The notes beneath the pieces were generated by a model, which did not search any database, was not told the DNA's origin, and was given only the letters and a program-made list of their open reading frames with translations. Shown in pieces: positions 1-64,000 of a stretch of 64,000 bases of DNA. Within the stretch, counting starts at the first letter, position 1; each line of letters begins with the position of its first letter. The stretch comes from Pseudoalteromonas shioyasakiensis (GTDB lineage Bacteria > Pseudomonadota > Gammaproteobacteria > Enterobacterales > Alteromonadaceae), in assembly GCA_013391845.1 (NCBI GenBank), contig CP058414.1, forward strand, positions 2,032,501 through 2,096,500, written 5' to 3'. The position numbers were made by a program, and so were the translations under genes.

Positions 1-324
1 CTTACCACTGCGTAATAACTGTGTTGAGATTGAATCAGTAATTGATTCAGTATCAATATGCTCGCTCGTTTTGTTTTTAATACGCTCAACAAACACGATA
101 GGGCGAGTATTTGCTGTCATGGTGCCAACCACAGGTGAAGCAAGTAATGAGTTTGTCATCTGGCTTGCTACTTTTTGTAGATCCGTTGAGCCAAAATTTA
201 TATCAGTAGTTTCAACAGCTTGTGCATCACCATAGCTAACAACGGCTTTATTTGCACAACCAGACAGCAATAAAGCGCTTGTCATTGCAACGGCCGCAGC
301 CGACTTAACAGAAAGTAATTTCAT
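1..324 (-). CDS. lpoB: Penicillin-binding protein activator LpoB-like lipoprotein (partial, C-terminus outside window)
   Basis: Reading the minus strand from the ATG at 324 gives 108 codons that run off the left edge. The N-terminus is a lipoprotein signal with lipobox LLSGC, then a segment containing TRPIVFVERIKNKTSEHID, typical of the LpoB/CsgG-like fold. LpoB is an outer-membrane lipoprotein that reaches through peptidoglycan to stimulate the bifunctional synthase PBP1b. A YcfL-like gene lies 10 bp upstream, matching the ycfL-lpoB pair of E. coli, which supports the call. The C-terminal half is not visible, so full length cannot be checked. Confidence 0.82.
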   Translation of the reverse strand, partial: MKLLSVKSAAAVAMTSALLLSGCANKAVVSYGDAQAVETTDINFGSTDLQKVASQMTNSLLASPVVGTMTANTRPIVFVERIKNKTSEHIDTESITDSISTQLLRSGK

Positions 325-334
325 TGTAGTATCC

Positions 335-763
335 TTAATCTTCAAATTCTTGTGCTTCTGTTGACACTTCACGCACTGCAAGCGAGAAGGTGACAGCATT
401 TGCTGTCGGGGCTAGGCCCGGTAACTGGGTTTTAGCAAATCCAAATAAAGTGATAGGTTGCCAAGGCGAATGGTTGCCGCGAATAACAAAGCCATCAGCG
501 TCATACCAAGTAAATTGATATTGTAAGTATTGAGACTTTTTATACTGGCTTGCCAGTGTCACAACAACATCAGTTAAGCCATTTGTTTGACGTGTTTTTA
601 CATCTGTAATGGCTAATTTCTTGCCAAGTTCAGGGTTATTAACAATCAGTTGTTGGTTATACTGTTGTGATGCCTGCTCAACACCAATGCCAGAAGTGGT
701 AGGGCGTGAGGAGCAAGCCGCAACAAGTAAAATGGTTAATAGTGGCACTAAATATTTCATCAT
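335..763 (-). CDS. ycfL: YcfL-like DUF1425 lipoprotein
   Basis: This 142-residue protein has a lipoprotein signal with lipobox VAACSS near residue 17, then a small beta-rich domain with QYQFTWYDADGFVI, typical of DUF1425/YcfL. Its molecular function is unknown. It sits between a COG3014 lipoprotein gene (5 bp upstream) and the lpoB-like gene (10 bp downstream), all on the minus strand and tightly spaced, so co-transcription is likely. A role near the cell-wall synthesis machinery is inferred only from this linkage. The start at Met1 or Met2 is not resolved. Confidence 0.8.
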   Translation of the reverse strand: MMKYLVPLLTILLVAACSSRPTTSGIGVEQASQQYNQQLIVNNPELGKKLAITDVKTRQTNGLTDVVVTLASQYKKSQYLQYQFTWYDADGFVIRGNHSPWQPITLFGFAKTQLPGLAPTANAVTFSLAVREVSTEAQEFED

Positions 764-768
764 TGCTC

Positions 769-2133
769 CTAGAGTTGTACAACATGTGTGTCGTAGTAGT
801 TATTTATAGAGGTTAGAAAAATCAAGGTTAACCTTTGCTTACTAACCGTAAAGTCTATTTCGCCATGCCCTGGCACGCTTAAAGCGTGCTGACCTGCTGG
901 CATCGCGTGCTGAGCAATACTCAGTTGACTTGGTAAAGTCGACCAGCTTCGCGTATCAGCTTGCTCTGATGCAATGTTATAAATATTCGCTAAAATATTA
1001 CCGACATCGCCGCCGCTTCTTGTCAATTCTGCACGCATCTTTTCTTTCGCAACCAAACGCATAACCTGGCGGGTTATTCTGCCAGCACTTTGATCTTTTA
1101 AAGTTTTTGCTGCCAGCGCTTCAAGCCTAACAATGGGTGTCAGCGGTAAGTTTTCGCCATCGAGACTCACTGTTTTATCACTGCCCGCATAAGGCGCATC
1201 GCGATAAACAGGCATGGCAATACTGTAAAAGCGTGCATCACCCCGGGAGGTATAAATGGGTAATCGTAAATGAAACTCTTGCCTTGCTGGTATTAACCCT
1301 TGCTCTGCAATTACAATTACTTGGCCTGTGTTTGCTTGAGTTTGCTTTAGCTTGCCAAAGCGTTTGCTAAATTCTTCAAAATCCTGATCAAACCCTTGCT
1401 TTTTGGCAAGGCGTAACACTGTTTGCTGTAAGTAGCTATTTTCGCTATTTATTTCGAGTGCTTTCTTATAGTCGATATAGGCATCATCAAACTGTTTATC
1501 TGCCTCATAAAGTAGACCAGACAAATAAAACGTAAAGGCATTTTGAAAGCCATTTTTGACATTACCAATTAGCTCAGCCATATCAGGGTAGCCTTCGGCT
1601 GCCTTTTCTGCTTGTTCATCAAGTACAGCTTGGTTGTCTTTTAATGCATCTTCTTGCACTTTATTAGCACGTCTAACTTCAACTAATGCAGATTCAAGTT
1701 GTTTATCAAATACATAGCTCAGTGCTTTGTAGCTATGCAGCATAGTCATTTCATAGGCTGCTGGCTCATAACCAATCACTGAATCATTGGTCAATAATGA
1801 GTTTGTTTGTTCAAGGCCTGCACTTAGCTGTACTTTGGCTGCTTGACGCTTTTTTTCCATATTTTGATAAACAGCTTCAAAGGTCTCATTGGCCTCGGAA
1901 TTTTGTTTAGCCAAAAACTCAAGACGGGCCGTTTCAAGCTGATTCAATAAATAGTTACTATGGCCTCGGCTGTTACTCGGCAAAAGTTGCTGAGCACTTG
2001 CTATGTTATTTTGAGAAATAGCTTGGCGCACAGGTTTTAGCTGCGTCGCATAATCTTGGAATAGATCAGTAATACCTATGGTACTGCAACCAGATAACAG
2101 TAAAGCAGCTCCAATAAATAAACGTCGATGCAC
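769..2133 (-). CDS. COG3014 family lipoprotein with TPR-like segment
   Basis: The 454-residue product begins with a lipoprotein signal (lipobox LLSGCS, Cys16). A long helical region follows (about residues 40-260) with TPR-like spacing, for example DAYIDYKKALEIN near residue 220. The C-terminal third is beta-rich and ends VVQL. COG3014 proteins have no established function and are often next to ycfL and lpoB in marine gammaproteobacteria. It is the first gene of the minus-strand cluster, so its promoter should lie in the 133-bp gap shared with the divergent EamA gene. An envelope-assembly role is inference from location and lipidation. Confidence 0.75.
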   Translation of the reverse strand: MHRRLFIGAALLLSGCSTIGITDLFQDYATQLKPVRQAISQNNIASAQQLLPSNSRGHSNYLLNQLETARLEFLAKQNSEANETFEAVYQNMEKKRQAAKVQLSAGLEQTNSLLTNDSVIGYEPAAYEMTMLHSYKALSYVFDKQLESALVEVRRANKVQEDALKDNQAVLDEQAEKAAEGYPDMAELIGNVKNGFQNAFTFYLSGLLYEADKQFDDAYIDYKKALEINSENSYLQQTVLRLAKKQGFDQDFEEFSKRFGKLKQTQANTGQVIVIAEQGLIPARQEFHLRLPIYTSRGDARFYSIAMPVYRDAPYAGSDKTVSLDGENLPLTPIVRLEALAAKTLKDQSAGRITRQVMRLVAKEKMRAELTRSGGDVGNILANIYNIASEQADTRSWSTLPSQLSIAQHAMPAGQHALSVPGHGEIDFTVSKQRLTLIFLTSINNYYDTHVVQL

Positions 2134-2266
2134 TGAACACTCCTTTTAAACAATGTACTCAGATTAGCATACGCGGCTTAACCTTCTATGATAAATTATG
2201 TAAAAAATCGTAAGTTATTAGACAACTTTCTGGTCTTCTGTTTTGTAACGTTAAAGGACACTGCAT

Positions 2267-3119
2267 TTGTTGAGCACCGTACTGTATACCTTGATTGCAC
2301 TTAGTGCTTTTGCAGCTAATTCTTTGCTGTGCCGAATGGCATTACAAAGTGGTGATATTGATCCTTTGAGCTTTACTGCTATTCGCTTAGCAAGTGGGGC
2401 GTTTATGTTGCTTGGCTTACTGTTATGGCAAGCAAAGTTAAGGCAATTAAAATCGCAAAGGGCTAAACCTTTATCCGATAAAGGTAACAATATCAGCGCC
2501 CTTAGTTTATTTGTTTACGCGCTGTGCTTTTCAGTTGCTTATGTTGATTTAAATACAGGTACAGGCGCACTTATCTTATTTTCTGCAGTGCAGTTAACCA
2601 TGATAGGCCATAGTGTTTTAAAGAAAGAGCCGCTCAGTAAAGTGCAGTGGGGGGCTTTATTTGTCGCATTTGCGGGTTTTATTTACCTAATGCTGCCCTC
2701 AGCGACGGTGCCTTCTTTCATGCCAGCAATGCTCATGGCGTTAAGTGGTGTAGCGTGGGGTGTTTACAGTATTCGTGGAAAATCATGCAGCTCACCTTTG
2801 CAAGCAACCAGCTTTAATTTTCTAAGAAGTTTAATACTTGTGCCAATTTTAGTCTTTCTAGCCGTTGTCGATTGGCAGGGTATCACAGCAACAGGCGTTT
2901 ATTTGGCGATAGCTTCAGGAGCTTTAGCATCAGGCCTTGGTTATAGCATTTGGTATATTGCACTACCAAGGCTTAAAAGTAGCCAAGCAGGTGTGGTACA
3001 GCTAACGGTTCCAGTGCTTGCTACGTTAGCTGGGGTGGTATTTTTAGATGAGCAATTAACAGCGCGTTTAATCACAGCCAGCGCCTTGATTCTTGGCGCT
3101 GTACTGGTGTTTTTAATGA

Positions 3120-3139
<20 letters not shown>
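2267..3139 (+). CDS. DMT superfamily (EamA) membrane transporter
   Basis: The 290-residue hydrophobic protein has about ten membrane segments in two EamA repeats (about residues 1-135 and 145-285), the usual drug/metabolite transporter layout and length. The start is TTG at 2267, chosen because AAAGGA lies 9 bases upstream and the next residues (LSTVLYTLIALSAFA) form the first membrane helix. The substrate cannot be predicted. The last 20 bases overlap the 3' end of the convergent M15 peptidase gene. Confidence 0.8.
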
Positions 3140-5292
<2,153 letters not shown>

Positions 5293-5297
5293 AAATT

Positions 5298-5795
5298 CTA
5301 CTTTTTAGTTACAGTGAGTAATGTGTCTACCCCAGCAATGACCTGAGATAGTGAATAATACAGAGGGCCAAGGTGTTGGCTATTGAGTACGCAAAGAGTA
5401 CCGAGCATTGGGCTGCTCAGCTCGCGTAAATCAAAATAGGCTAACCGTTCACCCTGGCTAATTTTACTGCCATTTAATTTTGCAATATTGGTGTGATTAA
5501 TATGTTCTTCAACCGATGAAAACGATAAGTTTAATAAAACTTTTAAACCGTTTTTTGCCTGTAAAATGTATTCTTTACCGGCATTTTTAACTTGTAATAG
5601 GGTGCCATCGAATGGTGCGATGATGTTGTGACTAGTTAATTCAACACTAATACTTGGTCCAAGTGTCGCAAAGCGGAAAAATGGCTCTGGGTGCTCGCTA
5701 ATGCTTTTTACACGCCCAGTAAATGGGCTTTTAATAGCCATGCAGCGCGCTTTTCTGAGGCTGCGTTCGGGTAAATATTGAACTTCGTTAGTCAT
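5298..5795 (-). CDS. EIIA(Glc)-like protein lacking both active-site histidines
   Basis: The 165-residue protein aligns without gaps over the core of E. coli Crr (EIIA-Glc): SPFTGRV matches the first strand and IAPFDGTLLQV matches the VAPVDGTIGKI segment. The phosphorylated His90 of Crr falls on Asn89 here (KVLLNLS) and the supporting His75 falls on Lys74 (AGKEYIL). It therefore should not carry PTS phosphate by the known route. It lies 5 bp from the ArsC-like gene and 3 bp from the ACT gene, with no PTS genes nearby. It may be a regulatory or scaffolding descendant of EIIA; that is inference. Confidence 0.8.
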   Translation of the reverse strand: MTNEVQYLPERSLRKARCMAIKSPFTGRVKSISEHPEPFFRFATLGPSISVELTSHNIIAPFDGTLLQVKNAGKEYILQAKNGLKVLLNLSFSSVEEHINHTNIAKLNGSKISQGERLAYFDLRELSSPMLGTLCVLNSQHLGPLYYSLSQVIAGVDTLLTVTKK

Positions 5796-5798
5796 GGC

Positions 5799-6191
5799 TT
5801 ATTTAACATCACCTAGCACATGGTAACCGTCTTTTTTCAGGGCTGTAATTGCCTTGGCCATACTTTGCTTCTTCACCAGTACATAATCGGTATCGTAAGT
5901 TGATAAAGCAAAAATCGAAATCGACGCTTTTGCCAGTACTCCAGAAATATTTGCCATGATACCTGTTAGTGAAAAACCAAGAGGGCCAATCACCTCAAGT
6001 GCCAACCAATCCGTTTCTTGATCAAGACTGTCTAGCTCAAAACTACTTGGACACACTATAGACAACTCATCAGCGGTTTTAGCAATAAAGAAAATAGCTT
6101 GTTGAAGTAGGGTAGGATCAATCGTCGCATCGACATCTAAACTATGAATGGTAAGTTCTTCACTATGAAGTTGTAACGTTTGTTTTGACAT
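5799..6191 (-). CDS. ACT domain-containing protein
   Basis: I place the start at the ATG at 6191 (130 residues). GGAT lies 5 bases upstream of it, and the longer frame upstream to 6257 has no good ribosome site. The product has two ACT-like halves: about residues 1-60, and about 65-125 with GPLGFSLTGIMANISGVLAKASISIF, split here by its Gly and Ile pattern. ACT domains usually bind amino acids. Small stand-alone double-ACT proteins of this type have no fixed function. It heads the run leading to dapE. Confidence 0.78.
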   Translation of the reverse strand: MSKQTLQLHSEELTIHSLDVDATIDPTLLQQAIFFIAKTADELSIVCPSSFELDSLDQETDWLALEVIGPLGFSLTGIMANISGVLAKASISIFALSTYDTDYVLVKKQSMAKAITALKKDGYHVLGDVK

Positions 6192-6300
6192 CTGCGATCC
6201 TATCTTTGAAGCCTTTGAATTTATAGTATAGGTAAACAAAGTTAAGATAAAGCGCAATAATTTTGATTGCTGAGGAAATACTCAGCTCAGTCTTTAAATG

Positions 6301-6323
6301 TTGTCCACAGAATCTGTGGATAA
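6301..6323. promoter_or_regulatory. Inverted pair of DnaA boxes
   Basis: TTGTCCACA (6301-6309) and TGTGGATAA (6315-6323, the reverse complement of the perfect box TTATCCACA) face each other across 5 bases. Both fit the DnaA-box consensus TTRTCCACA. The pair lies between the ACT gene and pta. It could titrate DnaA or affect local transcription; the sequence alone shows only the match. Confidence 0.5.
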
Positions 6324-6355
6324 ATATGGGAATAGGTCAGTATAAAGAAGCTAAT

Positions 6356-6388
6356 AGGCTAATTTATAAAGGTTTTATAAATTAGCCT
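6356..6388 (-). terminator. Perfect 15-bp stem-loop downstream of pta
   Basis: Arms 6356-6370 and 6374-6388 are exact reverse complements with a 3-base loop, placed 13 bases after the pta stop codon (minus strand). The stem is AT-rich and no clear U-run follows on the minus strand, so it may act as a weak terminator or as a 3' mRNA stabiliser. Confidence 0.5.
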
Positions 6389-6401
6389 AAATTTTGAAGG
6401 G

Positions 6402-8558
6402 TTAATTTTCTATGCTTTCGACTTGCTTAGCTTGAATCGCTGTAAGGGCAATGGTGTAAACAATATCGTCTACTAATGCACCACGACTTAAGTCATTTAC
6501 CGGCTTGCGCATACCTTGAAGCATCGGGCCAATACTAATTAAATCAGCACTACGTTGTACTGCTTTGTAAGTTGTATTACCAGTATTCAAGTCTGGGAAT
6601 ACAAACACAGTTGCTTTACCTGCCACAGGGCTATCGGGTGCTTTCTTAATTGCTACATTTTCAATAATAGCTGCATCGTATTGAAGCGGGCCATCAATCA
6701 CTAAGTCTGGGCGCTTTTGCTGGGCAAGCTTAGTGGCTTCACGGACTTTCTCTACATCAGCGCCTGAGCCTGACGTACCCGTGCTGTAGCTGATCATTGC
6801 AACGCGAGGTTCAATGCCAAATGCGGCAGCTGAATCAGCCGATTGAATAGCAATATCAGCTAATTGCTCAGCGGTAGGATCTGGATTGATAGCGCAGTCA
6901 CCGTAAACAAGTACTTGATCAGGTAATAGCATAAAGAATACCGATGATACTAACGATGAACCCGGAGCCGTTTTAATCAATTGTAGCGGTGGGCGAATCG
7001 TGTTAGCTGTTGTGTTAACAGCACCTGACACCAAGCCGTCTACTTTACCTTGTTCAAGCATCATGGTGCCAAGTACTACGTTATCTAGTAATTGCTCTTG
7101 TGCGACCACTTCTGTTAAGCCTTTGTTTTTACGAATCTCTACCATAGGCGCCACGTAATCGTTGATTACATCAGCTGGCTCAATAATGGTTACGTTATCG
7201 TTAAGCTCAACACCTTGTTGTTCAGCAATACGTAAAATCTCTTCTTTATCGCCAAGAAGGATTGTTTTAGCAATACCACGTTGACCACAAATAGCAGCAG
7301 CTTTAATAGTACGTGGCTCATTACCTTCTGGTAAAACAACCGTTTTATTCGCTTGACGGGCTTTATCCGTTAGTAAGAAGCGAAATGCTGGAGGAGACAT
7401 TTTACGAGTACGACCAACACTTTGTGCAAGGCTGTCTAACCAGTCTGAGTCAATATGGCTGGCGTTGTGATCTTTTACTTTATCGATGCGTTGATCATCA
7501 TCACAAGGCACTTCCATATTGAAGTTATGCAGTAACAGTGAGGTACGCCACGTATCTTCTTCTGTTGCGATAATTGGTAAACCTGTATCCATCGCTTGTT
7601 CACATAATTTCATAATGCGATCTTCAGGTTTAAAACCACCAGTTAATAAAATTGCCCCAAGCTTGGTGCCATTCATGGCTGATAAACAAGCTGCAACTAA
7701 TACATCAGAGCGATCGCCAGGAGTTACCAGCAATGCTCCAGGGGTAAAGTGGCTTAAGATATTCGACACTGTACGGGCACAGAAAGTGACGCGACGTAAA
7801 CGGCGGTGAGCCATGTCACCTTCGTTAATTACTTCAGCTTTTAAGTATTCACATAAATCTCGTACACGCGGTGCTACTAGGTCAAAATCCCAAGGAATTG
7901 AGCCTAATAACTTAAATGGGTGCTTTCTGAAAATAGGCAGCGATGCTAAACGGTTTAATTCGTTCTCGAGTTGTTCAGGTTCATGGGCCTCAACAAGATC
8001 TGCACGTGCACGACCTTCGTCATCCAATGGCGCATTTACTTTATTGAAAATACAGCCTAACACGCGAGGGTGATTAACACCGCCATAGTTGCCAGAGGCG
8101 ATTTCTAAACGGTCTTCAATTTGGTCATTGCTATCATTACTAGGCGTTAAAACAAAAACAATATCAGCACCTAGCGTTTGCGCAATTTCACGGTTTACGC
8201 GTCCAGCATAAGGCTGACGACGTGTTGGCACCATACCCTCGATAATGGCGATTTCGTCTTCTTTAATGGTGCTTTCAAAGCGCTCTACGATTTCTTCTAG
8301 TAAGTCGTCGCCTTTACCATCACCAATCATTTGCTCTGCATAGCTCAAATCGAATGGTGTCGGTGGATTAATTGGCGAGCCATGGGTAACAATTTGCGTC
8401 GACTTTTCTGGGCCTGTATCGCCAGAGCGTGGCTGTGCAATGGGTTTGAAAAAGTTAACTTTAAGCGCTTTTTGCTCTAGCGCACGTACCAAACCAACAG
8501 AAACAGACGTTAAACCAACCCCAGTTGAAATAGGGATCAACATAATTCTACGTGCCAT
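6402..8558 (-). CDS. pta: Phosphate acetyltransferase
   Basis: The 718-residue protein matches the long gammaproteobacterial Pta (E. coli 714). It has an N-terminal P-loop-like domain ([17 protein letters not shown]), a middle DRTGG-type domain around residues 230-340, and a C-terminal catalytic PTA_PTB domain from about residue 390 to the end, including [15 protein letters not shown]. It converts acetyl-CoA and phosphate to acetyl phosphate. ackA ends 4 bases upstream of its start, so the two are one operon and form the acetate overflow and activation pathway. Confidence 0.97.
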
Positions 8559-8562
8559 TTAC

Positions 8563-9777
8563 TTAAGCCTCCTTTGCAATGCGGGCTGCATCGTTAGCAA
8601 TAACCCATTCTTCATTTGTTGGGATCACAAACGCTTTAACATGCGCTTGGCCTTTTGAAATTAGGCCTTCTTTACCAAAGCGAGCAGCCAAGTTAGCAGC
8701 TTCATCACACTCAAGGCCTAAAAAGCCTAAGTGTGAAATCACTTTGTCACGAATGATGTCTGAGTTTTCACCAATGCCACCGGTAAAAATAAGCGCATCA
8801 AGGCGTTGCAGAGGCACCAAGAACGCAGCAATTTGTTTTGCTAAGCGGTAACAGAAAATATCGAGAGCAAGGTTTGCTTGTGGGTGGCCTTCAACAGCCG
8901 CTTCTTCAATAGTGCGACAGTCATTTGATAATTCACTAATGCCTAACAGACCACTTTGTTTATTCAACAAATCATCAATTTCTTGAACTGAATAATTAAG
9001 TTGTTGAGTCAAAAAGGTGAATAAACCAGGATCGATGCTACCACTGCGCGTACCCATGACTAAGCCTTCCAGTGGGGTAAGCCCCATACTGGTATCAACA
9101 CTCTTACCATCTTTAATAGCGCACACAGAACAACCATTACCTAAATGCGCACTGATCACATTAGTTTGCTGGCGTTCTTTGCCGAGTAATTTCGCCGCTT
9201 CACCGGCAACATAATAATGGCTCGTGCCATGGAAACCATAACGTCTTACACCATGTTCTTTATAAAGCGAGTAAGGTAATGCATATAAGTAGGCAATTTT
9301 TGGCATAGTTTGATGAAACGCAGTATCAAACACCGCAATTTGTGGTAGTGTCGAGAACGCTTGCTGTGCGGTGCGAATACCTAATAAATTCGCTGGATAA
9401 TGTAAAGGCGCTAATGCTGCCGTTTTCTCGATTTCTATTAATACGTCATTATCAATTAATACTGACTCGGTAAAATGTTCGCCACCATGTACGACCCTAT
9501 GGCCCACGGCAACTAACTTATCCTCAAGACCTAAGTTTTTGACCAGGTAAACAAGTTTATTAATTGCTGCATCATGGGCTTGTCCTTTTGCAAGTTCAAT
9601 AAGTTGTTTTTCACCATTATATTTATATTTTATTGAAGGCGTATCTGATCCAAGGCGTTCAGCTAACCCTGAAATAACTTCGTCAGAAGTGGTGGCATCT
9701 AAAATGGCAAATTTTAAACTCGAACTACCACAGTTTAGTACTAAAACGTGATGTGGTGAGCAAAGGTGCTTCGGCAT
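8563..9777 (-). CDS. ackA: Acetate kinase
   Basis: The 404-residue protein has the ASKHA phosphotransferase signatures VLNCGSSSLKFAI near residue 14, AHLGNGCSVCAI near residue 212 and FTGGIGENSDIIRD near residue 334. Length and motifs fit AckA, which makes ATP and acetate from acetyl phosphate and ADP, reversibly. It is the first gene of the ackA-pta operon. The promoter should lie in the 270-bp spacer towards yfbV, but I could not pick a convincing minus-strand box. Confidence 0.97.
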   Translation of the reverse strand: MPKHLCSPHHVLVLNCGSSSLKFAILDATTSDEVISGLAERLGSDTPSIKYKYNGEKQLIELAKGQAHDAAINKLVYLVKNLGLEDKLVAVGHRVVHGGEHFTESVLIDNDVLIEIEKTAALAPLHYPANLLGIRTAQQAFSTLPQIAVFDTAFHQTMPKIAYLYALPYSLYKEHGVRRYGFHGTSHYYVAGEAAKLLGKERQQTNVISAHLGNGCSVCAIKDGKSVDTSMGLTPLEGLVMGTRSGSIDPGLFTFLTQQLNYSVQEIDDLLNKQSGLLGISELSNDCRTIEEAAVEGHPQANLALDIFCYRLAKQIAAFLVPLQRLDALIFTGGIGENSDIIRDKVISHLGFLGLECDEAANLAARFGKEGLISKGQAHVKAFVIPTNEEWVIANDAARIAKEA

Positions 9778-10067
9778 AGCTAGGTCCTAAAAGTACGATA
9801 TCAGTCAGTGTGTATTAAGGCTTGATAATTAGAATTCTTTGCCAGTATAGTAAATAAGTATTTTGTTGCTACACTTAACAAAGCTAGGCTGTAATTACAC
9901 TAAAGTCTAGTTGACTTAAGCCGATAACATTTTATCTCATTTAGACTTTAAACGTTAGTCTCATTGCCATTAATTTGGTATTAGAACTAGGACAGGTTTT
10001 GCAGGGATTGTATCCGGGAGTGTGTTACACTCGGTTGTGAAACGAGATGAAAACCCTAGGAGTGATG

Positions 10068-10514
10068 ATGCAAAAAGGTGTCATGTCACAAGTGCAAACA
10101 GGTCGTCAGTACGCTAAAAAATGGCCGATGCGACAAGAGCTCGCTCCATTGTTTGCCGAATTTAGAGTGATCAAAGCTACTGATCTGGCAATTACTGTGA
10201 TGCCAATTTTGGCAATGCTGACCGTATTCATGCAAGTTAATTACTTGGGCAGTGATTATTTTCCCCAAGCTATCACTATTGCGCTATTCTTTTTGTCACT
10301 TCCGCTGCAAGGTTTGTTGTGGTTAGGAAGACGTGCTCAAACCAGATTAGAACCAGCGATGCTAAGTTGGTATACAGAATTGCACAGTAAAATGAAGGCG
10401 CATGGTTATCAGTCACAATTAACGACTGAAAAACCACGCTATATAGATTTAGCTCAACTGTTAAAGGATATGTTCGAAAAAATGGACAAAGCCTTCACTA
10501 AAGAGCATTTTTAA
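10068..10514 (+). CDS. yfbV: UPF0208 membrane protein YfbV
   Basis: The product has the YfbV pattern: GRQYAKKWPMRQELAPLF, two membrane helices around residues 40-60 and 65-85, and a C-terminal helix ending DKAFTKEHF. In E. coli YfbV helps insulate the Ter macrodomain and is next to ackA-pta, as here. An ATG also exists at 10047, but AGGAG at 10058-10062 lies inside that extension and 5 bases before the ATG at 10068, so I chose 10068. A further ATG at 10083 is possible. Confidence 0.87.
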   Translation: MQKGVMSQVQTGRQYAKKWPMRQELAPLFAEFRVIKATDLAITVMPILAMLTVFMQVNYLGSDYFPQAITIALFFLSLPLQGLLWLGRRAQTRLEPAMLSWYTELHSKMKAHGYQSQLTTEKPRYIDLAQLLKDMFEKMDKAFTKEHF

Positions 10515-11308
10515 TCCCGAATAAACTGGCTCACATAAAACGATAACGTAATTTTTTGTGGGCCTTGCTGCTCTATCTGCTGCCAATGCTCTGGGCGAAA
10601 CTTCCATGCAAACGGCGTCATCATAATTAAATGTTTAATCTCATCGACAGATAACAACACCTGTTGCTCTAGTAAATTCGTCGACTCTTTGCTGAAACCC
10701 GCTGATGGTTCTATCTCTGTATGTGGTTTAACATCGGAATAAATAAATGCTTTTAACTCTTTTAGGTGCCAAGGGCCAGGGCTTGCAACAATTAAGCTAG
10801 CTTGTGGTTTGGCAAGGCGGGCAAGTTCTTGTGCAAATAGTGGTGCAAACACACTAACAAGCACATCCGCTTTGGCATCTGCAAAAGGGGCTTGGCTAAT
10901 TGAGGCAACGCTAAAATGCGCATTTTCATATCGCTTAGCAGCGTATTTTACCGCGGGTTTCGAAATATCGACACCATAGACATCGGCACTCGATTGCGTT
11001 GCTATTGCTTGAGTGTAAAAGCCTTCACCACAGCCTAAATCAATCACTGAAGTTGGTTCGAGTGATGTCACTAAATCTGCTAAAGCTTGCTGTAAAAACA
11101 AATAGTGCCCGGCACTTAAAAATGCGCGGCGAGCCTGCACCATTTCAAGGTTATCTCCTGGTTGTTTAGACTTTTTATTTTGCACGGGAAGTAAATTGAC
11201 ATAACCCTCTTTGGCGATATCAAAACTGTGATTGTTGTCACAACGGTAAGTTTTGTCGGTTAGAGTAAGTTCAAGTTTGCAAAGCGGGCAGTGATAGTGA
11301 AGACTCAT
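10511..11308 (-). CDS. rlmA: 23S rRNA (guanine-N1-745) methyltransferase
   Basis: The 265-residue protein opens with the RlmA zinc ribbon (CPLC near residue 7, then YRCDNNHSFD) followed by AKEGYVNLLPVQ. A class I methyltransferase fold then starts at VIDLGCGEGFYTQ near residue 91. RlmA methylates G745 of 23S rRNA using S-adenosylmethionine. It overlaps the 3' end of convergent yfbV by 4 bp and the upstream permease gene by 4 bp. Confidence 0.92.
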   Translation of the reverse strand: MSLHYHCPLCKLELTLTDKTYRCDNNHSFDIAKEGYVNLLPVQNKKSKQPGDNLEMVQARRAFLSAGHYLFLQQALADLVTSLEPTSVIDLGCGEGFYTQAIATQSSADVYGVDISKPAVKYAAKRYENAHFSVASISQAPFADAKADVLVSVFAPLFAQELARLAKPQASLIVASPGPWHLKELKAFIYSDVKPHTEIEPSAGFSKESTNLLEQQVLLSVDEIKHLIMMTPFAWKFRPEHWQQIEQQGPQKITLSFYVSQFIRD

Positions 11309-11955
11309 GAGTCTAAATAGTCCTTATCATAAAAGGTTTTAACCCAGTGAGGGCGATAGGTGATCATCAAGGTAATAGCCATGCCATTGAGCATTGCTTC
11401 AGGAAACCAAATTATGGCACAAAGAATCAGATAGTTTTCTGAAATTTCAATAAAACTGTAATCACCAAGCAAGTAATAAAACACACCACTGGTAAGTATT
11501 TTGATACAGGCAATAACAGCAGCGGTTAAAAACGCGCATAAAAAGATATAAATAAAAAAGTGCCTTGGCAGATAGCTATAGCAAAGCACAAAACACAAAT
11601 AGCTTAACGTAACTGGTAAAAAAGCAGTAAACAATAAATGCACTGGCAGTATTGATATTGGCAGCTGAGCGACTAATACCAAGAGTAAACTTGCAAGAAG
11701 GCTTGCAAAAATGGCCAGTCGCCAACCTAAAATCAGGGTCACTGCAGTGACCCCTAAAATATGCAATTCGAGGCCTGGCAATATCCCCGCTTTAATACGC
11801 CACAGTACTGCAAGTACTAAAGCACAAGCGAGTACACCAACTTGTCTTATTGGTGTTGCCAATAATTGTGATGCGCTTTGTTTATCGAAACTCAGCCAAA
11901 GTATTAAAGCCACACAGCTCCACAAAGGAAGCTGCCATTGCATAGTGTCTATCAT
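11305..11955 (-). CDS. Predicted CbiM-like (energy-coupling factor type) membrane protein
   Basis: The 216-residue hydrophobic protein has about six to seven membrane segments. [19 protein letters not shown] near residue 64 resembles the conserved segment of CbiM-like proteins (COG3235). CbiM proteins are the substrate-binding or permease parts of cobalt and nickel ECF transporters. No ATPase or CbiQ-like gene is nearby, so the substrate and activity are unknown. The start overlaps the xthA stop codon (ATGA), implying translational coupling with xthA, and the gene ends 4 bp into rlmA. Confidence 0.6.
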
Positions 11956-12761
11956 GCGTTAAAAGTTGACCAAATTGGGGCATGATCAGATGGCTTTTCG
12001 ATACCACGTAATTCGTAATCGATACCAGACTCAACACAACGTTTAGCAAGCGCTGGAGTTGCTAAGATCACATCAATACGTAAACCGCGGTTGTCATCAA
12101 AACCTTTTGAGCGGTAATCAAACCACGAATATTGCTCGGTTTTTTCTGGGTAAAGCTCTCGGAATGTATCTTTAAAGCCCCAGTTTAATAAAGTGCTTAG
12201 CCATTCACGCTCTTCTGGTTGGAACGAACACTTACCTGTTTTTAACCAGCGCTTACGGTTTGGTTCACCAATACCAATGTCGAGATCGGTCGGTGAAATA
12301 TTAATATCGCCCATCACGATAACATCTTGCTCAGGCGTGTGGTTATCTTCTAAATGGGTCATTAAATCTTTGTAGAACTGACGCTTATATGGGAACTTGG
12401 TTTCGTGGGCAATATTATCGCCTTGCGGGAAATAGCCATTCATCACCGTTAATTCACGGCCATTTTCTTGTGTCACAGTAACACTGATCATACGGCGCTG
12501 TGACTCGTCAGTATCGGTTGCAAAGCCTTTAACGACTGATTTTGGTTCTTGCTTACATAACATAGCCACGCCGTAGTGCGCTTTTTGACCGTGAAAATAA
12601 ACGTGATAACCCATTTTTTGCACGTCTTCGAGAGGGAAGGCCTCATCATGCACTTTGATTTCTTGTAAGCCAATAATATCTGGTTGATGTTTATCAATTA
12701 CGGCTTGCAACTGGTGTAAACGGGCGCGCAGGCCGTTAATGTTGAATGAGATTACCTTCAT
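11952..12761 (-). CDS. xthA: Exodeoxyribonuclease III
   Basis: The 269-residue protein carries the AP-endonuclease family motifs: [11 protein letters not shown] near residue 5, [13 protein letters not shown] near residue 31 with the catalytic glutamate, [13 protein letters not shown] near residue 150, and SDHAPIW near the end. Length equals that of E. coli XthA (268). It cleaves abasic sites and degrades DNA 3' to 5'. It is the first gene of an xthA-permease-rlmA overlapping run on the minus strand. Confidence 0.96.
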
Positions 12762-12930
12762 GGTGCACCTATTATTTTTGTTTCAGTGTTTAGCGCAATT
12801 CTATCATCAAACTAGGGCTTATTCATGAGCTAATTACGAAAATCAAATTGGGTAAATGTTGATCAATTGCTGCTTAATTTAAAAACATTGTTAACTCACT
12901 ATTAATTATTAAATTAAATAAATAATTCAG

Positions 12931-12958
12931 TTGATCTACTTATTTTTGTTTATATAAT
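12931..12958 (+). promoter_or_regulatory. Sigma-70 type promoter for the DUF3718 gene
   Basis: TTGATC at 12931-12936 and TATAAT at 12953-12958 are separated by 16 bases and lie 47 bases before the ATG at 13005. The -10 box is a perfect match and the flanks are AT-rich. Confidence 0.7.
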
Positions 12959-13004
12959 GCGCGCAAACCATCCGTTCATATTATGTACTATTTAAAGGTA
13001 AACC

Positions 13005-13436
13005 ATGAAAAAACAATTAGTGATGCTTTCTCTTGCATGTATCTCATTTGGCTCATTAGCAAGCAACCCGCACTACTTTTCAGCTGATAACCGTATTGAA
13101 TCAAAGTTATGTAGCTTAAGTGCGAACGAAGGGTTTACCGCTGCACGTAAAGAAGCAGCAAAGCATGGCATTTCAATGTCACGTTTTTCAAAAAGCATTT
13201 TATGTAACGGTACTGACATTCGTGACATTGCTAAAAAAGCACAATCACAAGAAGCAGCTAAAGCAGCAGTTGAAGTGTTTGCTAAAAATGAGCAAAAAGA
13301 AACTCAACTTTGCATCACTGCACTTAAAAAAGGTTTAACACCTGTGCGTGAAAAAATTGGTAACTTAAATACTTTAAAATGTAATGGCGAAGCAGTAACA
13401 GATTTCGTTAAGCGTTACCAAAACGCAGCTATCTAA
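13005..13436 (+). CDS. DUF3718 domain-containing secreted protein
   Basis: The 143-residue protein has a signal peptide (about residues 1-20, cleaved after SLAS). The mature part holds two related segments of about 50 residues, each with a Cys near its start and end: IESKLCSLSANEGFTAARKE...LCNG, and ETQLCITALKKGLTPVREK...LKCNG. This duplicated Cys pattern fits DUF3718, a family of unknown function found mainly in Alteromonadales and Vibrionales. It has its own promoter and a strong terminator, so it is a single-gene transcript. Two disulphides in the periplasm are likely but inferred. Confidence 0.78.
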   Translation: MKKQLVMLSLACISFGSLASNPHYFSADNRIESKLCSLSANEGFTAARKEAAKHGISMSRFSKSILCNGTDIRDIAKKAQSQEAAKAAVEVFAKNEQKETQLCITALKKGLTPVREKIGNLNTLKCNGEAVTDFVKRYQNAAI

Positions 13437-13459
13437 TAGCGATATTATGGCTATATGGA

Positions 13460-13487
13460 AAAGCGCTCTTATGAGCGCTTTTTTTAT
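13460..13487 (+). terminator. Intrinsic terminator after DUF3718 gene
   Basis: AAGCGCTC and GAGCGCTT form an 8-bp stem with a TTAT loop, followed at once by a run of T. It starts 24 bases after the stop codon. Confidence 0.88.
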
Positions 13488-13530
13488 GAAAAAATTACAG
13501 CAAGCTATGAAAAGCTTGCTAAATCATAGG

Positions 13531-13547
13531 CTTAACCTTAGCTTAAC
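13531..13547 (+). promoter_or_regulatory. CTTAAC-N5-CTTAAC direct repeat (PmrA/QseB-like box)
   Basis: Two exact CTTAAC hexamers (13531-13536, 13542-13547) are 11 bp apart, one helical turn. This matches the YTTAAK-N5-YTTAAK form recognised by PmrA/QseB-type response regulators. It lies 95 bp before the EF-hand lipoprotein gene. No regulator gene of this type is in the window. Confidence 0.45.
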
Positions 13548-13641
13548 TGTTTAGTAAGTGCTTGATTTTAGTCAGTAAGACATTTTGGCATTCAACTTGT
13601 AATAGTCAAAGTGAATCTAATCGACTACAAGGAAATGTCTT

Positions 13642-14163
13642 ATGAACAAGTTAACTCTAGCATCAACAATTTTGGCAGCATTAAGCCTATCAGCATGTTC
13701 TGCAAGTAACTCTTTAGCAAAAATCGACAGTGATTTTGGTAGCCTAGATAATGACAATGACGGTTATATCTCTAAAGTAGAAGCTGATGACGATGCAATT
13801 TGGGATCATTTTTCAAATATCGATACCAACATGGATGAGCAAATTAGCCGCACTGAATTTAATACTTATATGCAGTTAAATACAGGTAAAGTGGCAACTG
13901 ATAGCGAGGTGTCTGAATCAGCATTTAAAGCAGAAATCGCTAGATTTGACCGCATCGAAAATGACTTTAAATCGTTAGATAACGATAAAAATGGTTATGT
14001 ATCAATTGAAGAAGCAGATGACGACGACATCGCAAATCATTTTGGCTATATGGATAGCAACAAAGATAAGCGTGTAAGTCGTACTGAATTTATCAACTAC
14101 ATTAGCAAATATGGCAGCGATGTTGCCGAAGATGATGCCCTTGAAATGGTTAAAAACAGCTAA
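13642..14163 (+). CDS. EF-hand calcium-binding lipoprotein
   Basis: The 173-residue protein has a lipoprotein signal (lipobox LSACSAS, Cys near residue 19) and two homologous halves, each with a pair of EF-hand loops: DNDNDGYISKVEAD and DTNMDEQISRTEF, then DNDKNGYVSIEEAD and DSNKDKRVSRTEF. All four loops keep acidic or Asn/Ser residues at positions 1, 3 and 5 and Glu at position 12 or nearby. It probably binds calcium at the outer membrane. ATG at 13642 is preceded by AAGGAA with 5 bases spacing. A terminator follows. Its partners are not known. Confidence 0.85.
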   Translation: MNKLTLASTILAALSLSACSASNSLAKIDSDFGSLDNDNDGYISKVEADDDAIWDHFSNIDTNMDEQISRTEFNTYMQLNTGKVATDSEVSESAFKAEIARFDRIENDFKSLDNDKNGYVSIEEADDDDIANHFGYMDSNKDKRVSRTEFINYISKYGSDVAEDDALEMVKNS

Positions 14164-14192
14164 TTTCATTATTCATTTTTGAAATATCCCCC

Positions 14193-14220
14193 AAAGCCAG
14201 TGTTTTACACTGGCTTTTTT
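14193..14220 (+). terminator. Intrinsic terminator after EF-hand gene
   Basis: GCCAGTG and CACTGGC form a perfect stem with a short TTTTA loop, flanked by AAA upstream and a T-run downstream. Confidence 0.88.
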
Positions 14221-14294
14221 ATAATAATTTTTCCAACCTTGGCTGACTTCTGTCATAATAGAGCGTTAGTGATTTAAAATGACCTTTAGTAACG

Positions 14295-14885
14295 ATGGCC
14301 ACAAAACGTATCAGTGATGAACAGTTAGTCGAAATCATAGAAGCTGCGATTTTTGTTGCTGGAAAACCCGTGTCTAAACGGCATTTAAAAGAAACAGTAT
14401 TAGCTGATTTAAGCGTATCTATGCCACGCATTAATAATGCAATTGAACAGATTCAAACGCATTATCAAACCAGAGGTATCAAGCTTGTTGCAGTAGGTAG
14501 CGGTTATAGATTTCAGGCCTGTGCGAGTTTAGCACCTTGGCTGGCAAACTTATGGCAAGAGCGCGCACCTAAATACTCAAGAGCACTATTAGAAACTTTA
14601 TCCTTGATTGCCTACAGGCAACCTATTACCCGTGGTGAAATTGAACAAGTACGGGGAGTAACCGTTGGCTCAGGGATTATTAAAACCTTATTAGAAAGAG
14701 AGTGGGTAAGGGTTGTGGGCCACAAAGAAGTGCCAGGTCGCCCTGCTTTGTATGCAACAACATCCGCTTTCTTAGACTATTTTTCATTAGCTGGTTTAGA
14801 TGAATTACCACCATTACCTGAACTTCAGGAGAGTAAAATCAACCAGCTATTGAGCGATCCTTCTGTGAGAGAACTATCTGAATGA
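14295..14885 (+). CDS. scpB: Segregation and condensation protein B
   Basis: The 196-residue protein contains the ScpB winged-helix pair: [19 protein letters not shown] near residue 10 and [20 protein letters not shown] near residue 97, then [19 protein letters not shown] and [15 protein letters not shown]. ScpB bridges ScpA to SMC in the chromosome condensin complex. The partner gene scpA is usually directly upstream, but here an EF-hand lipoprotein with a terminator is there instead. It overlaps rluB by 4 bp. The ribosome site before the ATG is weak. Confidence 0.93.
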
Positions 14886-15754
14886 GTAATTTAGAAACTG
14901 AAAAGTTACAAAAAGTATTAGCCCGTGCAGGCGTGGGTTCACGTCGTGAAATGGAAAAATACATCGATGCCAACCGCGTGAGCGTGAATGGTAAAGTGGC
15001 GCGTTTAGGCGACCGTGTAGAAACAACCGATGTGATTCGTGTTGACGGTCACGTGGTAAAAATTGAAGACAAAGCTGACCGTATTTGTCGTGTGCTTATG
15101 TATAACAAACCAGAAGGTGAGTTATGTACACGTAAAGATCCCGAAGGCCGCCGTACGGTATTTGATCGCTTACCACGTGTTGATGGCGAGCGCTGGATAG
15201 CGGTAGGTCGTTTAGATATTAATACCGCAGGTTTAATGCTGTTCACCAATGACGGTGAACTTGCAAATCGTTTAATGCACCCAAGTTACGAAGTAGAGCG
15301 TGAATACTCTGCTCGTGTATTTGGCGAAGTAACTAATGATACGCTGCGCACTTTAACAAAAGGTGTTGAACTTGATGATGGCCCTGCAAAATTCTTGAAC
15401 ATCAAACCTATGGGTGGTGAGGGGATCAATCGTTGGTTCAATGTCACATTAACTGAAGGTCGTAACCGCGAAGTACGTCGTTTATGGCAATCACAAGATG
15501 TTGAAGTATCGCGTCTTATCCGTATTCGTTACGGTAAGTTAGAGCTTGATAAGCGCTTACCTCAAGGTGGTTGGGCTGAGCTTGATTTAGATACGGTAAA
15601 CTATTTACGTAAAACAGTACAACTAGGCCGCGAAACGCAAACTAAGCTGTCGGTTATTCCTGAAAAGCGTAAAGACAAGCGTGCTAAAATTAACCAAATT
15701 CGTAAGGCGGTTAAAAAGCACAATCAACGCGCTAAACAAACTAAGCGTCGTTAA
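14882..15754 (+). CDS. rluB: 23S rRNA pseudouridine(2605) synthase
   Basis: The 290-residue protein has an N-terminal S4 RNA-binding domain ([20 protein letters not shown], about residues 8-60) and an RsuA-type catalytic domain with [19 protein letters not shown] near residue 112, where the Asp is the nucleophile. The last 40 residues are a Lys/Arg-rich tail, common in RluB. The neighbouring scpB and the tail favour RluB over RluE/RluF. ATGA overlap with scpB indicates coupled translation. Confidence 0.93.
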
Positions 15755-15804
15755 TCAATAATATAGCGGTTTGCAGATAAAGCGATTTATTTGCAAACTG
15801 GCAT

Positions 15805-15838
15805 AAAAAAAAGCAGCGATATCGCTGCTTTTTTTGTT
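15805..15838. terminator. Bidirectional terminator between rluB and ald
   Basis: A perfect 20-bp palindrome, AAGCAGCGATATCGCTGCTT at 15811-15830, has an A-run on the left and a T-run on the right, so it can stop both convergent transcripts. Confidence 0.9.
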
Positions 15839-15850
15839 TCACAATGCTAA

Positions 15851-16972
15851 TTAAGCATTTTCAACAGCTGTACGTGGGTCAACATATTCCATGTTGAAAG
15901 CTTCAGCTACTTCTTTATAAGTAACTTGGCCTTTGATCACGTTTAAGCCTTTTAAGAAGTTTGCATCGTCAAGAAGCGCTTTCTTGTAGCCTTTGTTAGC
16001 AAGGTTGATGATGAACGGTAATGTTGCGTTGTTAAGTGCAAACGTCGAAGTACGTGGTACAGCACCTGGCATGTTAGCAACACAGTAGTGAACAACTTCA
16101 TCAACGATGAAAGTAGGATCAGCATGAGTTGTCGCTTTAGAAGTTGCGATACAACCACCTTGGTCGATTGCAACGTCAACGATTGCAGAACCAGGTTTCA
16201 TTGCTTTGATGTGCTCAGCCGTTACTAGTTTAGGCGCTGCAGCACCAGGGATTAATACGCCACCGATCACAAGGTCAGCTTCTAGTACGTGTTTTTCTAA
16301 CGCGTCAGCTGTAGAGTAGATAGCTTTAACTTTATTACCGAACTGCGCATCTAATGCACGTAATACATCGATGTTACGGTCAAGAACAACAACATCAGCA
16401 CCTAGGCCAACAGCCATTTGCGCTGCGCTACGACCAACCATGCCGCCGCCGATAACAACTACTTTAGCTGGCTCAACACCTGGTACACCACCAAGTAACA
16501 TACCACGGCCGTGGTTTGCTTTTTCAAGCGCTTGTGCACCAGCTTGAATAGACATACGACCTGCAACCTCACTCATAGGAGCTAGAAGTGGTAAACCGCC
16601 ACGTGAATCAGTTACTGTTTCGTAAGCGATACATACTGCGCCACTTTTAACAAGGTCTTCAGTTTGTGGAAGATCCGGTGCTAAGTGAAGGTAAGTAAAT
16701 AGAATTTGGTCTTCGCGTAACATAGCACGCTCAACAGCTTGTGGCTCTTTTACTTTAACGATCATTTCAGCTTTAGCAAAAACGTCTGCTGCTGTTGGTA
16801 AAATTTCAGCACCAGCCGCAATATAATCTTCATTCGTAAAGCCAATGCCCATACCAGCATCAGTCTCAACAAACACTTGGTGGCCATGGTTTACTAGTTC
16901 ACGAACACTCGCAGGAACCATACCTACACGGTATTCATGGTTTTTGATTTCTTTAGGTACACCAATAATCAT
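15851..16972 (-). CDS. ald: Alanine dehydrogenase
   Basis: The 373-residue protein starts [18 protein letters not shown] and contains the catalytic lysine/histidine regions and the dinucleotide fold [19 protein letters not shown] near residue 171. Length and ends fit alanine dehydrogenase, which interconverts L-alanine and pyruvate with NAD. It is divergent from an Lrp-family regulator with 142 bp between them. Ald genes are often under Lrp-type control, so regulation by that neighbour is a reasonable inference. Confidence 0.95.
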
Positions 16973-17114
16973 AGTTTTTCGCCTTAATAGAACGGGATAA
17001 AATTTTTGACTATTATATTCATGACTAGCCAGTGTGTCTCACCTTTTTTTAATGAGCTTCTAGTGATATAATCTAAAAATAACTTAAAAACAGTGCAAAA
17101 CTCTGGTTTGGCTT

Positions 17115-17594
17115 ATGCATCAATTACTCGACAGAATAGACCGTAAAATATTAATGGAATTACAGCACGATGGTCGGATCTCTAACGTAGAGCTGGCAAG
17201 GCGTGTAGGGCTAAGTGCCACCCCGTGTTTAGAGCGTGTAAAAAAGCTTGAAAGGGAGGGGTATATACTCGGATATAAAGCGGTAGTAGATCCTGCTAAG
17301 CTTGGGCAGGGTTTATCCGTTTATGTAGAAGTGACCATCACCAAAACATCACCTGATGTGTTCGAAGAGTTTAACGCCGCTGTTAAAAAGCACGACGAAA
17401 TTATTGAATGTCACTTGGTGTCGGGTAATTTCGACTTTTTATTAAAAACGCGGGTAAATGATATGTCGGAATATCGAAATGTACTAGGCGATATTCTACT
17501 AAAACTACCTAATGTCAGTGAAAGCCGAACGTATGTGGTAATGGAAGAAGTAAAAGGTGAAGAAGGGGTCATTATTCGCCCATATATTGCTTAA
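17115..17594 (+). CDS. lrp: Leucine-responsive regulatory protein
   Basis: The 159-residue protein has an N-terminal helix-turn-helix (LDRIDRKILMELQHDGRISNVELARRVGLSATPCLER region, residues 5-40) and a C-terminal RAM/ACT-like effector domain ending in EEVKGEEGVI. Length and the location just upstream of ftsK match enterobacterial Lrp. It is a global regulator of amino-acid metabolism. The ald gene diverges from it and is a likely target. Confidence 0.93.
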   Translation: MHQLLDRIDRKILMELQHDGRISNVELARRVGLSATPCLERVKKLEREGYILGYKAVVDPAKLGQGLSVYVEVTITKTSPDVFEEFNAAVKKHDEIIECHLVSGNFDFLLKTRVNDMSEYRNVLGDILLKLPNVSESRTYVVMEEVKGEEGVIIRPYIA

Positions 17595-17735
17595 ACTGTT
17601 AAAATACACATAGAGTAACAAAAACTTGTTCATTATCAGTCCATCAAGGCTAAGATAAAGTGCATCAAACGGCATTTCCTGCTAAGGTATTTCACTGCTA
17701 ATCGATCAGTAAAGAATAATAAGGAATAGGGAGCT

Positions 17736-20228
17736 ATGCGCCTAAATGGTGTTCAAAGACTGTTAGAAACGGGGCTAATCATCAGCACCTTTGCTGCAGT
17801 ATTTATTTTATGTGCATTAATCAGTTTTGATCCTGCCGACCCTTCATGGTCGCAAACCGGTGAATTTGTTAATGTTAAGAATATTACCGGCACTGCGGGG
17901 GCCTGGGTTGCAGATATCCTATTACTCACTTTTGGCTGGCTTGCTTATTTAGTCCCTGTTGCTATTCAATTATTTGGTTATTTATTGTTTAAACAGCCAC
18001 ATCGTATTTTTCAGCTTGATTACACCACACTTGCCTTACGTGTCATTGGCTTTGCGCTGTTTATTACTTCAGCGACTGCCATTAGCAGCATTAACTTCGA
18101 CGATATTTATAACTTCTCATCTGGTGGGGTAGTAGGGGATGTCATTGCAACAGCAATGATGCCGACCTTTAATTTTACCGGCACCTCGATTCTATTACTG
18201 TGCTTTTTCTTTGCTGGATTAACCCTATTAACGGGGATTTCTTGGGTGCAATTTGTCGATTTTGTCGGCAAGTGGGTAATGAAATTATTCTACTTTTTAC
18301 GTGAGCAATTTTCTGCTTGGATGCACCGTGAAAAAGAAGCAGTTAAAGATGTCGCCACCACAGAGCCTGACGCCAACTTTGTAGAACCAGAAAACGAGCC
18401 AGCTATTAGCTTCAATGATGCTGATGAAGATGAGCCAAAAGCGACCAAGCAACAGCAAAAGTCTGCTGAAAAAGCAGATGAAGACTTCAAAGGCTTTGAT
18501 GAGCTTGATGATATTCTTGACCAAGAAATTGGATTCAGTGCTCTTGATGAAGAATCATTCGATACCGTATCGGCACTTAATGCGCTTGATCAGAGCCCTG
18601 TAGTAGAGCAAGAAAAGCCTGTAACAACGGTTGTTTCGCCTGCTCGCCCAATGCCTAAACCAAAACCTGCGTATCAGCCACCACCAACAGCGAAAGAAAA
18701 ATTCGAAGCCTTGCTCGAAGAGCAACCGCCTGTAAATCCGTTACCATCGCTGGATTTATTAGATCGTCCAGATAAAGCGAAAAACCCATTATCACAAGAA
18801 GAATTAGATGGTATTTCTCGTTTAGTTGAAACCAAATTACTTGACTTTAACATTCAAGCTGCGGTTGTGGGTGTATACCCAGGTCCGGTTGTAACGCGTT
18901 TTGAGCTTGATTTAGCGCCGGGTATTAAAGTAGCTAAAATCACTGGCTTAGCTAAAGATTTAGCGCGTTCACTCTCTGCAGTAAGCGTACGTGTTGTAGA
19001 AGTTATTCCGGGTAAAACTTATGTTGGTTTAGAGTTACCTAACAAACATCGTGAAATCGTGCGTTTAAGTGAAGTTATTAACGCACCTAAATTTGAATCA
19101 AACCCATCACCACTGACTATGGTGTTAGGTAAAGACATTGCTGGCGAGCCAGTGTGTGCTGACCTTGGCAAAATGCCACATTTACTTGTTGCGGGTACAA
19201 CTGGTTCAGGTAAGTCAGTGGGCGTTAATGTAATGATATTAAGCTTACTATACAAATCGGGCCCTGATGATGTTCGTATGATCATGATCGACCCGAAAAT
19301 GCTTGAACTTTCTGTGTACGAAGGCATCCCACATTTATTATGTGAAGTTGTTACTGACATGAAAGAAGCAGCCAATGCATTGCGTTGGTGTGTAGGCGAA
19401 ATGGAACGTCGTTATAAGCTGATGTCGGCACTTGGGGTGCGTAACTTAAAAGGTTACAACCAAAAAGTGTTGGATGCCAAAGAAGCGGGTCAACCAATTC
19501 TAGATCCACTGTTTAAAGATACCGACGGTATGGCCGATGGCCCTGAAGAGCTAGATAAACTACCAAGTATTGTGGTGGTTATTGACGAATTTGCCGACAT
19601 GATGATGATCGTGGGTAAAAAAGTGGAAGAGCTGATTGCACGTATCGCACAAAAAGCCCGTGCTGCAGGTATTCACTTAGTGTTAGCAACACAACGCCCA
19701 TCGGTTGACGTTATTACAGGTTTGATTAAAGCGAATATTCCAACACGTATGGCGTTCCAAGTTTCAAGTAAAATTGATTCGCGTACCATTTTAGATCAGC
19801 AAGGTGCTGAAAACTTACTTGGTATGGGTGACATGCTTTACTTACCACCAGGTACTAGTGTACCAGTGCGTGTGCATGGCGCGTTTGTTGACGACCACGA
19901 AGTTCATGCGGTCGTAGATGATTGGAAAAAACGTGGCAAACCAAATTATATAGATGAAATTTTGAGTGGCGATGCCACAGAAGAAATTCTACTACCAGGA
20001 GAAACCAGTGAAGACGGTGATGAAGAGTCAGATCCGCTTTACGATGAAGCAGTATCATTTGTAATTGAAACCGGCAAAGTGTCGGTATCGAGTGTACAGC
20101 GTAAGCTTCGTGTAGGTTATAACCGCGCAGCTCGTTTAGTTGAACAAATGGAAACATCAGGCATTGTTAGCGCACCAGGACATAACGGTGCCCGCGAAGT
20201 CTTAGTGCCAAATGGTGGAGCAAATTAA
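17736..20228 (+). CDS. ftsK: DNA translocase FtsK
   Basis: The 830-residue protein has four N-terminal membrane segments (about residues 15-190), an acidic and proline-rich linker (about 200-340), and the motor with Walker [12 protein letters not shown] near residue 489 and [12 protein letters not shown] near 615. It ends with the gamma winged-helix domain (about 760-825) that reads KOPS sequences. It pumps DNA at the septum and activates XerCD at dif. The linker is much shorter than in E. coli FtsK (1329 residues), as usual outside enterics. The start has AGGGAGCT just upstream; the lolA start overlaps its last base. Confidence 0.96.
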
Positions 20229-20854
20229 TGAAAAAAATTAAATACCTAGCCCTAATTATGGGTTGTTTATTAAGCGGTCAAAGTTTTGCAGACGACAGCG
20301 AAGCATTGCAACAACAACTGGCTGCGATTAAAAGTTTTAAAGCAGAGTTTTCGCAGCAAGTTACCGATTCGCAAGGCGAAGCTATCATGCAAGGTGAAGG
20401 GAATATTGCTCTTCAACAACCTATGATGATCCGCTGGCAACAGCAAAGCCCAGACGATACCTTGTTTGTATCTAATGGCGACAAAACTTATTACTTCGAT
20501 AGCTTTGCTGAGCAAGTAACGATTATGAATACCCACAGCTTGATTGATTCAACACCGTTTGTATTGTTGACCTCTAAAGATCCTGAGCAATGGGCTAAAT
20601 ACCAAGTTGTGGCAACCGATGCAGGCTTTAGCGTAACACCAAACAAAGGCGTTGAGAGCCAAGTTGAAAAGTTAGACATTAGCTTTAATGCTCAAGAGCA
20701 AGGACTAGCATCACTGACAGTATTAGATACCTCTGGTCAGCAGTCTTTATTTACCTTTAAAGATGCTAAAGTAAACGAAGCACTTGCAACTCAAACCTTT
20801 GAATTTACCATTCCTGAGGGCGTTGAAGTTGACGACCAAAGCCAAGGTGATTAA
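20228..20854 (+). CDS. lolA: Outer-membrane lipoprotein carrier protein
   Basis: The 208-residue protein has a Sec signal peptide (residues 1-21, cleaved after SFA) and the LolA pattern: FKAEFSQQVTDSQGE, GNIALQQPMMIRWQQQSPD, and PFVLLTSKDPEQW. LolA ferries lipoproteins through the periplasm from LolCDE to LolB. It follows ftsK with a 1-bp overlap and rarA follows 3 bp later, the conserved ftsK-lolA-rarA order. Several lipoproteins encoded here (LpoB-like, EF-hand, Pal) would be its cargo. Confidence 0.95.
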   Translation: MKKIKYLALIMGCLLSGQSFADDSEALQQQLAAIKSFKAEFSQQVTDSQGEAIMQGEGNIALQQPMMIRWQQQSPDDTLFVSNGDKTYYFDSFAEQVTIMNTHSLIDSTPFVLLTSKDPEQWAKYQVVATDAGFSVTPNKGVESQVEKLDISFNAQEQGLASLTVLDTSGQQSLFTFKDAKVNEALATQTFEFTIPEGVEVDDQSQGD

Positions 20855-20857
20855 GGC

Positions 20858-22195
20858 TTGAGTAATCTCGGATTTAACTTTGGTCCTGATGTGCGCCCAC
20901 TTGCGGCGCGCATGCGACCCGAAACACTCAATGACTACATAGGTCAGCAGCACCTTTTAAGCCCCGATAAACCTCTTTACCAAGCCATTCTTGCAGGTCG
21001 ATGCCACAGCCTCATTTTGTGGGGGCCGCCAGGCGTTGGTAAAACTACGTTAGCGCAAATTATTGCGAACCATGCCGATGCAAGCCTTATTCAAATGTCG
21101 GCGGTCACAGCAGGTGTCAAAGACATTCGTGAAGCGGTAAGCGAAGCAAAAGCAAATCTTGCAGGGCGAGGACAACGCACCTTACTGTTTGTCGACGAAG
21201 TGCATCGCTTTAATAAATCTCAGCAAGATGCATTCTTACCACATATTGAAGATGGTACTTTTATTTTTGTTGGCGCGACCACCGAAAACCCATCATTTGC
21301 ACTTAATAACGCAATACTTTCTCGTGCCCGTGTTTATGTATTAAAAGCACTTAAGCAAGCCGATTTATTTACTGTGATTGAGCGCGCTTTACGCGAAGAC
21401 GTTGAGCTAAGCCAAAAACACATTGAAATTGCCGATAACGCCAAACAAGCACTTTGCCAAGCAAGTGATGGCGATGCTCGTAAAGTGCTTAACTTACTAG
21501 AACAAGCTGTTGATTTAACCACTGAGCAGCAGGGCAAATACCTTGTTGATCAACATGTTTTAAGCCAAGTTCTACCAACTCACTTAGCCAAGTACGACAA
21601 AGGCGGCGATGAGTTCTACGACTTAATTTCAGCGTTTCATAAATCGGTGCGTGGTAGTTCTCCTGATGGCGCCTTATATTGGTACTGCCGAATTTTAGCA
21701 GGTGGCGGCGACCCGCTTTATGTGGCTAGGCGTTTATTAGCGATTGCCACAGAGGATATCGGTAATGCCGACCCACGTGCAATGGAAGTAGCACTAAATG
21801 CATGGGATATTTTTCAACGTGTTGGTCCAAGTGAAGGTGAGCGCGCTATAGCTCAGGCCACCATTTACTTAGCCAGCGCACCGAAAAGTAACGCGGTGTA
21901 TATGGCGTTTAATCAAGCAATGCAAGATGCTAAAAATGAACCGAGTTATCCTGTGCCAGAGCATTTACGTAATGCGCCAACAAGTCTAATGAAAGATTTA
22001 GGCTATGGTGCAGAGTATCGTTATGCACACAATGAAGAAGGCGCATTTGCTGCTGGCGAGAAGTATTTCCCAGAAGCAATTCATGATCGTCAGTATTACT
22101 TCCCAACAGATCGCGGGCTTGAACAAAAAATAAAACAAAAGCTGGAATATTTAACCCAGCGCAACGAGCAAAGTGATATTAAACGTTATGAATAG
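20858..22195 (+). CDS. rarA: Replication-associated recombination protein A
   Basis: The 445-residue AAA+ ATPase has Walker [13 protein letters not shown] near residue 54 and [19 protein letters not shown] near 110, followed by the RarA C-terminal tetramerisation region ([19 protein letters not shown]). RarA acts at stalled replication forks. The start is TTG at 20858 because the family N-terminus ([18 protein letters not shown]) begins there and no ATG fits. The likely ribosome site overlaps the lolA stop region. Confidence 0.95.
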
Positions 22196-22574
22196 TTTGA
22201 AACTTTACATGATGATTGCAATGGGTGGTGCTTCTGGGGCGTGTTTGCGCTATTTTCTTAGCGAAACCATGCTAAAACTGCTCGGTAGGGGATTCCCTTT
22301 TGGCACGTTGACAGTTAATATTCTTGGTTCATTGTTAATGGGCATATTATACGGCTTGATTGAAAAAGAAATAATCGCTGTTAGCCCCGCTAAAACCTTA
22401 ATTGGTATTGGCTTTTTAGGTGCATTGACCACCTTTTCAACATTCTCAATGGATTCGTTGTTGCTAATGCAACAAGGTCACTTTTTTAAAATGGCCCTCA
22501 ATATCACCTTAAACGTGGTGGTGTGTATATTTATGGCTTGGCTGGGCCTTCAGCTGGTAATGCAAAAAGGTTAA
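22188..22574 (+). CDS. crcB: Fluoride exporter CrcB
   Basis: The product is a small four-helix membrane protein with the Fluc signatures [11 protein letters not shown] near the start, [14 protein letters not shown], and [13 protein letters not shown]. It forms dimeric fluoride channels that expel cytoplasmic fluoride. I chose the ATG at 22188, which overlaps the end of rarA by 8 bp, over a GTG at 22173. No fluoride riboswitch is seen, and the overlap suggests it is expressed with rarA. Confidence 0.92.
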
Positions 22575-23888
<1,314 letters not shown>

Positions 23889-23908
23889 CTTTAATTATTC
23901 TGAGCTTT

Positions 23909-23940
23909 AAAGCCGCATCGGGAAACCATGCGGCTTTTTT
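23909..23940 (+). terminator. Intrinsic terminator after serS
   Basis: AAAGCCGCAT pairs with ATGCGGCTTT around a short loop, followed by further T residues, 20 bases after the serS stop codon. Confidence 0.88.
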
Positions 23941-24048
23941 GTTGGCTAAATTAAATAGAACAAAAGAGAGTAAAGCGATTAAGCTAAAGTCGATCTAAAC
24001 CTCGACAATCAACGTATTCAAAGCATTAAGTTAATAGTGTGAAGCAAT

Positions 24049-25371
24049 ATGAGTAATAAACAAAAGTCTGTGCCAACATCACGGTTTTCACGCGCTGCTC
24101 GGCTTGGTTCTTTAGCTGGTAAAGTCGCGGGTAATATGTTGTTTGAAGGCACAAAAGCATGGGCTATGGGTAAGCAAACATCACGACAAGAGTTATTGTT
24201 ACAGCCAAAAAATATTCAACGCTTTGCAGAGCAACTTGCAAACCTGCGTGGCGCAGCAATGAAATTGGGGCAGCTACTGTCTATGGACAGTGGCGAATTA
24301 CTTACACCTGAGCTATCTGCAATCTTAGCAAGGCTGCGTGCAGAGGCGACAGCTATGCCGTAAAAGCAGCTAGTTAAAGTAATGCGTGAGCATTAGGGCG
24401 ATGCATGGCTAGAGCACTTATCGCACTTTGAACTCAGACCATTTGCTGCAGCATCGATAGGGCAAGTGCATATTGCTTACCGAGAATCGGGCGAAAAACT
24501 AGCAGTTAAAGTTCAGTACCCAGGAATTGCAAAAGGTATCGCCAGTGATGTTGATAACTTAGCTTACCTTCTTAAGCTCAGTGGCTTATTACCCAAAGAG
24601 GTAGAAATACAGCCTCTGATCGATGAAGCAAAACAACAGCTTATAAACGAAGCTGACTACGAATTAGAAGCTAGTTGTTTAAAGCGCTACAGCGAGTGTT
24701 TAAAGGGTGACGACAATTACCTTATTCCAAATGTGGTAGATTCGCTTAGTTCTTCTCAAGTGTTAGTCATGAGCTTTGTTGAAGGACAAGAGCTAGATGA
24801 ACTGGCAACCACAGAGCAAGCGCTACGTAATAAAGCGGTTGAACAGTTACTAAGCCTATTTTTACGTGAATTATTTAGCTTTAAACTAGTTCAAACAGAT
24901 CCAAATTTTGCCAACTATCAATATCAAATCGACAATCAACGCTTAGTGCTTTTAGACTTTGGCGCTACCCGTGAGCTACCTCAGCATATTAGTGATGGCT
25001 ACTTACAGTTATTATCTGCTGCAATAAATAATGACAGAGCAGGGGTTGCAACAGCTGCACAGCATATTGGCTATTTTCAACAAGGGCTAGCTCAAGAATA
25101 TATAGATAATGTTGTCGAGATATTTCTACTTGCCTGCGAGCCACTGCGCCATCAAGGTGAGTATGATTTTGCAAATAGCGACTTACCAAAACGTATTAAA
25201 GAACTCGGCATAAAAATGAGTACAACCTCTGAGCACTGGCACGCGCCCCCTGTAGATGCCTTATTTGTTCACAGAAAACTCGCAGGCCTGTTTTTAATCG
25301 CTGCAAAGCTAGGCGCAAAAGTGAATGTAAACAGTATTTTTGAAGAGTTTAAGCGGCAGAAGAGTAGATAA
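24049..25371 (+). pseudogene. ABC1/UbiB-family atypical kinase, broken by two in-frame stops
   Basis: One reading frame from ATG 24049 to TAG 25371 encodes a full AarF/ABC1 kinase-like protein of about 440 residues, interrupted by TAA at 24361-24363 and TAG at 24394-24396. Family motifs are intact on both sides: AAMKLGQLLSMD before the stops, then AAASIGQVH (in frame just after the second stop), LAVKVQYPG, QTDPNFANY and LLDFGATRE. The second stop occupies a position often filled by Trp in relatives (EHxGDAW). The open part after the stops has a possible restart at 24466. The reading frame is otherwise undamaged, so inactivation looks recent. Confidence 0.85.
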
Positions 25372-25394
25372 TATATCAAAGTAGGTTAATTAAA

Positions 25395-25419
25395 AGTCCC
25401 GCAAATGAAATGCGGGACT
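25395..25419 (-). terminator. Hairpin terminator after arylsulfatase gene
   Basis: AGTCCCGCA and TGCGGGACT form a perfect 9-bp stem. On the minus strand it is followed by TTTTAATT, and it sits 33 bases beyond the sulfatase stop codon. Confidence 0.7.
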
Positions 25420-25451
25420 CTTAGAGTTAACCTTTATCTATTGCATCTTAT

Positions 25452-27821
25452 CTATTGAACAATAGAAGTCGTTACCTGTTCTATTTTTTTGTTAAAAGTA
25501 AAAGGGGCTTCATAGTCAAGACTTACGGCACCACCCTCATCTTCACCAATACCCACACCATCATCAAGTGAGAATAAGCTGGCAATTGTATTTGGGATCA
25601 GCTTTTTAGCTGCAAGTTTGCCGTTAACGTATAAATATACATTACCACCTTTTCCTAAACCTGCGGCGTTCCCTTTACCCCCTTTGCCATCTTCATCATA
25701 ACGAAACTCAACTTTGATCTCATTTTCACCTTTTTTGAGTTCCGAACCAGAGACTTTAGTATACTCATACGTCAACCAATTATACTCGAATGTTGGTACT
25801 CCGTTTTTAACAAATAAAGTCCAACCAGCGAAGTTACCGCCTTGTGCAATAACAACACCATTGGTGTTTTTCACATCATCAGTAATGACTTTTGCAACTA
25901 AATCAAAAGATTTATTTTTGATATTTAAAAAAGAGTTTTCAGGAATACCTTTAGCCCCTTCATATAAAGTCAAACTCTGTTTACCAAACATCGCATCGGG
26001 TCGGCCAGCTATTTCTGCATTCATACGCTCAAGCGTGCGGTCATCAATTGGGTAAACATGATTCTCTTGTGCTTCTTTATCGAAAAGCTTTTTCATTTCT
26101 TTGAGTTTCTTGGGGTACTTATCAGCTAAATTGTTAGAAAGAGACCAATCCTGTGTGGTGTCAAACAACTCCCACTCATCTTTTTGCAAGGTAGTGAAGT
26201 TCGCTGATGATTCGGTTAATGCCCAATGTGTAACCCTTGCTAACCAGCCATCTTTGTAAATAGCTCGATTACCAGCAAGCTCAAAGTATTGAACTTTGTG
26301 ATCTGTTTCTGCATCGGGGTTGTTAAATGATTGCGCAAAACTCACCCCAGCCATAGGGATTTGCTTAATACCTTCGACTTTCTTAGGAAAAGGAAGTTTA
26401 GCTGTTTCTAATACTGTCGGAGCGATATCAACGACATGTGACCACTGGCTACGGATGTTTTGACCATTCTTTTTAATGCCATGAGGCCAACTTACTACCA
26501 TGGCGTTTCGTGTACCGCCATAATCTGATGCCATGCCCTTAGTCCATACAAAAGGCGAATCACCAGCGACAGCCCAACCTGAAGCGTAATGTGGAAAACT
26601 TTCTGGCCCACCGAGTTTTTCGATATTTTCCAGAGCATATGAAGACGGTTCGTCAATGCCATTATAGAAAGCTAGCGAGTTGAAGCTACCATTTCTATTC
26701 CCCTCTGCACTTGCTCCATTGTCCCCTACGATGTAGAAAATTAGGGTGTTGTCGAACTCGCCATTTTTCTTAAGTGTTTCAACAACTCGACCTATTTCAT
26801 GATCCGTATGTGCTAAATAGCCAGCATATACTTCCATTTGTCGTTCAAATACACGCTTTTCGTCAGCAGTGAGCGAATCCCATCTAGGAACAAAATCTGG
26901 CATGGGCGGCAGTACCGTATTTTTCGGAATAATGTTATTTGCTTTTTGTCGCTCAAATGTTTCTTGTCTCAATTTATCCCAGCCCATTGAGAACTTACCT
27001 TTGTACTTATCAATCCATTCTTTGGGAGCATGATGCGGCGCATGTACGGCGCCAGGCGCATAGTAAATAAAGAAGGGTTTATCGGCATTATAACTTTGTT
27101 CTAAATTTAGCCATTCAATGGTTTTGTCTGTCATATCCTCAGTAAAATGATAATCTTTCTTACGTGGCGTTTTTATGCGAGTAATACCATCAATTAATAC
27201 TGGTTGATACTGGTCCGTTTCCCCACCAAAAAAGCCATAAAACTTATCAAACCCGACTTCTTTCGGCCATAAGGTTTGAACCCCAGCTGGACCTGTTTCC
27301 CATGCTGGGATCTCATGGTTTTTACCAAACATAGCCGTGCTATAACCGTTGTATTTCAAAATTTTAGGTAATGCTGCGATGTAATTAGGTCTTACACCGG
27401 TATTTCCAGGAAAAGCTGTTGCTGTCTCGGCAATAGAGCCCATGTTATTTTGGTGATGATTACGTCCTGTTAATATTGCTGTGCGCGTAGCGGAGCTAAC
27501 GCCAGTAGTATGGAATTGGTTATACATTAAGCCTTGTTTAGCCAGCGCACTTAGCGTTGGCATGTCAACAGCACCACCAAACAATGATGACTGACTAAAA
27601 CCAACATCATCGAGTAATATTACAAGTACATTGGGGGCTCCATCTGGTGCTTTCACACGGGATGTTGGATCTGGTCGCTGTACATCTCTAACATCTAATT
27701 GAGAGTAAGTTTGAGGTCTTACATCCGGAATTGGAAGCTGAGTTCTATCAGGTGTGTCAGCACTGGCTATATATGGAGTGAGTGCGCTAGTTAAAACCAC
27801 TGATTTTTTAATAATATCCAT
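25452..27821 (-). CDS. Ser-type arylsulfatase, exported
   Basis: The 789-residue protein has a short signal peptide (cleaved near ASA, residue 21), metal-binding LLDDVGFSQ near residue 69, and the sulfatase motif SSATRTAILTGR with Ser109 as the residue to be oxidised to formylglycine (S-x-A-x-R). Later metal motifs include YIVGDNGASAEG near 370. The last 170 residues look like a beta-sandwich (LamG-like) domain. It hydrolyses sulfate esters in the periplasm; the natural substrate is unknown. The Ser-type motif matches the anaerobic-type maturase encoded 15 bp upstream. Confidence 0.92.
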   Translation of the reverse strand: MDIIKKSVVLTSALTPYIASADTPDRTQLPIPDVRPQTYSQLDVRDVQRPDPTSRVKAPDGAPNVLVILLDDVGFSQSSLFGGAVDMPTLSALAKQGLMYNQFHTTGVSSATRTAILTGRNHHQNNMGSIAETATAFPGNTGVRPNYIAALPKILKYNGYSTAMFGKNHEIPAWETGPAGVQTLWPKEVGFDKFYGFFGGETDQYQPVLIDGITRIKTPRKKDYHFTEDMTDKTIEWLNLEQSYNADKPFFIYYAPGAVHAPHHAPKEWIDKYKGKFSMGWDKLRQETFERQKANNIIPKNTVLPPMPDFVPRWDSLTADEKRVFERQMEVYAGYLAHTDHEIGRVVETLKKNGEFDNTLIFYIVGDNGASAEGNRNGSFNSLAFYNGIDEPSSYALENIEKLGGPESFPHYASGWAVAGDSPFVWTKGMASDYGGTRNAMVVSWPHGIKKNGQNIRSQWSHVVDIAPTVLETAKLPFPKKVEGIKQIPMAGVSFAQSFNNPDAETDHKVQYFELAGNRAIYKDGWLARVTHWALTESSANFTTLQKDEWELFDTTQDWSLSNNLADKYPKKLKEMKKLFDKEAQENHVYPIDDRTLERMNAEIAGRPDAMFGKQSLTLYEGAKGIPENSFLNIKNKSFDLVAKVITDDVKNTNGVVIAQGGNFAGWTLFVKNGVPTFEYNWLTYEYTKVSGSELKKGENEIKVEFRYDEDGKGGKGNAAGLGKGGNVYLYVNGKLAAKKLIPNTIASLFSLDDGVGIGEDEGGAVSLDYEAPFTFNKKIEQVTTSIVQ

Positions 27822-27836
27822 TTAGTTTTATCCCTT

Positions 27837-29069
27837 TTAATTGTTAGAAGATTTCAGAATTAACGGACCATTTAATGCTTGCATGACATAACTAGCAGGG
27901 TAACCGTTAGCCAGTAATTGAGTCATAGCATGTAAATACTTTTGGATTGAGTTGAAAAAATGAAAATACCCGTCGCACAGAACATTCTCATACTCGCCAG
28001 TATCTGCAAGGTAACGATGTTTAGGGCAACCCCCATTACATAACTGACGAACATTACATTTTTTACATCGTTCAGATAAACGAGATTCTTTATTGAAAAT
28101 ATCTTTATTATTTGAAGCAATATCTTGAAAAGAACTCGTCATCACATTACCTATTTTTGACTCGGGATAAGCAACATGATCACAAAAATAAACGTCGCCA
28201 TTAGCCTCTACGGCATAAGATGAGCCGCAATTTTTTGCGTGAATACAGTTAGGTGAGGGGTTACCAATATATTGAGTTAACGCCTGCTCAAAGTTTAAAA
28301 TAAAAACCTTACCTACATCTTCTTTGATCCAAAGGTTAAATATATCGACAAGAAACTTTCCGTATTCCTTTGCATCTACAGCCCAAGAAAGTGGGTTATA
28401 TTTATTTTGTTGGTAGGATTTAGCAGTAAAAAAAATGAGATTACTGGCAAAGTGCTGACCTCGAGATTGTTCATCTTTTGAGGGGAGTGATTCTACAACT
28501 GGGGAAAACTGAATATGTTTAATCTTATGCTTACGAAAAAAGGTATAAATTTCTTCACCATGTTGGCAATACTCTTTAGTAACACAAGCTAATACGTTGT
28601 ATTGCACATTCATTTTCTGTAAAAGCTTAATCGCACTGAGGATCTCGTTGAATGCGCTCTTACCTTGTTTAGTACGGTATTTTGCTTGTAGCCATTCGGG
28701 GCCATCTAAGCTAATTCCTACAAGAAAGTTATTTTCTCTAAAAAAACGACACCAATCGTTATTCAATTTGGAGCCATTAGTTTGGATGGTGTTTTTAATA
28801 ACTTTTTGGCCTGCATATTTTCTTTGAAATTCGACAGCTTTTTCAAAAAAATTAAGCCCAACTAATGTGGGTTCACCGCCGTGCCAAGCAAATTCAACCT
28901 CGGGTGTGTTTTGACTATTGATGTAATTACGTACGTATGCTTCGAGAGTATCCTGTTGCATCGACTTATTAGATTTCAGAAGGGTATCTTTCTCTAAGTA
29001 AAAACAATATTCACAATCGTAATTACATTTTGAACCTACAACCTTGACGGTGGTATGAAGTCCACTCAT
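27837..29069 (-). CDS. Anaerobic-type sulfatase-maturating enzyme (radical SAM)
   Basis: The 410-residue protein has the radical-SAM motif CNYDCEYC (Cys15, Cys19, Cys22) and the anSME hallmark FAWHGGEPTLVG near residue 60. A C-terminal SPASM-type region follows, with ANGDVYFCDH near residue 289 and CKKCNVRQLCNGGCPKHR near 335, ligating two extra iron-sulfur clusters. It converts the sulfatase Ser (or Cys) to formylglycine before export. It precedes the sulfatase gene by 15 bp on the same strand, a dedicated maturase-substrate pair. Confidence 0.93.
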   Translation of the reverse strand: MSGLHTTVKVVGSKCNYDCEYCFYLEKDTLLKSNKSMQQDTLEAYVRNYINSQNTPEVEFAWHGGEPTLVGLNFFEKAVEFQRKYAGQKVIKNTIQTNGSKLNNDWCRFFRENNFLVGISLDGPEWLQAKYRTKQGKSAFNEILSAIKLLQKMNVQYNVLACVTKEYCQHGEEIYTFFRKHKIKHIQFSPVVESLPSKDEQSRGQHFASNLIFFTAKSYQQNKYNPLSWAVDAKEYGKFLVDIFNLWIKEDVGKVFILNFEQALTQYIGNPSPNCIHAKNCGSSYAVEANGDVYFCDHVAYPESKIGNVMTSSFQDIASNNKDIFNKESRLSERCKKCNVRQLCNGGCPKHRYLADTGEYENVLCDGYFHFFNSIQKYLHAMTQLLANGYPASYVMQALNGPLILKSSNN

Positions 29070-29730
29070 AAATATTCCATTATCATGTATGTACCTTTTA
29101 AGGTTAGTACGAATTTATTTTTATTCAACTGATATATATAAAAATTATAATTTTTATTCACAGCATTTATATAAATTGATGTATGGAAAGAAGAAAGTTC
29201 AGAAAAACTTTTCTAGCCCTCAGAAAGCCCAAATTGATTAGTTATTTTTGAGGGTTTGAAAAACCTTTTAAAGTAAAAGGCAGTGTGGGTTTCCAGAGTT
29301 TTACAAATTTAAATGTGCGCAATACACAGGGAAGTCCAATTAATAGAACTTAATCAAACTTGAAAGTCGCGAAATTTCATGAGCGGAACCTGAGGCGTAA
29401 CTCATTTTGTCCAAAGGCGTGTTAGAGTGGCTGTCTGCTTCTCGTTCAAACCTATCAGTTAGGAGCAGTTCTATCCTAATTTTTAAAAGCATAAGCTCAG
29501 ATATAAGGTGCTACAGTTCATTGCCCGTCTATTACAAATTTTTTTTCTGAAAAGCTTTTTATAAATTCTATCGTGAGGAAGGTAACAAAGGTGCCATTAG
29601 CTGTCTTCCTATATATCCCCCACAATCAACACCTAATCAAACCTAAAAATGAGAAAATAAATTTAGTTAAGTATGGTGCGATAAAGTAAATAGGTAAGTT
29701 AAGTAACTTATTGAATAGAGTGTAGAAAAA
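29070..29730. other. 661-bp AT-rich spacer without a recognisable gene
   Basis: Between the maturase start and tRNA-Pro I find no open frame with a ribosome site and no family resemblance. There are imperfect hairpins, one with CCCTCA and TGAGGG arms at about 29217-29258. The maturase promoter should lie at the left end, but no strong box was identified. Confidence 0.55.
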
Positions 29731-29807
29731 TGGTCGGCATAGCAGGATTTGAACCTGCGACCCCTGACACCCCATGACAGTGCGCTACCAAGCTGCGCTA
29801 TATGCCG
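29731..29807 (-). tRNA. tRNA-Pro(GGG)
   Basis: The minus strand folds as a 77-nt tRNA with acceptor CGGCATA/TATGCCG, encoded CCA, D-arm AGCGCAGCTTGGTAGCGC, and anticodon loop ATGGGGT giving GGG. It closely resembles E. coli proL. It lies alone in a non-coding stretch; no duplicated 3' end was found nearby, so there is no sign of an inserted element here. Confidence 0.95.
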
Positions 29808-29819
29808 ACGTTGAAAGCC

Positions 29820-29847
29820 ATAGTACGGCTTTTTTTATAAAAATCAA
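29820..29847 (-). promoter_or_regulatory. Probable promoter of tRNA-Pro
   Basis: On the minus strand TTGATT (29842-29847) and TACTAT (29820-29825) are 16 bases apart, 13 bases before the tRNA 5' end. The -10 box also lies inside a small AAAGCC/GGCTTT hairpin. Confidence 0.5.
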
Positions 29848-29860
29848 TATCAGCGCAGTT

Positions 29861-29889
29861 CGATTGCCTGTTTATTGTTCAGGCAATCG
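29861..29889 (-). terminator. Stem-loop downstream of tesA
   Basis: CGATTGCCTG and CAGGCAATCG form a perfect 10-bp stem with a 9-base loop, 24 bases after the tesA stop. There is no clear U-run on the minus strand, so terminator function is tentative. Confidence 0.5.
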
Positions 29890-29912
29890 GTATTAAATCA
29901 ATGGGCTAGTGG

Positions 29913-30530
29913 TTAATCTAGCCAATCGTTGATCGTTTTGTACATAAAGTCGCGTATTAATGGTTGAGCATCGGCGTTAGGGTGGAGGTTATCGTTTTGC
30001 ATAAGCTCAGGACGGCCTGCAATATTAAGCATGAAAAAAGGCATGAGCTCAGAATCTGTTTCATCAGCAATAGTTTTAAAGCTATCGGTGAAAAGTTTGG
30101 TATAACGCGGGCCATAGTTTGGTGGAATTTGTACTTCCATTATGGCGGTTTTCGCCCCAATTTGTTGGCTTTTCGCTATTAAATCACGTAGGTTAGTTTG
30201 CAGGCGTTTAATAGGGAAACCACGTAAACCATCGTTTCCGCCAAGCTCAATAAGCACATGAGTGGGTTCAAATTCACTTAGTAACGCGTCGAGTCGTCTT
30301 AAGGCGCCGCCGGTAGTTTCACCACTAATACTAGCGTTTACTAAATATACAGATTGGTCTTTTTCATCGTACTTATCTTGTAACAATTTAACCCAGCCTT
30401 GTTCTTGTTTAAGGCCGTATGCGGCGCTTAAACTGTCACCTAAAATTAAAATTGTGTTGTCAGCTGCTGCCGTAAGTGGTTTGATTACTAACAGTAAAAC
30501 GAATATAAAACGTAGGATTGGATGCATCAT
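29913..30530 (-). CDS. tesA: Arylesterase / lysophospholipase L1 (thioesterase I)
   Basis: The 205-residue protein has a signal peptide (about residues 1-23, cleaved after TAAA) and all SGNH blocks: GDSLSAAYG near residue 31, Gly in NASISGETTGG, GGNDGLRG near 97, and DNLHPNADA near 182 with the catalytic Asp and His. It is a periplasmic esterase and thioesterase. It diverges from ybbA with the two start codons overlapping, the same tesA/ybbA arrangement as in E. coli. Confidence 0.94.
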   Translation of the reverse strand: MMHPILRFIFVLLLVIKPLTAAADNTILILGDSLSAAYGLKQEQGWVKLLQDKYDEKDQSVYLVNASISGETTGGALRRLDALLSEFEPTHVLIELGGNDGLRGFPIKRLQTNLRDLIAKSQQIGAKTAIMEVQIPPNYGPRYTKLFTDSFKTIADETDSELMPFFMLNIAGRPELMQNDNLHPNADAQPLIRDFMYKTINDWLD

Positions 30531-31250
30531 ATGTCAGCGCTTTCTCAATTAAACATCATTCAAGTTAAAGGACTTTCTAAAACGGTCACCACGGTTGAGG
30601 GCAACCTGACCATCCTCAGTGACATCAGCTTTAATGTCAAGTCGGGTGACTCAGTTGCAGTAGTGGGCACCTCTGGTTCGGGTAAGTCTACTTTATTAAG
30701 TTTGTTAGCCGGACTTGACCAATCAACTAGCGGCAGTATTTATTTAGATGGTGCTGCTTTGCACGAATTAGGCGAAGAAGCACGCGCGGCACTTCGCGCC
30801 GAAAAAGTGGGGTTTGTGTTTCAGTCTTTCATGCTTGTACAAAGCTTAACAGCACTTGAAAACGTGATGCTACCGGCTGAACTTGCCGGTAGTAAAGACG
30901 CGAAACAGCAAGCGCTTGAGCTACTTGAAAAAGTAGGTTTAAGTCACCGTGTTGGCCATTACCCATCGCAATTATCTGGCGGTGAGCAGCAGCGTGTAGC
31001 TATTGCGCGTGCATTTATTGGCACACCGAAAATCTTATTTGCCGATGAACCATCAGCGAACCTTGATAGCAAAAACGGTAAATTGATTGAGTCATTATTA
31101 TTTGAATTAAATAAAGAGCACGGCACGACACTTATTTTAGTAACGCATGATGAGCAGCTTGCACAAAAGTGTCAGCAAATTTTACACATTGAAGCAGGGC
31201 AGTTAGTAACTGTAAAAGAAAGCGAAGGAGTGCAAGCGAATGTGGGCTAA
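30522..31250 (+). CDS. ybbA: ABC transporter ATP-binding protein YbbA
   Basis: The 242-residue ATPase has Walker A GTSGSGKST near residue 47, the signature LSGGEQQRVAIARAF near 151, Walker B ILFADEP and the H-loop LVTHD. It fits the LolD/MacB-like group with its FtsX-type permease next door. I keep the ATG at 30522 because AGGA lies 4 bases upstream; the ATG at 30531 is too far from it. The start overlaps the 5' end of divergent tesA by 9 bp. Its E. coli orthologue has no firm function. Confidence 0.9.
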   Translation: MHHMSALSQLNIIQVKGLSKTVTTVEGNLTILSDISFNVKSGDSVAVVGTSGSGKSTLLSLLAGLDQSTSGSIYLDGAALHELGEEARAALRAEKVGFVFQSFMLVQSLTALENVMLPAELAGSKDAKQQALELLEKVGLSHRVGHYPSQLSGGEQQRVAIARAFIGTPKILFADEPSANLDSKNGKLIESLLFELNKEHGTTLILVTHDEQLAQKCQQILHIEAGQLVTVKESEGVQANVG

Positions 31251-33741
31251 ATTAGCACTAAAACTGTTTTCACGTGAGTTTAAACGCGGTGAGTTAACAG
31301 TGATAAGTGCAGCAATTGCCTTAGCTGTTCTCACTGTTTTAACACTGTCTATGGTTACCGACCGAATTGGTCAAAGTATTGAAGAAAAAAGCAGTGCCTT
31401 TATTGCTGCTGATCGCGTTTTAGCAAGTAACCATGCTTTACCTGCCGAGTTTTTAGAAAAAGCCAACCAAGAAAACTTACGTACCGCTAAAATAACCTAT
31501 TTCGATACCATGTTATTTGCTGGTGACGAAATGCAGCTTGGCTCGGTGAAAGCGGTATCAAACACCTATCCGTTAAAAGGCGAGTTAAAAGTAAAAACTA
31601 GCCTGACTGATCAACCACAAGTAACTGCTGATATCCCAAGTCGTGGTGAAGTGTGGTTAAGTGAATCAGTGTTTTATGCGTTAAACATTAAAGTGGGCGA
31701 TAAAGTAGAGCTTGGCGCTGCTACGTTTACTGCTAGTCATGTTGTAGCCGAAGAGCCTGATGCACCGTTTAATGTGTTTTCAAGCAGCCAGCGAATCTTA
31801 ATTAATGAAGCAGACATAGCTGTTACAGAGGTAATTCAGCCGGGTAGTCGAGTGTTTTATCGTCAGCTTTATGCTGGCAGCAAAGACAATTTAGATACCT
31901 TCTATGCGTGGTTAAAACCACAAATGAAAGAAAACCAGCGTTGGTATGGTGTTAAAGACCGCCAGTCTCCTATTTCTAATAGTTTAAATCGTGCCGAGAG
32001 TTATCTATTGCTAGCAGGTTTACTTGGCATTATTTTAGCCGCTGTTGCTATTGCGGTATCGGCAAAACGGTATTGTGAGCGTCAATATGACCCGGTTGCC
32101 ATGATGAAAACGCTGGGCGGAAGCCGCGCTATGATACGTAAAATCTATTTACTTCACTTGAGCCTTGTTTGTTCAATGTCGGTCATAGTTGGTTTACTGA
32201 TTGGTTATGGCTTACAAGCAGTTGCAACAGATTATTTAGCACAAACCATGGGCACAGCACTACCAAGTGCATCTGCTAAACCGTGGATTATTGCTATTAG
32301 TACCGGCGTGATTTGTGCGGTAATGTTTTCTATTAAACCACTTCTCGATTTATTTGATATTCCTCCGCTGCGCGTGCTTCGCCGTAATTTAGGCGACCGT
32401 TTATTGGTTAGTAAAGTGCACTTGGCTATGTCGGCGCTTACTGTGTTTTTACTCATGTGGTTATTTAGTAATAACATCAAAATAAGTGCCATTTTGTTTC
32501 TTTCAACTGCATTTTTAATTGCGGTGTTATTTGCTTTATCAAAGGTTATTTTTGGCGGTGGTCGCAAACTCGGTTTAAGCCCAGGTAATAGTTGGTCATT
32601 GGCGATAGCATCAATTCAAAAGCGTGCCAACGTTAATGCCGTACAATTAATTAGCTTTGCATTGGCTATAAAATTGTTATTGTTTTTAATTGTATTGAAG
32701 AACGACATGATCTCGGATTGGCAGTCACAGCTTCCAGAAAATGCACCTAATTCATTTTTAGTGAACATTACTGAGCAAGAACTAGAACCTATTACTAGTT
32801 TCTTAGCGCAAAATGATATGCCAACGTCTGATTTTTACCCGGTTGTTCGTGGCCGTGTAAACGCCGTTAATGGTGAGCTGGTTGCCCGCGAAGTATCGCA
32901 AGAAGATAACGAAAAGAAAGACGAAGAAGCTCGCTCTGGCATTGGCCGTGAGCTAAATCTAACTTGGCGCAAGGACTTGCCAAATCAAAACGAGCTTATC
33001 GACGGTACATGGTTTAGTGAAAACTCAGTGGCTGAGGCATCGGTTGAAGAGTCTATGCTTAAACGCTTAGATGTAAAAATAGGTGATACGCTTACTTTCT
33101 TAATAGGTGCACAGTCTTTCGATGCAAAAATTACCAGTGTTCGAAAAGTTAACTGGACGACACTCAAACCTAACTTCTTTATTATTTTAAGTCCTGATGT
33201 GCTAGCCAGTTTTCCTGCTACTTATATTTCATCAGTAAATGTTAAAGCAGAGAAAAAACGTGAGTTTAATGAGCTAATGCGTCAATACCCAACGGTTAAC
33301 GTGATAGATGTTGAGAGCTTTATTAAACAAATTCGCTCAACCATAGAGCAAGTATCGTTAGCGATTGGTTTTGTACTAGCGATTGTGGTTGCCTGTGGCG
33401 CTTTAGTACTTATTTCGCAAGTACAAGCAAGTTTGGGGGAGCGAATGCAAGAGATTGTCATCTTAAGAACTTTAGGTGCTAAAGGGCGTTTAATTAAAAA
33501 TGCCACCTTATATGAGTTTTTACTATTAGGGGTTACGGCAGGCTTAGTGGCTGCCATTGTCAGTGACATCGCTCTGTTGATAGTACAAAAACAAATGTTC
33601 GATTTAGCTGGTAAATTCCATCCTCATATTTGGGTCATTGGCCCAGCAGTAGGAGGCTTATTTGTGGCATGTTTGGGTTATTTGATGATAGCGCGCACAA
33701 TGCGAAAAAATACCCAAGGCTTATTACGCTCACTGGCATAA
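31240..33741 (+). CDS. ybbP: FtsX-family ABC permease YbbP
   Basis: The 833-residue protein has one N-terminal membrane helix, a large periplasmic region, and FtsX permease modules around residues 250-360 (LLLAGLLGIILAAVAIAVSAKRY) and at the C-terminus (about 690-825), with central helices near 390-440. This is the YbbP layout: a 10-helix permease working with YbbA. It overlaps ybbA by 11 bp. A role in envelope lipid or esterase-product handling is suggested only by the tesA neighbour. Confidence 0.9.
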   Translation: MWAKLALKLFSREFKRGELTVISAAIALAVLTVLTLSMVTDRIGQSIEEKSSAFIAADRVLASNHALPAEFLEKANQENLRTAKITYFDTMLFAGDEMQLGSVKAVSNTYPLKGELKVKTSLTDQPQVTADIPSRGEVWLSESVFYALNIKVGDKVELGAATFTASHVVAEEPDAPFNVFSSSQRILINEADIAVTEVIQPGSRVFYRQLYAGSKDNLDTFYAWLKPQMKENQRWYGVKDRQSPISNSLNRAESYLLLAGLLGIILAAVAIAVSAKRYCERQYDPVAMMKTLGGSRAMIRKIYLLHLSLVCSMSVIVGLLIGYGLQAVATDYLAQTMGTALPSASAKPWIIAISTGVICAVMFSIKPLLDLFDIPPLRVLRRNLGDRLLVSKVHLAMSALTVFLLMWLFSNNIKISAILFLSTAFLIAVLFALSKVIFGGGRKLGLSPGNSWSLAIASIQKRANVNAVQLISFALAIKLLLFLIVLKNDMISDWQSQLPENAPNSFLVNITEQELEPITSFLAQNDMPTSDFYPVVRGRVNAVNGELVAREVSQEDNEKKDEEARSGIGRELNLTWRKDLPNQNELIDGTWFSENSVAEASVEESMLKRLDVKIGDTLTFLIGAQSFDAKITSVRKVNWTTLKPNFFIILSPDVLASFPATYISSVNVKAEKKREFNELMRQYPTVNVIDVESFIKQIRSTIEQVSLAIGFVLAIVVACGALVLISQVQASLGERMQEIVILRTLGAKGRLIKNATLYEFLLLGVTAGLVAAIVSDIALLIVQKQMFDLAGKFHPHIWVIGPAVGGLFVACLGYLMIARTMRKNTQGLLRSLA

Positions 33742-33766
33742 GATTCTAACTAAAAACGTGTTTATA

Positions 33767-33793
33767 AAATGCTCGCAATTGCGGGCATTTTTT
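33767..33793 (+). terminator. Intrinsic terminator after ybbP
   Basis: AAATGCTCGC and GCGGGCATTT pair around AATT with one G-T wobble, followed by a T-run, 26 bases after the ybbP stop codon. Confidence 0.85.
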
Positions 33794-33878
33794 ATGAATC
33801 GCAATTGGTTACTGGTAATTTATACAGTGCTCTGGCATTATTAACACAGATAATAATGATAATAGATGGGTCAGTTAG

Positions 33879-34403
33879 TTGGCGATTATTTTAGGGATTG
33901 ATCCTGGTTCACGGTTAACAGGGTACGGCGTGATTGCTCACCAAGGTGCTAAGTTCACTTATTTAGGAAGTGGTTGCATAAAATTGGCAGATCACGATTT
34001 TCCTGTTCGTTTAAAAATGATTTACCAAGGGATCAGTCAATTGGTAGAGCAATTCTCCCCAGACAGCTTTGCTATCGAAAAAGTGTTTATGGCACATAAC
34101 CCTGATTCGGCACTTAAACTTGGTCAAGCTCGTGGCGCTGCCATTGTTGGCGCTTCAATGGCTGAGCTGCCAGTTTATGAATATTCAGCAAGGCAAATCA
34201 AGCAAGCTGTTGTGGGTAATGGCGGAGCCGATAAGTCTCAAGTACAGCATATGGTAAAGAATATTTTAAAGCTGCCTGGCACACCTCAAGCCGATGCCGC
34301 TGACGCTCTAGCAATTGCTATATGTCATGCACACTCAGAACAAAATTTAATTAAACTTGCGGGCAGTGCGAGCAAAACCGTAAGAGGACGATTAAGGAAG
34401 TAA
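33879..34403 (+). CDS. ruvC: Holliday junction endonuclease RuvC
   Basis: The 174-residue protein has the four RuvC acidic residues in [33 protein letters not shown], and [16 protein letters not shown]. It cuts Holliday junctions brought by RuvAB. The start is TTG at 33879, the only start giving the family N-terminus [10 protein letters not shown]; the ribosome site is weak, so expression may be low. ruvA begins one base after its stop codon. Confidence 0.95.
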
Positions 34404-34404
34404 T

Positions 34405-35025
34405 ATGATTGGTCGATTAAATGGCTTACTTGTTGAAAAACAGCCGCCAGAAATTCTCATTGAAGTAAGTGGTGTAGGCTACGAAGTGCAAATGCCTATG
34501 ACCTGCTTTTATGATTTACCCGCAGTAGGTGAGCAAGCGATTATTTATACCCATTTTGTGGTACGTGAAGATGCCCAGCTATTATTTGGTTTTAACAATA
34601 AAACAGAGCGCGCTTTATTTAGAGAGCTATTAAAGGCTAATGGCGTAGGGCCAAAGTTAGGTCTTGCGATTTTATCGGGTATGTCAGCACAGCAATTTGT
34701 AAGTTGTGTAAACAATGAAGATGCAACCACACTGGTTAAACTTCCGGGGGTTGGTAAAAAAACTGCTGAGCGCTTAGTACTCGAAATGAAAGACAGACTG
34801 AAAGATTGGGGTAATGACTTATTTACACCATTTAGCGATAATGCCGTCATTGAGCCTGCAAGTGATGATACCCTAGTGGCAAATAATGCTGCCGATGATG
34901 CAGTGTCTGCACTTGTTGCGTTAGGTTATAAGCTACCGCAAGCACAAAAAGCGGTGAAAGCAGTGAACAAACCAGATATGACGACAGAGGTTCTAATTAA
35001 AGAAGCTCTAAAATCAATGTTGTGA
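34405..35025 (+). CDS. ruvA: Holliday junction DNA helicase subunit RuvA
   Basis: The 206-residue protein starts [17 protein letters not shown] and has an OB fold (about 1-64), two helix-hairpin-helix motifs ([14 protein letters not shown] near 73 and [17 protein letters not shown] near 108) and the mobile C-terminal domain III (about 155-205) that contacts RuvB. It binds the four-way junction as a tetramer. AGGAAGTAAT upstream is a clear ribosome site. It lies between ruvC and ruvB in one operon. Confidence 0.97.
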
Positions 35026-35032
35026 GTAAACC

Positions 35033-36037
35033 ATGATAGAAGCAGATCGCTTAATAGATGCGAGTGAACAAAGTAACGAAGACAGTGTTGATCGTGCCAT
35101 ACGGCCAAAACTGTTAACAGATTACACTGGCCAGCCGCATGTTAAGCAACAAATGGAAATATTTATCGAGGCGGCTCGCCATCGTGGCGAAGCCCTGGAT
35201 CACCTATTAATATTTGGTCCACCGGGTCTTGGTAAAACCACACTTGCAAACATTGTTGCCAACGAGCTTAACGTTAATATTAAAACAACGTCAGGGCCAG
35301 TACTCGAAAAAGCTGGCGATTTAGCTGCTCTTTTAACTAACCTTGAAGAAGGTGACGTACTGTTTATTGACGAAATTCACCGCTTGAGCCCGCAGGTGGA
35401 AGAGATTTTGTATCCAGCAATGGAAGACTATCAGCTGGATATTATGATCGGTGAGGGCCCAGCCGCACGTTCAATTAAACTTGATTTACCGCCATTTACT
35501 TTAATAGGTGCGACAACCCGTGCAGGTTCACTCACCTCACCACTGAGAGACCGTTTTGGCATAGTGCAGCGTTTAGAATTTTATTCGGTTGAAGATTTAT
35601 CAAAAATAGTTGCTCGTTCAGCAAGATTTTTAGATTTAACTATGTGCAATGAAGGAGCCACAGAAATAGCCAAGCGCTCACGTGGCACACCGCGAATAGC
35701 GAACCGTTTGTTACGCCGTGTTCGTGATTACACGCAAGTTAAATCTGACGGTAAAGTTAACGCATCGGTTGCAGAGCAAGCCCTCGATATGATTGATGTC
35801 GATAAAAGCGGTTTTGACTACATGGATAGAAAATACCTATTAGCTATTATCGAAAAATTTATGGGCGGCCCAGTTGGCCTTGATAACCTTGCAGCTGCAA
35901 TAGGCGAAGAAAAAGAAACGATAGAAGATGTAATAGAACCGTTTTTAATTCAACAAGGCTTTATACAACGTACCCCGCGCGGACGACTTGTATCAGACAT
36001 CGCTTACTTGCACTTTGGACTAACCCCAGATAAATAA
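35033..36037 (+). CDS. ruvB: Holliday junction DNA helicase motor RuvB
   Basis: The 334-residue AAA+ protein has the RuvB start (MIEADRLI), Walker [16 protein letters not shown] near residue 62, Walker [11 protein letters not shown] near 110, sensor GATTRAGSL near 161 and a C-terminal winged helix ([14 protein letters not shown]). It drives branch migration with RuvA. It is the last gene of ruvCAB and is followed by a hairpin terminator. Confidence 0.97.
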
Positions 36038-36080
36038 CAAAACTCAGGTTAGTTACAAAAGCTTTAAGTTATAAGTATTA

Positions 36081-36106
36081 AGCAGCTCGAGAGGGCTGCT
36101 TTTTAA
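36081..36106 (+). terminator. Terminator after ruvB
   Basis: AGCAGC and GCTGCT pair around an 8-base loop, followed by TTTT, 44 bases after the ruvB stop codon. Confidence 0.7.
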
Positions 36107-36145
36107 TAGAGATAAGTTGACTTTTTAAATGGCAATATAGATTTT

Positions 36146-36212
36146 ACCGCATACCGCATACCGCATACCGCATACCGCATACCGCATACCGCATACCGCA
36201 TACCGCATACCG
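36146..36212. repeat. 7-bp tandem repeat, nine full copies plus a partial
   Basis: ACCGCAT is repeated exactly nine times (36146-36208), followed by a partial tenth unit that breaks to ACCGG. There is no divergence between units, so it is young or actively homogenised by slippage. It lies outside any gene. Confidence 0.95.
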
Positions 36213-36288
36213 GCAAGAGTCATCTAACACCTGTAATTCACATGCTGTTAAGTTTTTGATAGGTATTCTCGTTGACGTTTGCGCAGGC

Positions 36289-36468
36289 AAAAAAAAGCCC
36301 GCATAAGGATGCGGGCAAACAACAAGTTGAAGGAAGTAATTCAGGGAACTACGGTCTACTAAAAGAAGGTTTTATCCTGATTTCAGTAAACCTAGAGCAA
36401 TACGAAACTTCATATTGCTAAAAACGGAGCTTAATGAAAGAAACTTTCATGAGGTTGCTAGCTCGGTA
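36289..36468 (-). ncRNA. Candidate structured small RNA
   Basis: On the minus strand a promoter at 36476-36504 is followed after about 180 nt by a textbook intrinsic terminator (stem 36297-36316, eight U at 36289-36296). Three more stem-loops lie between: 36434-36450 (7-bp perfect stem), 36397-36418 (GCAATA/TATTGC extended) and 36368-36392 (GGTTT/AAACC with an inner CTGA/TCAG). No minus-strand gene exists from ruvB to tolQ to explain the terminator. Two very short frames inside (10 and 13 codons) lack ribosome sites, so I favour a non-coding RNA. It does not match an RNA family I recognise; expression is unproven. Confidence 0.6.
36297..36316 (-). terminator. Orphan minus-strand intrinsic terminator
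   Basis: GCCCGCAT and ATGCGGGC form a perfect 8-bp GC-rich stem with an AAGG loop; on the minus strand eight T follow immediately, while the plus side has none. It therefore serves a leftward transcript. Confidence 0.85.
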
Positions 36469-36475
36469 TAGGTAA

Positions 36476-36504
36476 ATAATACGCAATGATGGATTTTTCT
36501 TCAA
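36476..36504 (-). promoter_or_regulatory. Minus-strand sigma-70 type promoter of the candidate small RNA
   Basis: Read on the minus strand, TTGAAG (36499-36504) and TATTAT (36476-36481) are exactly 17 bases apart. Predicted transcription starts near 36468. Confidence 0.55.
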
Positions 36505-36997
36505 ACTAGAAAAATTTAATTTTCAGATTAAAAAAACTAATGTGAGCAAAAAATTCTATTGTTTTCTTTTTGTTCGCTTTGTGGTTATTTTCTCTTTAAC
36601 TGCATGAATAGAGTGGTTTTTATAAAATTCATATTCTGTATTCAGGATTAGTTTAAGTATTCTGTAGTAGATTTGCAAAAGTACTTTTGGGTGTTTATGC
36701 GTAATTTATGAATAAACGTCATGTTTTTGATTGTTTTGGTTGCTTTTAAGCGTCACTCTAGTGACTTATTATTAAGGTAAAAATATGCATAAAAGTATTT
36801 GTAAAATTCAATCTGGCTAAAAAATAACTAAGCAAATTGCTTTTTACCGTTATTTGCCGCTAATTCACAGCAAGAGCGTTGTCAGTTCATAATTGACTAG
36901 ATACACTAGTTGTAACTTTTGGCCATGTTTGTGGTCAATAAATACAAGTGTAAAAAATATAACAAATTACATAGAAATCTATTTTTAGGAGTTTAAC

Positions 36998-37702
36998 GTG
37001 GGATCAGGGCTTAACTTTTTAGATCTTATTCTAGAAGCCAGTGTACTTGTCCAGCTAGTAATGTTGGCATTAGTCGGCATGTCGGTAATGTCATGGGCAA
37101 TTATTTTTCAACGTAAAAAAGCGATTTCTGATGCACTTAATGGCGCTAAGCGCTTTGAGCAAAAGTTTTGGTCAGGAATAGACTTAAGTAAATTATATAA
37201 TGAAGTTTCAGCTCGTCCTGGTGGCGCATCAGGTGTTGAAGCATTATTCGTTGCTGGTTTTAAGGAGTTTGCACGACATAAGAAAAATTCACCGCAAAGT
37301 GCAAGCATAGTAATGGAAGGCACACATCGTTCAATGCGTGTTGCGTTGTCACGCGAAGTTGAAAAACTAGAATCAAGTTTATCGTTTTTAGCGACAGTGG
37401 GTTCAATTAGTCCTTATATCGGCCTTTTTGGTACGGTGTGGGGTATCATGAACGCATTCATTGCATTAGGTGAAGTTAAGCAAGCAACTTTACAAATGGT
37501 TGCGCCGGGTATCGCCGAAGCACTTATCGCAACAGCGATGGGTTTATTCGCAGCAATCCCTGCAGTTATTGCGTACAACCGTTTTGCAAATAAAGTAGAA
37601 AAGCTTGAAGGTAATTACATTAACTTCATGGAAGAGTTCGCCAATATTTTACACCGCCAAGCAGCTGCGCAAATAGAGGCTAAAGCGAATGTATCAGCGT
37701 AA
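36998..37702 (+). CDS. tolQ: Tol-Pal system protein TolQ
   Basis: The 234-residue protein is a TolQ/ExbB/MotA-type proton channel subunit with three membrane helices (about residues 18-38, 135-160, 170-195). It has the motif [20 protein letters not shown] near 131 and [22 protein letters not shown] near 168. It starts at GTG 36998 with AGGAG 6 bases upstream. It energises TolA with TolR during envelope constriction. It overlaps tolR by 14 bp. Confidence 0.95.
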
Positions 37703-38114
37703 GAAACGTCGCCCAGTAGGTGAGATAAATGTAGTTCCTTACATTGATGTAATGTTGGTACTACTTATTATATTTATGGCAACTGCACCACTGATTACTC
37801 ATGGTGTAAAAGTGGACTTGCCGAAAATGGAAGAATCGGATCTTGTAGATACCAAAGATACACCACCTATCATTGCATCAATTGATGCTGAAGGTAAGTA
37901 CTATGTAAGTATCGGCACTGATCCAGAAGCTCCTATGGAAGCAATTGATGTAGCTGCTGTTATAAAATTACAACTTCAGAAAAACCCCGATACTCCGGTT
38001 ATGATAAAAGGTTCTGGTCGTGTTTCTTATCAAGAAGTGTTGCTGTTAATGGACTTTTTGAAAAATGCCGGTGTGCCTTCTGTGGGTCTTATGACTGAGT
38101 CATTTGAGGGTTAG
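37689..38114 (+). CDS. tolR: Tol-Pal system protein TolR
   Basis: The 141-residue ExbD/TolR-type protein has a single membrane helix (about residues 15-37) with the proton-conducting Asp in [20 protein letters not shown], followed by the periplasmic TolR domain ending [10 protein letters not shown]. It works with TolQ to harness the proton gradient. Its start lies inside the end of tolQ and tolA follows immediately. Confidence 0.95.
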
Positions 38115-38115
38115 T

Positions 38116-39054
38116 ATGCGTGAATCAGTAATAAAGTCGCTTCTATTGCACCTTGGTATTATTGTTTTCTTAGTCGTATCAGCGAACTTTCATATGCCAG
38201 CTCCTAAGGTAATGGAAGTGACATTGAATCCGGCTATGCCTGAACCAGAAAAAGCGGTTTCTGCAGTAACGGTTGATCAACAAAAGGTTGAGCAGAAAAT
38301 TGCTGAACTTAAAAAGCAAGAAGAAGCAAAAAAACAAGCCGAAGCAAAGCGAATTCGAGATCTTGAACGTCGTGCAAATGACGCACGTAAGCAACGCGAA
38401 GCTGAAGACCGTCGTCTTAAAAAGTTAGAGCAACAACGCCGAGCGAAAGAGAAAGAAAAAGCAGAAGCTGAAGCACAAGCGAAGAAAGCACGTGAAATAC
38501 AAGAGAAAGAACGTGCCAAAGCTAAGCAAGCTGAAAAGCAAAAGCAAGAAGCTGAAGCCGCAGCAAAAGCCGCAGCTGAAAAACGTAAAGCTGAAGAAGA
38601 GGCGTTAAAGAAAGCGGAAGCAGAGCGCAAGCGTAAAGCTGCTGAAGCTGAAGCTGAGCGTAAACGTAAAGAAGCTGAAGCAGAGCGTAAACGTCAGCAG
38701 GCATTGCAAGAACAAATGCTGCAAGAGCAGTTAGCTGCTGAGCAGGCTGCACGAAATAAAATACGTCAGCAACAAGTCTTGAGTGAAGTTGATAAATATA
38801 AAGCGTTAATTATGGCGCGTATTCAACAAACTTTACTTATTGATGAAAAAATGAAGAATAAGCAATGTCGCGTTAATATTCGCCTTGGTTTTAACGGGTT
38901 AGTAACTCAAGTAAAATCACTTGGTGGTGATAAATTAGTGTGTGAAGCTGCTCTTCGTGCTGTCCGTATGGCCGATACACTACCAGTTTCGCCTGATAAA
39001 GATGTTTTCGAGCAACTGAAAAATATTAACTTAACAATTAAGCCAGAATTCTAA
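38116..39054 (+). CDS. tolA: Tol-Pal system protein TolA
   Basis: I place the start at ATG 38116 (312 residues), one base after the tolR stop and 6 bases after GAGG, rather than a TTG at 38104. It has an N-terminal membrane anchor (about residues 7-25), a very long Lys/Glu/Ala-rich helical domain (about 50-215) and a C-terminal TolA III domain (about 220-312) with CRVNIRLGFNGLVTQVKSLGG. TolA spans the periplasm and contacts Pal and TolB. Confidence 0.93.
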   Translation: MRESVIKSLLLHLGIIVFLVVSANFHMPAPKVMEVTLNPAMPEPEKAVSAVTVDQQKVEQKIAELKKQEEAKKQAEAKRIRDLERRANDARKQREAEDRRLKKLEQQRRAKEKEKAEAEAQAKKAREIQEKERAKAKQAEKQKQEAEAAAKAAAEKRKAEEEALKKAEAERKRKAAEAEAERKRKEAEAERKRQQALQEQMLQEQLAAEQAARNKIRQQQVLSEVDKYKALIMARIQQTLLIDEKMKNKQCRVNIRLGFNGLVTQVKSLGGDKLVCEAALRAVRMADTLPVSPDKDVFEQLKNINLTIKPEF

Positions 39055-39063
39055 AGGAATGAT

Positions 39064-40422
39064 ATGTTCAACCAGATAAAAACAGCATGTTTTATTGTAT
39101 TACTGGGCTTTCATGGCATTGCCAGTGCTGCACTAGAAATTGTTATCACTGAAGGTATTGATGGAGCACGCCCAATAGCGGTTGTTCCATTTAAATACCA
39201 GGGCGTTGGTCCCATCCCTGAAAAATTGAGCACCGTTATTGCAGCTGATTTGATGCGTAGTGGTAAATTTAAACCTATTGATGTGACAAGTATGCCTCAA
39301 TTACCCGGCAAAGATGCTGATGTAGATTATGGTGCATGGGTCAATCAAGGTGTTGAAGCGGTACTTGTTGGTCAAGTTGAGCAACAACCGGGTGGACGTT
39401 ACTTAGTAAAGTATGAGCTTATCGATGTGATCCGTGGTCAAATTACAGGCGGCGAAACGCAAATGATGAGTAATGGTCAATTAGTGAAGAGCCAGGACCA
39501 TGTATTAGATGCTCGTGAGAGTGTTATATCTGAAACAGGGTTTCGCCGTTATGCGCACCGTATTAGCGATGTAGTTTACGAAGCGCTTACGGGTGAAAAA
39601 GGTGCATTTTTAACAAAAATTGCTTACGTTATTGTACGTGATAATGAACCGAAGCCTTATCAACTCGTTGTTGCTGACTATGATGGCTACAATGAGCAAG
39701 TATTGCTTCGTTCTAAAGAGCCACTTATGTCCCCAGCTTGGTCACCAGATGGTACTAAGCTTGCGTATGTAACCTTTGAAAATCGTCAAAGCCAAATTTA
39801 CATTCAAGATTTGTATACGGGCAAACGTGAGTTAATCACAAGCCATCCAGGTATTAATGGTGCACCACAGTTTTCACCTGATGGAAAAAAACTATTATTA
39901 GTACTTTCAAAAGACCGTAACGGTGCAACAGAAGTCTATGTTTTAGACCTTGCAACTCGCAAAGAAAAGCGTTTAACAAATCATCGTAGTATCGATACAG
40001 AGCCTTCTTGGTACCCAAATGGGCAAGATATCGTGTTTACGTCTGAAAGGGGTGGTAATGCCCAGATTTATAAGTTAAATTTGCAAACTGGTAGAGCAAA
40101 ACGTATGACGTTTGATGGTGATATGAATTTAGCAGGTTCGATTTCACCAGACGGAAAAGAATTAGTGATGGTGAATCGTACTAACGGTCAATACCATCTT
40201 GCTAAAAAAGAGCTAGCTACAGGTGCGTTTCAAGTATTAACAAGAACTCGCCTAGATGAATCGCCGAGTATCGCTCCAAACGGTTCGATGATTATCTACA
40301 GCACGCTTCATAATAATAAACAGGTGTTGGCGTTAGTGTCTATGGACGGTCGCTTTAAAGCTCGCTTACCTGTGCTAGATGGACAAGTTAAGGCGCCAGC
40401 TTGGTCGCCTTATTTACAGTAA
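39064..40422 (+). CDS. tolB: Tol-Pal system periplasmic protein TolB
   Basis: The 452-residue protein has a signal peptide (about residues 1-23, cleaved after ASAA), an N-terminal alpha/beta domain (to about 165) and a six-bladed beta-propeller of WD40-like repeats such as [18 protein letters not shown] and [17 protein letters not shown]. TolB binds Pal and the TolA C-terminus. AAAGGAATGAT precedes the ATG. pal follows in the same operon. Confidence 0.96.
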
Positions 40423-40456
40423 TTTTACTGGTTTACTCAATATAGGAATCAATTCA

Positions 40457-40996
40457 ATGCAACTTAATAAAACTTTAAAAGGCCTGCTTATTGCTGTGCC
40501 AGTGATGACATTAGCGGCGTGTAGCTCTTCTTCAGGTGTTGATGAGGGTGCTGCAAACCAATCTAACCAAGGTATGGTTGAGCAATCAAACACTGATACT
40601 GTTGAAGTTGCAACGCTTACTCCAGAGCAACAAGCTGAAGAAGCACTTCGTGAAAAGTACGAAGCGTTACGTCAAGAGCAAATCATCTACTTTGGTTTTG
40701 ATAACGCAAAAATCCAAAGCAAATACGCGGAGCTTTTACAAGCACACGCAGAATTCTTAGTACAAAACCCATCAGTTAAAGTACTAATCGAAGGTCACGC
40801 TGATGAGCGCGGGACGCCTGAGTACAACATCGCACTTGGTGAGCATCGTGGTCAAGCAGTAGAAAAATACCTACAAAGCTTAGGTGTTTCTGCTAGCCAA
40901 ATGTCAGTAGTGAGCTATGGTGAAGAGAAGCCAATGGTTAAGTCTCGCACTGAAGAAGCGTTCGCGAAGAATCGTCGCGCAGTATTAGTTTACTAA
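40457..40996 (+). CDS. pal: Peptidoglycan-associated lipoprotein Pal
   Basis: The start is ATG 40457 (179 residues), 8 bases after AGGAA, because the signal and lipobox LAACSS follow from there; a longer frame from 40379 overlaps tolB and would bury the signal. The C-terminal OmpA-like domain has IYFGFDNAKIQSKY and VLIEGHADERGTPEYNIALGE, which bind diaminopimelate in peptidoglycan. Pal tethers the outer membrane to the wall. Confidence 0.96.
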   Translation: MQLNKTLKGLLIAVPVMTLAACSSSSGVDEGAANQSNQGMVEQSNTDTVEVATLTPEQQAEEALREKYEALRQEQIIYFGFDNAKIQSKYAELLQAHAEFLVQNPSVKVLIEGHADERGTPEYNIALGEHRGQAVEKYLQSLGVSASQMSVVSYGEEKPMVKSRTEEAFAKNRRAVLVY

Positions 40997-41008
40997 TAAA
41001 GAGTCATT

Positions 41009-41770
41009 ATGAAGCCGAAAATTATTTTGGCAGCAATGATCTTAAGCGGGAGCACCCAGTTATGGGCTGCTCCCGCTCCTGTTTCAGAAGCTGCAAGCTC
41101 GCAATCGAGCATTGAAAAGCGTTTAATCGCATTAGAAAACATGATGAAGTCACGTAATTTATTGCAAGCTGAGCTTCAGCAACAGCTCAATATCTTACAA
41201 GACGAAGTGAGCCAAGTTCGTGGTATTACTGAAGAGCAAAGTTACAAGCTTGAAAAAGTACTTCAGCGTCAGCGTGAGCTTTATCAAGAGATTGAAAACC
41301 GAGTCAGCCAAGCTTATAGCCAGCCCGCTGCCGCACAAACTCAACCTACTAACTCTTATACGGATGTAGGTGCATCACAGGCAATTAGTTCAGATTTATC
41401 TGAAAATGAAGCCTATGAGCGTGCAGTGGCGTTAATAATGAAAGATAAACGTTATGAGCAAGCAATTCCGGAGTTTCAAACATTCTTAACTACTTACCCT
41501 AATTCAGTATATGCATCTAATGCACATTATTGGTTAGGTCAGCTATTAACAATTCAAAACGATCAAGCAGGTGCGACTGAGCATTTCAAAGTAGTTGTGA
41601 ATGAATACCCTAATTCTAATAAACGCCCAGATGCGATGTTAAAGTTAGGAAACTTATTAGCGGAGCAAGGTTTAGGCGAACAAGCCCTTAAAACCTTTAA
41701 TGATTTAATTAATCAGTACCCAAGTACCACCGCTGCAAAATTAGCCACAGAACGTCTGTCGCAAATGTAG
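41009..41770 (+). CDS. cpoB: Cell division coordinator CpoB
   Basis: The 253-residue protein has a signal peptide (cleaved after LWAA), an N-terminal trimerising coiled coil (about residues 30-95) and three TPR units in the C-terminal half, for example YEQAIPEFQTFLTTYPNSVYASNAHYWLGQL. CpoB (YbgF) links the Tol-Pal complex to PBP1B-LpoB activity at the septum. It is last in the tol operon. The lpoB-like gene at 1-324 may encode a partner system. Confidence 0.94.
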   Translation: MKPKIILAAMILSGSTQLWAAPAPVSEAASSQSSIEKRLIALENMMKSRNLLQAELQQQLNILQDEVSQVRGITEEQSYKLEKVLQRQRELYQEIENRVSQAYSQPAAAQTQPTNSYTDVGASQAISSDLSENEAYERAVALIMKDKRYEQAIPEFQTFLTTYPNSVYASNAHYWLGQLLTIQNDQAGATEHFKVVVNEYPNSNKRPDAMLKLGNLLAEQGLGEQALKTFNDLINQYPSTTAAKLATERLSQM

Positions 41771-41857
41771 TTTTGACCTGATTAGACTGCTTTTTGACAT
41801 AAGCGGTCTAAAATTAGGCAACTAGACATAAAAACTTAAAAAAAGAGATATTTTCTG

Positions 41858-41887
41858 TTGCACTCAGCATTTAAATAAGTATTATAA
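41858..41887 (+). promoter_or_regulatory. Promoter of the tRNA-Lys array
   Basis: TTGCAC (41858-41863) and TTATAA (41882-41887) are 18 bases apart. GCGCCCGC follows at once, a GC-rich discriminator typical of stringently controlled stable-RNA promoters, 51 bases before the first tRNA. Confidence 0.65.
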
Positions 41888-41938
41888 GCGCCCGCAGCAG
41901 GCGATTGGTAACAACAGCCGAAATGCGGAAAAAAGAGC

Positions 41939-42014
41939 GGGTCATTAGCTCAGTTGGTAGAGCAGTGGACTTTTAATCCATTGGTCGATGGTTCAAGTCC
42001 ATCATGACCCACCA
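41939..42014 (+). tRNA. tRNA-Lys(TTT), copy 1 of 8
   Basis: A 76-nt tRNA with acceptor GGGTCAT/ATGACCC, encoded CCA, and anticodon loop CTTTTAA giving TTT. It is the first of eight identical genes in one direction. Confidence 0.97.
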
Positions 42015-42076
42015 TTCTTTCAGAATGGTAATCTTTAATCGACGGATTTACGTATAGCTTTTAAAAGCATTAGAGC

Positions 42077-42152
42077 GGGTCATTAGCTCAGTTGGTAGAG
42101 CAGTGGACTTTTAATCCATTGGTCGATGGTTCAAGTCCATCATGACCCACCA
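42077..42152 (+). tRNA. tRNA-Lys(TTT), copy 2 of 8
   Basis: Identical in sequence to copy 1. The 62-bp spacer before it holds an ACCATTCTTTcagaATGGT hairpin-like end of the previous unit. Confidence 0.97.
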
Positions 42153-42207
42153 TTCTTTGAATGGTTTTCTATCGGCGGATTTACGTAGCTTTTATAAGCA
42201 TCAGAGC

Positions 42208-42283
42208 GGGTCATTAGCTCAGTTGGTAGAGCAGTGGACTTTTAATCCATTGGTCGATGGTTCAAGTCCATCATGACCCACCA
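42208..42283 (+). tRNA. tRNA-Lys(TTT), copy 3 of 8
   Basis: Identical to copy 1; the 55-bp spacer before it resembles the following spacers (TCGGCGGATTTACG core). Confidence 0.97.
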
Positions 42284-42339
42284 TTCTTTGAATGGCTTTA
42301 TATCGGCGGATTTACGCAGCTTTTTATAAGCGTCAGAGC

Positions 42340-42415
42340 GGGTCATTAGCTCAGTTGGTAGAGCAGTGGACTTTTAATCCATTGGTCGATGGTTCAAGTC
42401 CATCATGACCCACCA
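42340..42415 (+). tRNA. tRNA-Lys(TTT), copy 4 of 8
   Basis: Identical to copy 1; preceded by a 56-bp spacer of the same repeated type. Confidence 0.97.
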
Positions 42416-42472
42416 TTCTTTTTGAATGGTCTCATATCGGCGGATTTACGCAGCTTTTATAAGCATCAGAGC

Positions 42473-42548
42473 GGGTCATTAGCTCAGTTGGTAGAGCAGT
42501 GGACTTTTAATCCATTGGTCGATGGTTCAAGTCCATCATGACCCACCA
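42473..42548 (+). tRNA. tRNA-Lys(TTT), copy 5 of 8
   Basis: Identical to copy 1; preceded by a 57-bp spacer of the same repeated type. Confidence 0.97.
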
Positions 42549-42606
42549 TTCTTTTTGAATGGTCTTATATCGGCGGATTTACGCAGCTTTTTATAAGCAA
42601 CAGAGC

Positions 42607-42682
42607 GGGTCATTAGCTCAGTTGGTAGAGCAGTGGACTTTTAATCCATTGGTCGATGGTTCAAGTCCATCATGACCCACCA
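42607..42682 (+). tRNA. tRNA-Lys(TTT), copy 6 of 8
   Basis: Identical to copy 1; preceded by a 58-bp spacer of the same repeated type. Confidence 0.97.
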
Positions 42683-42733
42683 TTCTTCGAATGGTTCTAT
42701 ATCGGCGGATCTACGCACCTTAATATCCAGAGC

Positions 42734-42809
42734 GGGTCATTAGCTCAGTTGGTAGAGCAGTGGACTTTTAATCCATTGGTCGATGGTTCAAGTCCATCAT
42801 GACCCACCA
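42734..42809 (+). tRNA. tRNA-Lys(TTT), copy 7 of 8
   Basis: Identical to copy 1; its 51-bp upstream spacer ends TTAATATCCAGAGC, a variant shared only with the spacer of copy 8. Confidence 0.97.
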
Positions 42810-42862
42810 TTCTTTTTGAATGGTCTCATATCGGCGGATTTACGCATCTTAATATCCAGAGC

Positions 42863-42938
42863 GGGTCATTAGCTCAGTTGGTAGAGCAGTGGACTTTTAA
42901 TCCATTGGTCGATGGTTCAAGTCCATCATGACCCACCA
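42863..42938 (+). tRNA. tRNA-Lys(TTT), copy 8 of 8
   Basis: Identical to copy 1 and the last of the array; its spacer ends like that of copy 7, so the two probably arose from one duplication. Confidence 0.97.
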
Positions 42939-43023
42939 TTCCTGATTTATCTTTTCTTTCTAAGTTATCCTTTATTTATCTTAACAGCACACAGCAATAC
43001 TGTTCTTTAGCTTAAGATTCTCG

Positions 43024-43029
43024 TATAAT
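43024..43029 (+). promoter_or_regulatory. -10 box of nadA promoter
   Basis: A perfect TATAAT lies 39 bases before the chosen nadA ATG at 43068. The matching -35 region (near TGTTCT at 43001) is weak. A transcript starting near 43036 would leave almost no leader for the alternative ATG at 43041. Confidence 0.55.
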
Positions 43030-43067
43030 TCGCGCCATGAATGCACTGTGGACTAAGTGGTCGAGAA

Positions 43068-44108
43068 ATGAGTCTAGCTGAACAAATTATGCCTGAAGAT
43101 TATATCTTCCCTCCAAAGCCTGCACCGTTATCAAAAGACGAGCAAGCAGAGTATAAGGCACGTATCAAACAATTATTAAAAGACAAGAACGCGGTTCTTG
43201 TTGCCCATTATTACACTGATCCTGAAATTCAAGCACTAGCTGAAGAAACAGGCGGTTGTGTTGCTGACTCGCTAGAAATGGCGCGTTTTGGCGCTAAGCA
43301 CGACGCAGATGTAATTGTGGTAGCCGGTGTTCGCTTTATGGGCGAAACAGCAAAAATCCTAACGCCAAATAAAACAGTTGTTATGCCAACGCTTGCTGCA
43401 ACTTGTTCATTAGACGTAGGTTGCCCAATTGAAGAATTCTCAGCGTTTTGTGATCAGCACCCTGATCGCAAGGTAGTAGTGTATGCAAATACATCAACAG
43501 CTGTGAAAGCCCGTGCAGATTGGATTGTTACTTCTTCATGTGCTCTAGAAATCGTTGAGCACCTTGATGAGCAAGGCGAAAAAATCATTTGGGGTCCAGA
43601 TAAACACTTAGGTTCTTACATTCAAAAGAACACAGGTGCAGACATGATCATGTGGAATGGCGCCTGTATCGTTCATGACGAGTTTAAAACCAAAGCACTT
43701 AAGGATATGAAAGCCTTACACCCAGATGCGGCTGTATTGGTTCACCCAGAGTCTCCTGCGGAGATTGTAGCCTTAGCTGATGCGGTTGGTTCAACAAGCC
43801 AACTTATTAAAGCTGCGCAAACTATGGACAATAAAAAGTTCATCGTAGCGACTGACCGAGGCATTTTCTACAAAATGCAGCAGTTATGCCCAGAGAAAGA
43901 GTTCTTTGAAGCACCAACAGCCGGTGAAGGCGCAACCTGTAAAAGCTGCGCACATTGCCCGTGGATGGCAATGAACGGCTTAAAAGCGATTGAAGAAGCA
44001 CTGACAGACCCTGAGGGTAAAGAAGTATTTGTAGATATGGATTTACGCGAAGGCGCATTAAAGTCGCTTAACCGTATGTTAGATTTCTCAGCAACGCTTC
44101 AACGTTGA
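43068..44108 (+). CDS. nadA: Quinolinate synthase A
   Basis: I choose ATG 43068 (346 residues) because it fits E. coli NadA in length and leaves a usable leader; an ATG at 43041 adds nine residues. The motifs are [47 protein letters not shown] and [14 protein letters not shown], which include the three cysteines of the 4Fe-4S cluster. NadA condenses iminoaspartate with dihydroxyacetone phosphate to quinolinate for NAD synthesis. The cpoB-tRNA(Lys)-nadA order matches E. coli. Confidence 0.95.
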
Positions 44109-44130
44109 GAGCGAATCGTCTATATATACA

Positions 44131-44159
44131 AAAGGCAAGGTCTATACCTTGCCTTTTTT
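44131..44159 (+). terminator. Intrinsic terminator after nadA
   Basis: AAAGGCAAGG and CCTTGCCTTT form a perfect 10-bp stem around TCTATA, followed by more T. Confidence 0.9.
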
Positions 44160-44201
44160 GTTTGATTACTAATCACTTAACCACCGTATTTTAAAAAGCC
44201 C

Positions 44202-44230
44202 TTGCGTCTATAGGGTTGTTTTCATACTAT
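44202..44230 (+). promoter_or_regulatory. Promoter of tRNA-Ser
   Basis: TTGCGT (44202-44207) and TACTAT (44225-44230) are 17 bases apart, with a GC-rich discriminator (CGCCGCGC) after the -10 box, 28 bases before the tRNA. Confidence 0.65.
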
Positions 44231-44258
44231 AACGCCGCGCTAAACTATAAGCGCCTTA

Positions 44259-44346
44259 GGTGACGTGTCCGAGTGGCTGAAGGAGCACGCCTGGAAAGTG
44301 TGTATACGGCAACGTATCGAGAGTTCGAATCTCTCCGTCACCGCCA
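44259..44346 (+). tRNA. tRNA-Ser(GGA)
   Basis: An 88-nt tRNA with a long variable arm, anticodon GGA in CTGGAAAGTG, acceptor starting GGTGACG, and encoded CCA. It closely resembles E. coli serW. Its last 30 bases are the left attachment site of the island that follows; the gene remains intact after insertion. Confidence 0.96.
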
Positions 44347-44347
44347 T
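44317..44347 (+). repeat. Left attachment repeat (attL) in tRNA-Ser 3' end
   Basis: The 31-bp direct repeat covers the T-arm and acceptor 3' strand of tRNA-Ser plus one base, the usual crossover site of tRNA-targeting tyrosine integrases. Confidence 0.9.
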
Positions 44348-44420
44348 CCTACCTCAAAGCCTTTTATCCTGTGATGCCCATGTTTATTGGCCTGCAGGGA
44401 AATCACTACATCTTCAAACT

Positions 44421-44440
44421 GGTACAAAAGGTTAGTACAA
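44421..44440 (+). repeat. Arm-type repeat near left end
   Basis: GGTACAAAAGGTTAGTACAA resembles the sequence at 47544-47565 (TACAAAAGGCTGGTACAAAA core) near the other end. Such paired sites may bind integrase or excisionase. It also overlaps the ribosome site of the integrase gene. Confidence 0.45.
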
Positions 44441-45649
44441 ATGGGAATTACGGCTTCTCCACAAAGACACCCAAAATCGGGTATTTATTATTTTAGAATG
44501 GGAGTTCCTAAAGACCTCCGTTCAACTATAGGTAAACGTGAATTCAAGGCATCTTTAGGTACGACTAACTTAAGCGAAGCAAAACGTTTACACAGTGAGC
44601 ATTATCAACAAGCATTGCATAAGATTGAATTAGCCAAGTTAAAACTCACTGGTGAGGCTAATGTTGCGCTTAATTACAAAGATTGTGTGATCATTGCAGA
44701 ACGTTGGTACGAATATTCAAAGGTTAAAGCTGATAATTCAAAGGGACACAATTATCACTTAGTTAAAACTTTTAATAATGGTTTAAAAGATACAATTAAT
44801 GCTAAAGGAAAGATAACGACAGAAGTAGTTAGATATGAAACAGATTTTGGGCTTTCTGACACTTTATCAATTTCAGGCAAAGATCTCGACTCAGCTTCAG
44901 AGCAGCAACTGAATGAGCTAGCTGAAGATTTAAAAGATGAAATTGATACCCAATTGAAACGTGAAGATATTGTTTTACCATTTCCTAGCGCTAGTTACAG
45001 GCAGTTAGCTGTTGCATTCTACCCTTACTTGATAAAGCTTGAGCAGTTGTGTAGAGCTCGATATAAAAATGATTATGGATATGAACCAGTTGAGATTAAG
45101 GTAGCTAAAGAACCACTGTCTTTTGAAATATCACCAAGGACACCCGTCTATAGTAAAATCACTAATGTAAGTAAAGATAGTCTTTCAACAGTATCAAAAG
45201 AGTTTTTCAAGTCAGAAAAGATCAAACACAAAGGCTCTCTGAGCCGCGTGAAGACACTTAATGAAACAACCCTTAAGGTTGATCGCTTTATAGAAATTAT
45301 TGGTGACAAGAACATTGCAGATATCTCTCGTAGTGATGTAATGGCCTTCCGTGATACCTTATTACAATTACCTAAATCGAAAAATAAAAGTATTCGTAGT
45401 AAGCCAATAGAAGACCAAATTAACCTTGTTAAAACAGAGTCTCTAGATACTATTTCCGCTTCAACTGTTAAAAACTCATTGCGTCAGCTATCTACAGTTT
45501 TCTCATATGCAGTAGATTTAGAGCTTATATCTAAAAACCCTGTATTTGGTGTAAAAGTAAGTACATCCCTAAGGAAAACTGAAGTAGAAGAGGGCAAGGG
45601 GTATACGGATAAAGAAATAGAACGTCTGTTTACTACTGAATGCTTTTAA
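44441..45649 (+). pseudogene. Tyrosine-type site-specific integrase, C-terminal catalytic domain missing
   Basis: From ATG 44441 (AAAGG 9 bases upstream) the frame gives 402 residues. The first 60 residues (MGITASPQRHPKSGIYYFRMGVPKDL) are the small N-terminal domain of phage-type integrases, then a long core-binding region with MAFRDTLLQLPKSK and a SAM-like helix bundle near 280-380. The frame stops at ERLFTTECF, just where the catalytic domain with the R-HxxR-Y residues should begin. No such residues follow in any frame before 45965. It is therefore a truncated, presumably inactive integrase next to its tRNA-Ser target. Confidence 0.85.
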
Positions 45650-45964
45650 TCCCCCCCTTTGGAAGTTTCCACTAATGGTGCATTATCGAAGGGTAGCCCC
45701 CCTAGGGGGGAGGGGTGGAGGTAATAGGTTACCTTAGCGATTGCATCGGGTCACTGCGTTTACACAATATGTGTTTTACTTTTCGTCTATTTTGTTCGTG
45801 ATCCTAACTTAACCTTCAGGGTGTTCATTTTTGGCATCTTGCCGTTATTGAACACCTTGAGCTTCTTCAGGTTGCCCATTTTCGGCCATTGGCTGATTTT
45901 GGACAGACTCTTCAGGGGCTTCTCCAAGGTGTCCAATTTCCGCATCATGCGGTTTGAATCCAGA
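45650..45964. other. Junction region after truncated integrase
   Basis: It contains C- and G-runs, including a 14-bp palindrome CCCCCCTAGGGGGG at 45697-45710, unlike the AT-rich surroundings. A minus-strand frame of 53-65 codons (about 45787-45984) is rich in Lys and Leu codons but resembles no family I know. This is the probable scar of the deletion that removed the integrase C-terminus. Confidence 0.5.
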
Positions 45965-47455
45965 CTAGTCCAGCCTGCCAGCAAGTTTGGAAATTTTTAT
46001 GTAATCACTCCAAAGCCAAAATCTACTAGTTGATGAACGTTTGGCTTCTTCTCTATGTTTTCTGTAAATATTAGCGATTTCATAAAACGCAACCTCGGAC
46101 ATGGTTCCTGCGCTAGTTGCTCTGTTTGTGAAATGGTTGTGTGCTCCTATAACGGTGGTTCTATGCTCTCGGACATGACTATTATTTAAAGTAATATCAT
46201 GCATTTTTGAGCAATGAACCATTAATGAAGCGAAATTATTAAATTTGGTTGGGTTATCAGCATAACTGGGGTTACCTATTTGCATATTTTGCATGTTTGT
46301 TACTATTTCAGGATAAGTTCCATCGTTGTGACCGAAAACATATTTTTTGGTGTCCATCTCAGCTAAAACCAACAGTAAGGTAAAGATATTTATATATTGT
46401 ATACCATTTGTTTGTTGGAACTCACTAGAGGCGTACCTAAGACACGCCTTTAGCTTTGCAACGAGTTGATCTAAATCTCTCAGACTCAAGTCGTAAATTT
46501 GTGCAATCCAACATATGTAGTCGTTTAAGCCATTATCAGATAAGTGATTAACAACTATAGGATAGAGATGAACCCCTTCACAATCATATGCAGATTTTAG
46601 ATCTTGCATTCCTAAGTACATTGCTAGATTTGGTTTGTCTAGACTAGCTTCTCTATCGAAAAACCTTTTGAGGTATATTGTTGAATCGAAATCTGAGCCA
46701 TAAATTGCTTTAATTGAGTGTTGTAATTGTTCACTGTCAGTTGCTACTACAAAAACAAAGTTCTTAGTAGTGAAGAAGTGCTTGATAACTTCAAGCATCT
46801 CGATTGCATAGCTAGGTCTGCACCTGTCAAGTTCATCGATTAAAACGATAACAGGTAACTCGTAACTAAAGTTTTGTTTCAGTACTTCCCCTAATTGAGC
46901 TAATTGATCACGTATGTCTTTGATTGCATCGATTTGCTCGACATGATTGTCCATTACGGCTTTTAAGTAGTCTTGATCTTCCTTTTCAAATAAAGCTTTT
47001 GTTACTTCAGTACCTACACTAGCTTCACCAAGAAGGTGTTTTGTAAGTAGCCCAGCACCAGCAACTACAGTTCCTTTTAAAGCTTTACCCAGAAAATGTT
47101 GGACTTTATCGAACTCATTACCAATATCTTCATTTATCTTAGATAATTGGTTTATCAATTCACTTGCTACCACAGACAAAGGTATTTCTGAGAAATCACT
47201 CTCCCAAGCGTCAATATAAATAGTGGGATGGCCTTTCGAGCATAACTCTGAATAAAATCGTTTTAGAAATTGGGTCTTACCCGTTCCCCATGCTCCGTTA
47301 AGGTTTAGAACAAAGCCGTCATGTTCCCCAGTAATATAACTAGCTAGGAACTCACCGTATTCACCTCTATTGAGCTTACAGTTTTCGAAAGTGTATTTAT
47401 CAAGCCACTCTTTATATTTGCAGCTAGTTATTAGTGATTGGCTGTTTGAGGTCAT
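45965..47455 (-). CDS. KAP family P-loop NTPase (possible phage-exclusion protein)
   Basis: The frame has ATG 47455 with AAAGGA 9 bases upstream (496 residues); a TTG at 47464 abuts that site and is unlikely. It has Walker A NGAWGTGKTQFLKRF near residue 57, Walker B PVIVLIDELDRCRPSYAIE near residue 203 (the DELDRCRP block is diagnostic of KAP), and a short hydrophobic segment (VVAGAGLLTKHLLG) between them, as in the KAP group. F-plasmid PifA, which excludes phage T7, belongs to this family. The C-terminal 230 residues match nothing I know. It is the only intact gene of the island, so a defence role is a fair inference, not shown. Confidence 0.85.
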   Translation of the reverse strand: MTSNSQSLITSCKYKEWLDKYTFENCKLNRGEYGEFLASYITGEHDGFVLNLNGAWGTGKTQFLKRFYSELCSKGHPTIYIDAWESDFSEIPLSVVASELINQLSKINEDIGNEFDKVQHFLGKALKGTVVAGAGLLTKHLLGEASVGTEVTKALFEKEDQDYLKAVMDNHVEQIDAIKDIRDQLAQLGEVLKQNFSYELPVIVLIDELDRCRPSYAIEMLEVIKHFFTTKNFVFVVATDSEQLQHSIKAIYGSDFDSTIYLKRFFDREASLDKPNLAMYLGMQDLKSAYDCEGVHLYPIVVNHLSDNGLNDYICWIAQIYDLSLRDLDQLVAKLKACLRYASSEFQQTNGIQYINIFTLLLVLAEMDTKKYVFGHNDGTYPEIVTNMQNMQIGNPSYADNPTKFNNFASLMVHCSKMHDITLNNSHVREHRTTVIGAHNHFTNRATSAGTMSEVAFYEIANIYRKHREEAKRSSTSRFWLWSDYIKISKLAGRLD

Positions 47456-47543
47456 CTCGATCAATCCTTTGTTTTATAATTAGTTTGTAACTTTCTGAAT
47501 CCTAACATGAAAATGTTAAATACCTAAACTGCTTAACTTTGGT

Positions 47544-47565
47544 TGATACAAAAGGCTGGTACAAA
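47544..47565 (+). repeat. Arm-type repeat near right end
   Basis: TGATACAAAAGGCTGGTACA (47544-47563) resembles 44421-44440 in the same orientation and lies 62 bp before the right attachment repeat. Confidence 0.45.
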
Positions 47566-47627
47566 AAGCTGAGGTAGTGTAGCATTATGGTATTGAATTT
47601 AAAGGTTTTTATTTAGGTGGATGACAG

Positions 47628-47658
47628 TCGAGAGTTCGAATCTCTCCGTCACCGCCAT
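47628..47658 (+). repeat. Right attachment repeat (attR)
   Basis: An exact copy of 44317-44347, that is the 3' 30 bases of tRNA-Ser plus one, without the rest of the tRNA. It marks the right boundary of the island. Confidence 0.92.
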
Positions 47659-47667
47659 TTCTTAAAT

Positions 47668-48192
47668 TTACCCCACCATAGCAAAGTGCTTTTCGAGATT
47701 ACACTTGGCCCGCATGGCTATATTGCTGCTGACCTTTCTGGCAAGCTCTATCACTAATAATTCAAGTTGCGCACGGCTATAGCCTAGTAATATGCAGCGT
47801 TTAAGTTGCTCGCTAACTAAGCTGCTGGCATCCTCTAACGCAAATAATGCGCCTAAAGAGGCAAGCTCACATACCCTGTTGTTTTGCTGGTCTAAACCAA
47901 ACGGAAGCTGGCCAAATGTGAGCGCTGTTTTTAGTTGTTGCTCTGTGCGTTTGATTACCAATGCATTTGAACCTTGAATATCATCAACTGATTTTAAAAC
48001 CTCTAGTGCCATTAACGATTTTGGCACCCCAGAATACACACTAATATGCGGTAAAATATCACATAACACTTGCATTGATACGCCATCATTAAGTGCGTGC
48101 TGACATGCTCGTTTTAACAAAGGCTTGTCATGAACGGTGACCAAAGCAGCGATCGCGACAAACACAAATAAATCCGTGTTGTTTAAGTTCAT
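47668..48192 (-). CDS. Carboxymuconolactone decarboxylase-like (AhpD-fold) protein
   Basis: I start at ATG 48192 (174 residues) because AAAGAGAA lies just upstream; a longer frame to 48285 adds an unlikely N-terminus. The helical protein has two half-repeats with LKRACQHALNDGVSMQVL followed by PHISVYSGVPKSLMALEVL, the CMD pattern, then a weaker second copy ending LVIELARKVSSNIAMR. The catalytic Cys pair and HC motif of AhpD are absent, so enzymatic activity is doubtful. It is divergent from an AraC regulator, a common pairing for CMD proteins. Confidence 0.65.
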   Translation of the reverse strand: MNLNNTDLFVFVAIAALVTVHDKPLLKRACQHALNDGVSMQVLCDILPHISVYSGVPKSLMALEVLKSVDDIQGSNALVIKRTEQQLKTALTFGQLPFGLDQQNNRVCELASLGALFALEDASSLVSEQLKRCILLGYSRAQLELLVIELARKVSSNIAMRAKCNLEKHFAMVG

Positions 48193-48421
48193 AATTTCTC
48201 TTTTGATTTTAGGTATTGAATATATTGAGGTTTTGCAGTAGAAGCTGATTGCAAAGAGCATGCAATCGAAAATTTGAAAATACATTATGGTTGATCACGG
48301 CGGTTTCTGCTTGCCATAAATGATTTAATTTTTGCCTAAAACAACGAACTGTTACCTTAAATGGTCCTAACCTTAATTTACGGTGATACACTTAATTGAG
48401 TATATTTAAGAGGTAATCTAA

Positions 48422-49306
48422 ATGCGTCAGGCATTAATTGAAACAGTGAAAGCGATAGCGATAGAAGATGGTAGTTTTGAAACATCTATTCCAGAGTTAT
48501 TAGTGTTCAGACGAAGCGAAGTTTCATTACCGATGGCCTGCGTGTATGAATTAGGACTTGGTATTAGTTTGCAAGGTGCAAAACGAGTTGTGCTAGGTGA
48601 GCATAGTTATGATTACACTGACGGCCAATCATTGGTAACATCAGTCGATGTGCCTGTTGCGTCGCATATTACTCGTGCCAGTAAAGAGCAGCCGTTTTAT
48701 GGCCTTTATTTACGCTTAGATGTTCATGAAATCAGCCACATCGTTGCTGAAATGGAATTTACAGGGCAAGACAAGTTCCCTAAACACCAAGCAATGTCTG
48801 TGGTTGACACAGATAATGGCTTGCTTGATGCACTTCATCGGCTTCTCAATCTAGACAATGAACCTCAATTAAAAGCTAATCTTGCGCCACTTATTAAAAA
48901 AGAAATTGTATTGCGATTGTTAAATAGTCCTCATAGTCCGTATTTAAGGCAGATTGTGATGTCTGGCTCTGCGCATCAGAAAATTGCGAAAACATTGTGC
49001 TGGTTAAAAGAAAACTTTACTAGTCAATTTTCAATAGATGATTTGGCTCGTGATGCACACATGAGTCCTTCGACATTTAGGTTGCACTTTCGTGATGTGG
49101 TAAAGATGAGCCCGTTGCAATACGTAAAAAACTTGCGGTTGCAAGCGGCAAGGCAATTAATGTTGAATGAACGAATTGATGTTGGTTCTGCAGCACTAAA
49201 AGTAGGCTATGAAAGTCCATCTCAATTTAGTCGTGAGTACACGCGCTTTTTTGGTAAACCCCCCATAAAAGATATTTCGGCTATACGACAGCACCAAACA
49301 GCATAA
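48422..49306 (+). CDS. AraC family transcriptional regulator
   Basis: The 294-residue protein has an AraC_N-type N-terminal domain (about residues 20-170: GLGISLQGAKRVVLGEHSYDY) and two C-terminal helix-turn-helix units (FSIDDLARDAHMSPSTFRLHF and VGSAALKVGYESPSQFSREY). Members of this group often control an adjacent oxidoreductase or CMD gene. The CMD-like gene diverges 229 bp away and is the likely target. A hairpin follows the stop codon. Confidence 0.9.
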   Translation: MRQALIETVKAIAIEDGSFETSIPELLVFRRSEVSLPMACVYELGLGISLQGAKRVVLGEHSYDYTDGQSLVTSVDVPVASHITRASKEQPFYGLYLRLDVHEISHIVAEMEFTGQDKFPKHQAMSVVDTDNGLLDALHRLLNLDNEPQLKANLAPLIKKEIVLRLLNSPHSPYLRQIVMSGSAHQKIAKTLCWLKENFTSQFSIDDLARDAHMSPSTFRLHFRDVVKMSPLQYVKNLRLQAARQLMLNERIDVGSAALKVGYESPSQFSREYTRFFGKPPIKDISAIRQHQTA

Positions 49307-49308
49307 AA

Positions 49309-49331
49309 AAAGAGAGCACATGGCTCTCTTA
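49309..49331 (-). terminator. Terminator between AraC gene and DUF2750 gene
   Basis: AAGAGAGC and GCTCTCTT form an 8-bp stem around ACATG-type loop. On the minus strand it is followed by TTTTTTT, so it mainly terminates the DUF2750 gene. Confidence 0.8.
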
Positions 49332-49333
49332 GT

Positions 49334-49732
49334 TTAAAAACGTCTTTTTGGCATTCTTAGTTGTGAGTCAAATTCATCGGGGAATAAAATCGTGCCGTCA
49401 TCTTGCTCTGTCGGAAACACAGCAATCAATAAATCATCTTGTTCGAGTCCCGAAGTCCAGCGACTTAACCAGTCTTTGACTGGAATGGCTTTTGGCGTAC
49501 AGTCTTGCCACTCACCGGTTGCCCAGCTTTGCGCGAATTCGCGACTAGGCCATACAGGCACGCAGTCATCGTCTTCATTAGAGAGCATCACACAGCCATG
49601 CTCATCATTGAGGATCCACACTTGTTTAAACTCTTGAACCGTTTCAAACATATAAGCGAGTCGTTTCTTAGCGCCTAAGGCGAGTACAGCATCAAATTCA
49701 GTTTCAACACGTTTGGCAGTTGCATTATTCAT
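49334..49732 (-). CDS. DUF2750 domain-containing protein
   Basis: The 132-residue acidic protein follows the DUF2750 pattern: RLAYMFETVQEFKQVWILND, VPVWPSREFAQSWATGEW, and LFPDEFDSQL at the C-terminus. The family is cytoplasmic and of unknown function, frequent in Vibrionales and Alteromonadales. It stands alone between the AraC and TetR genes and has its own terminator, so it is probably a single-gene transcript. Confidence 0.85.
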   Translation of the reverse strand: MNNATAKRVETEFDAVLALGAKKRLAYMFETVQEFKQVWILNDEHGCVMLSNEDDDCVPVWPSREFAQSWATGEWQDCTPKAIPVKDWLSRWTSGLEQDDLLIAVFPTEQDDGTILFPDEFDSQLRMPKRRF

Positions 49733-49817
49733 GACAGGCTCACTCTTTTAGTTATACACAGCTACACCTTAATCATAAGGTGATAAATTAATATGACAAG
49801 TAAAGTTATTAGCTAAA

Positions 49818-50399
49818 TTAATTTACTAATGCAGCAAATAGATCGTCAGCAAGTTGTTGCAGAGATTTTGGGTCTTGATTTGTCAGCGCATAGGTACGAA
49901 TACCGTATATGCCCATGACTAAAAAGCGTGCCAGTTGCTGAGCTGACTTGCTACTTGCAAATTCGTTATTATCAAGGGCCTTTTGAATTTGCTGTGCGAG
50001 GGCATGCTCGTATGCGTTTAAATTACCACGTAGCACATTGCAAATTTGTGGGTCGTTGCCTTCAACCTCAGAAATACTCTTTGTAAGTAAGCACACCTTG
50101 GCAACTTCACCTTCAATACATTCATCAACAATCACAGTCAGGTAATGTTTGAGGGTTGATAACACTGACTGTTGATCATTAAAAAGTGCCGTAAATTGTT
50201 GGTTTCTATCTTTTTGATACTGCTCGGTGGCAGCCAAAAACAAACCTTTTTTATTGCCATAAGCGGCATATATAGAGCCTGGATGAAGATGAGTCACTTC
50301 CTTTAATTTTTGCATACTGGTCTTTGCATAGCCAAATTGCATGAACGCATGCATAGCTTGGCGAAGTACAAATTCAGTATCAAATTCAGCAGTTCTCAT
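49818..50399 (-). CDS. TetR/AcrR family transcriptional repressor
   Basis: The 193-residue protein has the TetR DNA-binding domain (FVLRQAMHAFMQFGYAKTSM then LHPGSIYAAYGNKKGLF, residues 10-55) and a helical ligand domain of the NemR/AcuR group. It diverges from an ene-reductase gene with 120 bp between start codons. Two inverted-repeat sites there (50435-50456 and 50482-50511) share the same half-site and spacing, consistent with it repressing both itself and the reductase. Ligands are probably electrophiles, by analogy with NemR. Confidence 0.9.
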   Translation of the reverse strand: MRTAEFDTEFVLRQAMHAFMQFGYAKTSMQKLKEVTHLHPGSIYAAYGNKKGLFLAATEQYQKDRNQQFTALFNDQQSVLSTLKHYLTVIVDECIEGEVAKVCLLTKSISEVEGNDPQICNVLRGNLNAYEHALAQQIQKALDNNEFASSKSAQQLARFLVMGIYGIRTYALTNQDPKSLQQLADDLFAALVN

Positions 50400-50434
50400 T
50401 AATGCTCCTATTATTTACAATTGAAGTTTACGTA

Positions 50435-50456
50435 ATCTTGAACGATTATTCAAAAT
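50435..50456. promoter_or_regulatory. Probable TetR operator, site 1
   Basis: ATCTTGAA-N6-TTCAAAAT is an inverted repeat with the same half-site and 6-base spacing as site 2. It lies 36 bases upstream of the TetR start codon, where it could block that promoter. Confidence 0.6.
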
Positions 50457-50481
50457 AAACCTTGAAGTTAGTTTATATCGC

Positions 50482-50511
50482 CCTTATCTTGAATGTATGT
50501 TCAAGATAAGG
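50482..50511. promoter_or_regulatory. Probable TetR operator, site 2 (perfect palindrome)
   Basis: CCTTATCTTGAA (50482-50493) and TTCAAGATAAGG (50500-50511) are exact reverse complements 6 bases apart. The right arm ends in the ribosome site of the ene-reductase gene, so binding would block it. Confidence 0.75.
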
Positions 50512-50519
50512 ATAGAACC

Positions 50520-51563
50520 ATGAAAACCGATTTACTTTCTTCGTTTAAGTTAAATGACAGTATCGAATTACAAAACCGCGTACTAATGGCACCGCTTACT
50601 CGCTGTATGAGTGACGATAACCTAGTGCCAACCCAAGCGATGGCTGATTACTATGCGCGCCGTGCCGATGCCGGTTTAATTATTAGTGAAGCAACTATTA
50701 TTCGCCCAGATGCCCAAGGTTACCCAAACACACCGGGCCTATTTACCAGTGAGCAAATTCAAGGTTGGAAAAAGGTCACGGATGCTGTGCACGCTAAAGG
50801 TGGCAAAATGTTTGCTCAACTTTGGCATGTAGGGCGAGTGGCTCACCCACATTTCTTTGGAGGTGATGTACTGGCACCATCTGCAATCGGCGTTGAAGGG
50901 TCGGTACCAAGAATGCGTGAGCTGACTTACGTTACACCAAAAGCTGCCACTATTGAAGACATCCAAGGTTTAATTGCTGATTACGCAAAAGCGGCCGAAA
51001 ACGCCATTGAAGCGGGTTTTGACGGCGTAGAAATACATGGCGCAAATGGTTACTTGATTGATCAATTCTTACATTTTGCTGCAAACCAACGTGAAGACCA
51101 ATATGGTCAAACACCAGAAAATATGTCACGTTTTGCCCTAGAGATCGTCGATGCAGTGATTGCAGCAATTGGTGCAGATAAAACAGCATTACGCTTATCG
51201 CCTGGTGCGTATTTTAATATGACTGAAAGCGAAGGTGATAAAGCTGTATTTGATTATTTATTATCAGCGCTGGAAACACGTAAACTTGCTTACTTACATG
51301 CTGGAATTTTTGATGACAGCATGCGCTTTGAAAGCTTAGACAATAAAACAACGTCTGAATATATGCGCGGTGCATACAAAGGTACTTTAGTCGGTGTAGG
51401 GAGCTATACCTTTGAGTCAGCTAATCAAGCTATCGATAACAACCAATTTGACTTAATTGCGATTGGTCGTCCATTTATTGCGAATCCGGATTACATCAGC
51501 AAAGTTAAAAATGGTGAGCAATTAACACCATACAGTGAAGAAATGCTGGCTGAATTGATTTAA
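50520..51563 (+). CDS. Old Yellow Enzyme family ene-reductase
   Basis: I choose ATG 50520 (347 residues), 7 or so bases after AAGGA; an ATG at 50493 lies inside the operator. The FMN barrel has the OYE motifs VLMAPLTRCMSDDNLVPT, QLWHVGRVAHP, and EIHGANGYLIDQFLHFAAN with the His/Asn substrate pair near 180, then LIAIGRPFIANPDY. It reduces activated alkenes with NADPH and detoxifies electrophiles. It resembles NemA/xenobiotic reductases; which substrate it meets is unknown. Confidence 0.92.
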   Translation: MKTDLLSSFKLNDSIELQNRVLMAPLTRCMSDDNLVPTQAMADYYARRADAGLIISEATIIRPDAQGYPNTPGLFTSEQIQGWKKVTDAVHAKGGKMFAQLWHVGRVAHPHFFGGDVLAPSAIGVEGSVPRMRELTYVTPKAATIEDIQGLIADYAKAAENAIEAGFDGVEIHGANGYLIDQFLHFAANQREDQYGQTPENMSRFALEIVDAVIAAIGADKTALRLSPGAYFNMTESEGDKAVFDYLLSALETRKLAYLHAGIFDDSMRFESLDNKTTSEYMRGAYKGTLVGVGSYTFESANQAIDNNQFDLIAIGRPFIANPDYISKVKNGEQLTPYSEEMLAELI

Positions 51564-51695
51564 AACACCTAATAACATTATCCAACCAAAAAGCGTCCTG
51601 TTAGTTTAATTGGGCACTTTTCTAATACTTTCTTATTTATTGATCAGTTAAGTCTTAAATCTGCCATCTAAATGCATTAATTTTTTAATTATTGT

Positions 51696-51710
51696 GTCAA
51701 AAATTTTGAC
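51696..51710. promoter_or_regulatory. Inverted repeat upstream of TonB-dependent receptor
   Basis: GTCAAAAATTTTGAC is a perfect palindrome with a central A, 64 bases before the receptor ATG. TGTCA-type sequences flank it, so a regulator site is possible, but the regulator is unknown. Confidence 0.4.
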
Positions 51711-51773
51711 CCTAAATGTCATACGCGCTCTGCATACTGTGCCCGCTTACAAATACGTAACCTTGGAAAAACA

Positions 51774-54131
51774 ATGAGCACAGTAACTAAAAAAACAAAG
51801 CTAAGCCTTTTAATAGCAACGCTTTTAGCAACATCAGCAAATGCAAACACGAATAACGAAATTGAAGAAATTACGGTGGTTGCAAAGCCAACCAGTTATG
51901 CCAATAACGTCATTGAACCTGCCATGCTTGAGCAACAAAGTTCAGTATCAAGTGTGTTAGCCGTAATTGATAACCTACCGGGTATTAGCATCAACGAAGG
52001 TGATGCATTTGGTGGTGACGATTGGTCAACCACTATTACTATGCGTGGTTTTAGTATTGATGGTAATCAACAGCAATTAGGTATGACCATTGATGGTATT
52101 CCTAATGGTGGTTCTAACTATGGTGGCGGTGCAAAAGCAAACCGTTATCTAGATAGTGAAAATTTAGCAACTGTTGAGGTAGGGCAAGGTACTTCTGATA
52201 TTGCCTCTGCATCACTAGAAGCGCTAGGCGGTACTTTTAATTTTGTGAGTGCACAACCGAGTACAGAGCAAAGCACCACGTTTGCTTACACTACAGGCGA
52301 TCACAATGCTAGCCGCTACTTTGTTAAACATGAAACCGGCACGGTTTTCGATAACACGCAAGCCTATATCAGCTACTCGCAAACAGATACTAGCCGTTGG
52401 ATTGGTGATGGCAGCAATGGCGGTAAGGACAATCAGCACATTGAAGCTAAATTTGTATCGGACTTTAGCGACCTGACAATAACAGGTCGTGTTTCGTATG
52501 ATGATGTTCACGAAATTAACTATAACAGCATCAGCATTAGCGAATTTGAACAAAACCCTGATTGGGATCGTTTAACGTGGAATTGGACCGGTGTGCCTCA
52601 TTTTGATCAAATGTTTGCTGAGGGCTGGGGTACATTACGCGAAAATACCCTTGCTTATGTAAAGTTTGATTACGCGTTAAGTGCCACTTCAAACTTAAGC
52701 ATATCGCCTTATTACCATAAAAACTCGGGTCGTGGTGACTGGATTCCGCCTTATTTAACGTCACCTGTTAATGGTGATGGCAACCCAACATCAATTGGTG
52801 GTGAAAATGCTGGCAGCTACGGCTTTACCGACAGCGATGGCAACCCACTTGCACCTGCTGCAGGTTGTACGGCAAGTTTAGAATGGCCATGGTCTTCAGG
52901 CCCAGGCTTAAACCCGGCCTGTTACCCTGATGATGCAATTCCGGTTATGTCTTATCGTCATACACACTACAAAAAAGACCGCTTAGGTATGACTGGCGAG
53001 TACCAAGTAACTCTTGGCAATCATGACATTGAAGCCGGCTTTTGGTTTGAACAAACAGATCGTGATGAATCACGAGATTGGCATAAAGTGATTGATGCCC
53101 GTATCTATCATCATTTTGATCATACGCCATATTGGACTCAGTACAAAAACACCTTCGAAACGGATACTTTTAAATGGTATGTGCAAGACTCAATCAGTTT
53201 AGGTGATTTCACACTTAATTTAGGTGCTAAACAGTACCTTGTTGAGCTTCAGCGTTATAACCATTTTGAAGATGAATACTCAGATAAAATCGACAGTGAT
53301 TCAGACGTACTCTTCAGCGGTGGTGTGTTGTATCAGCTATCAGCAAGCACAGAGCTATTTAGCAGCTACAGCGAAAACTTTGCGGCAATTAAAGATGGTG
53401 TACTTGAACGTGATTCATCGACACTGACCGAGATTGAACCTGAAACAGCTGAAAACATCGACCTAGGTGTACGTTACAGTGATGACCGTTTACGCTTAAC
53501 AGCAACAGCTTATAGCATTGAGTTTGATAACCGTATTACCTTTATTGCCCCGGGCAGTGATACAGATGGTATTGATTACACCATTGGCACGAACGGTTCT
53601 TACATCAATGTAGGTGGTATTGAGTCAACGGGTGTTGAGCTATCAGCAAGTTATATGCTGACTGACAAATGGAACCTTTACACATCTTATACGTACAATA
53701 ACTCTGAGTATCAATCGAACGATCCAAGTGCTTACAACAGTGATGGTGAGTTACTTGAGGAAGCATCTGCAAGCTTCAAAGCGGGTGATGAAGTCATTGA
53801 CTCGGCACAAGATTTATTTGTGGTATCGGCAGACTATTACAGTGGTGATTTCCGCTTTGGTTTATCGGCTAAATACACAGGTGAGCGTTTAGGTGCATGG
53901 ACTGATGAACAAACCCGTTCGCGAAACAAGGTTGATGGCTACACCTTGGTTGATTTAAACATTGGTTATAACACTAGCCTTGATTCAGGTGTGTTCAAAT
54001 CACTCGACCTTGCATTTGTGGTGAATAACCTGTTTGATAAATCATACCTAGCAGGTGGCACAGGTAATGGTTCAACCTACTTTATTGGTGCACCACGTAC
54101 TGCGGCTTTAACACTTACAGCGCAGTTTTAA
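51774..54131 (+). CDS. TonB-dependent outer-membrane receptor
   Basis: The 785-residue protein has a signal peptide (cleaved near ANA, residue 24), a TonB-box-like stretch IEEITVVAKP, a plug domain (about residues 40-160: TITMRGFSIDGNQQQLGMTIDG), and a 22-strand beta-barrel ending in Phe (ALTLTAQF). Four Cys residues around 365-385 may form disulphides in an extracellular loop. It imports a substrate with TonB energy. Two secreted phosphatase-like genes follow in the same direction, so a phosphorylated organic substrate is a plausible cargo. Confidence 0.92.
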   Translation: MSTVTKKTKLSLLIATLLATSANANTNNEIEEITVVAKPTSYANNVIEPAMLEQQSSVSSVLAVIDNLPGISINEGDAFGGDDWSTTITMRGFSIDGNQQQLGMTIDGIPNGGSNYGGGAKANRYLDSENLATVEVGQGTSDIASASLEALGGTFNFVSAQPSTEQSTTFAYTTGDHNASRYFVKHETGTVFDNTQAYISYSQTDTSRWIGDGSNGGKDNQHIEAKFVSDFSDLTITGRVSYDDVHEINYNSISISEFEQNPDWDRLTWNWTGVPHFDQMFAEGWGTLRENTLAYVKFDYALSATSNLSISPYYHKNSGRGDWIPPYLTSPVNGDGNPTSIGGENAGSYGFTDSDGNPLAPAAGCTASLEWPWSSGPGLNPACYPDDAIPVMSYRHTHYKKDRLGMTGEYQVTLGNHDIEAGFWFEQTDRDESRDWHKVIDARIYHHFDHTPYWTQYKNTFETDTFKWYVQDSISLGDFTLNLGAKQYLVELQRYNHFEDEYSDKIDSDSDVLFSGGVLYQLSASTELFSSYSENFAAIKDGVLERDSSTLTEIEPETAENIDLGVRYSDDRLRLTATAYSIEFDNRITFIAPGSDTDGIDYTIGTNGSYINVGGIESTGVELSASYMLTDKWNLYTSYTYNNSEYQSNDPSAYNSDGELLEEASASFKAGDEVIDSAQDLFVVSADYYSGDFRFGLSAKYTGERLGAWTDEQTRSRNKVDGYTLVDLNIGYNTSLDSGVFKSLDLAFVVNNLFDKSYLAGGTGNGSTYFIGAPRTAALTLTAQF

Positions 54132-54154
54132 ATAATAAGCTAACGTTTTAAACA

Positions 54155-54177
54155 GCCCATCTTTGGTGGGCTTTTTT
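54155..54177 (+). terminator. Terminator after the receptor gene
   Basis: GCCCA and TGGGC pair around TCTTTGG, followed by six T. Its position before the phosphatase genes suggests partial read-through or a separate promoter for them. Confidence 0.75.
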
Positions 54178-54188
54178 GCAGGTGAAAT

Positions 54189-55316
54189 ATGAAAAAATTA
54201 ATTTTAGCCACAGCAGTGGTTGCAGCATCACTATTAAGCTTAAGCAGTAAAGCTGCTGACAATGTTGTGCTTGTAACTCTTGATGGGCTTCGCTGGCAAG
54301 AAGTGTTCTCTGGGGCAGATAAAAATTTAATTAATAACAGTGATTTTGTAGAAGATACAGATGAACTAAAGGCGCTTTTTTGGCGAAATGACCAAGCACA
54401 GCGAACTAAAGCGTTAATGCCATTTTTTAGTGACACATTGGCAAAGCAGGGCGTTTTGATTGGCGATAGAACTCAAGGTTCATTGATGTCGGTAAGTAAC
54501 CCATGGTACTTCTCATACCCAGGTTACAGTGAAATTTTAACCGGCATTGTAGATGAAAATATCGATAGTAACGATAAAGTTTCTAACCCGAATAAAACCA
54601 TTTTAGAGAGTTTAAATACTCAGCCTGAATTTAAAGGTAAAACCGCACTTTTTGGCAGCTGGGATGTGTTTCCTTACATTGTAAACCGCGAGCGAAGTGA
54701 GGTTTTTGTTAATGCAGGCTTTGAATCCTTTGATGCGGTGAAATCAGAGGAGGTTAGTTTACTAAACCAAATGCAAAGCGAAATTCCGAGTCCTTGGCAC
54801 AATGTTCGCCTCGACAGCTTTACCTACCGATTTGCCAAACAATATTTATTAAATAAACAGCCGCGTTTGCTTGTTATTAGCTTGGGGGAAACCGATGACT
54901 TTGCCCATAACGGTAAATACAATGCCTATCTAAAATCAGCTAAGCAAAGTGATGCGTTTATTCGTGACCTTTGGCAAACAATACAACAAACGCCCGGCTA
55001 TAAAGACAATACCACATTGATTATTACTACCGATCATGGCCGTGGCAGCCATGCTGATGATTGGCAACATCATAGTTCGAAGCGTGCTTTGGCACGTTCA
55101 GAGCAAGGTAAGCAACGTTTTCCAAACGGCATTGTTGGCTCTGAGCATATTTGGCTAGCGGCAATTGGCCCAGATATAAAAGCAACTGGCTTAATTAAGC
55201 CAAACAATGAGCTCAAACAAGCGCAAGTGGCTGCAACTGTACTGAACATTTTAGGCGTCAACAGTCAGCAAGTTAACCCGAAAATGGCAGCGCCGATTAA
55301 GGAGATCTTAAAATGA
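54189..55316 (+). CDS. Secreted alkaline-phosphatase-superfamily hydrolase
   Basis: The 375-residue protein has a signal peptide (cleaved after KAA, residue 22) and the alkaline-phosphatase/sulfatase-like core: VVLVTLDGLRWQEVFSG with the first metal Asp, the nucleophile region SNPWYFSYPGYSEILTG near 108, SLGETDDFAHNGKYN near 235, and ITTDHGRGSHADDW near 278. It looks like a phosphodiesterase or monoesterase. Catalytic residue identity (Ser or Thr) is uncertain. Its end overlaps the PhoD gene by 4 bp, so they are co-translated. Confidence 0.82.
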   Translation: MKKLILATAVVAASLLSLSSKAADNVVLVTLDGLRWQEVFSGADKNLINNSDFVEDTDELKALFWRNDQAQRTKALMPFFSDTLAKQGVLIGDRTQGSLMSVSNPWYFSYPGYSEILTGIVDENIDSNDKVSNPNKTILESLNTQPEFKGKTALFGSWDVFPYIVNRERSEVFVNAGFESFDAVKSEEVSLLNQMQSEIPSPWHNVRLDSFTYRFAKQYLLNKQPRLLVISLGETDDFAHNGKYNAYLKSAKQSDAFIRDLWQTIQQTPGYKDNTTLIITTDHGRGSHADDWQHHSSKRALARSEQGKQRFPNGIVGSEHIWLAAIGPDIKATGLIKPNNELKQAQVAATVLNILGVNSQQVNPKMAAPIKEILK

Positions 55317-56374
55317 GTTTTACACTTAGCTTTTTTAGAAGCGCCTTATCAGGGTTAATGCTGGTTAGTAGTGTGAGTGCGATTGCCGCGCCAAGTAAAA
55401 TTTTGTTTGGCTCGTGTGGTCATCAAGACAAGCAAATTCCTATTTTTGATGCTATTAACAAAGAGCAAGCCGATCTATTTATGTTCCTTGGCGATAATAT
55501 TTATGGTGATACCGAAGATATGTCGGTGCTCGCAGATAAATATCAACGCTTAGGGCAAAAACCGGGCTTTAAAACATTACGTGCGAATACGCCAATAATT
55601 GCCATGTGGGATGACCATGATTATGGCGAAAATGACGCTGGCAGCGAATACCCAAAAAAACAGCAGTCACGAAAAATTATGCTCGACTTTTGGCAAGAGC
55701 CAGCGGATTCAGCTCGTAGAACTCGTGAAGATGGCATTTACACCTCGTACACTTACGGCGAAGGTGAGCAAACTGTAAAAGTCATCATGCCTGACTTACG
55801 TTTTAATCGCGCGCCTTTAAATCATGTATCGGCGAAGACCTATCAACTTGAACGAAAACCCGCAAAACAAGGGCCTTATAGCCCAACAACCGATAAAAAT
55901 GCCTCTATGCTAGGTGAAAACCAATGGCAATGGCTCGAACAAGAGCTCAAGTCTGATGAAAAGATAAAAATCATTGCATCAAGCTTACAGCTATTGGCTG
56001 ATTTTACAGGTTGGGAGTCATGGGCTAATTATCCTGCTGATCGTGAGCGCTTATTTGCGCTTATCAAAAAGCATAAAGTAAACGGTGTGATTATTGTCAG
56101 TGGTGATACCCACTGGGGTGAGCTGTCAAAGTATCAACAAAACCTTGACTACCCATTGTACGAGATGACCAGCTCAGGACTTACAGAAAAGTGGAAAGAT
56201 GTTAGCCCTAATAAACACCGTGTAGGTGATTATACTCATGAGGTTAACTACGGCGATTTAACAATTGATTGGCAAAAAGCAGACCCTACCATTCGCATTG
56301 CGCTAAAAGGTATCAAGGGTGATGAGATAATGCACACCGAGTTCGCGTTATCGACGATAAGCCCATACCAGTAA
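55313..56374 (+). CDS. PhoD-like alkaline phosphatase D family protein
   Basis: The 353-residue protein has a signal peptide (cleaved after IAA, about residue 26) and the PhoD metallophosphatase motifs: ILFGSCGHQDKQIPIFD, MFLGDNIYGDT near 60, IAMWDDHDYGENDAG near 97, and IIVSGDTHWGELS near 260. PhoD enzymes use Fe and Ca to release phosphate from esters and diesters. It ends the TBDR-phosphatase-PhoD module and is followed by a long hairpin. Confidence 0.9.
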   Translation: MSFTLSFFRSALSGLMLVSSVSAIAAPSKILFGSCGHQDKQIPIFDAINKEQADLFMFLGDNIYGDTEDMSVLADKYQRLGQKPGFKTLRANTPIIAMWDDHDYGENDAGSEYPKKQQSRKIMLDFWQEPADSARRTREDGIYTSYTYGEGEQTVKVIMPDLRFNRAPLNHVSAKTYQLERKPAKQGPYSPTTDKNASMLGENQWQWLEQELKSDEKIKIIASSLQLLADFTGWESWANYPADRERLFALIKKHKVNGVIIVSGDTHWGELSKYQQNLDYPLYEMTSSGLTEKWKDVSPNKHRVGDYTHEVNYGDLTIDWQKADPTIRIALKGIKGDEIMHTEFALSTISPYQ

Positions 56375-56402
56375 ATATTGCCTGCAGCGCATACCCGCAT
56401 CT

Positions 56403-56442
56403 AATACCCGGAAACATGGATTAAGCCCTGTTTGCGGGTATT
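56403..56442 (+). terminator. Long stem-loop after PhoD-like gene
   Basis: Arms of 14 bases (AATACCCGGAAACA and TGTTTGCGGGTATT) pair with one mismatch around a 12-base loop; a short pyrimidine-rich tail follows. Confidence 0.7.
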
Positions 56443-56514
56443 TCTCTCTATCCCATCTAATTAAAATATCTTACACTGTGTCAATTAGTTAGTTTCAAGC
56501 AAGGACAGTGTAAA

Positions 56515-59500
56515 GTGCTGAATATAATTCAATCAAATCGCATGGAAGCACTGCAAGCGCGGTTTCACGCTCTTCTTAAAGTTAATCCATTAACGAGCCC
56601 CTTTAAAAAAGAAATTGTGCTTGTGCAGTCACCGGGTATGTCGCAGTGGCTAAAAATAGGCTTAAGTGAACACTTAGGGATTGCTGCTCAGGTTGATTTT
56701 CCGCTACCTTCGAGTTTTATTTGGCAGCTTTATCAGCAATTGTTGCCCGATGTACCAAGTGAATCACCGTATAACAAAGCTAATCTTGCTTGGAAGCTGT
56801 TTGCGATTTTACCAAACTGCATTGATGAGCCGCTGTATTTACCACTCAAAACCTATTTAGATGGTGACACTGAAGGGCAAAAAACGTTTGCCTTGTGCGA
56901 GAAAATTGCCGACGTTTATGACCAATATTTAATGTATCGTCCTAATTGGATTGCAACTTGGGAGCAGGGCATCGATGAGCTTGATGATGTTGATGTAGGC
57001 ATTGCACCATGGCAACCAGATCTTTGGCGTAAGCTGGTGGCGCATAGTAAAGAATTAGGGCAAAGCCAATATCACCGCGCAAATATGCAAGACAAACTCC
57101 TTGCAGCCCTTGAAAAAATGGACGCAAGCCTATTACCTGAGCGTATTAGTTTATTTGGTATTTCTGCAATTGCGAGTAGCCAGCTTGAAGTGTTTCAGGC
57201 CATTGCGAAAAAAACGCAGGTATTTTTGTTTTTCTTTAACCCTAGTGAACATTACTGGGGCGATACACTCGATGAAAAAACAGCAGCCAAAATTACCGCT
57301 AAATATGCTAAACGCCCGCAGTTACAAGCACTTGAAGACAGTGCGAAAAACCCTGATCACGAGTACTTTTTTATCGGTAACCCGTTACTCTCATCGTGGG
57401 GTAAATTAGGCCGAGACTATTTTGAGCAGTTACTGCAATTAGATGCGCAGTGGCTTGACGGATTCGATAACGATTTTGATGACAGTTTGTTATCACAAAT
57501 TCAGTCTGAGATTTACCAATTAGCCTTTAAGGGTGAGTCACTAACGCCTGATAAAGAATGGTTCATCAATGACGAAGGCAAACTGCCAATTCAGTCAGAT
57601 GATACCAGCATTGTGCTTAGCGATTGTCACACGCCACTTCGTGAAGTAGAACGACTACACGATTACTTGCTTAATTTATTTAATGAAAATAAAGAGTTAA
57701 CACCGAAAGATATTATTGTAATGATGCCGGATGTTGGCACATACAGCCCGTACATTGAAGCGGTGTTTGGTGGTGCAGAGGGACGACGCTTTATTCCTTA
57801 TGCGTTAGCTGATTTAGCTATAGAACAAGAAAAGCCCGTGTTGAGCTCGTTTGCAAGTTTAGCCGATTTACCTTACTCACGCTTTGGTGTGTCTGACATT
57901 CTTGATTTACTGCAAGTCACGCAAATTGCTGAGAAATTTAATCTCGAACCGCATGAATATGAGCAAATTGGTTTTTGGCTTGAACGTGTTGGCGTAAAAT
58001 GGGGCTTAGATGCAGCTCACAAAGACAGTTTTGGCTTACCTACGATTGATTTAAATACTTGGCAACACGGTTTAAACCGCTTGCTATTGGGTGTTGCACA
58101 ACGTGATGAACAGTTGCCTTTCTCGGGCATTTACAGTGCCGATGAAGTGGAAGGCATGGCACTAAACACGCTGAATAAACTGATTGAATTTATTGACGTA
58201 CTGGCACGTTATAAAACCAAGCTACAAGCTGATGCACCACTCAATGAAAAAGCAGAAACGCTAAAAGAGTTATTAGGTGAAGTATACAGTGATGAAGGAG
58301 AGCAAAGCTGGGATTTATTAGTCCTACAAAAAGTACTTGATACGCTGATCAAGCATTATGAAAATGGCGATTATCAACAAAACGTTTCGCAGCGCATTGT
58401 TAGTTACCTTGTTAAACAAGGTATTCAAGAAAAAGGCGTAGGGCAGCGCTTTTTAGTGGGACAAGTTAACTTTTGTACCTTGATGCCAATGCGGGCTGTG
58501 CCATTTAAAGTAGTGTGTATGCTGGGTTTAAATGATGCCGATTATCCGCGAACAGTTCAGCCAATTGGTTTTGACTTAGTACCTTACTCAAAACGCCAAA
58601 AAGGGGACCGCTCTCGTAAACTCGACGACCGTTACCTGTTTTTAGAAGCGATTTTAAGTGCTCGTGAGAATCTATACATCAGTTATATTGGTCGCTCATG
58701 CTTTGATAACCAACCAAGAATGCCGTCAACCTTAGTGAGCGAACTGCTAGAATATATAGCACGTAGTTTTGAATTTGCAGATCAAGAAACAGACTTAAAG
58801 CTTCCAGAGGCGCTGATTAATTATCAGCACTTACAGCCATTCAACCCAGCCTATTATCTGACAGAGAAAAGTGATGATAAGCAAAAAGCAGACAAACCAT
58901 TAGCAACACAATTACATAGCTATAATCCTGTTTGGATGCCAACTCAAAGTGTCAATCCTGAGCCTCAGCAAGCGCTTAATGTTCAGCCAGAAAGTAGCGT
59001 AGAGTTAAGTCAGTTTATTCGCAGTATTTGCCAGCCTCACGAGAGCTTTTATCAGCAAAGCTTGGGTTTACGCTTGCCGCAATTTAACGATATTGCTAAA
59101 GATGAAGAGCCGTTTAGCTTAGACGCGTTACGTCGCTACTTTTATCTAGACGAAATTCTCGAAGCCAGTATTCAAGAAATGCCCCTAAACCAAGCGCAAA
59201 TTATGCAGCGTGGTGAATTACCGCAAGCACACGTTGGTGACTTAGTGTTCGAAAGTATGCAGCACCGAGTCGATGCTCTTGCAGGGCAAGTAAAAGCGCA
59301 TATTCAAGGTGATGAAGCATTACCCGTTGAAGTAAATATTAAAATTGCCAACACCAGATTAGAAGGTTGGTTAAATCATATATATGGTCAAAAACAGGTG
59401 TTTTATCGCACTGCCAGTATTAAAGCAAAAGATGTTATTAGGGGCTTTGTGCATCATTTAGCGGCGCAAATAATGGGCCAGTCAGTTGAAACCCTCATTC

Positions 59501-59838
59501 TTGGCTTAGACAAGCAAATTAGTTTTTCACCTTTGTCTGAAGACGATGCCCGCAAGTATTTAAACGATTGGTTCTCGCTCTATGAAACGCTTTTAACTCG
59601 CCCAGTGGCGTTTTTCCCAGTCAGTGGCTACGAGTATATAAAAACAGATAAAGATATGGTCAAAGCAAACAATAAATTCGCGCCGCAATACATAGGCATG
59701 GGTGAAGGCGAAAACCCGTATATTCGTTTAACCATAAAGAGCCTAAAAGACTATGAAGAAGAGTTTATTAAATGGAGCGAGCTGCTGTTATCGCCACTAG
59801 TTGAATTAGCACAGGAGGCAGATCATGCAAACGCTTAA
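56515..59838 (+). CDS. recC: Exodeoxyribonuclease V subunit gamma (RecC)
   Basis: The 1107-residue protein fits RecC (E. coli 1122). The visible pattern includes LVQSPGMSQWLKIGLSEHLGI near residue 37, SLFGISAIASSQLEVFQAI, and the helicase-like region with LGLNDADYPRTVQPIGFDL near 675. It starts at GTG 56515, 9 bases after AAGGA. RecC scans for Chi in the RecBCD complex, which repairs double-strand breaks and degrades foreign linear DNA. Its end overlaps recB by 14 bp. Confidence 0.95.
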   Translation: MLNIIQSNRMEALQARFHALLKVNPLTSPFKKEIVLVQSPGMSQWLKIGLSEHLGIAAQVDFPLPSSFIWQLYQQLLPDVPSESPYNKANLAWKLFAILPNCIDEPLYLPLKTYLDGDTEGQKTFALCEKIADVYDQYLMYRPNWIATWEQGIDELDDVDVGIAPWQPDLWRKLVAHSKELGQSQYHRANMQDKLLAALEKMDASLLPERISLFGISAIASSQLEVFQAIAKKTQVFLFFFNPSEHYWGDTLDEKTAAKITAKYAKRPQLQALEDSAKNPDHEYFFIGNPLLSSWGKLGRDYFEQLLQLDAQWLDGFDNDFDDSLLSQIQSEIYQLAFKGESLTPDKEWFINDEGKLPIQSDDTSIVLSDCHTPLREVERLHDYLLNLFNENKELTPKDIIVMMPDVGTYSPYIEAVFGGAEGRRFIPYALADLAIEQEKPVLSSFASLADLPYSRFGVSDILDLLQVTQIAEKFNLEPHEYEQIGFWLERVGVKWGLDAAHKDSFGLPTIDLNTWQHGLNRLLLGVAQRDEQLPFSGIYSADEVEGMALNTLNKLIEFIDVLARYKTKLQADAPLNEKAETLKELLGEVYSDEGEQSWDLLVLQKVLDTLIKHYENGDYQQNVSQRIVSYLVKQGIQEKGVGQRFLVGQVNFCTLMPMRAVPFKVVCMLGLNDADYPRTVQPIGFDLVPYSKRQKGDRSRKLDDRYLFLEAILSARENLYISYIGRSCFDNQPRMPSTLVSELLEYIARSFEFADQETDLKLPEALINYQHLQPFNPAYYLTEKSDDKQKADKPLATQLHSYNPVWMPTQSVNPEPQQALNVQPESSVELSQFIRSICQPHESFYQQSLGLRLPQFNDIAKDEEPFSLDALRRYFYLDEILEASIQEMPLNQAQIMQRGELPQAHVGDLVFESMQHRVDALAGQVKAHIQGDEALPVEVNIKIANTRLEGWLNHIYGQKQVFYRTASIKAKDVIRGFVHHLAAQIMGQSVETLILGLDKQISFSPLSEDDARKYLNDWFSLYETLLTRPVAFFPVSGYEYIKTDKDMVKANNKFAPQYIGMGEGENPYIRLTIKSLKDYEEEFIKWSELLLSPLVELAQEADHANA

Positions 59839-62800
59839 TCCAATGAGTATGGCGCTGTGTGGGCAAAGCCTTATTGAAGCCAGTGCTGGTACGGGTAAAA
59901 CTTACACCATCACTGGTTTGTATTTACGGTATTTGTTGGGCTTACAAAAAGCGACCGGTGAAGATGAACAATTAAATACGCCGCTGAGTGTTGAGCAAAT
60001 ACTGGTGGTGACCTTCACAGAGGCTGCAACGCAAGAAATTAAAGACCGTGTGCGGGCGCGTATAATCAATGCCAGAGATGCTCTGCTTGGCAAAAAGCCC
60101 GATGATGAGTTGATTGAGCAAGTGATTAACGAGGTGACTGATAAACACGCGGCATTTGATTTGTTAGACGCCGCGGCAAAGTCGATGGATGAAGCCGCTA
60201 TATTCACTATTCATGGCTTTTGTCAGCGAATGCTGAAACAACATGCTTTTGAATCAGGTGTGGCGTTTAACTTAGAGTTTATTTTAGATGAGCGTGAGCT
60301 TATTCAAGAAACTCTCAATGACTTTTGGCGTGCCTTTGTCTACCCACAATCAAAAGAGCGCACGCAAGCAATTACCGATATTTTCCCAGTGCCTGCATCA
60401 CTGTATTCACAGGTAGTGAGTTTACTCAACAAGCAAGGGGCAACAATCACCCCCGAGTATGACCTTGACGATATATGGCAAGCGCGCGACAACTTTGTGG
60501 CAAAAGTACCGGCATTTAAAAAGGCGTGCCTTGAGAGTGAGTTTATTAATGCTGTAAAAGCATCTGATTTAAGTGGCTCAAAAACCCCAGGTCGAAAAAA
60601 CAGCCTTGCAGCGCTTGAAGAATACCTAAACAATGATGAGTTGTTTTTTGTATTTGGTACCAGTAAATACTCGTTTGAAGTATGGGGCTCAGAGAGTTTA
60701 AACGATCCTGCAAATTACAAGAAAAACGGCAGTTTGCTTAGTCATGCAATGGTGGCTCAGTTTGATGAAATGGCCAAACTGAGTAGCCTTATCAACAACG
60801 GATTGAATATTGCGATAGTGCAATATGCTGCTAAATGGGTGGCAAATGCATTAGTTAAACGTAAGCAAGAGCAAGGCGTGCTCACCCCTGATGACTTATT
60901 AAGTAACTTGCATCAGGCGCTTTTAAGTGAGCAAGGCAAAGCGTTAAGTGAAAAAATTGCCGCCTTGTTTCCGGTTGCCATGATAGACGAATTCCAAGAT
61001 ACCGACCCCGTTCAATATGGCATTTTTAGCCGCATTTATGGCATTAAAAACACCACCCTTGCCATGATAGGCGACCCTAAACAGGCTATTTATGGTTTCC
61101 GTGGTGCAGATATTTTTACTTATATAGGCGCAAAACAAGCTGTTTCAGAGGACAAACAATACACCCTAGATACCAACTACCGCTCAAGTGAAGGGGTTGT
61201 TGATAGCGTAAACCGCTTATTTGCTAAAAATGGCAATAGCTTTATTTACAACGACGCAATCCCATTTCAAAAGGTTAATGCAAAAGGAAAACAGCAAGAC
61301 AAAGCGTTTTTAATAAACGGTGAAATGCCCAGTGCGTTTGAATTTTCGGTTTTTGTTGATGAATACGCAGAAGCGAACAACAAGCCAACTAGCAAAGGGG
61401 TGGCTCAACAGGCATTAGCTTTGCAGTATACGAAAAAAATCACTGAGCTACTCAAGCAAGCTGATGCAGGCGATGCGACTATTGCAGGAAAACCACTTAC
61501 TGCTGCCGATATCTGTGTGTTAGTGCGAGATCGAAACGAAGCACAGCTGATGAAAGCCGCACTTGCAGAAGCTACCATTGCCAGCGTGTATTTGTCGCGT
61601 GATAGTGTGTTTAACCAAGAGCTTAGTCACCATTTACTTAACTTTTTAACAGCATTACATGGTCAGTATGATGAGTCATTACTGCGTGGTGTACTTGCCG
61701 GGCCATTGTTTTGCTTAAGCTACAACCGCATTTATGAACTTCACGAAAATGAAAGTGCATGGCAAGAGCATCTAAACTTTTTTGCTCAGCTTGCCCATAT
61801 TTGGCATAAACAAGGCGCCATGGCGATGCTCGAACGTTTATTAAGCCATAATCAACTCGCAGCGCGTTGGCAAGGCTTAGGTTACAATGTTGAACGCTGG
61901 CTTACCGATTTCCGCCATTTAGGGGAAATTTTACAGCAAAAGCAAATTGAGCTTGAGGGAATCCATAGATTGCTGCGTTGGTTTGCGCAAAAAGTCAGTC
62001 AACAAGATGGTGAAGCGGTGCAAGTACGCCTAGAAAGCGATGCTAATTTGGTGAAAATTGTCACCATGCACGCCTCAAAAGGCTTAGAGTACCCGATTGT
62101 ATTCATGCCTTTTGCCTGTGGTTATCGCGAAAGCAAAGAAGCCCTTTATCATAAAGACGGTAAGTTGATTTATGATCTTGCTAAAAGTGATGATGCAATG
62201 CAAAAAGCAGAGCAAGAGCGCTTGGCCGAAGATTTACGATTGCTCTATGTGGCGCTGACTCGTGCCGTGCATTTTTGCTCAGTGGGGATGTATAACATTG
62301 CGCAAGGTCGCAGTGCTCGTCCGGGCATTCAAAGTACTAGCATTGGCCACGTATTATTTGCAGGGTTAGATGTTAAATCGGGCGATGAATGGCGAGCATT
62401 GTTACAAGAATTTTGTAATGGCTCAGCGCACATGCACTATGAGGTATTTACCCAAGCAGATGAGCTTGAAAAGCTAAGATTAGGCAGTTCTGACAGAGAA
62501 CCAGTCTATAAAGTAAATACTGTAAAAGCAGAGATCCAGCGTGATTGGCGCTCAACCAGCTTTAGTAGCTTAACGCTGAAAAAGCATACTGACCACATTG
62601 AACTTGGGCGCAGTGATGAAGACCACGCAAAAGATGAGTTTTTAGCCCAAAATGCAAATGCTATAACACCTTACAGCTTTCCTAAAGGCGCAAAGCCGGG
62701 TAGTTGTTTACATGAAATATTTGAGCAATTGGACTTTACCGACCCTTATGCGTTAAAGCGTCCAGTCACTGAGCAAGACGACCATGCACTTGATAAAGTG

Positions 62801-63400
62801 ATCAAAAAATTATTTGAAAAATACCATATTGATGATAGCTGGCAGGAAATGACAGAGCAGTGGATCCTAGCAGCATTGAACTGCCCATTAAACGATAAAG
62901 GGCTTAGTTTATCAGTACTTGAACCTGATACGTGTTTGGTCGAAATGGAATTTAATTTACCGTTGTTATCGCTTTCAAGCGATAAGCTTAATCAAGTGTT
63001 GGTGCAACATTTTAAATTACCAGGACAGCTTGATTTTAGTGAGGTGCAAGGCTTACTAAAAGGCTTCATAGATTTAATATTTTGCTGGCAGGGTAAGTAT
63101 TATATTCTTGATTATAAATCGAACTTTTTAGGTAATAGTGCGGCTGACTACCAACATGAGCAACTAGAGCAAGCTATGACCAGTCATCAGTATCATTTGC
63201 AGTATTTAATTTATACCGTGGCACTACACCGTTTATTAAAGCAACGTATTCAAGATTACGATAGCGACACGCATTTAGGCGGTGTTTACTACACCTTCTT
63301 ACGTGGTATGAGCGAAGGGCAAGGGGTGTACTTTAATCAGCTAACGAAACAGCAAATATCTGAGCTTGATAGCTTATTCGCACAAGGAGCCATGCTATGA
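59825..63400 (+). CDS. recB: Exodeoxyribonuclease V subunit beta (RecB)
   Basis: The 1191-residue protein has the UvrD-like helicase motifs: Walker A EASAGTGKTYTITGLYLRYL near residue 18, AMIDEFQDTDPVQYGIF near 387, HASKGLEYPIVFMPF near 751 and LYVALTRA. The C-terminal RecB nuclease domain has YILDYKSNFLG near residue 1096 with the catalytic Asp and Lys. It is the 3'-5' helicase and nuclease of RecBCD. It overlaps recC at its start and recD at its end. Confidence 0.96.
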   Translation: MQTLNPMSMALCGQSLIEASAGTGKTYTITGLYLRYLLGLQKATGEDEQLNTPLSVEQILVVTFTEAATQEIKDRVRARIINARDALLGKKPDDELIEQVINEVTDKHAAFDLLDAAAKSMDEAAIFTIHGFCQRMLKQHAFESGVAFNLEFILDERELIQETLNDFWRAFVYPQSKERTQAITDIFPVPASLYSQVVSLLNKQGATITPEYDLDDIWQARDNFVAKVPAFKKACLESEFINAVKASDLSGSKTPGRKNSLAALEEYLNNDELFFVFGTSKYSFEVWGSESLNDPANYKKNGSLLSHAMVAQFDEMAKLSSLINNGLNIAIVQYAAKWVANALVKRKQEQGVLTPDDLLSNLHQALLSEQGKALSEKIAALFPVAMIDEFQDTDPVQYGIFSRIYGIKNTTLAMIGDPKQAIYGFRGADIFTYIGAKQAVSEDKQYTLDTNYRSSEGVVDSVNRLFAKNGNSFIYNDAIPFQKVNAKGKQQDKAFLINGEMPSAFEFSVFVDEYAEANNKPTSKGVAQQALALQYTKKITELLKQADAGDATIAGKPLTAADICVLVRDRNEAQLMKAALAEATIASVYLSRDSVFNQELSHHLLNFLTALHGQYDESLLRGVLAGPLFCLSYNRIYELHENESAWQEHLNFFAQLAHIWHKQGAMAMLERLLSHNQLAARWQGLGYNVERWLTDFRHLGEILQQKQIELEGIHRLLRWFAQKVSQQDGEAVQVRLESDANLVKIVTMHASKGLEYPIVFMPFACGYRESKEALYHKDGKLIYDLAKSDDAMQKAEQERLAEDLRLLYVALTRAVHFCSVGMYNIAQGRSARPGIQSTSIGHVLFAGLDVKSGDEWRALLQEFCNGSAHMHYEVFTQADELEKLRLGSSDREPVYKVNTVKAEIQRDWRSTSFSSLTLKKHTDHIELGRSDEDHAKDEFLAQNANAITPYSFPKGAKPGSCLHEIFEQLDFTDPYALKRPVTEQDDHALDKVIKKLFEKYHIDDSWQEMTEQWILAALNCPLNDKGLSLSVLEPDTCLVEMEFNLPLLSLSSDKLNQVLVQHFKLPGQLDFSEVQGLLKGFIDLIFCWQGKYYILDYKSNFLGNSAADYQHEQLEQAMTSHQYHLQYLIYTVALHRLLKQRIQDYDSDTHLGGVYYTFLRGMSEGQGVYFNQLTKQQISELDSLFAQGAML

Positions 63401-64000
63401 GTCAAATGACATTCGGCTTTGATGATCATGAACCCCACGAGCCTATGAATAAGCAATCAAACAGTAATGAACAGGCTAGTAAAAATCAACAAGCAGAACA
63501 ACCAACGAAACATGTTGAAAACGATTCAGCGTTGCCTGCTATAGAAGTTAAAACTCAGCCTCTATTGAGTTATTTGCTTGAGGCAAAACGTATTCGCTTG
63601 GTTGATGTTAAGCTCGCAGAGCTTTTAACCGGTTCACAAACACTGATAGAGAAAAACGATACAGCGCACAGTGAGGTTTTTTACCTGATTTTATTGCTTG
63701 CGGCAGCGCAGCAAAGTCAGCACAGCTGTTTAGAGCTGGCTAATATAAACTGGCAAAACCCGTTTGAAATTAAACAGCAAAGCTTAGCTGATGCCAGTAT
63801 CGCAGCCCCTGAGATTTTAACGCCGTTTGATATGGAATTTGGTCTTACTGAGGCCGTTAATAGACTAACGAATGCTGAGTGCGTAGGGGACGACAAGCCA
63901 CTGCTATTGTTTGCTAATAAACTTTACTTTGCCCGTTTGGCAGAGTACGAAACCACACTGGCATCGCGTTTACATCATTTAGCAACGAAAGAGCTCACCC
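63397..64000 (+). CDS. recD: Exodeoxyribonuclease V subunit alpha (RecD), partial
   Basis: The frame starts at ATG 63397, overlapping the recB stop (ATGA), and runs off the right edge after 201 codons. The N-terminus is acidic and Gln/Asn-rich (about residues 1-55), then follows the RecD N-terminal helical domain with FYLILLLAAAQQSQHSCLEL and KPLLLFANKLYFARLAEYE, the latter close to the E. coli RecD segment before its helicase core. The Walker A would lie outside the window. Confidence 0.9.
   Translation, partial: MSQMTFGFDDHEPHEPMNKQSNSNEQASKNQQAEQPTKHVENDSALPAIEVKTQPLLSYLLEAKRIRLVDVKLAELLTGSQTLIEKNDTAHSEVFYLILLLAAAQQSQHSCLELANINWQNPFEIKQQSLADASIAAPEILTPFDMEFGLTEAVNRLTNAECVGDDKPLLLFANKLYFARLAEYETTLASRLHHLATKELT

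Follow-up and report, generated by a model that had tools for sequence, protein, structure and literature searches.

A conserved, predicted structured small RNA gene with a gcvB-like control region between ruvB and tolQ in Pseudoalteromonas

Introduction

The spacer between ruvB (35033..36037, plus strand) and tolQ (36998..37702, plus strand) of Pseudoalteromonas shioyasakiensis contains a promoter and a terminator on the minus strand, raising the question of whether an RNA gene lies between them and, if so, what controls it and what it might do. A preliminary description of the window (the whole stretch of 64,000 nucleotides that was analysed) had proposed an unannotated structured RNA of approximately 180 nt, belonging to no recognised family and possibly acting on envelope or stress mRNAs.

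Hundreds of predicted sRNAs are described for P. fuliginea in PMC11882849, in the covered parts of which the RNA described here is not named, and 127 chromosomal sRNAs are given for an Alteromonas in a portion of PMC5864184. The terms ruvB, tolQ and gcv are absent from the main texts of PMC5864184 and PMC9927453, and the RNA may sit unnamed in the supplementary sRNA lists of such papers. The literature search found no paper joining GcvB with Alteromonas, or GcvA with a Pseudoalteromonas regulon. Papers naming both GcvB and Pseudoalteromonas were found, none about it by title, and among the matches listed for GcvB, GcvA and Alteromonadales, Alteromonadales was never named.

Signals in the spacer

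The minus strand carries a -35 hexamer, TTGAAG (36499..36504), of which TTGA is kept in the genus alignment, and, after a spacer of 17 nt, a -10 hexamer, TATTAT (36476..36481), which reads TATTAT or TAATAT in most relatives. An intrinsic terminator (36289..36316, minus strand) is formed by the GC-rich 8-bp stem GCCCGCAT-CCTT-ATGCGGGC at 36316-36297 and the eight T at 36296-36289. The promoter and the U8 terminator hairpin of the preliminary description were thus read directly in the sequence. They delimit a predicted sRNA of approximately 182 nt (36289..36470, minus strand; 2068789-2068970 in the genome), its 5' end placed from the -10 box and its 3' end at the U tract.

A consensus scan of both strands from 33000 to 40000 found 16 promoter-like sites compared to 16.4 expected, and 5 terminator-like sites compared to 6.3 expected. 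Bare matches of either kind occur at chance frequency, so the anatomy alone is little proof of a gene. What raises the sRNA gene above chance is its presence, detected by BLAST, in 36 of 36 same-genus genomes (its own included) together with the covariation described below. Minus-strand open reading frames of at least 40 aa in the spacer were found at 36144-36290 (48 aa), which reaches into the RNA by its final two bases, and at 36556-36678 (40 aa). A plus-strand frame of 49 aa (36272-36421) crosses the RNA.

Distribution of the RNA gene

The RNA is adjoined by tolQ in all 36 genus loci and by ruvB in 33; L020, L048 and L050 have no ruvB within the stretch covered. The 36-locus alignment was most conserved in three places, namely the DNA from approximately -73 to the -35 box, the single-stranded stretch near the 3' end, and the terminator. 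TTTTCTAGTTTGA, in the IR2-like region of the promoter, was nearly invariant, the inner motif of hairpin 3, GGATAAAACC, was exact in 23 of 36 rows and the 3' stretch UUACUUCCUUCAACUUGUUGUUU in 31 of 36. The length of the RNA ranged from 151 to 183 nt across the genus. When genomes of named species were searched for exact copies of the 3' core, 84 stretches were returned, and the titles among the 80 matches listed were Pseudoalteromonas, Alteromonas, Lacimicrobium, Planctobacterium and Alteromonadaceae bacterium. Within those 80 loci, which end at 8 kb or at contig ends and limit the flank counts accordingly, ruvB and tolQ were both present in 62, tolQ only in 11 and ruvB only in 7.

At E 0.01 and with stricter filters, at the cost of some weak matches, a covariance model matched 26 of 295 genomes of the order, and 22 of these matches were accepted. 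RyhB reaches 44.7 bits with this model, making its E-values misleading at such a level, and weak matches were accepted only when flanking genes or the promoter box supported them. The accepted loci came from 19 of 24 genomes of the same family (two of the same genus and 17 of 22 others), one genome of family f20 and two of family f15. Within the family, tolQ adjoined the RNA in 19 of 19 loci and ruvB as well in 18; both genes adjoined it in the f20 locus, and neither was present in the stretch covered of the two f15 loci. By inspection, a further family genome (G195, locus L240) also carries the RNA with tolQ adjoining, and with it the RNA is present in at least 18 of the 22 family genomes of other genera.

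The four dropped matches were L070, which is RyhB by Rfam, L080, which we take to be RyhB from its core, and L072 and L079, adjoined by neither ruvB nor tolQ and scoring 9.0 and -0.7, respectively, with the promoter profile described below (L072 has a box with two mismatches, though it was dropped). All four of these genomes contain a GcvB above the cut-off. Matches of approximately 30 nt in other genera (G039 and G050; BLAST E 5e-4) were taken as chance.

Covariation of the predicted stems

The predicted fold of the RNA had an energy of -56.2 kcal/mol (z -6.97), a value as low as which was reached by none of 200 shuffles, and the plus strand of the same stretch gave a z of -5.0. A 5' stem enclosing an inner hairpin is followed by three more hairpins and the terminator. 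When 35 distinct sequences were examined over 29 pairs, cells changed on both sides numbered 115; shuffles gave 32.1 (sd 5.4) and slid partners no more than 32. The covariation score was 0.315 compared to 0.128. Further pair types, in contrast, numbered 42 compared to 38.2, a count reached in 42 of 500 shuffles.

The signal was strong in two hairpins. All 9 pairs of hairpin 2 (36396..36419, minus strand) showed changes on both sides, and 91.7% of its cells were paired; in hairpin 3 (36353..36392, minus strand) such changes occurred at 6 of 7 outer pairs, and 89.8% of cells were paired. The terminator changed on both sides at 2 of 7 pairs with four pairs invariant, and the 5' stem was weak, with pairing in 63.3% of cells. 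Because the 5' stem and hairpin 3 had been selected manually from the same sequences, these figures favour the structure somewhat; RNAalifold alone returned hairpin 2 and the terminator. These findings back, by fold, conservation and covariation in Pseudoalteromonas relatives, the earlier proposal of an unannotated structured RNA with its own promoter and terminator.

The control region resembles that of gcvB

The most conserved DNA of the locus is a GcvA-type box region (36505-36541) that the preliminary description had not mentioned. The consulted section of PMC5002191 describes GcvA sites as ATTAG-n5-CTAAT and places IR1 and IR2 of E. coli gcvB at -65 and -43, respectively; that of PMC3658693 gives the GcvA consensus as T-N11-A with CTAAT. 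The window contains an IR1 box with one mismatch, ATTAGTTTTTTTAAT (36527..36541, minus strand), whose centre lies 64 bp 5' of the assumed RNA start (64-66 bp across the genus), and an IR2-like half box, TTAAATTTTTCTAGT (36505..36519, minus strand), 22 bp from IR1, centred at approximately -42 and abutting the -35 hexamer. At the sequence level, the promoter has boxes of the GcvA type near -65 and -43 as a gcvB promoter does.

A profile was trained on 27 gcvB promoters from other families (f5, f8, f10, f12, f18 and f21). They derive from 30 gcvB loci, of which L225 was left out beforehand as it had no box, and L226 and L242 were without the anchor; the anchor demands ATTAG, so the training set leans to good boxes. 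The site in the spacer ranked first of approximately 128,000 window positions. With the 22-bp profile it scored 29.3 bits compared to 11.7 for the next position, a training mean of 26.0 and at most 14.3 in 20 shuffles. With the 42-bp profile it scored 24.7 compared to 4.8 for the next, far under the training mean of 53.4, and the IR2 half is accordingly less gcvB-like. In each of the 36 genus loci the best same-strand score lay between -64 and -66. It was at least 12.7 bits in 35 of them and 8.8 in L046, where a score of 19.3 bits occurred at another position or on the opposite strand. Four of the 22 order-level loci (L057, L066, L071 and L074) likewise had a higher score at another position in the locus or on the opposite strand.

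The palindrome had no mismatch in 2, one in 14, two in 19 and three in 1 of the 36 genus loci, compared to none in 11, one in 8 and two in 3 of the 22 accepted order-level loci (the own locus included as L056), and none in L240. A box with at most one mismatch was thus present in 19 of 22 accepted loci compared to 2 of 1600 background stretches; chance alone often yields two mismatches (145 of 1600), and the genus palindrome is degenerate. In approximately 9 of the 22 loci the model extends across the promoter, which puts the box nearer to or inside its 5' end (offsets -33 to +27), and the -65 spacing is accordingly stated for the remaining loci.

The regulator and its own promoter

A gcvA gene directly behind the box in f15 was the first clue to the regulator (477.5 bits with NCBIfam GcvA, cut-off 288). 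One close GcvA ortholog was found in each of 12 genomes, with 61-80% identity outside the query genome, and an additional weaker match in G095; one of the 12 orthologs was checked against NCBIfam. A box with at most two mismatches was present within 100 bp 5' of the gcvA start in 10 of 12 genes (no mismatch in 4, one in 4 and two in 2) and absent from L111 and L112, L111 being the one without a box among the three Pseudoalteromonas gcvA genes examined. The gcvA box of G113 came from the pattern search, so only the other 11 of the 12 are independent. The gcvA gene of P. shioyasakiensis (G000:C1:2798699-2799589) lies far from the RNA at 2068789, and just 5' of it there is a weak MicX match (RF01808; L113:2438-2588; 29.2 of 75 bits).

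Of 17 genomes, 3 had a gcvT promoter with a box of at most one mismatch inside 200 bp, and none of the 9 of the genus did, which speaks against a simple scheme. As a separate observation, among nine gcvT leaders of Pseudoalteromonas, five (L252, L253, L255, L257 and L265) share an element, TTATTCCCCCTCATT..AATTGAGGCCACGCCC, located approximately 70-37 bases 5' of gcvT in L252. Rfam at E 0.1 gave no match for the L252 and L255 leaders, and the element is possibly a cis-regulatory leader.

The RNA lacks the hallmark sequence of GcvB

The Rfam search returned nothing at curated cut-offs, in agreement with the earlier failure to recognise a family. The GcvB model (RF00022, cut-off 42 bits) reached 23.9 bits in the window and at most 28.8 bits (L240) at the loci of 19 relatives. 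None of the 24 family genomes and none of the 22 carriers of the RNA gave a score above the cut-off, compared to 72 of 295 genomes of the order. The R1 seed core, UGUUGUGUUUGC, was exact in 0 of 57 RNAs (36 of the genus and 21 others, L055 left out) compared to 30 of 30 bona fide gcvB taken from the 72 over the cut-off, and was present with two mismatches in 12 of the 57; CCUGUCUGUC was exact in 0 of 57 compared to 21 of 30, respectively. Other Rfam matches were likewise below their cut-offs (RprA, 29.5 of 70 bits; suhB, 26.3 of 41; anti-hemB, 24.9 of 49.5; RyhB, 16.6 of 55), and the weak matches aligned best over the terminator. A GcvB-model match of 27.3 bits elsewhere in the genome was rejected, as it consists of a gene end (lysS by eye) and its terminator.

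GcvB and the RNA described here have in common the boxes of the GcvA type near -65 and -43, a length of approximately 150-210 nt, hairpins, a U-tailed terminator and a GcvA ortholog in the genome. In contrast, gcvB is divergent from and adjoins gcvA, and GcvB carries a GU-rich R1 seed, while the RNA here is not near gcvA, has no R1 and exposes another single-stranded region. By sequence criteria the RNA itself does not appear to be GcvB; its control region looks GcvB-like. A GcvB-like promoter before an RNA without the GcvB hallmark suggests a different RNA run from the same switch.

FnrS, CyaR and similar Hfq sRNAs have a CUUCC-like seed and FNR and CRP promoters. They likewise expose a CUUCC-type stretch 5' of the terminator, and are absent from the Rfam matches of the RNA here. 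The Csr sRNAs Pf1-Pf3 of P. fuliginea are intergenic RNAs of the same genus with 9-25 GGA motifs, according to the covered part of PMC11882849, compared to one GGA (by eye) in 182 nt here.

One f15 locus, L224 (G049:C3:266092-266235), scored 38.2 bits with the GcvB model, just under the cut-off, and had no gcvA in the stretch covered and no GcvA box by eye; two relatives in its genus carry the RNA described here.

Presumed pairing region and target scans

The stretch UUACUUCCUUCAACUUGUUGUUU (36317..36339, minus strand), unpaired in the predicted fold except for its first four bases, is part anti-Shine-Dalgarno-like and part GU-rich, and is presumed to be the natural pairing region. Its second half differs in genera g31 and g32 (L065, L068 and L074), leaving the CUUCCUUC-like part the steadier. 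The genome encodes hfq (103 bits) and the RNA has a long U8 tail, as would be expected of an Hfq-dependent trans-acting sRNA.

The target scans were partial and covered a small part of the genome, and none of the targets found in them is convincing. A scan of 400 kb in three species, over 138 genes with an ortholog (from 330 open reading frames called in the own 400-kb stretch), gave a mean z of -0.18 and no enrichment. Pairing was not striking for OppA-like genes (one per genome in 5 genomes, E 1e-20), whose start is seemingly close behind another gene, nor for the 11 SDF transporters examined across 4 genomes. The own genome contains 105 near-complementary sites compared to 89 for the reversed pattern, and 30 of these loci were examined. 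Slightly outstanding among the 30 were a chemoreceptor-like start region (L280) and the N-terminus of a putative secreted peptidase (by eye; L282, G000:C1:1038069-1038084), whose first codons have two mismatches to the complement of the RNA; this complementarity may be due to chance. Two-species candidates among the top matches of the 400-kb scan were G000_81 (z -3.2) and G000_107, TonB-receptor-like by eye, with start-region pairing of -16.7 and -16.8 (z -3.15). The candidate ruvA (z -2.9) was rejected because its pairing is not conserved.

Proposed role and alternatives

We consider it likely, from comparative sequence analysis, that the spacer holds a GcvA-activated base-pairing sRNA occupying the slot of GcvB. 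A promoter of the gcvB/GcvA kind points to glycine and amino-acid control. In the proposed mechanism, the spacer would be a real sRNA gene at which the LysR-type regulator GcvA would occupy IR1 and IR2, near -65 and -43 respectively, and activate transcription, presumably in response to glycine, as in E. coli. The resulting RNA of approximately 182 nt would end in a U-tailed, Hfq-type terminator, would probably pair through the exposed UUACUUCCUUCAACUUGUUGUUU with ribosome-binding sites of mRNAs, most likely mRNAs for amino-acid or peptide acquisition, and would take the place of GcvB in these families. The uptake role is suggested by the GcvA-type control region and by the GcvB biology published in the sections consulted of PMC9409037 and PMC3658693. 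GcvB itself is a repressor of transport genes for amino acids and peptides. If the RNA is a counterpart of GcvB, it would open a way to study how Pseudoalteromonas and Alteromonas control their use of amino acids and peptides post-transcriptionally, and would be a natural test of a conserved regulator exchanging its RNA partner.

Two origins fit the sequences for such an RNA. A second, unrelated GcvA-activated sRNA may have replaced GcvB in Pseudoalteromonas, Alteromonas and their kin, a tentative but serious possibility under which a glycine-sensing circuit would have been rewired by a swap of its RNA output, with promoter geometry kept and seed and place changed. It is just as conceivable, and just as tentative, that the RNA descends from gcvB as a true ortholog, having left the neighbourhood of gcvA, lost R1 and diverged beyond the reach of Rfam; being one of the two origins, this explanation is compatible with the GcvA-activated sRNA preferred here and its probability overlaps with that reading. 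A 22-nt sequence, CATTAGTTTTTTTTATCTGAAA, is identical in Pseudoalteromonas L002 and the gcvB promoters L238 and L243 (f21), the sizes are similar (151-183 nt in the genus, 149-213 nt for gcvB), the RNA and GcvB have complementary distributions, and CUUCC- and UUCCCUG-like stretches 5' of the terminator are loosely R2-like. Against an ortholog stand the missing R1 core and CCUGUCUGUC, the low RF00022 scores and the preference of the RNA covariance model, which scores RyhB above all 20 GcvB loci given to it.

The remaining explanations place the RNA under another regulator, give it another task or deny it altogether. Control by a different LysR-type regulator with an ATTAG-n5-CTAAT-like site is unlikely. 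LysR proteins generally use T-N11-A sites, and the gcvA genes of L111 and L112 and the gcvT genes of the genus are without the box; however, a profile trained solely on gcvB promoters fits over 22 bp, beyond the palindrome, and the same box stands at gcvA itself in 10 of 12 genomes. Still less probable is the proposed action on envelope or stress mRNAs, here tol-pal or neighbouring ones, as the promoter is of the gcvB/GcvA kind despite the constant presence of tolQ in the genus, and the RNA lies elsewhere in two f15 genomes. In the window species the RNA is predicted to pair strongly with the start region of ruvA (-21.7), but this pairing is weak or gone in many of 56 named loci, and the site lies within the end of ruvC. 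It is most improbable that there is no trans-acting RNA at all and that the signals belong to a small coding gene or merely to a convergent terminator for ruvB. A 10-codon frame begins in hairpin 1 of the window sequence but is broken in relatives (L005 reads ATG AGA TAG), another hairpin with a T run, seen by eye and not in the terminator scan, lies 3' of ruvB near 36080, and the promoter is conserved and the stems covary.

Other features of the neighbourhood

Between ruvB and the RNA there is a perfect 7-bp tandem repeat, TACCGCA, in 9.7 copies (36145-36212). Pseudoalteromonas sp. 0303 (L130) has fewer copies of it, and among 366 loci there was no match in the others outside the own genome; from its sequence it is probably a variable-number repeat. 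Farther along the window, eight tRNA-Lys(TTT) genes with similar spacers form an array at 41934-42941.
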